DNA from: Oscillospiraceae bacterium
GTDB lineage: Bacteria; Bacillota; Clostridia; Oscillospirales; CAG-272
Direction of reading: 5' to 3'
DNA length: 40,256 nt
NCBI GenBank assembly: GCA_015063855.1
Contig: SVTI01000012.1
Coordinates: 1-40,256 of the forward strand
Shown here: one piece after another, positions 1 to 40,256 of the stretch
How positions within the stretch are numbered: the first letter of the stretch is position 1
Layout: every line of letters starts with the position of its first letter
Made by a program: the position numbers and the translations under genes
Notes under the pieces: model-generated
Seen by the model: the letters and a program-made list of their open reading frames with translations, nothing else
What the model was told of the DNA's origin: nothing
Database searches by the model: none

Positions 1-165
1 GGGATGGATGTGAGTACCGCGCTGACGTACGAGAATGTTACCTGCAGTAACTGCCTGTCCGTCTGCTCTCTTTACGCCAAGTCGTTTGCTTTCGCTGTCA
101 CGGCCGTTCTTTGTAGAACCAACACCCTTTTTATGTGCGAAAAACTGTAAACCGATTCTTAACAT
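1..165 (-). CDS. rpmA: 50S ribosomal protein L27 (C-terminus outside window)
   Basis: Reverse strand reads [55 protein letters not shown], classic L27; runs off left edge. Confidence 0.97.
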
Positions 166-198
166 TATCAAATACCTCCGTTTAGAATGATTGAGGAA

Positions 199-552
199 TT
201 AATCCTCGTCGATCTCGTTGACATCTATATAATCATAGTAGTCATCGAGCATGCTCATGAGCTCAAGATAGTAGGCTTGCATAATTCCTGCTACTGCAAA
301 CTGACGCTTTTCCTCTGTACAAAACTCGGGAAGAGCCTCCATTGCGGTAACGGTTATCCTGTTGGCATCTCCGTCGATCTGGTAATCGACATTCGATGAA
401 TAGGCAACCTCGATGGAATTGGCTACAAGCATGGTCATTGCCGATATCGCTGAACATACTATATCGTTGCCTGCCTCGTCAAAAAGAGCGTGGCCTTCTT
501 CGACAAACTTATAGTATATTCCATTCCTTTTATAGAATGTGATATTAACCAT
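199..552 (-). CDS. prp: Ribosomal-processing cysteine protease Prp
   Basis: 117 aa; GHA and CSAIS motifs typical of Prp (YsxB); located between rplU and rpmA as in many Firmicutes. Confidence 0.93.
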   Translation of the reverse strand: MVNITFYKRNGIYYKFVEEGHALFDEAGNDIVCSAISAMTMLVANSIEVAYSSNVDYQIDGDANRITVTAMEALPEFCTEEKRQFAVAGIMQAYYLELMSMLDDYYDYIDVNEIDED

Positions 553-557
553 AATGA

Positions 558-869
558 TTAGCCGGCAATCTTTGTGATCTGAACCTTAGTATAAGGCTGA
601 CGGTGACCGATCTTCTTCTTTTCGCCCTTCTTAGGCTTGTATTTGAGAACATGAATCTTCTTACCCTTACCGTTCTTTACTACATTAGCAGTAACGGTAG
701 CGCCCTTAACGCAAGGAGTGCCGGAAACGAACTTGTCGCCGTCACGAACTGCAAGTACCTTGTCGAAGGTAACAACGTCGCCTTCGTTTACGTCGAGCTT
801 CTCGATAAAGAGAATATCGCCCTCATTAACCTTGTACTGCTTTCCGCCTGTTTCGATAATTGCAAACAC
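558..869 (-). CDS. rplU: 50S ribosomal protein L21
   Basis: [17 protein letters not shown]...[17 protein letters not shown] start at 869 preferred over the track start at 878 because AGGTG (880-876) sits as SD six bases upstream of 869. Confidence 0.95.
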
Positions 870-879
870 GAAAAGCACC

Positions 880-963
880 TCACTTTCTTATAGCCGTCTG
901 TGCGGCCGGACTCGCTAAGTCAGGCAGATATATAATACCTTTTGTGGCCTGAACATTATGCGG
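880..963 (-). promoter_or_regulatory. Candidate structured 5' leader of rplU operon (L21-leader-like)
   Basis: ~90 nt leader between promoter and rplU; reverse strand contains hairpins GACT-TAGCG-AGTC and GCCG-CACAGA-CGGC. Family assignment not verified. Confidence 0.45.
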
Positions 964-969
964 CAAATT

Positions 970-999
970 ATTATAGCACAAAATCAAAGTCAATGTCAA
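970..999 (-). promoter_or_regulatory. Sigma-A-type promoter for rplU-prp-rpmA
   Basis: Minus strand TTGACA (999-994), 18 nt spacer, TATAAT (975-970). Confidence 0.75.
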
Positions 1000-1082
1000 T
1001 AGATTCAAATGTAAATAATCGGTGTAAATTCTATGTTTTAAACATTATTTTGCAATTTGTTCAAAAAGTTTTCGCTAAATTA

Positions 1083-1111
1083 TTGACAAGTGAATATAAT
1101 AGTGGTATAAT
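1083..1111 (+). promoter_or_regulatory. Sigma-A-type promoter for amino-acid ABC transporter operon
   Basis: TTGACA (1083-1088), 17 nt, TATAAT (1106-1111). Confidence 0.8.
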
Positions 1112-1173
1112 ACACCCATACTTTAGTTCGCTAAAGCGATAAATCATTAAAATCAAGAAAGAGAGAAAACAAA

Positions 1174-2070
1174 ATGAAAAAGTTTTTAGCACTTATGCTT
1201 TGCGCATTCATGATGCTTACCATGTTCGCAGCTTGCGGTACCAAGGACACCGCTGATTCCGCTGACAAGAAGGAAAACAAGGCTGAGGACCTTATCTCCG
1301 CTACAGAAACCGATGAGCCCAAAGAAACCGAGGCTAACGAGGACGAGAATGCAGAGGATGAGGTTGCAGTTATCGAGGACGTTGCAGCAGTTAAGGAAGC
1401 AGGTCAGCTTATCGTTGGTATCACCGAGTACGAGCCTATGAACTATCTTGATGAGAACGGCGAATGGACCGGCTTTGATACAGAGTTTGCACAGGCTTTC
1501 TGTGAGACCCTCGGCGTTGAGGCTAACTTCGTTGTTATCGACTGGGATAACAAGTACACAGAGCTTGAAGCAGGCACTATCGACTGTATCTGGAACGGTA
1601 TGACCATTACCGAAGAGGGTATGCTCAATGCAAGCATCTCTGCTCCTTACGTAAAGAACGCTCAGGTTGTTGTAATGGCTGATGACGTAGTTGAGGATTA
1701 TGCAGATGCTGAAAGCATGGCTGATCTTACCTTCGCAGTTGAAAGCGGCTCCGCAGGTGCAACAGTTGCAGCAGACAACGGCTTCAACGTAGTTGAGGTT
1801 CTTGACCAGGCAACAGCACTTTACGAGGTTTCCAGCGGTTCTTGTGATGCATGTGTGATCGACATTACCATGGCAAACGCTATGACTGCTGACGGTGCAA
1901 GCTATGAGGATTACGGTTACGTAGTTGAGCTCTCCACCGAAGAATACGGTGTAGCATTCAGAAAGGGCTCCGACCTTACAGAGACATTCAACAACGCATT
2001 TGTTGATATGATGAACGACGGTACTCTCGATGCTCTTGCAGCTGAGTACGAGCTTACTCTTGTAAAGTAA
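1174..2070 (+). CDS. Amino-acid ABC transporter substrate-binding lipoprotein
   Basis: Lipobox LTMFAAC; GQLIVGITEYEPMNYLDENGEWTGFDTEFAQAFCETLGV is typical of SBP_bac_3. Confidence 0.93.
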   Translation: MKKFLALMLCAFMMLTMFAACGTKDTADSADKKENKAEDLISATETDEPKETEANEDENAEDEVAVIEDVAAVKEAGQLIVGITEYEPMNYLDENGEWTGFDTEFAQAFCETLGVEANFVVIDWDNKYTELEAGTIDCIWNGMTITEEGMLNASISAPYVKNAQVVVMADDVVEDYADAESMADLTFAVESGSAGATVAADNGFNVVEVLDQATALYEVSSGSCDACVIDITMANAMTADGASYEDYGYVVELSTEEYGVAFRKGSDLTETFNNAFVDMMNDGTLDALAAEYELTLVK

Positions 2071-2094
2071 TTTAAATTAACAATGTACATACTT

Positions 2095-2126
2095 ACCGGC
2101 AGAGGGCAGTTTTGCTCCCTGCCGGT
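2095..2126 (+). promoter_or_regulatory. Intercistronic stem-loop between SBP and permease
   Basis: ACCGGCAGAGGG-CAGTTTTGCT-CCCTGCCGGT, ten pairs with one bulge, no U-tract. Confidence 0.7.
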
Positions 2127-2153
2127 TTAAGTGCGAAAGGGAATTTTTTTGAA

Positions 2154-3569
2154 ATGATGAAAAAGATACTTTGTATCATGTTGACTCTCTTTTCCTTAGT
2201 ATCTCTTCTCGGCGTCTCTGCTTTTGCAGATGGGGAAGAGAGTAATACACAGGAAAACGTATATACCGAGGCGATAGAATATTGCGTTGAGAAGGGTTAC
2301 GTAACCGAAGACACAAGAGCGCTGCTTGAGGGTGATACCGAGCTTACGCGTTCGACCTTTATAATTATTCTTGCCTCACATTCGGGTGACGATCTCTCCG
2401 GATATACACAGTCCGGCTTCTTTGACGTGACAAAAGAGAAAGATTGTCTTTCTGCCGTAGCATGGGCAAAGGATAAGGAAATCATAGACTCAGCGGATAT
2501 GGGTGGTAAATTCCGTCCCGATGAGCTTATAACGGCTATGGAACTCGATGATATGATGTACCGTTATGCTGATTATAAGGGTAATCTTGCAGAGCAGGAA
2601 ACTTATCTTTCCTATAGCTATTCCGAGGATGATCCTCCTGCGGTTACAGGCGGGGAATTTGCTCTGGTTTTAAAGACCTATGACGAGCTTCATTCCCCAA
2701 AAAACGAGCCCTCTGGCGGCGGTTATCAGATCAAGGAGCCCACTATCCTTTCCTCCGCAAAGAAAAAGGGCGGTGCTGCCGGAAAGCGTACTGCTACCTT
2801 CGGTACCGTTACCAAGAGTCTTCTTGACGGATTTCTTACGACCGTTGAGCTCTTTGGACTGACGCTTTTATTCTCATTACCTATCGGTCTTATATGCAGC
2901 TTTGCCTCTATGTCTAAAGTGAAGCCTGTAAAATGGTTTATGAAGACCTTTATCTGGATCATCAGAGGTACTCCTCTTATGCTTCAGCTTATCGTAGTAT
3001 ATTACGGCCCCGGTCTTGTAGGTACGTGGGCTGCCAGAATATTGACCGATCTTATGACAACGGGAAGCCCCTTCATCACTAAGCTCTATGAATTATGGCC
3101 CTGGCTTGGTCTCAACTTCGCGGAGCTTGTTATCAATCTGCTTGAGTGGCTCTCCACATGGACGACCTTTGACCGTTTCTTTGCAGCCCTTCTTGCCTTT
3201 GTAATAAATTACTCCTGTTACTTCTCCGAGATATTCAGAGGCGGTATAGAGAGTATATCCAAGGGTCAGTACGAGGCGGGACAGGTTCTCGGCATGACCA
3301 AGATACAGGTCTTCTTCAAGGTAGTGCTTCTTCAGGTGGTAAAGCGTATCATCGCTCCCATGAGTAATGAGATCATGACTCTCGTTAAAGATACCTCTCT
3401 TGCGAGAACGATTGCTGTTTATGAGGTCATCTGGGCAGGTCAGAGATTTATAAAGTCTGACGGTCTTTTGTGGCCGCTCTTCTATACGGCTGTATTCTAC
3501 CTGATATTCTGCGGACTTTTGACTATACTCTTCGGAAAATTGGAAAAGAAATTAGATTATTTCAATTGA
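2154..3569 (+). CDS. Amino-acid ABC transporter permease with N-terminal secreted SLH-like domain
   Basis: ORF 2112-3569; start ATG 2154 after AAAGGGA. Signal peptide, SLH-like repeats, then HisM/GlnP-type permease ([42 protein letters not shown]). Confidence 0.88.
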
Positions 3570-3579
3570 GGTTAAATTT

Positions 3580-4377
3580 ATGGCAATGCTTGAAGTTAAA
3601 AATATATGTAAGAGCTTCGGAAAGAACGAAGTTTTAAAGGGTATTGACTTTAACCTCGAAGAGGGAAAGGTAATATCTATAATCGGTTCATCGGGAAGCG
3701 GTAAAACGACCCTGCTTCGCTGTATAACCGGTCTTGAAACTGCCGATACGGGTAAGATCACCGTTAATGGCAGAGACACCTTTGACAGCGAAAGAACGAC
3801 AAAGCTTTCAAGGGTAGAAAAGCGTGAGAATCAACTTGCAACGGGTCTTGTATTTCAGTCTTTTAATCTCTTTCCCCAGTACAATGTTCTTGATAACGTA
3901 GTTCTGGCGAAGAAGCTGATAGTTAAGCACGATCTTAAGGCACGTAAGGCATCTCATACTGAAAAGAAGGAAGCCTTTGATGCTATAGTTGAGGAGGCTA
4001 AGGATATAATCGCTCACGTAGGTCTGTCCGATAAGCTGGATCATTTTCCCTGTCAGCTTTCGGGCGGTCAGCAGCAACGTGTGGCTATTGCCCGTGCGCT
4101 TATTATGTCACCCAAGGTGCTCTGCTTTGATGAGCCTACCTCCGCACTTGACCCCGAAATTACCGGTGAGGTTTTAAAGGTAATTGCAGGTCTTGCTCAC
4201 GAGGGAAGAACCATGCTTATCGTTACTCATGAAATGGGATTTGCCCGTGAGGTATCGGACGAGGTAATATTTATGGACGGCGGCGTTATCGCCGAGAAGG
4301 GTGACCCCAAGGAAATGTTCGTAAATCCTCAAACTCACAGATTGCAGGAATTCTTGAGTGCTATGCTTAAGGCATAA
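3580..4377 (+). CDS. Amino-acid ABC transporter ATP-binding protein
   Basis: Walker [10 protein letters not shown], signature LSGGQQQR, Walker [15 protein letters not shown]. Confidence 0.95.
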
Positions 4378-4381
4378 TGTT

Positions 4382-5056
4382 ATGAAATATACAACGATAC
4401 TTTTTGATTCGGATGATACTCTGCTTGACTTTAAGGCAAGTGAACGAAAGGCGATAGCCGAGGCCTTTGAACGTGCATCGCTTAACTACGATGCTGAGGT
4501 ATCTGCTGATTACAGCGAGATCAACCATAGCTTGTGGAAGGCACTTGAGAGAGGAGAGCTGACTACAGACGAGCTTTTGGTTCGTCGCTTTGAGCTTCTT
4601 TTTGAGAAGCATTCCTATGACTATGATCCTAAGAGCTTTAATGATCTCTATTTCTATTGCTTGTCCGAGACTGATTTTACCGTTGACGGAGCAAGGGAGG
4701 TTCTCGAGTCACTTTATGGCAGATATGAGCTGAATATCATAACTAACGGTGTTGGATATATTCAGAGCTCCAGACTCGGCAACGCAGATATAGCCAAGTA
4801 TTTTAAGCATATCTTTATTTCCGGGGAAATAGGTGCGAATAAGCCGAGTATGATTTTCTTTGATCATGTGCTTGAGAATCTTTGCGAAAAGGATAAGTCA
4901 AGGATATTGGTGATAGGTGATAGCCTTACATCGGATATCAAGGGTGCCTGTAACGCAGGACTGGATTCTATATATATTGGAAATTCTGATAATATCACGG
5001 ATACTATTCCTACTTACACGGTAACCAGTATAAAGGATATATTGAATATTATATAA
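4382..5056 (+). CDS. HAD-superfamily hydrolase, YjjG-like
   Basis: FDSDDTLLDF, ITNGV, KPS, IGDSLTSDIKGACNAGLDSIYI motifs. Start at ATG 4382 (ORF track starts at 4358). Confidence 0.88.
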   Translation: MKYTTILFDSDDTLLDFKASERKAIAEAFERASLNYDAEVSADYSEINHSLWKALERGELTTDELLVRRFELLFEKHSYDYDPKSFNDLYFYCLSETDFTVDGAREVLESLYGRYELNIITNGVGYIQSSRLGNADIAKYFKHIFISGEIGANKPSMIFFDHVLENLCEKDKSRILVIGDSLTSDIKGACNAGLDSIYIGNSDNITDTIPTYTVTSIKDILNII

Positions 5057-5087
5057 AAATCAGACCTCATAGCGGGTCTGATTTTTT
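5055..5087 (+). terminator. Intrinsic terminator
   Basis: AAAAATCAGACC-TCATAGC-GGGTCTGATTTTTT. Confidence 0.9.
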
Positions 5088-5092
5088 GAATA

Positions 5093-5176
5093 TATAGGAA
5101 ATTACTTCATTTCGTGTGAGTTGTTCGCACTTCAGAAATGGGCGAAATTCGGTGCGCCCGGCGGCGCTTTTTTATT
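5093..5176 (+). repeat. Dispersed intergenic repeat, copy A
   Basis: TATAGGAAATTACTTCATTTCGTGTGAGTTGTTCGCAC...GGGCGAAATTCGGTGCGCCCGGCGGCGCTTTTTTATT; matches copies at 5176-5267 and 19754-19836. Confidence 0.85.
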
Positions 5177-5267
5177 ATTGGAAATTGTTTTGTTTCGTGT
5201 GAGTTGTTTTCAACGTAGATACGAGCGAAATTGGGTGCGGCAACTTGCCGATTCGACATTTTTTATT
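5176..5267 (+). repeat. Dispersed intergenic repeat, copy B (diverged)
   Basis: TATTGGAAATTGTTTTGTTTCGTGTGAGTTGTTTTCAAC...GAGCGAAATTGGGTGCGGCAACTTGCCG...TTTTTTATT. Confidence 0.75.
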
Positions 5268-5339
5268 GTCAGTATTAAACATAATATATTTTAAAAGTTC
5301 AACAAATTTCACAAAATAACAAAAAATGCCAAAAACATC

Positions 5340-5368
5340 TTGACGAAATTAAGCGAGGATGGTATAAT
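5340..5368 (+). promoter_or_regulatory. Sigma-A-type promoter of intergenic RNA
   Basis: TTGACG (5340-5345), 17 nt, TATAAT (5363-5368). Confidence 0.8.
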
Positions 5369-5374
5369 GTTATC

Positions 5375-5532
5375 GCAATACCAAAAATAACCATATATTT
5401 GGTTTGCAGATGCACGTTATGAGATTTCGTGTATCATCTCTTTTCCGTGATAAATACCGCAATATGGATCGGAAAGGGGATAAATCAATTACCACTCCCA
5501 AGAAAAAGGCATCCATGACGGATGCCTTTTTC
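5375..5532 (+). ncRNA. Candidate ~158 nt small noncoding RNA, unassigned family
   Basis: Own promoter; three hairpins (5375-5407, 5409-5435, 5436-5481), unpaired linker, terminator AAAAAGGCATCC-ATGAC-GGATGCCTTTTT (5503-5531); no convincing ORF. Confidence 0.7.
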
Positions 5533-5713
5533 AAATTATAGGAATTTACTACAATTCGGGTACTGAAGAAAAAGATTTTAAAATAGTTCAAATCCGATCA
5601 TCGGTCAGACCAACGCCCGCTTTTCGATCTTGTCTAAAAGTTTTATCAAAATATTGCAAATTGATATAAAATATATTATAATATAATCAGTTTAGAATCA
5701 AAGGGGTGAGTAT

Positions 5714-6712
5714 ATGAAATATCTTGTAACCGGAGGCGCAGGTTTTATAGGTTCTAACTTTATTTCATACATTCTTAATAACTACCCCGATGCAGAGCTT
5801 GTCTGTCTTGACAGCCTTACCTATGCAGGTAATGTAAGCAATTTTGCAGGCTTTGATAAGTGTAGGTTTACCTTTGAGTATGCTGATATATGCGACAGAG
5901 AAAGAGTCTTTGAGCTGACAGAACGGTATATGCCCGATTTTATCGTAAATTTTGCGGCAGAGAGTCATGTGGACAGATCTATTCTTTATCCCACAGCCTT
6001 TGTCAGTACAAATGTGCTTGGTACTGCAAATCTTCTTGATGCGGCAAAGCAGTTTAAGATTTCGCGCTTTCATCAGGTATCCACAGACGAGGTTTACGGT
6101 GATGTGGATGCGCCCCATTTCAGTGTGGAGAGTGATACACTTTGTCCCTCCAGCCCATATTCTGCTTCCAAGGCAAGTGCAGATATGCTTGTTCTGTCAT
6201 ACTTCAGAACCTTTGGCTTGCCCGTGACTGTCTCCCGCTGTTCCAATAATTACGGACCCGGGCAATTCCCCGAGAAGCTTATTCCCTTGATTATATATAA
6301 TATCATGAATGACAAGCCCATCGGAATATACGGCAACGGATTGCAATGTCGTGATTGGTTGTATGTTGAGGATCATTGCCGTGCAGTTGATATGATAATT
6401 CAGCATGGCAGAGAGGGTGAGATATATAATATAGGTAGTATGCATACCGTAACCAATCTTGAAATGGTAGATATGCTTGTCTCAGCTGTGGGTAGAACCG
6501 CTTTGGTGGATCATATCACAGACCGTCCCGGACATGATAAGCGGTATGCTCTGAGTTGTGATAAGATTAAAGGTGAGCTTGGTTGGACACCCTGTGTTGA
6601 TATAGAGAAGGGATTAGCCAAGACTGTTAAATGGTATATGGATAACCGTGATTGGTGCGAGGATATCATGAACGGCAAATATATAGAAAAGAATAAAGAA
6701 TATATTAAGTGA
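5714..6712 (+). CDS. rfbB: dTDP-glucose 4,6-dehydratase
   Basis: MKYLVTGGAGFIGSNF, AAESHVDRSI, STDEVYGD, YSASKASAD, NNYGPGQFPEKLIPL. Confidence 0.95.
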   Translation: MKYLVTGGAGFIGSNFISYILNNYPDAELVCLDSLTYAGNVSNFAGFDKCRFTFEYADICDRERVFELTERYMPDFIVNFAAESHVDRSILYPTAFVSTNVLGTANLLDAAKQFKISRFHQVSTDEVYGDVDAPHFSVESDTLCPSSPYSASKASADMLVLSYFRTFGLPVTVSRCSNNYGPGQFPEKLIPLIIYNIMNDKPIGIYGNGLQCRDWLYVEDHCRAVDMIIQHGREGEIYNIGSMHTVTNLEMVDMLVSAVGRTALVDHITDRPGHDKRYALSCDKIKGELGWTPCVDIEKGLAKTVKWYMDNRDWCEDIMNGKYIEKNKEYIK

Positions 6713-6722
6713 GGAAACAAAA

Positions 6723-7790
6723 ATGTCATTATATAATAAACCTATCATCGACGGACATCTTCATGTTTACACCAACAAGTGTGTAGAGTACTTCTTTGAA
6801 TATAAAGAAAAATACGGCTTTGATGCTATATGTGTAGCCTGCCTTAATAACCTTGATATGACAATGGAGAATGATGCTACACAGAACATCCTTGCAGCGA
6901 TAATGAAGTGTATGGATCCCAAGGGTGTGTATGCTCTCGGCGGTCTGGTATATCCTAAGTTTCCTGTTACCGAGGCGCCCGAAGGCTATTATGACTTTGA
7001 GGCTCAGGCAAGAGAGCTTATCGAGATGGGCTTTGACGGTATCAAGATGCTTGAGAATAAGCCCACTACCCGTAAGATGACCGCACTTTCTACCTGTGAC
7101 CCCATGCTTGACGGCTTCTATAAGTATCTTGAGGATGATCAGGTAGCAGTTATCTCCCATGTAGCCGATCCCGAGACATTCTGGGATTATGATCTTGCCC
7201 CCGAGTTTTCTCATATCGAGGGCTGGTTCTACGGTGACGGAACATTCCTTACCAAGGAGGCTATCTACGAGGAGGTTAGACAGACCCTTACCAAGTTCCC
7301 GAATCTTAAGATAACATTCCCCCATTTCTTCTTCCTCTCGGATCACCTTGACGAAGCGAAAAAGCTCTTTGATAAATATCCCAATCTTAAGCTTGATATT
7401 ACCCCCGGTAGAGAAATGTACGATAACTTCACCCGTCACCATGAAAAGTCAAAGGAGATATTCAACGAATACAGTAACCGCATCATCCTTGGTACAGATA
7501 TGACCTCCACCCATTTTCAGGGTGAGCCCGGAGATATGATCAATACTATTACCCGTTTCCTCTCTACTGAGGACGAGTTCTCTTACTGGGATTTCGATAT
7601 TAAGGGTATAGGTTTAAGTGAAGAGAAGTGCAAGCAGATATGTCACGATAATTTCCTTTCCAATCTCTCCGATGAGCCCAAGCCTATAAATAAGACTATG
7701 CTCAAGGCTTATATCGACCGTTTCCTTCCTCTTGTCAAGAACAAGGAAACAGCGGCATTTATCGCTGATTTTTATAAGAATAATTTGTAA
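6723..7790 (+). CDS. Amidohydrolase-family protein
   Basis: IIDGHLHVY metal-binding start, TFPHFFF and ILGTDMTST motifs; 10 bp downstream of rfbB. Confidence 0.8.
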   Translation: MSLYNKPIIDGHLHVYTNKCVEYFFEYKEKYGFDAICVACLNNLDMTMENDATQNILAAIMKCMDPKGVYALGGLVYPKFPVTEAPEGYYDFEAQARELIEMGFDGIKMLENKPTTRKMTALSTCDPMLDGFYKYLEDDQVAVISHVADPETFWDYDLAPEFSHIEGWFYGDGTFLTKEAIYEEVRQTLTKFPNLKITFPHFFFLSDHLDEAKKLFDKYPNLKLDITPGREMYDNFTRHHEKSKEIFNEYSNRIILGTDMTSTHFQGEPGDMINTITRFLSTEDEFSYWDFDIKGIGLSEEKCKQICHDNFLSNLSDEPKPINKTMLKAYIDRFLPLVKNKETAAFIADFYKNNL

Positions 7791-7792
7791 TC

Positions 7793-7821
7793 AAAAAGAC
7801 AACCAAAACGGTTGTCTTTTT
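7793..7821. terminator. Bidirectional intrinsic terminator between convergent genes
   Basis: AAAAAGACAACC-AAAAC-GGTTGTCTTTTT. Confidence 0.92.
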
Positions 7822-7825
7822 GCTC

Positions 7826-8434
7826 TTAATGTATCTTATTGAGCAATTTATGTATATGCTTGTAGAGAAGAAAGGTTATTACCGAAACTGCCAGACCCTT
7901 GACGAAGTTGAAAGGTACAACACAAAATGCCGCAAGCTCGGGAACGGAATCAATAATAGGGAATATCTCGTGGCCCATGGCAACTATTGCATTAAGGGGA
8001 AGTCCGTAAAACCTTGAAAAGAAGGGGATAAGGAAGTACGCGTTGAGAAAAAACGCTATCAAGGACATAAATATCGTACCGCAAAGCATTGATACCAGTG
8101 CACCCGATTTGGAACGGTATTTTTTGTATATTAGCCCCGCAGGTACTACAAGTGCACAGCCTACGAGAAAGTTGGCTATTTCACCCACAAAGGCGGTGGA
8201 AGTTCCGGTTATGACAAGGTTGAGTACGACCTTGATAAGCTCGGTCAGTATACCTGCTATCGGTCCCATCGAAAAAGCTCCGATCAGAACGGGTATCTCG
8301 CTGAAATCCATTTCGTAAAAGGCGGGAGCGATTATAAGTAACGGAAATTCAAAGATCATAAGAACAGCCGCAACTGCGCCGAGTATCGCGATTCTGGCAA
8401 GGTAAACTATTCTTTTTCTGCTGTTTGTCTGCAT
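7826..8434 (-). CDS. ribU: ECF transporter S component, riboflavin (RibU)
   Basis: FEFPLLIIAPAFYEMDFSEIPVLIGAFSMGPIAGILTELIKVVLNL; preceded by FMN riboswitch. Start MQTNSRK at 8434 (track ORF start 8470 lies in the attenuator). Confidence 0.93.
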   Translation of the reverse strand: MQTNSRKRIVYLARIAILGAVAAVLMIFEFPLLIIAPAFYEMDFSEIPVLIGAFSMGPIAGILTELIKVVLNLVITGTSTAFVGEIANFLVGCALVVPAGLIYKKYRSKSGALVSMLCGTIFMSLIAFFLNAYFLIPFFSRFYGLPLNAIVAMGHEIFPIIDSVPELAAFCVVPFNFVKGLAVSVITFLLYKHIHKLLNKIH

Positions 8435-8451
8435 GGCTTTTTCCTCTTTAA

Positions 8452-8484
8452 AACAAAATACCCAAAGCAATCACGCCTTGGGTA
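8452..8484 (-). terminator. Riboswitch expression-platform terminator
   Basis: Minus strand TACCCAA-GGCGTGATTGC-TTTGGGTATTTTGTTTT. Confidence 0.85.
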
Positions 8485-8504
8485 ATAAATACGAACAGTA
8501 TAAT

Positions 8505-8608
8505 GTCTTTTTTCATCCGGACTATACCGTCGGTTACGGAATCACACCGTATCTGCTTTCGCTCGCGGACTTTACCGCCGATAGGGAATTTCACCCTGCC
8601 CCAAAGAC
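8505..8608 (-). promoter_or_regulatory. FMN riboswitch (RFN element) aptamer
   Basis: Minus strand GTCTTTGGGGCAGGGTGAAATTCCC...GGCGGTAAAGTCCGCGAGCG...GGTGTGATTCCGTAACCGACGGTATAGTCCGGATG; P1 GTCTTT/AAAGAC. Confidence 0.97.
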
Positions 8609-8713
8609 GTATATTTAGCTTCTTGATACATTATATACAAGAAAATGTTGTTTGTCAACAAATATCGGAAAAAATGTTGAAATTTACGGGTGCTCGAAGG
8701 AAAATATAATACT

Positions 8714-8741
8714 TGCAATTTATCAGATAATATGATATAAT
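8714..8741 (+). promoter_or_regulatory. Putative promoter of asparagine-synthase-like pair
   Basis: TTGCAA (8714-8719), 16 nt, TATAAT (8736-8741). Confidence 0.55.
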
Positions 8742-8779
8742 TTTATAGATAGTTACAAGAAATTTAATCGGAGGTATTT

Positions 8780-10297
8780 ATGAAAAACAATATCTGTCTG
8801 AAGATCAATTTAAAGGAATTTTCCAAGCTTGATATCATGTACGGTGAACAGAGAGTGTATCGGGAAGATAATGTTGCTGTCGCTACTCTCGGTAACGTTT
8901 ATTCCCTTGAAGGAAAGAGAATAGATGCAAAGAATGTATACGAGCTCTATAAAGAGCATAGCTCCGATGTAAATACACAGCTCAACGGCGTATATACTGC
9001 ATTTATCTTTGATTTTAATGCCAAGAAGGGTTATGTATTCCAGGACTACATGGGTTTCAATCAGGCTGTTTATTACTATAACGATAACGGTATTCTCTAT
9101 ATTACAAATTCACTCAAGACAATCGTAAGAAATGTCGACAGAAAATGGAAATACAACTACAAAAACGTTGACACCTTTATCAAGGTGGGATTCTGTCCCA
9201 ACAGCGGCACTCTTATTGAGGGAATCAATAAGATCCACGGTAAGCACGCCCTCTTTATTAACGGTGAGAGCGTAAAGCTCAAAAAGATCAAGAGAGTTAA
9301 GGCTAAAAAGGAGACCGTAACCGAAGAGGACTACTTCAATGTAGTTAAGAAGCAGTGTGTCGATTGCGCTCATACCGACAGCCAGGGTTCTACTATCTCC
9401 TCGGGATATGATTCCAACTTTATACTTTATAATCTTACACAGAATTTTGATATGAATATCGATACCTTCTGTATCGGCGGTACCATCGGCAGAAACGAGG
9501 TTCCCGATTCCAAGGAGATATGCGATTATTACGATAATGTAACCTTCCATTCAAAGCTTGTAAACGGTTCAAGCTTCAGTATGCTTCCCGAGATCATCTA
9601 CGTTCTTGAGGGTGCGGTATATGAGGGCGGTATATTCCTTCAGTACGAACTTGCAAAGCTTGTAGCGGCTTCGGGTTGTAAGAATATTATGCTTGGTGAC
9701 TGTGCCGATCAGGTGCTCAACTTCCAGATGTATCACCCTGTATACGAGGCGCGTGATCGCTTTAAATACACATGGAAGATGCTTCCCGGCAGAATATTTA
9801 AGGGACTTCATTTCAGACCCTTCCGTGATGTTTACAGCATGGCATCCTATATCGTGTCAAAGAAGAACGGTATTATGATGAACTATTTTGATGTCAATCC
9901 CGAATATGTATATCTGCGTAAGGATATCTACCGTGTGGCTGAGAACTCCATTCAGATAGGCGAGAGACAGAAGGAATTTCATAAGAAGGTTATTCACAAT
10001 AAACTTCCGAAGGAGGTTCTTGACCATATTAAAAAGGTTCCCGGTGCTACAGAGTTAAAGGAACTCTTTATCGGTGAGGTAACCTTTGAGGAGGTCGAAG
10101 ACTTCTGCCGTAAGAGTGAATTCTACGAGGAAAAGAAATTTGCGGATAAGTTCTACGGTATTGATAACCTCGTTAAGATAGTTTATCTTGAGGTGTTTAA
10201 GAAGATGTTCCTTGAAAATAAAGAAAAGTATCTTACCGATGAATTCGGCGGCTTTGATATAACAGAGATACTTCCCGAGCTCAAGGGTGCGAAATAA
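8780..10297 (+). CDS. Asparagine-synthase-like protein, paralog 1
   Basis: PP-loop variant TISSGYDSNF, GDCADQVLNF; N-terminal Ntn-like region lacks Cys2. Confidence 0.75.
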   Translation: MKNNICLKINLKEFSKLDIMYGEQRVYREDNVAVATLGNVYSLEGKRIDAKNVYELYKEHSSDVNTQLNGVYTAFIFDFNAKKGYVFQDYMGFNQAVYYYNDNGILYITNSLKTIVRNVDRKWKYNYKNVDTFIKVGFCPNSGTLIEGINKIHGKHALFINGESVKLKKIKRVKAKKETVTEEDYFNVVKKQCVDCAHTDSQGSTISSGYDSNFILYNLTQNFDMNIDTFCIGGTIGRNEVPDSKEICDYYDNVTFHSKLVNGSSFSMLPEIIYVLEGAVYEGGIFLQYELAKLVAASGCKNIMLGDCADQVLNFQMYHPVYEARDRFKYTWKMLPGRIFKGLHFRPFRDVYSMASYIVSKKNGIMMNYFDVNPEYVYLRKDIYRVAENSIQIGERQKEFHKKVIHNKLPKEVLDHIKKVPGATELKELFIGEVTFEEVEDFCRKSEFYEEKKFADKFYGIDNLVKIVYLEVFKKMFLENKEKYLTDEFGGFDITEILPELKGAK

Positions 10298-10304
10298 GAG
10301 GCGG

Positions 10305-11822
10305 ATGATGGATAACAATATTTGTATTGTAATTGATTTTAATGACTATAGAGCTGTAAAAGCCCTCAACGGGGAAGAGAAGCTCTATACCAAGGATGAC
10401 GTAGCTGTCGCACTCCTCGGTAACTGCTATGACAGACAGGGCGGCAGACTTACTGCTGAGGGCGTTCATGCTCTTTATCTTGAATGCTCTGAGGATATAA
10501 GCTGCAAGCTTGACGGTATTTATACCGTTATGGTATTTGACTACCGTAAGCATAAGGCCTTTGTATTTCAGGATTTCTTCGGCTCTCAGCAGGCTATATT
10601 CTATTACAGCAACGGTGAGAGGATGTATATCACCAATTCTCTTCGCAATATAGTGACAAGCGAGAAGAGAGAATGGCGCATGAATAAGGAATCGGTAAAG
10701 CAGTTTATCCTTCGTGGATACAGCGCTGACAATAAGAGTCTTATCGAGACTATATACAAGATGCCGGGTAAGGGTTATTTAGCCGTTGACGTAGCAGCAC
10801 GAAGCCATACCATCAAGAAATATAAAAAAGAGCCTAATCCCAAGCGCGAGATAACGAGCGATATCTATAATAAGGTTATCGAAGATCAGGTAAGAGCTTG
10901 TCTGCATGATAAGATGGCTACCACCGTTTCTTCGGGCTATGACTCTAATTTCATTATTCATAATCTTAATAAGATGCTCGATAACCGTATCGACGGCTTC
11001 TGTATCGGCGGTGAGACCGGACAGAATGAAATTCCCGATGCCGAGAAGATCTGTGCATATTACGGTAATATAGATCTTCACACCAAGCGTATCGGCGGTG
11101 CCAGCCTTGATAAGTTCCCCGAGATAGTTTATGCTCTTGAGGGCTCTATGTATGAGAGAGGTATATTCCTTCAGTACGAGCTTGCAAAGTTAGTTCGCGA
11201 GCATGGGGTGGAGAATATTATTCTCGGTGAATCGGCTGACCAGGTACTCAACTTTGAAATGTATCATCCCTGGCATCAGAGAAAGAGTATTTTCGATTAT
11301 AACAGAAAGAATTTCTTCAAAAGATATTTCAAGGGTCTGCATTTCCGTCCCTACCGTACCGTTTATGATATGGCAACGTATATCGTTATTAAGAAGAACG
11401 GTATTATGATGAACTACTTCGGAGTTAATACCGAGTATCCGTATATGCGTAAGGAGTATATGAGGACCTGCGAAAACGCGGTAAAGATCGGAGAGAGAAA
11501 GAAGGAATACCATAAGAAGGTATTCAATGAGACTCTTCCCAAGGAGATTACCGATGTGGTACATAAGATGCCGGGTTCTACTGAGCTTAAGGACCTCTTC
11601 ATCGGTAAGATAAGCTATGAGGCAGTGCTTGAGCTTTGCTATAAGAGTGAGTTCTATAAAAAGAAAAAATTCGGCGATATCTATTATGAAATAGACAACT
11701 ATCTTAAGATAACCTATCTTGAGGTGTTCAAAAAGATGTTCATTGAAGAGCCGGACAAGTATCTTACCGACAGCTTCGGTGACTTTGAGCTTGGTGATCT
11801 TTTCCCCGAATTAATTAAATAG
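10305..11822 (+). CDS. Asparagine-synthase-like protein, paralog 2
   Basis: Collinear paralog of previous gene: TVSSGYDSNFI, GESADQVLNF, MYHP, GIMMNYF; start ATG 10305/10308 after AGAGGCGG. Confidence 0.75.
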   Translation: MMDNNICIVIDFNDYRAVKALNGEEKLYTKDDVAVALLGNCYDRQGGRLTAEGVHALYLECSEDISCKLDGIYTVMVFDYRKHKAFVFQDFFGSQQAIFYYSNGERMYITNSLRNIVTSEKREWRMNKESVKQFILRGYSADNKSLIETIYKMPGKGYLAVDVAARSHTIKKYKKEPNPKREITSDIYNKVIEDQVRACLHDKMATTVSSGYDSNFIIHNLNKMLDNRIDGFCIGGETGQNEIPDAEKICAYYGNIDLHTKRIGGASLDKFPEIVYALEGSMYERGIFLQYELAKLVREHGVENIILGESADQVLNFEMYHPWHQRKSIFDYNRKNFFKRYFKGLHFRPYRTVYDMATYIVIKKNGIMMNYFGVNTEYPYMRKEYMRTCENAVKIGERKKEYHKKVFNETLPKEITDVVHKMPGSTELKDLFIGKISYEAVLELCYKSEFYKKKKFGDIYYEIDNYLKITYLEVFKKMFIEEPDKYLTDSFGDFELGDLFPELIK

Positions 11823-11830
11823 TTTTTGAA

Positions 11831-11862
11831 AGCAGAGGGTATTTTATCCTCTGCTTCGTTTA
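11831..11862 (+). terminator. Probable terminator
   Basis: AGCAGAGG-GTATTTTAT-CCTCTGCT followed by TCGTTTA. Confidence 0.6.
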
Positions 11863-11920
11863 TTTATAATTTATTTAATATATTATAATATTAATGTTGC
11901 AGTAAAAATGAAAAATTTCA

Positions 11921-11949
11921 TTGACATACATAGCATTATAAGTTATAAT
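11921..11949 (+). promoter_or_regulatory. Sigma-A-type promoter for lepA
   Basis: TTGACA (11921-11926), 17 nt, TATAAT (11944-11949). Confidence 0.8.
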
Positions 11950-11991
11950 GATATATTATAATTAATCTAATTATGCTTAAAGGAGTCCCAA

Positions 11992-13800
11992 ATGTCAGAC
12001 AGACAGAAGAGGATCAGAAATTTTTCGATCATCGCACATATTGACCACGGTAAGTCTACCCTTGCAGACAGATTGCTTGAGAACACCGAAACCCTCACCA
12101 GCCGTGAGATGGAGGAACAGGTTCTTGACAATATGGATCTGGAGAGGGAAAGAGGTATTACCATAAAGGCAAGAGCCGTTAATATGCAGTATAAGGCTGA
12201 GGATGGAGAGATATATTCGCTTAACCTTATAGATACCCCCGGTCACGTTGACTTTAACTATGAGGTAAGCCGTTCGCTTAATGCCTGCGACGGTGCGCTT
12301 CTCGTTGTTGACGCATCTCAGGGTGTAGAGGCACAGACCCTTGGAAATGCTTATCTTGCCATAGATGCGGATCTTGAGATAGTTCCCGTCATCAATAAAA
12401 TAGATCTTCCTGCCGCAGACGTTGAGCGTGTGCGTTCAGAGATAGAGGACATTCTCGGTATTCTCGCAGAGGATTGTCCTGCTATATCCGCGAAGACCGG
12501 TGTTAATATCACCGATGTGCTTAAGAAGGTGGTTACAGATATTCCTGCTCCCAAGGGAGATGAGGATGCACCTCTTAAGGCGCTTATATTCGATTCTTAC
12601 TACGATCCCTATCTCGGAGTCGTGGTATACGTCCGTATTTTCGATGGCAAACTGAGAGCGGGTCAGCGTATCCGAATGATGAATACAGGTGCTGAGTTTG
12701 ACGTTATAGAGGTCGGTTATATGGCACCCTTCGGGCTTCAGAAGACTCAGGAGCTTTCTGCGGGTGAGGTTGGTTATATTACAGCCAGCATCAAGAACGT
12801 ACGTGATACCCGTGTAGGTGATACCATCACCACCGCGCAGAACGGTATTTCAGAGCCGCTTCCCGGCTTTAAGAAGGCTCTTCCCATGGTTTATTCGGGT
12901 ATATATCCTGCAGACGGAGCGAAGTACGACGATCTTCGTGATGCTCTTGAGAAGCTTCAGTTAAACGATGCATCCCTGCTCTTTGAGCCCGAAACCTCTG
13001 CTGCTCTCGGCTTCGGCTTCAGATGCGGCTTTCTCGGACTTCTTCATATGGAGATTATTCAGGAAAGACTCGAGAGAGAGTTTAATCTCGATCTTATTAC
13101 CACCGCGCCCAGCGTTATTTATAAGATAACCAAGACCGACGGCGAGATTCTCTATATAGATAATCCTACCAACTATCCCGATGTGGCAGAAATAGCCGAA
13201 TCGGCTGAGCCTATGGTCAAGGCAAATATAATTACCCCCGTTGATTACGTCGGAGGTATTATGGATCTCTGCCAGGACAGACGAGGTATCTTCCACGATA
13301 TGAAGTACCTTGACGAGACCAGAACAGAGCTTCATTATGAGCTTCCTCTTAATGAGATCGTATATGATTTCTTTGATGCTCTTAAAAGCAGAAGTAAGGG
13401 GTATGCCTCCCTTGACTATGAGCTTATCGGTCATAAGCCCAGCAAGCTTGTCAAGCTGGACATTCTCCTCAACGGAGAGATCGTGGATGCCCTCTCCTTT
13501 ATAGTTCACGTGGACAAGGCATACGGCAGAGCACGTAAGATCGCAGAGAAGCTTAAGGAAAACATACCGCGTCAGCTCTTTGAGGTTCCCGTACAGGCGG
13601 CAATCGGCGGTAAGGTTATAGCCCGCGAGACTGTTAAGGCGCTTCGTAAGGACGTACTTGCAAAATGCTATGGTGGTGATATTACCCGTAAGAAGAAGCT
13701 GCTCGAGAAGCAGAAGGAGGGTAAAAAGAAGATGCGTAAGTTAGGCTCTGTTGAGGTAACGCCCGAGGCGTTTATGGCAGTGCTTAAGCTTGACGAATAG
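11992..13800 (+). CDS. lepA: Elongation factor 4 (LepA)
   Basis: [41 protein letters not shown]-terminal [35 protein letters not shown]. Confidence 0.98.
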
Positions 13801-13807
13801 GAGACGG

Positions 13808-14992
13808 ATGATGAAGAGATTAGGATTATATGTACATTTTCCCTTTTGCTTGCACAAGTGTGCTTACTGTGATTTCTATTCGATCACGGATCACGAACGT
13901 ATAAGCGATTATATAGATGCGCTCATGCTTCAGTGTAACGACTATGCTACAGCGGCTGAGCCTTATGCAATAGACAGTATCTTTTTCGGCGGAGGTACCC
14001 CCTCTATTATTCCCGCAAAGTATATGCATGAGTTTATCGATTGTGTATACGAAAAATTCAACGTAAGCGTTAATGCTGAGTTTACAATGGAGGTAAACCC
14101 CGCTACGGTTAAGCTTCCTCAGTTAAGGAAGCTTTATAAGGCAGGCGTTAACCGTATCAGCATCGGTGCTCAGTCAGCTTGTGATAACGAGCTTAAGGCA
14201 CTCTCAAGAATTCATAATTATGAGGAATTTGAGGAATGTTTCAGAACGGTTCGTAAGGCAGGTTTTGAAAACATCAATGTTGATATTATGTACGGTATAC
14301 CCGAGCAGACCTTTGACAGCTTCTGTACCACTCTTGAAAAGATAGTGGCTCTTGATCCCGAGCATATCTCCCTCTATAACCTTAAGATCGAGGAAAATAC
14401 CCCCTTTGGCAAGATGGGAGATTCCCTTGTGCTTCCCGATGAGGACGAGGAGTACAGAATGTACGAATACGCTATAGAATATCTTTCCTCCCACGGTTAC
14501 GATCAGTATGAGATCAGCAATTTTGCAAAGAAGGGTAAGGAATGTGTTCATAATCTTAAATATTGGACCTGCAGTGAATATCTCGGCTTAGGTACAGGCG
14601 CACATTCATATTTCATAAATACACGTTTTTCTTTTATCAAGGATGTAAATGCATTCATTTCCACCCTTAAGGATCTTGATGATGACAGAAAGCTCACAGA
14701 CGAGAACTATACCATCAATCCCGAGGAAAGGGTAGGTGAGTATATCATGCTCAGTCTCAGACTCAAGCAGGGTATCAATCTCGTGGAATTTGAGCGTGTA
14801 TTCGGTGTAGATTTTGAGATGATGTTCTCGGATCTTCTTCCTGTATATATTGAAAACGGATTTATGGAGAAGACCGCAGTAGGCTATGCTTTTACTACCA
14901 AGGGAATGTATGTGAGCAATTATATTTTATCCACCATGCTTGATTTCTCATCTTCCATTGATGAGAATATCGCTAACGGCTCGGATAAATAA
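13808..14992 (+). CDS. hemW: Radical SAM heme chaperone HemW-like
   Basis: LGLYVHFPFCLHKCAYCDFYS, FFGGGTPS, GLGTGAHSYF; follows lepA. Confidence 0.93.
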   Translation: MMKRLGLYVHFPFCLHKCAYCDFYSITDHERISDYIDALMLQCNDYATAAEPYAIDSIFFGGGTPSIIPAKYMHEFIDCVYEKFNVSVNAEFTMEVNPATVKLPQLRKLYKAGVNRISIGAQSACDNELKALSRIHNYEEFEECFRTVRKAGFENINVDIMYGIPEQTFDSFCTTLEKIVALDPEHISLYNLKIEENTPFGKMGDSLVLPDEDEEYRMYEYAIEYLSSHGYDQYEISNFAKKGKECVHNLKYWTCSEYLGLGTGAHSYFINTRFSFIKDVNAFISTLKDLDDDRKLTDENYTINPEERVGEYIMLSLRLKQGINLVEFERVFGVDFEMMFSDLLPVYIENGFMEKTAVGYAFTTKGMYVSNYILSTMLDFSSSIDENIANGSDK

Positions 14993-15010
14993 TACTATTA
15001 TAAAATGACC

Positions 15011-15039
15011 TTAACGCCCGAAGCTTTATTCGGGCGTTA
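15011..15039 (+). terminator. Strong stem-loop downstream of hemW
   Basis: TAACGCCCGAA-GCTTTA-TTCGGGCGTTA; weak U-tract. Confidence 0.55.
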
Positions 15040-15063
15040 TATACTATGAAGGGAGAAAAAGTA

Positions 15064-16584
15064 ATGAAGAAATTACTGGGAGTATTATTCGGTCGGCAGT
15101 TTATAATAACCTTTTTATTGTTGCTTCAGGCAGCCTTTCTGCTTGGACTGATACTCTTTAAGGGAACAACTCTTGTCTTTGTAGCTCTGTATTTACTGAG
15201 TCTTTTTATAGTATTATACGTGGTAAACAGACGGGATAAGCCCGCTTATAAGATAGTATGGATAATAACTATGCTGTCGATACCTCTTTTCGGGGGACTT
15301 ATGTATCTTGTCCTTAACTGGCAGACCAGATCGGGACGGTTCCGTAAATATGCACGTAAGACGGATATGGAGGCAAAGAGCTATCTTCCCGTAAACGAGG
15401 AGGTCGTGAATGGCTTTATTAAGAATAACCTAAGACATGCGCCGAAGGTGAATTATCTTACAAGATATGCCGGTTATCCTATATATACCAACAGCCGGAC
15501 CCAATATCTTTCACCGGGCGAGACCTTTTTCCCCGTATTCCTCGAGGAGTTGAAAAAGGCGGAAAAATATATCTTTCTTGAGTTTTTTATTCTCTCTCAG
15601 GGGCGTGTGTGGGATGAGACTTTTGCCATTCTCTGCGATAAGGTGAAGGCGGGTGTTGAGGTTCGTCTTATGTACGACGATATGGGCTGTATGACCGGAC
15701 TCCCAAAGGGCTTTGAGAATGATTTAAAGGAGAAGGGAATAAAGGTGACGGTATTTAACCGATTCAGACCCTTCTGGTCATCTCTTCAGAATAACCGTGA
15801 CCACCGAAAGATAGTTATTATAGACGGTAAGACAGCGATAACGGGCGGTATCAATCTTGCGGATGAATATATCAATGAGAAGGAGCGCTTCGGCTATTGG
15901 AAGGATTGTGCTGCAATCGTCAGAGGAGAGGCTGTTCGTAGCTTTGTTGTAATGTTTATGCACCTTTGGACCGCAACGAATATGATATATGAGAACTATA
16001 ACGATTATATCTGCGATATTCCCAAAGGAAGCTATGATGACGGATATTATCTTCCCTATGCTGATGCTCCAAATGACGATGAGAACGTCTGTGAGCACGT
16101 ATATATGCAGATAATAAACAATGCCAAGGATTACGTGTATATCGAGACACCCTATTTCATTGTTGATGACAGTATGCTGTCAGCCTTGATGCTGGCGGCA
16201 AAAAGCGGCGTTGATATCCGTATCATAACACCGGAGATACCTGATAAAAAGCTTGTCCACATGGCTACCCGCTCTTACTATCAATCGCTGATTTCCGCAG
16301 GAGTACGTGTTTATGAATATACTCCCGGCTTTATTCATTCAAAGATAGTCATAAGCGATGACGATACCGCGACCATAGGTACTGCAAATTTTGATTTCAG
16401 AAGCCTTTATCTTCATTATGAGTGTGGTGAGCTTATCTTTTCCTCCTCTGCCGTTGATGAGATGAAAAGGGATTTTCTCGATACTCTGACTCTCTGTCGC
16501 GAGATAACAAAAAACGATATCAAGCGTAATGTTTTCGTCAGATTGGGACAGAGCTTTCTGCGAATTATAGCACCTTTGCTCTGA
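15064..16584 (+). CDS. cls: Cardiolipin synthase (PLD family)
   Basis: Two HKD-type motifs: HRKIVIIDGKTAITGGIN and HSKIVISDDDTATIGTANFDFRS; N-terminal TM helices. Confidence 0.93.
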   Translation: MKKLLGVLFGRQFIITFLLLLQAAFLLGLILFKGTTLVFVALYLLSLFIVLYVVNRRDKPAYKIVWIITMLSIPLFGGLMYLVLNWQTRSGRFRKYARKTDMEAKSYLPVNEEVVNGFIKNNLRHAPKVNYLTRYAGYPIYTNSRTQYLSPGETFFPVFLEELKKAEKYIFLEFFILSQGRVWDETFAILCDKVKAGVEVRLMYDDMGCMTGLPKGFENDLKEKGIKVTVFNRFRPFWSSLQNNRDHRKIVIIDGKTAITGGINLADEYINEKERFGYWKDCAAIVRGEAVRSFVVMFMHLWTATNMIYENYNDYICDIPKGSYDDGYYLPYADAPNDDENVCEHVYMQIINNAKDYVYIETPYFIVDDSMLSALMLAAKSGVDIRIITPEIPDKKLVHMATRSYYQSLISAGVRVYEYTPGFIHSKIVISDDDTATIGTANFDFRSLYLHYECGELIFSSSAVDEMKRDFLDTLTLCREITKNDIKRNVFVRLGQSFLRIIAPLL

Positions 16585-16711
16585 CCCTGTATTTCGAAAA
16601 ATATTCCAACCCATATATTACATTTGATTTCGACCTCCTTTTAATGTTAGAATAGTATATCCGTTAAATAACGGAGACAAATACTATGCGAACAGAAAAG
16701 GAGGTATTTTT

Positions 16712-17521
16712 ATGTTCGGAAAAAGACTTGCTATGTTGATTATAACAGTTGTATCGCTGATGGCGGTAACCTGTGTTCCCGCCAATGCTCTGACTCTTAA
16801 TGTAAACGGTAACTACCTTGACTGCTATGCAGAAAACGGTATCTCGTATACCTCGGTGAGACGGTTTGCCGAGCTTTACGGCGGATATGACGTAGAGTGG
16901 GACCAAGGTAGTAAGGTAGCGAATATAAGCGGAAACGGACTTGACCTTGACGTATATCTCGGCAGATATTATTCTGTTGCAAATGACAGAGTCCTTATGC
17001 GTGACGGTATCAATACAAGCAGGGATGGACGGGTATATGCCCCGGTGACCGTTCTTGCCGAGGCTGTTGGTGCAAGGGCTGTATGGGAGCCTTCTACAGA
17101 CAGCGTTGTTGTCAGCGGTGGCGGCGCTGCTCTGACACATGGGACAAGCTATTATAACAGTGAAGATCTGTATTGGCTTTCCCGCATCATTCAGGCGGAA
17201 AGCGGAGGCGAGAGCTTTATGGGGAAGTGTGCCGTAGGTAACGTCGTGCTTAACCGTGTTGCCGATCCACAGTATCCCTCGACGGTAAAAGGTGTAATAT
17301 TCGATACGAAATACGGAGTACAGTTTACCCCAAGTGCCAATGGTACCATATATAACACTCCCTCCGAGGAAAGTGTACTTGCCGCAAAGGCGTGTCTTGA
17401 CGGCTTCTCAAGGTCGGACAAGATCCTGTATTTTCTTAATCCGAGAATAGCACAAAGCAACTGGATAGTAAATAACAAAAAATATATGTTTACTATCGGA
17501 AATCATGATTTCTATGCTTAA
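16712..17521 (+). CDS. Secreted cell-wall hydrolase (SleB/CwlJ type) with N-terminal copper-amine-oxidase-N-like domain
   Basis: Signal peptide; duplicated VNGNYLDCYAENGISYTSVRRFAELYG / DGRVYAPVTVLAEAVGARAVWE; LSRIIQAESGGESFMGKCAVGNVVLNRV. Confidence 0.88.
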   Translation: MFGKRLAMLIITVVSLMAVTCVPANALTLNVNGNYLDCYAENGISYTSVRRFAELYGGYDVEWDQGSKVANISGNGLDLDVYLGRYYSVANDRVLMRDGINTSRDGRVYAPVTVLAEAVGARAVWEPSTDSVVVSGGGAALTHGTSYYNSEDLYWLSRIIQAESGGESFMGKCAVGNVVLNRVADPQYPSTVKGVIFDTKYGVQFTPSANGTIYNTPSEESVLAAKACLDGFSRSDKILYFLNPRIAQSNWIVNNKKYMFTIGNHDFYA

Positions 17522-17584
17522 TTAATTATCCTTATACATAATCACCAAATTTTAATTAGGCTTTCTAATCCTTATATAAAGCTA

Positions 17585-17630
17585 TTGAAATAGAGATAAT
17601 AGTTTGATATAATTAGATATCAAACTATTA
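17585..17630 (+). promoter_or_regulatory. Promoter with overlapping 14-bp palindromic operator
   Basis: TTGAAA (17585-17590)-17-TATAAT (17608-17613); perfect inverted repeat TAATAGTTTGATAT-AATTAG-ATATCAAACTATTA (17597-17630). Confidence 0.85.
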
Positions 17631-17643
17631 TGAGGTGATTGTT

Positions 17644-19641
17644 ATGGGTCCCGGTATGGGAATGGGAAGACCTCCGTGGGAGATAAATGACGGGCTTAAG
17701 CCAAAGAAACCCACCAAGCCTTCTGAGGTGCTTCCTTATTTAAAAAAGGTTTTGGGCGGATTTTTCAAGAGACTTTTCTATATATTCGGATTGGTATGGG
17801 AGGCAAAGCCCATTCTGCTCTTTGTTATGATATTTATGGCTGTATTCAACGGTGTTATGCCTGTTGTCGGCTCATATATATCGGCAAATCTTCTTAATTC
17901 GCTTTCCTCTCTTTTTACAGGCAGCAGAGAACTGAGTGAGGCTGAGCTTGCAAAGCTGATCATAGTACCTTTAGCTTTGCAGTTTGGATATCTTTTCTTT
18001 ACAAGGCTTGTAAATGCGGTAAGCGGTATGATAACGAGCATATCGGGTGAGGTCGTAACCAATCACGTTAAGGTCAAGATCATGAAGAAGGCTAAGGAGA
18101 TCGACCTTGCCAGATACGATATGCCCGAGTTTTATGAGAAGCTGGAGAATGCCAATCGCGAGGCAGGTATGCGTCCGATACATATTCTCAACTCCACCTT
18201 CAGTCTGGTATCGAATATCATCAGTATAGTGAGCTATATTCTGATACTTATAGCTATATCCCCCTTTGCACCCCTTATCGTTATAGTGATATCGGTACCG
18301 AGTGCGATAATTACTTTCGTATATAAAAAGAAGAATTTCCAATATATGCGCCATCGCTCCAAGGACAGAAGACAGATGGCATATTATTCAGAGGTTCAGG
18401 TCAATAAGGATCTCGTTAAGGAGGTCAAGCTCTTCGGTCTCTCGGATACCTTCGTCGATAGATATAACGGAGTTTTTAAAAGCTATTTCAAGGGATTGAA
18501 GAAGCTTATCGTGGGAGAGGGTGTATGGAATGTAGGTATGACCCTCTTTACAACGGTTGTAAATTGCGGCTTGTTCTTCTATATTGCATACAATGTGTAT
18601 AAAGGAAATGGGCAGATAGGTGATTATTCGCTTTATACGGGCGCACTTACGTCTATTTCAAGCGGTGTTACTACCCTTGTCAACGTGATATCCCAGGTAT
18701 ATGAAGGCTCGCTCTTTATAGATAATCTGATAGTCTTTATGAATGAGAAAAAGACTATAACGTCTATTCTTGCCGAGCCTGCACCCTTAAAGCGGCATTG
18801 CGGACATACCCTCGAGCTTCGCGACGTTTCCTTCAGATATCCCGGTACAAGCCGTGACGTGCTGAAAAACATCAATCTTACCATAGAGCCGGGAGATACC
18901 GTTGTTATGGTCGGCCTCAACGGTGCAGGCAAGACCACACTTATCAAGCTTCTTACACGCCTTTACGATCCTACCGAGGGTGTTATACTGCTTGACGGTC
19001 ATGATATACGTGAGTATGACGTGGACGAGCTCTATAAGATGTACGGTATCATATTCCAGGACTTCGGAAAGTATGCGGTAAGCGTTAAAGAGAATATAGC
19101 CTTCGGTAATATAGAGAAGGGAATAGTTGACAGCGAGGTAGTAAAGGCGGCGGGTGCAAGTAATGCCGATGAGTATATCGAGCAGCTGCCCCAAAAGTAC
19201 GATACTCCCCTTATGAGATATTTTGAATCTGACGGTATTGAGCTATCGATCGGACAGTGGCAGAAGCTCTCTATAGCCAGAGCCTTCTACAGCGATTCGG
19301 ATATTCTTATCCTCGATGAGCCTACCGCTTCTCTCGATGCGATAGCAGAGCAGGAGGTGTTCAGTCAGTTTGATAAGCTGAGAAAGGACAAGACTACAAT
19401 ATTCGTTTCCCACCGTCTCTCCAGCGCCACCGTAGCATCAAAAATACTGGTGCTGTCTGAAGGTGAGCTCATAGAACAGGGTAACCATGAGGAGCTTATG
19501 GCGAAGAAGGGTGAATATTACCGTCTTTTCTCCACTCAGGCGAAGCGTTATATTTCCTCTGCGGCTGAAGAAATAAATGACGGCAAAATGCCTTTGTTTC
19601 CTACGAAAGGGAAGGGATTTCCCCCGAAAAGGTTTGATTGA
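17644..19641 (+). CDS. ABC transporter, fused permease/ATPase (exporter type)
   Basis: TM domain plus VGLNGAGKTTLIKLL, IGQWQKLSIARA, ILILDEPTASLDA. Start ATG 17644. Confidence 0.92.
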   Translation: MGPGMGMGRPPWEINDGLKPKKPTKPSEVLPYLKKVLGGFFKRLFYIFGLVWEAKPILLFVMIFMAVFNGVMPVVGSYISANLLNSLSSLFTGSRELSEAELAKLIIVPLALQFGYLFFTRLVNAVSGMITSISGEVVTNHVKVKIMKKAKEIDLARYDMPEFYEKLENANREAGMRPIHILNSTFSLVSNIISIVSYILILIAISPFAPLIVIVISVPSAIITFVYKKKNFQYMRHRSKDRRQMAYYSEVQVNKDLVKEVKLFGLSDTFVDRYNGVFKSYFKGLKKLIVGEGVWNVGMTLFTTVVNCGLFFYIAYNVYKGNGQIGDYSLYTGALTSISSGVTTLVNVISQVYEGSLFIDNLIVFMNEKKTITSILAEPAPLKRHCGHTLELRDVSFRYPGTSRDVLKNINLTIEPGDTVVMVGLNGAGKTTLIKLLTRLYDPTEGVILLDGHDIREYDVDELYKMYGIIFQDFGKYAVSVKENIAFGNIEKGIVDSEVVKAAGASNADEYIEQLPQKYDTPLMRYFESDGIELSIGQWQKLSIARAFYSDSDILILDEPTASLDAIAEQEVFSQFDKLRKDKTTIFVSHRLSSATVASKILVLSEGELIEQGNHEELMAKKGEYYRLFSTQAKRYISSAAEEINDGKMPLFPTKGKGFPPKRFD

Positions 19642-19699
19642 CGAAGCATTAAGAAGAAGTCTGGAACCTTAACGGCTTGTATTTGTTGATAAAAAAAGT

Positions 19700-19750
19700 A
19701 CAGAGAATGATTTCGGTGTAACTTTATACACCATCATTCTCTGTTTTTTT
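19700..19750 (+). terminator. Intrinsic terminator
   Basis: ACAGAGAATGAT...GGTGTAACTTTATACACC...ATCATTCTCTGTTTTTTT. Confidence 0.9.
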
Positions 19751-19753
19751 ATT

Positions 19754-19836
19754 TATAGGAAATTGCTTCATTTCGTGTGAGTTGTTTGCACCAAGAAAGG
19801 GAGCGGGATTCGGTGCGCCCGGCGGCGCTTTTTTAT
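19754..19836 (+). repeat. Dispersed intergenic repeat, copy C
   Basis: TATAGGAAATTGCTTCATTTCGTGTGAGTTGTTTGCACC...ATTCGGTGCGCCCGGCGGCGCTTTTTTATA. Confidence 0.85.
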
Positions 19837-19950
19837 ATTATTACTTTTAAATTACAGTTTGAAGGGCTTTGCCCTTCACCCTGCTCTTCGGGCTTGGAGT
19901 TTGAAAGTATCGTTAATTCAATGCCCGAAATAAAGGATTTGCAGTAGACC

Positions 19951-20095
19951 CGTAGGGGACGGCGACTCGACGTCCCTTGAGAATTAAATATACAAATAAC
20001 TATATTTCAAGCCATTAAACCGACAATTTATTTCTTTAAATTATCCTTTATTCATAACTTATTATTTTAGGGATGTCGAGTCGCCATCCCCTACG
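19951..20095. repeat. 27-bp imperfect inverted repeat pair
   Basis: CGTAGGGGACGGCGACTCGACGTCCCT (19951-19977) and AGGGATGTCGAGTCGCCATCCCCTACG (20069-20095), 25/27 complementary. Confidence 0.85.
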
Positions 20096-20151
20096 AGTTC
20101 GTTTGTTTTCCTCGCTTGCCACTTTATATTTCGTCTCAGAAAACTGTTAGC

Positions 20152-20453
20152 TAAATTATAGTTTATCGGTGAGTTTAAACTAATGAAAATGTAAAGCATT
20201 AAACGAAAAGTTTACTGATACTAAAGCGCCCCTTGGCTAAAGGGGAGGGGACCACGGAGTGGTGAGGGGATATAAATAACAAACAATTATATATCTACAT
20301 TATTTTAAGAGTATCCCTCCACCGCTTACCGCCCAACAAGATGTTGGGCTGCGGTCCCCCTCCCTTTAGACAAGGGAGGCGCGGTTTTGTGCAAACTCAT
20401 TGCTTATTTTAAGACGTTTTGTCACAGCAAACTCAACGATAAACTATAATTTA
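20152..20453. repeat. MITE-like nested inverted-repeat element
   Basis: Outer arms TAAATTATAGTTTATCGGTGAGTTT (20152-20176) / AAACTCAACGATAAACTATAATTTA (20429-20453), 24/25; inner arms GCGCCCCTTGGCTAAAGGGGAGGGGACC / GGTCCCCCTCCCTTTAGACAAGGGAGGCGC. Confidence 0.75.
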
Positions 20454-20507
20454 TCGTTTTCTTCATTTCGGAGGTAAAGAAACGGTAATTATCGGCTTTA
20501 CAACATA

Positions 20508-21818
20508 TCATTCGTTGCGGGCCGGCGCCTGCAACGGCAACGCACAATGAACACAGAACATACCGTTGTCCTCATAGAATTCTATCATGCCGTTGTATTT
20601 TTCAACGGTGTTTTTGATACTCTTGATACCGAAGCCGTGGTTGAGGGTATCCTTCTTTGATGATTTCAAATCGGGATTTTTGGAAAGTACCGATCCGTTG
20701 ATAGTGTTTTTACAGGTGATATTCTGATATTCGCCTTGCATACGAAAGACTATCTCAATTCGTTTTTCGGCGGAGTCTTGCACACCTTCAATAGCGTTGT
20801 TCAGCATATTGCCGAGAAGGGAGGTCAGATCGAGATCATCAATACCTTCAAGGTTATCCAATGCTCCCGATATTTCAAATTTGATATCCTCGTTCTGTGT
20901 CACCTTGGAATCGAGAATGAAGTCAGCCATGCGGTTTCCCGTGTGATAGAAGCGCTTTGTCTTTTCTAATTCGGATTGCTTGTCCGAAATGTATTTATTG
21001 ACCTCGTCATACTTGTGTTCTTCCATCAAACAATTGATATACATAAGATGCTCACGGATATCATGACGTGTAACACGTAAACGGGAATAGACATTTCCAA
21101 GCTCACGGTAACGTTCTTCCTCTAATTCTCGACGGTTGTTTATCAGCTCAAGCTCATGCTTGGCAGAGGCATTATGCATTGATTTTTTGAATAGTATAAG
21201 AACTGTAAAATTACTTATAAACAATACGCATATTACCGTGATAACGGCAACAGAATATCGGCTTATATCATATTCGATTCCAAACATCAGAAAAATGTAA
21301 AGAGTTAATACAGTACCGGCAGGGAAAACCAGATAAAGGAATAAATCGATTAAAGAAAAGCGTTCCCGTATAACAAATATACGGTTTATTATCATGAGGA
21401 CAGATATCATCGCAATTTTGCACAAGAAAATATATATGTATCTATGAAACGATGAAGCGAAGACGATTTCGTCAAATTTGTTGGGTGAAAACAGTGAATA
21501 TACATATAAGATCAGTGTATTTACTATTATCAATGTCAGCATATATATCAACGGGGAGAGAATCTTTGCAACTATTCTTTTATTTTTAATGCTGAATGCG
21601 AAGCCGTAGAGCATCAGTGTCATGATAACCACGTGGTACTCTGAAAAATGTGTATAATGGGTAAAATAGTTTGACAGTGTCAGAATGGATAAAACACTCA
21701 GAACAAAACCGATAATACTTTTCTTGTTATTTACAGATCCGTTATTAAATCGGAATACAAACCATACTCCGGCGAGGGCGTCGATAAAATTTGCTAAGTA
21801 TTCGATAGGATAATTCAT
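20508..21818 (-). CDS. GHKL-domain sensor histidine kinase (AgrC-like)
   Basis: N-terminal multi-TM region, RHDIREHLMYINCLMEE, LGNMLNNAIEGV, GFGIKSIKNTVEKYNG. Start MNYPIEY at 21818. Confidence 0.88.
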   Translation of the reverse strand: MNYPIEYLANFIDALAGVWFVFRFNNGSVNNKKSIIGFVLSVLSILTLSNYFTHYTHFSEYHVVIMTLMLYGFAFSIKNKRIVAKILSPLIYMLTLIIVNTLILYVYSLFSPNKFDEIVFASSFHRYIYIFLCKIAMISVLMIINRIFVIRERFSLIDLFLYLVFPAGTVLTLYIFLMFGIEYDISRYSVAVITVICVLFISNFTVLILFKKSMHNASAKHELELINNRRELEEERYRELGNVYSRLRVTRHDIREHLMYINCLMEEHKYDEVNKYISDKQSELEKTKRFYHTGNRMADFILDSKVTQNEDIKFEISGALDNLEGIDDLDLTSLLGNMLNNAIEGVQDSAEKRIEIVFRMQGEYQNITCKNTINGSVLSKNPDLKSSKKDTLNHGFGIKSIKNTVEKYNGMIEFYEDNGMFCVHCALPLQAPARNE

Positions 21819-21828
21819 GATCTCTCCC

Positions 21829-22566
21829 TTATTCCGAGAAGCGTTCACGTTCTCTCATAAATTTGATATATTTTGTCTTAAGCTCAGTATAATACTTTTT
21901 GGCTATGGGAAGACACTCCTTGTTTGACATCACTACATGATCCTCACGTATTGAATGGATATGCTTGATATTGATTACCGTTCCCACATTGATACGAATA
22001 AACAGGGAAGGATCGAGATCTGCTATCAATTCCTTAATACCTCGGCGGTCACGGTATTCTTCGTTTATGCATAGAATTTTTATGTAGTTTGTTGCCTTTT
22101 GCTTTTCTATGTATATCACTCTGTGAACCGATATTTGTGTACAATCGTTTCTGTTGATTAGTGTTATGTATTTGTCCGAGGACAGAAGGTTTTTTACTGC
22201 CGAGGTCAATGCCTCCTCAAGCTCATCGTTAAGATTGGTTTTCCTCAGATAACGGAAGGGGTTGAAGCGCAGAGAATAGAATACATATTCCTTGTAATTT
22301 GTAATAAATATGATAAGCGTTTCGGGATGTAGGTCATAGAAGCTCTGGGCAATCTTCATTCCGTCGATTTCAGGCATGCTTATATCAAGGAACAGAATAT
22401 CTATATATGTATTCTCGGCATAGCTGAGAAGTGCTTCGGGAGGATATATGTATTCGCACCTGATGATCATGTCGCAAAAGCTTTCATTCCTTGCAATGAT
22501 CGATTGCATATCACGGATAAGCTTGTCAGCAAAGACTCTGTCGTCATCACAAACTACAATTTTCAC
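21829..22566 (-). CDS. LytTR-family response regulator (AgrA-like)
   Basis: MKIVVCDDDRVFADKL, ILFLDISMPEIDGM; C-terminal LytTR-like VIYIEKQKATNYIKILCINEEYRDRRGIKEL...FIRINVGTVINIKHI. Confidence 0.9.
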   Translation of the reverse strand: MKIVVCDDDRVFADKLIRDMQSIIARNESFCDMIIRCEYIYPPEALLSYAENTYIDILFLDISMPEIDGMKIAQSFYDLHPETLIIFITNYKEYVFYSLRFNPFRYLRKTNLNDELEEALTSAVKNLLSSDKYITLINRNDCTQISVHRVIYIEKQKATNYIKILCINEEYRDRRGIKELIADLDPSLFIRINVGTVINIKHIHSIREDHVVMSNKECLPIAKKYYTELKTKYIKFMRERERFSE

Positions 22567-22644
22567 AGAATACCTCCATAAATTTATTTGAGTATATTAT
22601 ATCATAAGTCCATTATACCAGAAAAGACTGAAATTATACCTTTT

Positions 22645-22706
22645 TTGACAAAAAGTTTATAAATTTTGTAAAATTAGACGTAGAATACGAACAATGGGTT
22701 CGTATT
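22645..22706 (+). promoter_or_regulatory. Promoter plus 9-bp dyad upstream of XRE gene
   Basis: TTGACA (22645-22650)-18-TAAAAT (22669-22674); AATACGAAC-AATGG-GTTCGTATT (22684-22706). Confidence 0.7.
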
Positions 22707-22733
22707 GTTTTTGTACACTATTATGGGGGAAAT

Positions 22734-22952
22734 ATGGATTTTAACGATTATTTGTCAGAGCAGATATATCGTGGCAGAAAAAGGGCAGGGTATACCCAGG
22801 CTCATTTGTCACAGAAGCTCGGTGTTTCCGTGCGATGGTATCAGCGCATCGAGAAGGGCGAAAGGCTCCCCGGGGCAGTTGTCCTCATTAAGCTGATGCT
22901 GCTGCTTGATATTGACATCGAGGTGTTCAGAGACTATTTTATGCATAAATAA
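22734..22952 (+). CDS. Small XRE-family HTH regulator
   Basis: 72 aa: RKRAGYTQAHLSQKLGVSVRWYQRIEKGERLPGAVVLIKLMLLLDI. Confidence 0.88.
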   Translation: MDFNDYLSEQIYRGRKRAGYTQAHLSQKLGVSVRWYQRIEKGERLPGAVVLIKLMLLLDIDIEVFRDYFMHK

Positions 22953-22959
22953 ACCTTCA

Positions 22960-23187
22960 ATGATATTTTTCTTTTAGAAAAATGATATATTTCCAAAGGA
23001 AATATGATATATTGCTGACGCAATATGATATATACCAGAAGGGTATATGAAGGTAAAAAACACTCTGTTGCAGTTGAACAGAGTGTTTTTTAACATATTT
23101 TTGAAGAAAATATATCATAGGCGAAGCCTATATCATACACCAAGGGTGTATATCACAGATTTGCTCTGCAAATCTATATCATTACAG
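22960..23187. repeat. Mirror-symmetric hairpin array with ATGATATA/TATATCAT linkers
   Basis: Hairpins at 22966-22982, 22987-23005, 23009-23026, 23030-23048, 23117-23131, 23135-23151, 23157-23175 flanking the terminator at 23055-23091. Confidence 0.85.
23055..23091. terminator. Bidirectional intrinsic terminator at centre of hairpin array
   Basis: AAAAAACACTCTGTT-GCAGTTG-AACAGAGTGTTTTTT. Confidence 0.93.
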
Positions 23188-23189
23188 GT

Positions 23190-23990
23190 TTAAGGACGAA
23201 GTCCCATACCGCCCTCAAGGGTGAGGGTTTCGCCTGTGAGATACTTGAAGTCGGGGTGAGCAAGCTGAACACAAACTCTGCCGATCTCGGTCTCGGGATC
23301 GCCGAAGTGTCCTGCGGGAGGCATTTTAACATTTGCCTTAAATGCCTCGGGATAAGCCTTCTCAAAGTTTTCAAGCTGAGCTGTCCATGCAATGGGACAG
23401 ATGATATTTACGTTGATTCCGTCGGGAGCCCATTCTGTTGCAGCAACACGTGTAAGACCTCGGATGCCCTCCTTGGCAGCAGCATAAGCGCACTGACCGT
23501 AGTTTCCGAATAGTCCTGCACCGGATGCAAAGTTGATTACCGCACCTCTTGTCTCCTTGAGGTAGGGGTAGCACGCCTTCATATAATAGAAGGTTGCATA
23601 AAGTCCGGAATACATAGCGAGGTCAAACTGCTCTGTTGTATGATCTGCCAATGTAACACCGGAAGCGGAAGCCTGTGCGTTGTTGATAAGCACGTCTATT
23701 CTGCCGAAGGCCTCCATGGTCTTTGCGGCAACATCCTTTGCGATAGCCTCGTTATCCGCACCTGCGTTGATATCAGCGGCGAGGATAAGCACCTTGATAC
23801 CGTAGAGTCTCTCGAGCTCTTCCTTGGCATCCTCTAATTTCTTTACATTACGTCCTGTGATGACAAGGTTTGCACCTTCCTTGGCGTATGCAGTAGCGAT
23901 ACCGTAGCCGATAGAACCGCAACGTCCGTCGGATAGGGTCGCACGTCCGGCACCTGTAATTATGGCTGTCTTACCTGTTAAATATCCCAT
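23190..23990 (-). CDS. Short-chain dehydrogenase/reductase
   Basis: KTAIITGAGRATLSDGRCGSIGYGIA, INNAQ, YAAAK, C-terminal LTGETLTLEGGMGL. Confidence 0.9.
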   Translation of the reverse strand: MGYLTGKTAIITGAGRATLSDGRCGSIGYGIATAYAKEGANLVITGRNVKKLEDAKEELERLYGIKVLILAADINAGADNEAIAKDVAAKTMEAFGRIDVLINNAQASASGVTLADHTTEQFDLAMYSGLYATFYYMKACYPYLKETRGAVINFASGAGLFGNYGQCAYAAAKEGIRGLTRVAATEWAPDGINVNIICPIAWTAQLENFEKAYPEAFKANVKMPPAGHFGDPETEIGRVCVQLAHPDFKYLTGETLTLEGGMGLRP

Positions 23991-24134
23991 ATTTATTCTC
24001 CTGAATTTTTTAAATTACAATTTAGTATACCAAAAATCGACAAATAAATCAAGGGGTAATAAAAATATCTTTTACTTTACAAAAACAAAAAAATATGATA
24101 TAATAAATTTGTATGACATAACGAAAGGAACATT

Positions 24135-25511
24135 ATGATGAAAAGCGATGTTTTGATAATCGGCGCAGGCCCGGGAGGAATATTTTCCGCTTATGAGCTT
24201 ATGAAGCTCTGCCCCGATCTTAATATAACCGTATTGGAGGCAGGCAATCCCCTTCATAAGAGAAAATGTCCCATCGATGGCAAGAGGATAAAGAGCTGTA
24301 TCGGCTGTAAGCCCTGTTCTATCATGAATGGCTTTGGCGGTGCGGGTGCCTTCTCTGACGGTAAGTATAATATTACAAATCAGTTTGGCGGTACGCTTTA
24401 TGAGTATATCGGTAAGGAAGCGGCCCTTGAGCTTATGCATTATGTTGACGGTATAAATCTTGCCTTCGGCGGAGAGGGAACTAAGCTCTACACCACCGCG
24501 AACTCTTCTATAAAGAAGCTTTGCCTACAGAACCGTCTGCATCTTCTGGATGCATCTGTACGCCATCTCGGAACGGATATAAACTATGTAGTTCTTGAGA
24601 ACCTCTATAATTATATGAAGGATCATGTGAATTTTATCTTCAATTGCCCTGCGGTGAAGGTAGAGAAGACCGATGAGGGTTATAAGGTTACAACCGAAAA
24701 GGAAGAGGTATACGAGGCTCCCAAGTGCATTATTTCGGGCGGCAGAAGCGGAAGTAAATGGATGGAGGGTGTATGTCACGATATGGGCATACCTACCAAG
24801 AGTAACCGTGTTGATATAGGTGTGCGTGTTGAATTGCCTGCGGAGGTATTTTCTCATCTCACAGACGAGCTGTATGAGAGTAAGATAGTTTACCGTACAG
24901 AGAAGTATAACGACCTTGTACGTACCTTCTGTATGAACCCCCGAGGTGCTGTTGTTAATGAGAATACCAACGGTATTGTTACGGTGAATGGTCACAGCTA
25001 TGAGGATCCTGCCCTGCAGACCGAGAATACCAATTTCGCTCTGCTTGTGGCAAAGCATTTTTCCGATCCCTTTGAGGACTCTAACGGCTACGGTGAGAGT
25101 ATAGCGAAGCTCTCAAATATGCTGGGTGGAGGTGTCATAGTACAGCGATTCGGTGATCTTGTTGCAGGTAAGCGTTCCACACATTCAAGGATTCAGGAGT
25201 CATTCACCACTCCTACTTTGGCTGCCACCCCCGGTGATCTCAGCCTTGTTATGCCCAAGCGTATACTTGACGGTATTATAGAGATGATCTATACGCTTGA
25301 TAAGATAGCACCCGGTACTGCTAACGATGATACTCTGCTCTACGGAGTTGAGGTTAAATTTTATAATATGGAGGTATCCCTTGACGAGCATCTTGAGACC
25401 CTCCATAAGGGGCTCTTTGTTATAGGTGACTGCAGCGGTATAACACATTCGCTGTCTCATGCCTCTGCAAGCGGAGTTCATGTGGCAAGGTATATTGCGG
25501 AGAATAAATAA
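24135..25511 (+). CDS. FAD-dependent oxidoreductase
   Basis: DVLIIGAGPGGIFSAYELMKL dinucleotide-binding motif; C-terminal GLFVIGDCSGITHSLSHASASGVHVARYI. Confidence 0.85.
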   Translation: MMKSDVLIIGAGPGGIFSAYELMKLCPDLNITVLEAGNPLHKRKCPIDGKRIKSCIGCKPCSIMNGFGGAGAFSDGKYNITNQFGGTLYEYIGKEAALELMHYVDGINLAFGGEGTKLYTTANSSIKKLCLQNRLHLLDASVRHLGTDINYVVLENLYNYMKDHVNFIFNCPAVKVEKTDEGYKVTTEKEEVYEAPKCIISGGRSGSKWMEGVCHDMGIPTKSNRVDIGVRVELPAEVFSHLTDELYESKIVYRTEKYNDLVRTFCMNPRGAVVNENTNGIVTVNGHSYEDPALQTENTNFALLVAKHFSDPFEDSNGYGESIAKLSNMLGGGVIVQRFGDLVAGKRSTHSRIQESFTTPTLAATPGDLSLVMPKRILDGIIEMIYTLDKIAPGTANDDTLLYGVEVKFYNMEVSLDEHLETLHKGLFVIGDCSGITHSLSHASASGVHVARYIAENK

Positions 25512-25524
25512 AAGGCTCACTTCA

Positions 25525-25556
25525 AAAAACTCGCGGATTTTTTTCGCGAGTTTTTA
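25525..25556 (+). terminator. Intrinsic terminator
   Basis: AAAAACTCGCG-GATTTTTTT-CGCGAGTTTTT. Confidence 0.88.
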
Positions 25557-25564
25557 TTTTTCTA

Positions 25565-25617
25565 TTGACAAATCGTTCTACATGGTGTAGAATATAGTTG
25601 TTCTACAAGATGTAGAA
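25565..25617 (+). promoter_or_regulatory. Promoter with two BlaI/MecI-type operator dyads
   Basis: TTGACA (25565-25570)-17-TAGAAT (25588-25593); TTCTACATGGTGTAGAA (25576-25592) and TTCTACAAGATGTAGAA (25601-25617), centres 25 bp apart. Confidence 0.9.
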
Positions 25618-25633
25618 TGAGGAGGTATAAATA

Positions 25634-25996
25634 ATGAGTGAGTTACAAATGGGTACAAATGAATCTAAATTTGCCGATATTATATGGTCAAATGAGCCGA
25701 TAAGTGCCGCTATGATAGCAAAAAGGGCGGAGGAAGCTCTTAATTGGAAAAAGACTACCTCATATACGGTACTGAAAAGACTTTGCGAAAAGGGAATATT
25801 CAAAAATGAAAAGGGAATAGTCAGCTCCTTGATCTCAAGAGAGGAATTCTATTCTATGCAGAGCGAAAGATTTGTGGAGGAAACCTTTGAGGGTTCGCTT
25901 CCCGCATTTCTTGCCGCATTCACAAAGCGAAAGGAATTAAAGCCCGAGGAGATTGCCGAGCTTCGCCGCATGGTGGATGAATACGAGGTGAAATAA
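25634..25996 (+). CDS. BlaI/MecI/CopY-family transcriptional repressor
   Basis: FADIIWSNEPISAAMIAKRAEEALNWKKTTSYTVLKRLCEKGIFKNEKG. Confidence 0.93.
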   Translation: MSELQMGTNESKFADIIWSNEPISAAMIAKRAEEALNWKKTTSYTVLKRLCEKGIFKNEKGIVSSLISREEFYSMQSERFVEETFEGSLPAFLAAFTKRKELKPEEIAELRRMVDEYEVK

Positions 25997-25997
25997 T

Positions 25998-28406
25998 ATG
26001 TCACAGATATTTTTGCAGCTTCTCAACATGAGTATAACCGCAGGTATCATCGTGCTTGTGGTGTTGATACTTCGTTTGCTGCTGAGACGTTCTCCTAAAT
26101 GGATACGCTGTATTCTGTGGGGGATCGTAGCATTACGATTGATGATACCCTACTCGATCGAGAGTGTATTCAGTCTTGTTCCCGAGACCGAGCCTATTGC
26201 CGAGGAGATAGTTTATGCCGAGCCCGTGGGTGCGTATACAGGCATCTTTGCCCTGAATACCACTCTCGATGTCACCGATACAACGGTGAACGTAACTGCT
26301 CCCACCCCGATGCCCGAGGAGACAGAGGTCAGCTACAGCGCCGTTGATATAGCGAGTGCTGTATGGCTTTGCGGTATTGGTGTTATGCTTGTATACGCAG
26401 TTGTCAGCTCTGTAAGGATATCCCGATCCGTTGCGGAGGGTGTTGAGGAGGAGAAGGGAATATTTCTCTGCGACAGAATATCATCTCCCTTCATTTTCGG
26501 AATTATAAGACCTAAAATATATCTTCCCTCAAGTATAGATGAGTGCGACAAGCATTATGTTATTGCCCATGAGAGAGCACATATCAGAAGAAAGGATCAT
26601 TGGTGGAAGCCGATCGGATTTATACTGTTAAGTGTTTATTGGTTCAATCCTCTTATATGGCTTGGATATATTCTTCTTTGCCGTGATATCGAGCTTGCCT
26701 GCGACGAAAAGGTTATCTCCGAGATGGGTGAGGAGGCAAAAAAGAGCTATTCCACCGCTTTGATAAATTGCTCCGCCAAGCAAAGGCTTGTGTCTGCCTG
26801 CCCCGTTGCCTTTGGAGAAACCGGGGTCAAGGGAAGGATCAGATCGGTTCTCAACTATAAGAAGCCGGCATTCTGGATAATTATTGTCGCTCTTATTGCC
26901 TGTATTGCCCTTGCGGTCTTTTTCCTTACCGATCCCTTAAAGAAGGATGTTGAAGAGCTTAAGGTGGAATATGATACGGGAATAGGCTATGAGGATCTTG
27001 AGCTGAGGGCGACAGAGCTGACAGCGGAGTCAGGGGCATATTCCTTTGTACAAACCGTGGAAGGTGCTCCCGTTTATCTTATCGGAAGTGATATGTGTCT
27101 TTATGTCGAGGATGAGGAGGGTTATATCCGCTACGGTATTATGAGCGAATGCGAAATGACCGAGGAAAAGTTCGATTCCCGATTTGACAACGGTTACTTT
27201 GAGGGTATTGAAGAGATCAAGAACAACAACGAAAAGATGTGGGAGCTTTATTCTACCTCTAACGGTTATACAAAGGCATTGCATATCCTTCTGCTTCAGA
27301 AGGACGGAACTATCTACATCGGCTGCGGTTATCACGGTATGGGAAGAAACGAACCCAAAAATCCCGACGATTCGCAGATCCGTTGGTTATATAAGGTGAA
27401 GTCAACAGTATCAACTGCCCCAAAAGCCTACCGTGATGTGGATTATGTCTATCATGATCCCAACACCAACGCAATTCTTGCGGCAATTACCGAGGCATAC
27501 ACCTGCAGTGAATCTCCCGAGGAGATACTGAAGCCGACTATTTCTCTCTCCGAATCGGACGGGCGCTTTCAGTTCACCTACAGTATGTTCTCGAGCTATC
27601 TTTGTTCGGGAAAATATGAAAAGACAGGAAATGAGCTGATACTTCGTACCGATGACGGTGAGAATGTCTATTATTTTGAGCGTAAGGGCGAGGATTATAT
27701 ATTTGATGCCAAGCGTTCCTCACCGATGCCGAGGTATAAGTATTCATCAAACGGTAATCCCGAGCCTCCCGTTGCCGACGGTGCGGTGTTCAGCCCCAAG
27801 CCTACACTTACCCCCGTAATAGATTATATCGAGTCGGATATCGACAATGACGGTGTGAAGGAAGCCATTTCCATTACCGTCGGCCCTACCTCGGGACTCT
27901 ATTCCTTCTATCTGAATGTTACAGACGGCGACAAGGATTACCGTGATATGTTTATTACCGAGGCGGGTGCGGTCTCCTTTGTCCTGAATGATGAGGGTGT
28001 TGCCGTTATTAAGCAGGATATGCCGGGTGAGATCACACGCTATCTTGACATAGTGCTTGAAGGCGACCATGCTTATCTCTATGAGGAGGGTGTAAGCATT
28101 GTACATATCTTTGCTCAGGAGGTGACAGAATACTCCTATACTGAGGATATGGCGGATCATGAGGGTATGGTAGAAATGATCAATGTGGATATGCACGAGA
28201 AGATCCCTAATATATCTACTGCCCGTGAGGCTATACTCGAAGCCCACAAGCGTGTCAAGACAAACTATGACAGAGTGGCTGTGGGCTACGATGAGAGTGA
28301 GGATATGTGGAAGATCAATTTCTATACAGAGGGAGTCCTCGGCGGTGATCAGATAGTCTACGTCTCATCTGACCGAAGCCTTATTGCTGTAATATACGGT
28401 GATTAA
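25998..28406 (+). CDS. M56-family (BlaR1-like) membrane metallopeptidase with long non-PBP C-terminal region
   Basis: YVIAHERAHIRRKDHWWKP (HExxH), DIELACDEKV; four-TM BlaR1-type N-terminus; C-terminus without recognisable penicillin-sensor motifs. Confidence 0.88.
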   Translation: MSQIFLQLLNMSITAGIIVLVVLILRLLLRRSPKWIRCILWGIVALRLMIPYSIESVFSLVPETEPIAEEIVYAEPVGAYTGIFALNTTLDVTDTTVNVTAPTPMPEETEVSYSAVDIASAVWLCGIGVMLVYAVVSSVRISRSVAEGVEEEKGIFLCDRISSPFIFGIIRPKIYLPSSIDECDKHYVIAHERAHIRRKDHWWKPIGFILLSVYWFNPLIWLGYILLCRDIELACDEKVISEMGEEAKKSYSTALINCSAKQRLVSACPVAFGETGVKGRIRSVLNYKKPAFWIIIVALIACIALAVFFLTDPLKKDVEELKVEYDTGIGYEDLELRATELTAESGAYSFVQTVEGAPVYLIGSDMCLYVEDEEGYIRYGIMSECEMTEEKFDSRFDNGYFEGIEEIKNNNEKMWELYSTSNGYTKALHILLLQKDGTIYIGCGYHGMGRNEPKNPDDSQIRWLYKVKSTVSTAPKAYRDVDYVYHDPNTNAILAAITEAYTCSESPEEILKPTISLSESDGRFQFTYSMFSSYLCSGKYEKTGNELILRTDDGENVYYFERKGEDYIFDAKRSSPMPRYKYSSNGNPEPPVADGAVFSPKPTLTPVIDYIESDIDNDGVKEAISITVGPTSGLYSFYLNVTDGDKDYRDMFITEAGAVSFVLNDEGVAVIKQDMPGEITRYLDIVLEGDHAYLYEEGVSIVHIFAQEVTEYSYTEDMADHEGMVEMINVDMHEKIPNISTAREAILEAHKRVKTNYDRVAVGYDESEDMWKINFYTEGVLGGDQIVYVSSDRSLIAVIYGD

Positions 28407-28548
28407 TACCGCCCGACGTACCGAATTTTACCTGTTTCTGCATTGCGAACAATTCACACAAGATAGATAATTTCCTATATATTGAAAAAATACTTGCATT
28501 TTTTCTGATTGATGATATACTTATGATATCAGCATATCGGAGGTAGTA

Positions 28549-29430
28549 ATGTACATATTCGATTTTATAAGAAGTCTTTTCAAGAAAAGTAAGATAGGCG
28601 TATTTATATGGATACTGTTGAATGTAACGCTTATAGCCGCCCTGTTCAGCGCGGGATTTACCTCTGCCGAGGGAGCGTTTATAGGTGTGGGAGTGTATTT
28701 TATCTCTCTTATGATCGCTCTGTCTCCCATAGGTGAATTTATACTCCGTCTGCAGACAGGCTGTAAGCGTATCAAGGATCCCATTATCAAGAATAGACTT
28801 ACCGAGTTGTTTAATGAGGTATATTTGAAGGCGAAGGAGTATAATCCCGAGCTTCCGAAGAAAATCAAGCTTTATATATCCTATTCTGATGCTCCGAATG
28901 CTTTTGCAACGGGACGAAGGACCGTCTGTGTAACGAGAGGACTTCTTGAATATGACGATGAGCATATTAAGGCTGTGCTCGGTCATGAGGTGGGTCATCT
29001 TGCAAATAAGGATACCGATACGATTCTTGTTGTAGCGGTAGGAAATCTCATTGTAAGCATACTCTTTGTGATAATAAGGCTGTTTGCCAATATTTCCTTC
29101 GGTATAGCTGAGTTTATATCCTCTCTTTTCGGTAATATCGGCGGCTTTATAGGCGGTATATTCAGAATATGCGGAAAACTTATTGCTGATGTTGTTCTGG
29201 TACTTCTTATGCGGCTATGGACACAGATAGGAGTATGGCTGTGTATGTATTCAAGCAGAAAAAACGAGTATGAGGCGGATGCCTATTCGGTTCGTCTCGG
29301 TTACGGAAGAGCGTTGTGTCAGGTGTTGGCAAGCTTTGGTTCATCAGGTTCAAAGGGTCTTTTTGCGGCGCTTTCGTCAAGTCATCCTAAGACCGAAGCA
29401 AGAATAAAGAAAATAGAATCGATACTTTAG
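28549..29430 (+). CDS. M48-family metalloprotease
   Basis: AVLGHEVGHLANKD (HEVGH), NEYEADAYSVRLGYG, SSHPKTEARIKKIE. Confidence 0.9.
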   Translation: MYIFDFIRSLFKKSKIGVFIWILLNVTLIAALFSAGFTSAEGAFIGVGVYFISLMIALSPIGEFILRLQTGCKRIKDPIIKNRLTELFNEVYLKAKEYNPELPKKIKLYISYSDAPNAFATGRRTVCVTRGLLEYDDEHIKAVLGHEVGHLANKDTDTILVVAVGNLIVSILFVIIRLFANISFGIAEFISSLFGNIGGFIGGIFRICGKLIADVVLVLLMRLWTQIGVWLCMYSSRKNEYEADAYSVRLGYGRALCQVLASFGSSGSKGLFAALSSSHPKTEARIKKIESIL

Positions 29431-29443
29431 AGCTTTTTGATAT

Positions 29444-29480
29444 AAAAATCTCCCGAAATTGTAAAATCGGGAGATTTTTT
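29444..29480 (+). terminator. Intrinsic terminator
   Basis: AAAAATCTCCCGA-AATTGTAAAA-TCGGGAGATTTTTT. Confidence 0.9.
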
Positions 29481-29541
29481 GTTTGACAATATTCTATAAT
29501 TATGATAAAATTATTATAATTAATTATTTTATGGTGATGGT

Positions 29542-30687
29542 ATGACAAGAAAGCATAGGTTTTTTTGGGCGTTTTTCCGTCCTCTTGTGGCAGTTTTTCT
29601 GAAGATTAAATTCGGCTATAAATATGATAAGCCAAAGGATCTGCCCGAAAAGTACATTGTTCTCTCAAACCATTGTACTGATTTTGACCCTGTTTTTGTA
29701 GGGGTATCCTTTAAGAAGCAGATGTATCTTGTGGCAAGCGAGCATATAACCCGTTGGGGCTGGCCGTACAAGCTTCTCAAGTTTGGATTTGAACCGATAA
29801 TCAGATATAAGGCGACTGTGGCTACATCTACGGTTCTTGATATTCTTCGTAAGGTGCGTAAGGGTGCAAGGGTCTGTCTCTTTGCAGAGGGTGTTAAGAC
29901 CTGGGACGGTGTTACCTGTCCCATACTTCCCGCTACGGCGCAGATGATAAAGAAGTCCGGGGCGGCTCTTGTTACCTATAAGCTTATAGGCGGATATTTT
30001 GTCAGTCCCGCCTGGAGTGAGAAGGGAACCAGAAAGGGTAAGATAGAGGGCAGAATAGCAGGTGTGTATACCGCCGAGCGGTTAGCCGAAATGTCAAACG
30101 AGGAAATTGCCGCTGTTATCGAACATGACCTCTATGAGGATGCTTATAAGAGACAACTTGAGAGTCCTGAAAAATACAAGGGTAAGAATAAGGCTAAGGG
30201 ACTTGAGAATCTCATATATATATGTCCCAAGTGTCATAAATACGATAAGCTCGTTTCACAGGGGGATAAGCTTATCTGTACAGATTGCGGAAACGAGATC
30301 GTATATGACGATTATGCAATGCTGACAGGCTGTGATCAGAGAACGGTCTATGAGCTTTTTAAGTGGCAATGTGACTTTACTGCCACGGATGCTTCGGAAG
30401 GTATTCCCTATATTGCTGAAGGTATCAGGTTCTATAGAATTGATAAGGAAAGCTCGCAGCTTTTGTGCGAAGCAGAACTTAGAATGGACAGAGAATCGAT
30501 CTCCTTCGGTCAAAGGCGGTTTGAGTTTGACAGAATAACCGACCTTGCCATTCACGGGAATCACGCATTGGTATTTGAGTCGGATAAGGAATACTATGAA
30601 ATATTACTCCCGACGGGGGTATGTACATATAAATTTTTGCAGTATTACAGAGAAGCTGTAAAGCAAAGTAAATCAGCGAGGGCGTAA
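29542..30687 (+). CDS. PlsC-type acyltransferase with C-terminal zinc-ribbon region
   Basis: SNHCTDFDPVF (HX4D), FAEGVKTWDG; later YICPKCHKYDKLVSQGDKLICTDCGNEI. Confidence 0.85.
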   Translation: MTRKHRFFWAFFRPLVAVFLKIKFGYKYDKPKDLPEKYIVLSNHCTDFDPVFVGVSFKKQMYLVASEHITRWGWPYKLLKFGFEPIIRYKATVATSTVLDILRKVRKGARVCLFAEGVKTWDGVTCPILPATAQMIKKSGAALVTYKLIGGYFVSPAWSEKGTRKGKIEGRIAGVYTAERLAEMSNEEIAAVIEHDLYEDAYKRQLESPEKYKGKNKAKGLENLIYICPKCHKYDKLVSQGDKLICTDCGNEIVYDDYAMLTGCDQRTVYELFKWQCDFTATDASEGIPYIAEGIRFYRIDKESSQLLCEAELRMDRESISFGQRRFEFDRITDLAIHGNHALVFESDKEYYEILLPTGVCTYKFLQYYREAVKQSKSARA

Positions 30688-30690
30688 TTT

Positions 30691-32070
30691 ATGGATTTTT
30701 CACAGGCAAACACATCTTTATGGAACCCTATAATTCAGATCGGTATTATTGCCGGATTAATATTGGTTGCAAATATTTTAAGAAGGAAATTGGCATTTAT
30801 CAGAAATTCTTTGATACCTACGGCGGTATTGGCAGGCTTCATTCTTTTGGGCTTGAAGTATGCATTTCCTACACTTGTCGATCCTATCTTTCTTGAGAAG
30901 CTTACATATCATGCATTGGCATTTGGATTTATAGCAATGAGTCTTCGTATACCCGAGAAGCAGAACGAATCTACTCCGGGTATTGCGGCAAAAAGCGGTG
31001 CTCTTATAGTCAGTACATATCTTATGCAGGCGATAACAGGTCTTGTAGTGTCTCTTGTCCTCGCATACACCATGATGCCCGATCTCTTTAAAGCAAGCGG
31101 TATACTTCTTCCCATGGCATACGGACAGGGTCCCGGTCAGGCAAACAATGTGGGCTCGACCTATGAGGCTCTCGGTATGGCGGGCGGCAGAAGCTTTGGA
31201 CTTTCGCTTTCGGCGGCAGGATATCTTTGTGCCTGTGTTGTAGGTGTTATTTTCCTCAATATATATGCACGCAAGGGAAAGCTTAGGAGAATCAAGGATA
31301 AGGAATATCTTTCAGGCTCTGTTACCGTTGATACTTTCCAGGATCATAACGAGATACCGATATCTGAATCTATCGATAAGTTCAGTATGCAGATAGCACT
31401 CGTTTGCTTCATATACTTGTTTACATTCCTTTTGATATGGGGTGTATCGGCATTGCTCGGTCTCATTTCCGAGGGACTTGCAGGAACAGTTTCTACATTA
31501 CTCTGGGGATTTAACTTTATTATCGGTTCTGCCCTTGCCATAGCAGTACGAAGCATTATGAAGAATCTTCGCAGATTCAAGGTAATGAATCAGCAGTATC
31601 AAAATAATTACCTGCTCAGCCGTATTTCGGGTCTTGCCTTTGATCTTATGATAGTCTCGGGCATTGCAAGTATTAATTTTGAGGATCTTTCCGGCTATTG
31701 GCTTCCCTTTGGAATTATGGCGATCTTAGGCGGAATAGTTACATTTGCTTACCTTAAATGGGTATGTAACAAAATTTACAAGGGCTATGAAAATGAAGGC
31801 TTCTTCTCTATGTATGGTATGCTGACAGGTACCATAAGCTCAGGAGTTTTACTCCTGCGTGAGATTGATCCCGAGATGAAGACTCCCGCCTCCGACAACC
31901 TTGTTTACGGAAGCTCGTTTGGTATAGTCTTTGGTGCCCCGATGCTTCTTATAATCAGCTTTGCCGCAAAGGGAGAGTATACTGCCATTGTTTCCATCGG
32001 TATAATTATAGTATACCTTGCGGCACTCCTTGCAATCATATTTGCTAAACGAAAGAATAAAAAAGGATAA
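30691..32070 (+). CDS. Sodium/glutamate symporter-like (GltS family)
   Basis: Multi-TM; LLPMAYGQGPGQANNVGSTYEALGMAGGRSFGLSLSAAGYL and second similar half. Confidence 0.85.
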   Translation: MDFSQANTSLWNPIIQIGIIAGLILVANILRRKLAFIRNSLIPTAVLAGFILLGLKYAFPTLVDPIFLEKLTYHALAFGFIAMSLRIPEKQNESTPGIAAKSGALIVSTYLMQAITGLVVSLVLAYTMMPDLFKASGILLPMAYGQGPGQANNVGSTYEALGMAGGRSFGLSLSAAGYLCACVVGVIFLNIYARKGKLRRIKDKEYLSGSVTVDTFQDHNEIPISESIDKFSMQIALVCFIYLFTFLLIWGVSALLGLISEGLAGTVSTLLWGFNFIIGSALAIAVRSIMKNLRRFKVMNQQYQNNYLLSRISGLAFDLMIVSGIASINFEDLSGYWLPFGIMAILGGIVTFAYLKWVCNKIYKGYENEGFFSMYGMLTGTISSGVLLLREIDPEMKTPASDNLVYGSSFGIVFGAPMLLIISFAAKGEYTAIVSIGIIIVYLAALLAIIFAKRKNKKG

Positions 32071-32075
32071 ATAAA

Positions 32076-33434
32076 ATGAATAGTTTTATTACCTGCGGAA
32101 TAGATATCGGCACTACCACCCTCTCGGCGGTAGTGCTTGATATTACAAACGGGAAGCAGATAGAAGCATTTACCCGTGAGCATAGGGCTGCACTTATATC
32201 CGACAAGAGCTTTGAAAGGATACAGGATGCAGATAGGATTCTTTCTCTTGCGATACAGCTCCTTGATTCTATTCTTGATAAATACCCGGAAATTTCTTCG
32301 ATAGGCTTTACCGGCCAGATGCACGGTATACTTTATACCGACAAGGAGGGAAGAGCCTGCTCTCCTCTCTACACATGGCAGGACGGCAGAGGTAACGAAA
32401 TGATGGGGGCTGTCAGCTACGCAGAGTATATAACCTCAGTAAGCGGCAGGGCTGCGGCAAGCGGCTACGGACTTGTTACCCATTATTATAACTCTGTAAA
32501 TTCTCTCGTTCCCGATACTGCTGTCTCGATATGCAGTATCATGGATTATCTTGTTATGAGCTTGTCGGGAAGAAATAAGCCTATATGTCATCCCTCGGTT
32601 GCGGCGAGCTTCGGTCTTTATGATATTGATAAAAAAGACTTTGACAGAAGTGCTGTTTTAAAGCTTGGAATTGATATCGGTATTCTTCCCGGTATCATGA
32701 CCGAGGATAAGCCTATGGGTAAATACAGAGGTATAGATATCTGTCCCGCTCTCGGTGATAATCAGGCAAGTGTCTTCGGATCGGTTGCCGATGAGGATGC
32801 TTCCGTCCTTGTTAATTACGGTACGGGAAGTCAGGTGTCGGTGATAACAGACGGTGTGGAGGCGGATCCTCCCCTTGAGGTACGTCCTTATATTGGAGAA
32901 AAGAATTTGATCTGCGGCTGTGCTCTCTGCGGCGGCTATGCCTATGAGGTGCTTGAGGGCTTTTTTGCAAGCTATGCAAGAGCTTTGGGCAATAATGGCA
33001 ATCAGTATGCGGTAATGGATTCCCTTGCGGAATGTGCATATTATAACAAGAATAAAGGGAAGCTGAAGGTTGCACCTCTGTTTAAGGGAACACGTGAAAA
33101 TCCCGAAATACGAGGAAGCGTCAGCGGATTGTCTGTCGATAATTTTGACGCAGGTAATTTGATATTGGCTACCGTTGAGGGTATGGCGGATGAGCTGTAT
33201 GATATGTACAGTGCCTCGGACGTATCGGATCGTACTATTCTTGTGGCATCGGGTAACGGTGTAAGAAAGAACAAGGTTCTTCAATCGCTGCTCAGGGATA
33301 GGTTCGGTATGAAGCTTTCTCTTCTTGAAAACAAGGAGGAAGCGGCAATGGGTGCGGCGATGTATTCCGCTCTCTGTATGGGCTATGGGCTTTCCGAAAT
33401 AAAAAAGTGCATATTGTACAGTGATATTGAATAA
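32076..33434 (+). CDS. FGGY-family carbohydrate kinase (sedoheptulokinase-like)
   Basis: CGIDIGTTTLSAVVLD, GFTGQMHGILY, TWQDGRG, ALGDNQASVFG, NYGTGSQVS, ASGNGVRKN. Confidence 0.87.
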   Translation: MNSFITCGIDIGTTTLSAVVLDITNGKQIEAFTREHRAALISDKSFERIQDADRILSLAIQLLDSILDKYPEISSIGFTGQMHGILYTDKEGRACSPLYTWQDGRGNEMMGAVSYAEYITSVSGRAAASGYGLVTHYYNSVNSLVPDTAVSICSIMDYLVMSLSGRNKPICHPSVAASFGLYDIDKKDFDRSAVLKLGIDIGILPGIMTEDKPMGKYRGIDICPALGDNQASVFGSVADEDASVLVNYGTGSQVSVITDGVEADPPLEVRPYIGEKNLICGCALCGGYAYEVLEGFFASYARALGNNGNQYAVMDSLAECAYYNKNKGKLKVAPLFKGTRENPEIRGSVSGLSVDNFDAGNLILATVEGMADELYDMYSASDVSDRTILVASGNGVRKNKVLQSLLRDRFGMKLSLLENKEEAAMGAAMYSALCMGYGLSEIKKCILYSDIE

Positions 33435-33440
33435 AAAATA

Positions 33441-33475
33441 TAATTCTCCTTATAATAACCAAAAAAGGAGAATTA
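33441..33475 (+). promoter_or_regulatory. Hairpin sequestering the SD of the 33480 ORF
   Basis: TAATTCTCCTT (33441-33451) / AAGGAGAATTA (33465-33475), 11 bp perfect. Confidence 0.7.
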
Positions 33476-33479
33476 TTTT

Positions 33480-33683
33480 ATGGAAAAAGATAAGAAAAAG
33501 CAGGATGCCTGCGACTATTCAAGGGATGAATTTCTTTTTAATCCCGTTGCCTCGGTAAACGAAGTGACGGGGTATGTTCAGCGTATTCCCGACGTTGTTT
33601 CAAGAGCTGAGAGCCTGACTGATCTGACTAATGCTACCGTAGACAGTCTTGACGGCGGAGAATCGCCTGCAAAGGAAAGATAG
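33480..33683 (+). CDS. Small hypothetical protein (67 aa)
   Basis: ATG preceded by AAAGGAG; highly charged MEKDKKKQDACDYSRDEFLFNP...; own downstream hairpin. Confidence 0.65.
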   Translation: MEKDKKKQDACDYSRDEFLFNPVASVNEVTGYVQRIPDVVSRAESLTDLTNATVDSLDGGESPAKER

Positions 33684-33689
33684 ATACTC

Positions 33690-33716
33690 TTAAAGCCGAC
33701 GAAGTGTCGGCTTTAA
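33690..33716 (+). terminator. Probable intrinsic terminator
   Basis: TTAAAGCCGAC-GAAGT-GTCGGCTTTAA. Confidence 0.7.
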
Positions 33717-33723
33717 TTTGTGC

Positions 33724-33752
33724 TTGACTTTATTTATGTAAAGTAGTATAAT
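33724..33752 (+). promoter_or_regulatory. Sigma-A-type promoter for lipoprotein pair
   Basis: TTGACT (33724-33729), 17 nt, TATAAT (33747-33752). Confidence 0.78.
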
Positions 33753-33774
33753 AACTTTTATAAGGAGGGATGAT

Positions 33775-34470
33775 ATGAAGAGATTTTTACTTATTTTATT
33801 GTCCTTGGTTTGTATCGCTTTCTGTGTCGCCTGCGGTAAGAAGGCACCTAAAATTAATGATGTTGTAAATAAGGATGAGGCGGTGCAGTACAAGGAAATA
33901 TTCTTTGAGAATAATACCGCCTATGATAACAAGAAAATGACTAAAACAGGCATTTTTACCATACTTTACGATGCTTTTAACGATACCGAGCGTTATTACG
34001 TATGGGGTTATGAAAATAAGGATCGTGAAAGCGGCTGGCAGTGGGAATTTTCTGTCAAGGATCCGTCAGAGCTTCCCAAGGCAGGCTCTGAGGTAACCGT
34101 CAGCGGTAAATTTGTCGCAAACGAAAAGGCTCTTGATAAAAAATGGATAGAGAATGCAAGCGTTAAGGTTGAGTCCGAATATAAGGATTCTCCTTGTAAA
34201 TACGATCTTACTACCATGAGTCCTACGCTCTCTGCAAGAGTACAGATGCCTAATATTATAAACCACCCGTCTAAGTTTGAGGATGAAAGCATCTGTGTTT
34301 ACGGTAAGCTTACCGAAGGAAGTGTTTTAAGCTCTCCATATGAGGATATGGCGTGGTCCATTCCCGTTACATCGGATGAGGAATTGCCTGAGGCGGGATC
34401 CTTTGTTACCGTGATAGGTAAGTATGATGAGCACGGACACTTTGTTGTTGAAAAGGTATATACAAAATAA
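33775..34470 (+). CDS. Putative lipoprotein, paralog 1
   Basis: Lipobox FCVACG; shares long collinear similarity with next gene. Confidence 0.8.
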   Translation: MKRFLLILLSLVCIAFCVACGKKAPKINDVVNKDEAVQYKEIFFENNTAYDNKKMTKTGIFTILYDAFNDTERYYVWGYENKDRESGWQWEFSVKDPSELPKAGSEVTVSGKFVANEKALDKKWIENASVKVESEYKDSPCKYDLTTMSPTLSARVQMPNIINHPSKFEDESICVYGKLTEGSVLSSPYEDMAWSIPVTSDEELPEAGSFVTVIGKYDEHGHFVVEKVYTK

Positions 34471-34493
34471 ATTAAAATCAAAAGGAGATTGCC

Positions 34494-35387
34494 ATGAAAA
34501 AATTAATTGTTTCTCTTCTTTGTCTCGCTTGTCTTTTGGGTGCAGTTGCATGCTCAAAAACCGAGGAAAAAAAGGATGAGTCCGAAAAGGATGCTGCTAA
34601 GACAACGCAGAAGGTTGACGAGACCACCACCGTCGAGGATAATGAAACAGAGCCTGCCGAGACTGATGCGCCCGAGCATGATCATACCCATACAGAAGAC
34701 GTACCCGTAATAGAGTATGAAGTTGTTGATACTCCTGCGTCCAAGGTGAATAAGGTTGTAAGCGAAGATGACGCAGCGCAGTACAAGGCTGTTTTTATTG
34801 ATAAGAATACCTCTTACGATAATACCGATTTTACAAAGACAGGTATCTTTACCGTTCTTTACGATAAGTTCTACAATGTTGATCGTTATTATGTATGGGG
34901 ATACGATAACGAAGAAGCGAAGACAGGCTGGCAGTGGGAGTTTACCGTTGCCGATCCCACAACTCTTCCCAAGGTAGGATCCGAGGTTACAGTTGCAGGT
35001 AAGTTTACTGCAAATGAGAGCGCTCTTGACGGTAAGTGGATCGAGAATGCAAATGTTACCGTAGTTTCCGAATATAACGATGCACTTTGTAAGTATGACA
35101 TTACAACAATGAGCCCCACCCTTGCGGAGCAGGTTCAGGTGTTCTATTTTGCCAATAATTTCGATCTCTTTGCGGATGATAAGATCGCGCTTTACGGTGA
35201 GATTGGGGCAAATCTTATAATAAACTCTGTAAATGATAAGTCAACAGAAGACGGAACCAAGCCCATGTGGAGCTTCCATGTTGAGACGGGTACCGTTCTT
35301 CCCGAGGAGGGAACTCCCGTTACTGTTGTGGCTACTTTAAATAACCACGGCAGATTGGTGATAGATACGCTTTATATTGAAGGTTAG
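34494..35387 (+). CDS. Putative lipoprotein, paralog 2, with acidic/His linker
   Basis: Lipobox GAVACS; linker EPAETDAPEHDHTHTED; YYVWGYDNEEAKTGWQWEFTVADP vs YYVWGYENKDRESGWQWEFSVKDP in paralog 1. Confidence 0.82.
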   Translation: MKKLIVSLLCLACLLGAVACSKTEEKKDESEKDAAKTTQKVDETTTVEDNETEPAETDAPEHDHTHTEDVPVIEYEVVDTPASKVNKVVSEDDAAQYKAVFIDKNTSYDNTDFTKTGIFTVLYDKFYNVDRYYVWGYDNEEAKTGWQWEFTVADPTTLPKVGSEVTVAGKFTANESALDGKWIENANVTVVSEYNDALCKYDITTMSPTLAEQVQVFYFANNFDLFADDKIALYGEIGANLIINSVNDKSTEDGTKPMWSFHVETGTVLPEEGTPVTVVATLNNHGRLVIDTLYIEG

Positions 35388-35406
35388 TAATTTAATAATT
35401 TATTGC

Positions 35407-35432
35407 AAAAAGAACCGTTCACGGTTCTTTTT
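35407..35432 (+). terminator. Intrinsic terminator
   Basis: AAAAAGAACCG-TTCA-CGGTTCTTTTT. Confidence 0.9.
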
Positions 35433-35453
35433 CTATTATTGGTTATTAGGGTA

Positions 35454-35482
35454 TTGCTAATTTCTGTATATTATGGTATAAT
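35454..35482 (+). promoter_or_regulatory. Putative promoter of giant surface-protein gene
   Basis: TTGCTA (35454-35459), 17 nt, TATAAT (35477-35482). Confidence 0.6.
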
Positions 35483-35595
35483 AAATCATAAGTACATTCG
35501 GAAATACTGACATGATTTTTGAAGGAACTTGATATGATGCTATAAAGCAGTTTCCGAAAAGCTTAAAATATAATTTTTACAGAGAAAGGATTTGA

Positions 35596-38500
35596 ATGAT
35601 GGAAGTACGCAAAACTATAGGAATATCCAAAAGATTACTTTCGGTATTCCTTTTTCTTACAATGCTTTTGGGTATGATGATCCCGGCATTGTCGGTTAGG
35701 TCTGAGGCGGCGGAAGATACCTATAGGATCACCCTTAGGCTTAACAGCGGTAAGTTCGTCAACGAGGGTACCAGCCAATACTGTACCCAAGGCGGCGTAT
35801 CGCAGAACAGAATCTATGATATTCCCTATGGAGTAACAATCTATGATGCTATCCCTTGGGAGGAACAGATTATCTTAAGAAACGGATATGTATTTACCGG
35901 TTGGGTATATACGAATTCAAGCGGTTCTATCCCTTCAAACGGATGGCTTCCCAGCCTTCAGAACAAGAAGCCTATGGATATTTATTATACTTATTTCCGT
36001 AACAACACAGGCTCCTGCGGCGATGTGTATTTTACAGCTATCTGGATCGGTAATGAGTATAAAATGAATTTCGATCCAAAAATGGGTATTATTACAAAGG
36101 GAAGTTATTCCTATGATGTTGCCTTTGATATCGAAGGCGGCGGTGACCAGGGCGTTGAGTATTATAATGCAATGCTCCACGATCTTGAAGCGGGTGACGT
36201 TCCTCACGCAGAGGCAGAAGGCTTTACATTTGTAAGCTGGACGCTCACAGATTATTATTGGTCATTAAAGCCCAGCGATGAGCTCGGAAGACCTTGGGCA
36301 GACGGTGAGCATTACGGCGGTACAGTATCCGAAACATGGGCACTTACCAAGAGTGGTACCTTTGACGGTTATTGGGAATGTAATGCTGATAATTTCGAGG
36401 ATGTTTATATTGCCCCCACTTGTCTCACTGATGGCTTTGACGGTCAGGTATGCTTGACATGTCAGGCTAACAGCGAATATAAGGATTTCATAAATAATTA
36501 TCATGAGCCTGACGGAACTGTTCTTGGTGCTTTGGGTCATGATATGAGTGAATGGATCGATCAAAAGGACGGCACAAGCAGAAGCGATTGCGAACGTGAA
36601 GACTGCGATTATTTTGAAACCCGAAATAACAGCTATACTATTGAATATTTCGATGAAGGCGGCAGTGAATTTTCCGGAACTCACGGTGCAAATGCGCCTG
36701 TTACACATACCTTCGGAACTCAGACAAATCTTGTAAATGCTGCCAATAAGACAGGTATGTATACCTTTGGTGGTTGGTACAGCGATCCCGAATGTACAGT
36801 TGCGATTACCACAATAGAAGCAACAGACTTCAAATCAAGTCTTGACGAAAGCTATAAGATTTATGCAAAGTGGATTCCCGTTGATTATACTATCACATAT
36901 TATCACGGAAGTACAAATATAACCACTAAAACAGCGTATTTCCCAAATGGTCTTCCTGCAACAGGACACAGTTACGGCACAGATACCACTCTTATTGATG
37001 CATATAAGCTCGGCTGGACCTTTGAGGGCTGGTATACAAATACCGCCTTTACCACTCCTACAGAGGGCGCACTCAGCGTTCTTGACGGTGAGGGATATAC
37101 TGCGAATATTAAGCTTTATGCTAAGTTTAGCGAGGATTATTATCCCATCACCTATCTTGATAAGAACGGTGAGCCCTATTCGGGTGATACGGTAATTGCC
37201 GATGCTAAGCTCAGCTATACCTATGATGACGGTATAACCTTCCCCACAGTTACAAAGACCGGTTATACCTTTGGCGGTTGGTTCCTCGAAGAGGATTGTT
37301 CGGGAACAAAGGTAACAAAGTTTGCGGCCGCTACAACAGAGGGTCCCCAAACTCTTTATGCTCTTTGGACTCCCAACAGTTATACGATAACTTACTATTA
37401 TATTCCTGCGGCGACAGGCACTTCAAGTAATGCCTTTGATACTGCGTCAGAAAAAGCATGGCTCAGCGAAGGCTATGTGACTACCCATACATACGATCAG
37501 ATAACCGAGCTTCCCACAGTTACAAGAGAAGGCTGGACCTGGGGCGGCAAGTGGTTTACAAATGCTGCTTGTACTACACCCGCAGAGGGTATGAATGAGC
37601 TTGCAGGTGACGGTTATACTGCTGCAATAAAGCTTTATACACGTGTTGTGGTGAATACCTACAATATCGAGTATTATGATAAGGGTGGCGCGGCATATTC
37701 AGGCGATAATCTTGCATCTCTTCCCACCACCTTTACATACAATGCGGCAAAAACGCTTACCAAGGGTACAAAGACAGGTTATACCTTCGACGGTTGGTAT
37801 ACCGATCCTGATTGTACAGTTAAGGTGAATACCACTCTTGCGGCTAACACCTATGCCCATGATGTGAAGCTTTATGCAAACTGGACTCCCAATTCCTATG
37901 CAATTACATATCTTAACTTTAATACTACAAGCGGCAGCATTAATACAGCTACATATTTTCCCAACGGCTTAGCTCCCGCAACCCATACCTATGATAAGGA
38001 TACAATAATTCCCGTACCCGTACGTGCAAATTATTATTTCCTCGGCTGGTATACCTCAAAGGCGGCGACTGCCGGTACCGAGGTCCCGATGGTAGATGGT
38101 CAATATACCATAGACGGAGCTTCGCATACTGCAAAGTTCACACTCTATGCCAAGTGGGAAAAGGTGAGTGCTCACGTATGTACTCCCGGTGCTGTAGTTA
38201 TCGAGAACAAGGTCGATCCCGATTGTACAAATCCCGGAAGCTATGACGAAGTAACATACTGTACAGTTTCCCAGTGCGGTAAGGAGTGCTCCAGAAATAC
38301 CGTTGCCGTTCCTGCAACGGGACACGCTTATGATAACGGAACTGTGACGATAAAGCCTACCTGCACCGAAGCCGGTGTAAAGACCTTTGTTTGTGCAAAC
38401 GATCCCACACATACCTATACAGAGCCTGTAGAAAAGCTCGGACATGATTATATTGATCATACAGGTAAGTCTGCTACTTGTCTTGAAGACGGTTGGGAAG

Positions 38501-40256
38501 CATATCAGACCTGCTCAAGATGTGATTATAATTCTTATAAAGTAATTCCCGCAACCGGTCATGCTTATGACAACGGAACAGTAACAAAAGATCCTACTTG
38601 TACCGAAGCCGGTGTGAAGACTTTTGTATGTGCAAATGATACAAGTCATACCTATACCGAGCCTGTAGAAAAACTCGGACATAATTATGTAGCTACAGTA
38701 ACACCTCCTACCTGTACAGAGGCGGGATATACCACCTATGTATGTGATCGTTGTGGTGATACATATACCGATAGCGAGCTTGGAGCTCTTGATCACCTTT
38801 GGGGTGCTTGGTATACAGTAACCGAGCCTACATATTTTGCAGACGGTCTTGAAAGAAGAGATTGTCAGAGAGGTGATGCAACAGAGGAAAGAGCTATTCC
38901 CATGCTCAAGGATAATACTCCTCCCACCGTTACCGTAACAACAGATCCCGAATTTGATGTTACCGACGGTGAGACCGATTATTCCAACACAGACGTTGAG
39001 ATTACAATTGAAGCCTTTGATAACGAAACAGGCATTGATGAGATCTATTACATTATCACCGATGAGGACACAAAGGTAGTTGAGGAGGGGATTTACGATC
39101 CCGAAAGCAAGCCTGTTCTTTCCGAAGAGGGTGAATATACCGTAACCGCAAAGGCTGTAGATAATGCAGGCAACGAAACCGAAGTTGTAACAGATACAAT
39201 AGTTATCGACAAGACCGCTCCCGTGATCGGCGGTATCGTTGACGGCGAGATATATTGCGGTGAGGAAGAGATAAGCTTTACTGTTGATGAAAAGTATATC
39301 GACAAGGTATATGTGAATGGTGAAGAGGTAAGCGAATACGTTCTCGAGGGAACTCCCGAGGGTACCGAATACACCGTTACCGTAACCGATAAGGCGGGTA
39401 ATTCCACCGAGGTTACCGTTACCGTTTACAGCGAGCATAATTATGCGGGTACTGTTACCGAATCTCCCTCATGTACAGAAGACGGTGAAATGACCTATGT
39501 TTGTGCAAACTGCGGAGACAGCTATACCGAAGCTATCGAAAGTCTCGGTCATATCGAAGTAACAGACGAGGCAGTAGCGCCCAAGTGTGAAGAAACAGGT
39601 CTTACCGAGGGTAAGCACTGTGAAAGATGCGGCACAGTTCTCGTTGCACAGGAAGTAGTTGATGCCCACGGTCATAACTACGTTGTAACAGACCATAAGG
39701 ACGAGAATTGTACAGAGGACGGCTATGACGTTTATACCTGTACACATGACTCAAACCATACATATACCGATGTTATTCCCGCCCACGGACACAGCTATGA
39801 GTTAACAGACGTTGTTCCTCCTACCTGTACCGAAAACGGATATTCAGTATATACCTGTCCCGACTGCGGTGACAGCTACACAGCAGATCCCGTAGATGCA
39901 GAGGGTCATCAGTATGAATTGACTGTAACAGATCCTACCTGTACCGATGGCGGTCATACCACCTATGTTTGCGGAGTATGCGGAGATACCTACGTATCAG
40001 ACTATACCGATGCACTCGGCCATGAAGAGATAGTAATTCCCGCTGTAGCACCCACATGTACCGAGGACGGTTCGACAGAGGGTAAGTACTGTAACAGATG
40101 CGGTGAGCTTCTTGTAGCTCCCGAGGTCGATCCCGCCCACGGCCATAACTACGTTGTAACAGACCATAAGGACGAGAATTGTACCGAGGATGGCTATGAC
40201 GTTTATACCTGTACACATGACGCAAGTCATACATATACAGTAACATTCACTAAACT
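35596..40256 (+). CDS. Giant secreted InlB-B-repeat-type and Cys-rich-repeat surface protein (partial, runs off right edge)
   Basis: MMEVRKTIGISKRLLSVFLFLTMLLGMMIPALSVRSEA signal peptide; repeats such as YTFGGWYSDPECT, YTFDGWYTDPDCT, then CTEAGVKTFVCANDPTHTYTEPVEKLGH. Frame checked at several points and read open to 40256; absent from supplied ORF track. Confidence 0.92.
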   Translation, partial: MMEVRKTIGISKRLLSVFLFLTMLLGMMIPALSVRSEAAEDTYRITLRLNSGKFVNEGTSQYCTQGGVSQNRIYDIPYGVTIYDAIPWEEQIILRNGYVFTGWVYTNSSGSIPSNGWLPSLQNKKPMDIYYTYFRNNTGSCGDVYFTAIWIGNEYKMNFDPKMGIITKGSYSYDVAFDIEGGGDQGVEYYNAMLHDLEAGDVPHAEAEGFTFVSWTLTDYYWSLKPSDELGRPWADGEHYGGTVSETWALTKSGTFDGYWECNADNFEDVYIAPTCLTDGFDGQVCLTCQANSEYKDFINNYHEPDGTVLGALGHDMSEWIDQKDGTSRSDCEREDCDYFETRNNSYTIEYFDEGGSEFSGTHGANAPVTHTFGTQTNLVNAANKTGMYTFGGWYSDPECTVAITTIEATDFKSSLDESYKIYAKWIPVDYTITYYHGSTNITTKTAYFPNGLPATGHSYGTDTTLIDAYKLGWTFEGWYTNTAFTTPTEGALSVLDGEGYTANIKLYAKFSEDYYPITYLDKNGEPYSGDTVIADAKLSYTYDDGITFPTVTKTGYTFGGWFLEEDCSGTKVTKFAAATTEGPQTLYALWTPNSYTITYYYIPAATGTSSNAFDTASEKAWLSEGYVTTHTYDQITELPTVTREGWTWGGKWFTNAACTTPAEGMNELAGDGYTAAIKLYTRVVVNTYNIEYYDKGGAAYSGDNLASLPTTFTYNAAKTLTKGTKTGYTFDGWYTDPDCTVKVNTTLAANTYAHDVKLYANWTPNSYAITYLNFNTTSGSINTATYFPNGLAPATHTYDKDTIIPVPVRANYYFLGWYTSKAATAGTEVPMVDGQYTIDGASHTAKFTLYAKWEKVSAHVCTPGAVVIENKVDPDCTNPGSYDEVTYCTVSQCGKECSRNTVAVPATGHAYDNGTVTIKPTCTEAGVKTFVCANDPTHTYTEPVEKLGHDYIDHTGKSATCLEDGWEAYQTCSRCDYNSYKVIPATGHAYDNGTVTKDPTCTEAGVKTFVCANDTSHTYTEPVEKLGHNYVATVTPPTCTEAGYTTYVCDRCGDTYTDSELGALDHLWGAWYTVTEPTYFADGLERRDCQRGDATEERAIPMLKDNTPPTVTVTTDPEFDVTDGETDYSNTDVEITIEAFDNETGIDEIYYIITDEDTKVVEEGIYDPESKPVLSEEGEYTVTAKAVDNAGNETEVVTDTIVIDKTAPVIGGIVDGEIYCGEEEISFTVDEKYIDKVYVNGEEVSEYVLEGTPEGTEYTVTVTDKAGNSTEVTVTVYSEHNYAGTVTESPSCTEDGEMTYVCANCGDSYTEAIESLGHIEVTDEAVAPKCEETGLTEGKHCERCGTVLVAQEVVDAHGHNYVVTDHKDENCTEDGYDVYTCTHDSNHTYTDVIPAHGHSYELTDVVPPTCTENGYSVYTCPDCGDSYTADPVDAEGHQYELTVTDPTCTDGGHTTYVCGVCGDTYVSDYTDALGHEEIVIPAVAPTCTEDGSTEGKYCNRCGELLVAPEVDPAHGHNYVVTDHKDENCTEDGYDVYTCTHDASHTYTVTFTK

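What the first reader, a model, noticed from the sequence alone, without database searches (positions are those of the whole stretch)
22960..23187. Mirror-symmetric array of seven different hairpins joined by ATGATATA / TATATCAT linkers
Between convergent XRE and SDR genes, four hairpins of unrelated stem sequence (TTTTTCT/AGAAAAA, ATATTTCC/GGAAATAT, ATATTGC/GCAATAT, ATATACC/GGTATAT) are linked by TGATAT(A). After a central bidirectional terminator come three more (ATAGGC/GCCTAT, ATACACC/GGTGTAT, AGATTTGC/GCAAATCT) linked by TATATCA. The linker flips to its reverse complement across the terminator, so left and right linkers can pair and each strand reads a similar architecture. Stem sequence is free, while stem length, short loops and linkers are constrained, which suggests selection on shape. 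Similar ATGATAT hairpin runs occur between genes in related Clostridia, to my recollection, but I know of no established function.
Basis: partly seen in the sequence, partly recalled or inferred. Interest (0 to 1): 0.75.

Follow-up and report, generated by a model that had tools for sequence, protein, structure and literature searches.

The report
Orphan copy of repeat-flanked S23 mobile element
The mirrored row of hairpins is one of many copies of a small jumping element whose complete versions carry a single gene (S23, known until now mainly as an odd insert in ribosomal RNA genes), which ties together several unexplained kinds of bacterial repeat.

Summary
The array is real. Each half is a significant hit to Rfam Gut-1 (RF01706), a candidate ncRNA without a known function. 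Congeners carry 12-36 Gut-1 hits each, mostly as mirror pairs. Linkers (TGAAAT, TGATAT or TGAATT) are uniform within an array and match between halves in 41/42 elements, while stems vary freely. These are mobile elements: a 627-bp full copy and two ORF-less copies have clean empty sites in sister species. The only gene in the full copy is S23 (PF05635), the protein of 23S rRNA intervening sequences. Gut-1 and S23 co-occur (33/39 versus 15/46 genera). S23 phylogeny tracks array type with 2 changes, against 9.4 in shuffles. S23 genes in other phyla, including copies inside 23S rRNA and RNase P RNA, are also flanked by mirrored short-repeat arrays. No reverse transcriptase or Y1 transposase is needed. 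Best reading: the window holds a non-autonomous, ORF-less S23 element whose linkers can pair left with right, tolerated as a terminator between convergent genes. The movement mechanism and S23 binding are inferred. 'Selection on shape' is only partly supported, and enrichment at convergent gaps was not found.

The parts
22950..22952 (+). stop codon of the upstream XRE-type gene (22734-22952, 72 aa, HTH_3)
22958..23036 (+). left half-array: Gut-1 match, four TGATAT linkers with hairpins
   Evidence: Rfam RF01706, 53.5 bits, E 5.9e-8; linkers at 22961, 22983, 23005, 23026
22965..22983 (+). hairpin 1 ATTTTTCT-TTT-AGAAAAAT
   Evidence: sequence
22987..23005 (+). hairpin 2 ATATTTCC-AAA-GGAAATAT
   Evidence: sequence
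23009..23026 (+). hairpin 3 ATATTGC-TGAC-GCAATAT
   Evidence: sequence
23028..23048 (+). hairpin 4 ATATACC...GGTATAT
   Evidence: sequence
23048..23053 (+). TGAAGG, the place of the TTAAGG anchor that follows the fourth hairpin in relatives
   Evidence: comparison with L019, L038, L041, L045, L047, L053, L114, L123
23054..23092 (.). central bidirectional terminator-like hairpin (16 bp, A6/T6 tracts)
   Evidence: mirror reading of the sequence
   Evidence: sequence; aligned with the hairpin ATATTTTC..GAAAATAT of L053
23107..23184 (-). right half-array: Gut-1 match on the minus strand, four ATATCA linkers (23112, 23130, 23150, 23176)
   Evidence: Rfam RF01706, 54.9 bits, E 2.5e-8
23117..23131 (-). 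hairpin R3 ATAGGC-GAA-GCCTAT
   Evidence: sequence
23135..23151 (-). hairpin R2 ATACACC-AAG-GGTGTAT
   Evidence: sequence
23157..23175 (-). hairpin R1 AGATTTGC-TCT-GCAAATCT
   Evidence: sequence
23190..23192 (-). stop codon of the convergent SDR gene (23190-23990); conservation with all five congeners ends at about 23189-23190

Best explanation
The array is an ORF-less (non-autonomous, MITE-like) copy of a mobile element family whose complete members consist of one gene, S23/four-helix-bundle protein (PF05635), enclosed by two mirror-image arrays of short repeats. In this subtype each repeat is a 6-nt linker followed by a small hairpin; in sister subtypes the repeats are bare heptamers. SHOWN: dispersal, mirror architecture, empty sites, S23 as the only gene of a complete copy, co-occurrence and tree concordance of S23 with array type, linker match between halves. 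INFERRED: (1) S23 binds its own element's arrays, as RNA or single-stranded DNA, through the linkers and helps the element move, while orphan copies such as this one are moved in trans. (2) In RNA the left linkers pair with the right linkers to make a trunk from which hairpins project, so that a transcribed copy is looped out (and in rRNA is cut out by RNase III). (3) In this window the copy is a passenger that also terminates transcription from both convergent genes.
For: Both halves are Gut-1. There are 12-36 Gut-1 hits per congener, and 33 of 40 neighbouring pairs are +/- mirrors. Full 627-bp element [TGAATT-hp]4-TTAAGG-hairpin-S23-hairpin-CCTTAA-[hp-AATTCA]4 in G002/G003; flanks join directly in G004 (8 bp between), G000, G001, G005. 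ORF-less copies at two more loci have empty sites in G004 with 4 and -3 bp between flanks, and one also in G001. 13/37 congeneric S23 genes lie within 160 bp of a Gut-1 hit, against about 0.5 expected within 400 bp. Gut-1 and S23 co-occur: genomes OR 24, p 2e-15; genera 33/39 vs 15/46, p 1e-6. S23 tree: hairpin versus heptad arrays need 2 changes, shuffles 9.4, 0/500 as low. Linkers uniform in 67/74 half-arrays (16 expected) and equal between halves in 41/42 (15 expected). S23 genes elsewhere are flanked by mirrored repeats: other phyla median score 22 vs 11, p 8e-9; own phylum 20.5 vs 12, p 2e-13. Copies lie inside LSU rRNA and RNase P RNA. Coxiella IVS has S23, tandem heptamers and terminal inverted repeats (PMC4990558). 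Long-range pairing gain exceeds the shuffle mean in 16/17 mirrored elements, and 14/17 have linker-to-linker pairs in the MFE.
Against: No transposase, integrase or reverse transcriptase is tied to the family, so the movement step is unexplained. No target-site duplication is clear. The window's own site has no direct empty-site comparison, because its XRE neighbour has no congeneric match. TGATAT/TTAAGG-type copies with an S23 gene inside were not seen, so the window's autonomous partner is inferred. Six Gut-1 genera lack a detected S23 (some genomes incomplete). Binding of S23 to arrays is untested. Array classes for the tree were assigned by reading the flanks.
Confidence: 0.77

Rival explanations
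1. A structured non-coding RNA or 3'UTR element (Gut-1 as Rfam has it) kept by selection on RNA shape, for example to terminate transcription or block 3'-5' exonucleases after convergent genes.
For: Very strong folding, terminator in the centre, arrays often abut stop codons, stem changes keep pairing.
Against: Presence/absence at orthologous sites and dispersal at unrelated sites; arrays often lie after an existing tRNA or mRNA terminator, so they would not be transcribed with that gene; no enrichment at convergent ends; full copies carry S23. It may still be true as a secondary use.
Confidence: 0.12
2. A REP/BIME/REPIN system: hairpin repeats mobilised by a Y1 (HUH) transposase of the RAYT type.
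For: Inverted hairpin pairs dispersed between genes, with one protein family as partner, resemble REPIN/RAYT (PMC3116915 for REPINs).
Against: Y1_Tnp is absent from G001 and G003, which hold more than 30 Gut-1 hits each, and shows no association with Gut-1 or S23 (p 0.14 and 0.16). The partner gene is S23, not a Y1 protein.
Confidence: 0.03
3. An S23 retroelement that moves with a host reverse transcriptase, as the S23 relative Avd works with a DGR reverse transcriptase.
For: One S23 protein (L357) also matches bAvd (PF22296, E 4e-13); insertions in rRNA and rnpB suggest an RNA stage.
Against: RVT_1 was not detected in many S23-rich genomes (G001, G042, G008, G019, G134, G135, G143, G144) and does not associate with S23 (p 0.86). 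Diverged RTs would be missed.
Confidence: 0.05
4. The stems are not selected at all: template switching (quasi-palindrome correction) keeps re-perfecting any palindrome, and slippage homogenises linkers.
For: Perfect stems of many sequences (102 distinct among 187) are what this mutational process predicts; at site A, and at one orthologous pair (L040/L084), stems differ wholesale.
Against: It does not explain why both separated halves share one linker (41/42), mirror symmetry, S23 concordance or clean insertion. It can be a component, and is compatible with the best explanation.
Confidence: 0.03

Closest known systems
Gut-1 RNA motif (Rfam RF01706; Weinberg et al. 2010, PMC2864571)
   Same: Both halves of the window array score above Rfam's gathering cut-off; same unit (linker plus small hairpin, three in the model).
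   Different: Gut-1 was described as a free-standing ncRNA of uncultured human-gut bacteria. Here it is one half of a mirrored mobile element, with several linker types, in ruminant and other Clostridia, tied to S23.
23S rRNA intervening sequences (IVS) with S23 protein (Coxiella IVS, PMC4990558)
   Same: S23 as the only gene, inverted repeats at both ends, tandem heptamers beside the gene, closed by a stem.
   Different: Known cases sit in rRNA helices. The present family is mainly intergenic, occurs in tens of copies, has ORF-less derivatives and hairpin-interrupted arrays.
Cyanobacterial STRR heptamer repeats (also inside rnpB; Vioque 1997, title cited in PMC2858038) and TAACTGA heptamers of Beggiatoaceae (PMC4679880)
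   Same: Short tandem heptamers, mostly intergenic, of many sequences, suspected to be spread by an unknown element.
   Different: Those reports name no protein partner (S23 is not mentioned in PMC4679880; the STRR paper itself could not be read). Cyanobacterial S23 genes seen here (L337, L345, L350) are flanked by such arrays in mirror orientation.
REPIN/RAYT (PMC3116915)
   Same: Non-autonomous inverted hairpin pairs with a single-gene partner elsewhere in the genome.
   Different: The partner there is a Y1 transposase; here Y1 is not required and arrays have many uniform linkers with free stems.

Membership tests
Gut-1 RNA (RF01706) | covariance-model score above the curated gathering score | tested here: met
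   53.5 and 54.9 bits against 50
Gut-1 RNA (RF01706) | expressed as a free-standing non-coding RNA | not testable with these tools
S23 element family (defined in this report) | two mirror-image repeat arrays with the same linker | tested here: met
   TGATAT x4 and ATATCA x4; 41/42 elements in the genus match
S23 element family (defined in this report) | TTAAGG/CCTTAA anchors beside the centre | tested here: inconclusive
   TGAAGG on the left, degenerate on the right; the related copy L053 has CCTTAA
S23 element family (defined in this report) | S23 gene inside | tested here: not met
   no ORF between the arrays; hence ORF-less copy. S23 genes are present elsewhere in the same genome
S23 element family (defined in this report) | insertion polymorphism between species | tested here: inconclusive
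   shown at three other loci; at the window site the left flank has no ortholog
REPIN/RAYT | Y1 (RAYT) transposase in the genome | tested here: not met
   absent in G001 and G003, which are rich in elements. G000 itself has 5 Y1 hits, but no association exists across 149 genomes
23S rRNA IVS | insertion in a 23S rRNA helix | tested here: not met
   the window copy is intergenic; other copies with mirrored arrays are in LSU rRNA (L372, L384, L382) and RNase P RNA (L381, L385)
CRISPR-like or attC arrays | cas genes or integrase, constant spacer/attC core | not tested
   not pursued: the units are self-complementary hairpins and full copies carry S23 only

The most novel reading that the evidence does not exclude
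Gut-1 RNAs, cyanobacterial STRRs and other dispersed intergenic heptamer repeats, and the S23-coding intervening sequences of 23S rRNA and rnpB are one phylum-spanning class of mobile element, in which a small four-helix-bundle protein recognises fast-changing, mirror-symmetric short-repeat arrays and moves them without any known transposase, integrase or reverse transcriptase.
Probability: 0.45. Interest if true: 0.92.

Novelty: new variant of a known kind. Interest (0 to 1): 0.8.

Why it matters
S23 intervening sequences have been called selfish elements for about 30 years without a known way of spreading, heptamer repeats in many genomes have no explanation, and Gut-1 has no function. Linking them gives a gene to knock out, empty sites to measure against and a clear prediction (S23 binds the linkers of its own element). 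If S23 alone drives movement, it would be a transposition mechanism with no known enzyme.

Tried and rejected
Enrichment at convergent gene ends: not found. Y1 transposase partner: no association and absent from element-rich genomes. Reverse transcriptase partner: the same. PyrR and JA03 weak Rfam matches: below cut-off, chance. Avoidance of identical stems within an array: 0 seen, but only about 2 expected by a rough estimate of mine, so not claimed. Target-site duplication: not clear; at site B the flanks overlap by 3 bp (TGA), which may be chance. Literature searches for S23 plus mobile repeats found nothing beyond the Coxiella IVS paper. That is a limit of the open-access library, not proof of absence.

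Full report
OBSERVATION. The sequence at 22958-23184 is as described, with one correction: a fourth hairpin, 23095-23113, completes the right half, so the layout is 4 hairpins, a bidirectional terminator, 4 hairpins. The single-strand fold is -84 kcal/mol against -42 +/- 4 for shuffles. Rfam finds Gut-1 (RF01706) on + at 22958-23036 and on - at 23107-23184, both above the curated cut-off. Gut-1 was proposed in 2010 as a non-coding RNA found only in human-gut metagenomes, neither cis-regulatory nor a switch; no function has been assigned (PMC2864571).

GENUS-WIDE FAMILY. The window's own genome and five congeners hold 12-36 Gut-1 hits each. Of 40 neighbouring pairs, 33 are + then - (mirrors), most with gaps of about 19 or 46 bases. 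In 74 distinct half-arrays the linkers are uniform in 67, where shuffling gives 16 (maximum 25 of 2000); the 187 hairpins have 102 different stems. In 42 mirrored elements the two halves share the same linker in 41, where 15 are expected. So linker identity is fixed within an element and differs between elements, while stems are nearly free. The window's own subtype has copies at other loci in G002 and G004 that match only within the element.

LINK TO S23. Many arrays lie next to a gene for S23, the four-helix-bundle protein of 23S rRNA intervening sequences (PF05635). Thirteen of 37 S23 genes in the genus are within 160 bp of a Gut-1 hit, where about 0.5 would be expected even within 400 bp. 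Reading the flanks of the rest shows other array types: hairpin arrays with linkers TGATGC, TGAAG, AGCTAAATT or AACGATGTT, or bare heptamer arrays such as (ATGCAGA)n, (AATTCTC)n, (CACTATT)n, inverted on the other side. In 149 genomes of the order, Gut-1 occurs in 57, S23 in 71 and both in 50 (OR 24, p 2e-15); collapsed to genera, 33 of 39 Gut-1 genera have S23 against 15 of 46 others (p 1e-6). The S23 tree separates hairpin-array from heptad-array genes with 2 changes (9.4 in shuffles, none of 500 as low), and sister S23 genes share linkers (TGAAAT: L105/L108/L118; TGATAT: L121/L128; TGATGC: L103/L115); some of these pairs may be the same insertion in two species.

MOBILITY. In G002 and G003 a 627-bp element [TGAATT-hairpin]4-TTAAGG-hairpin-S23-hairpin-CCTTAA-[hairpin-AATTCA]4 lies between an ftsK-like and a DJ-1-like gene (names from my reading of the sequence). 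In G004 the flanks are 8 bp apart, and G000, G001 and G005 also lack it. Two ORF-less copies on G003 contig C34 have empty sites in G004 (4 and -3 bp between flanks), one also in G001. Loss in four lineages is less parsimonious than gain in one. At one of these sites G002 has an element with all linkers TGAATT and different stems where G003 has TGAAAT: either separate insertions at one spot or wholesale replacement. At the end of the SDR gene, where the window has its array, G003, G004 and G002 have (CTTTGCA)n, (ATTCCGA)n and (AATTGAG)n, while G001 and G005 have neither.

BEYOND THE GENUS. A Gut-1-like pattern scan of named genomes returned mostly Clostridia from ruminants, plus scattered hits. 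S23 genes of fifteen of the scattered genomes (Bacteroidota, Cyanobacteria, Planctomycetota, Chlorobi, Akkermansia and others) are flanked by mirrored short-repeat arrays: upstream/downstream inverted-alignment score median 22 versus 11 for other genes, p 8e-9; two of the highest-scoring 'control' genes proved to be S23 themselves, L143 by HMM and L157 by my reading of its translation. These genomes were picked because they carried a Gut-1-like pattern, so they are not a random sample. In a sample of the window's phylum not chosen that way the median is 20.5 versus 12, p 2e-13. Three of those lie inside LSU rRNA and two inside class A RNase P RNA by Rfam. The Coxiella IVS independently shows tandem heptamers beside S23, terminal inverted repeats making a 28-bp stem, and RNase III excision (PMC4990558). 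In an unbiased 398 kb of G003 there are 37 heptad and 7 hairpin arrays, nearly all intergenic, not concentrated at convergent ends.

MECHANISM. Shown: mobility, S23 as the only gene, co-evolution of S23 with array type, mirror-matched linkers. Supported by folding only: long-range pairing between halves exceeds the shuffle mean in 16 of 17 elements, and 14 have linker-to-linker pairs in the minimum-energy fold. Inferred: S23 binds linkers and acts in trans on orphan copies, and the trunk-plus-branches fold keeps inserts harmless in transcripts. Not known: the chemistry of movement. RVT_1 and Y1 transposase are each absent from element-rich genomes and unassociated.

THE WINDOW COPY. No ORF lies between its halves. 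It is an ORF-less copy between a 72-aa XRE-type gene and an SDR gene, and its central hairpin probably ends transcription of both. No direct empty site exists for this very copy, because the XRE neighbour has no match in congeners.

CAVEATS. The literature library holds open-access papers only.

Noticed in passing
window 8501-8612 (-): FMN riboswitch, full length, 117 bits.
   Followed up: no
window 20508-22566 (-): Pair of genes that look like an agr/LytTR-type response regulator and a GHKL sensor kinase, just upstream of the XRE gene.
   Followed up: no
L381 and L385, 1229-2003: S23 element inside an RNase P RNA gene (Rfam RF00010 match spans 775 nt instead of 367); the inserted arrays are inverted heptamers.
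   Followed up: partly
L275 about 2050-2300 (G003:C34) versus L303 (G002): Same insertion site, same architecture, but all linkers and all stems differ between sister species (TGAAAT versus TGAATT).
   Followed up: partly
L133, L134, L135 at the 3' end of the SDR gene: Orthologous position carries three different heptamer arrays in three species, each uniform within itself.
   Followed up: partly
L060 (G001:C49:100000-105500): Tandem duplication of whole mirrored elements and tRNA-type terminators, about 513 bp apart.
   Followed up: no
L273 1840-2880 (G003:C34): Ferritin-like gene flanked on both sides by near-identical ORF-less heptad elements (TATTCAC/AGTGAAT), like a composite.
   Followed up: no
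L105, L104, L118, L121 and others: Hairpin arrays often begin directly after the T-run of a tRNA or mRNA terminator, and these terminators differ in stem but share AGAAAA...TTTTCAA edges; insertion next to terminators may be a target preference.
   Followed up: no
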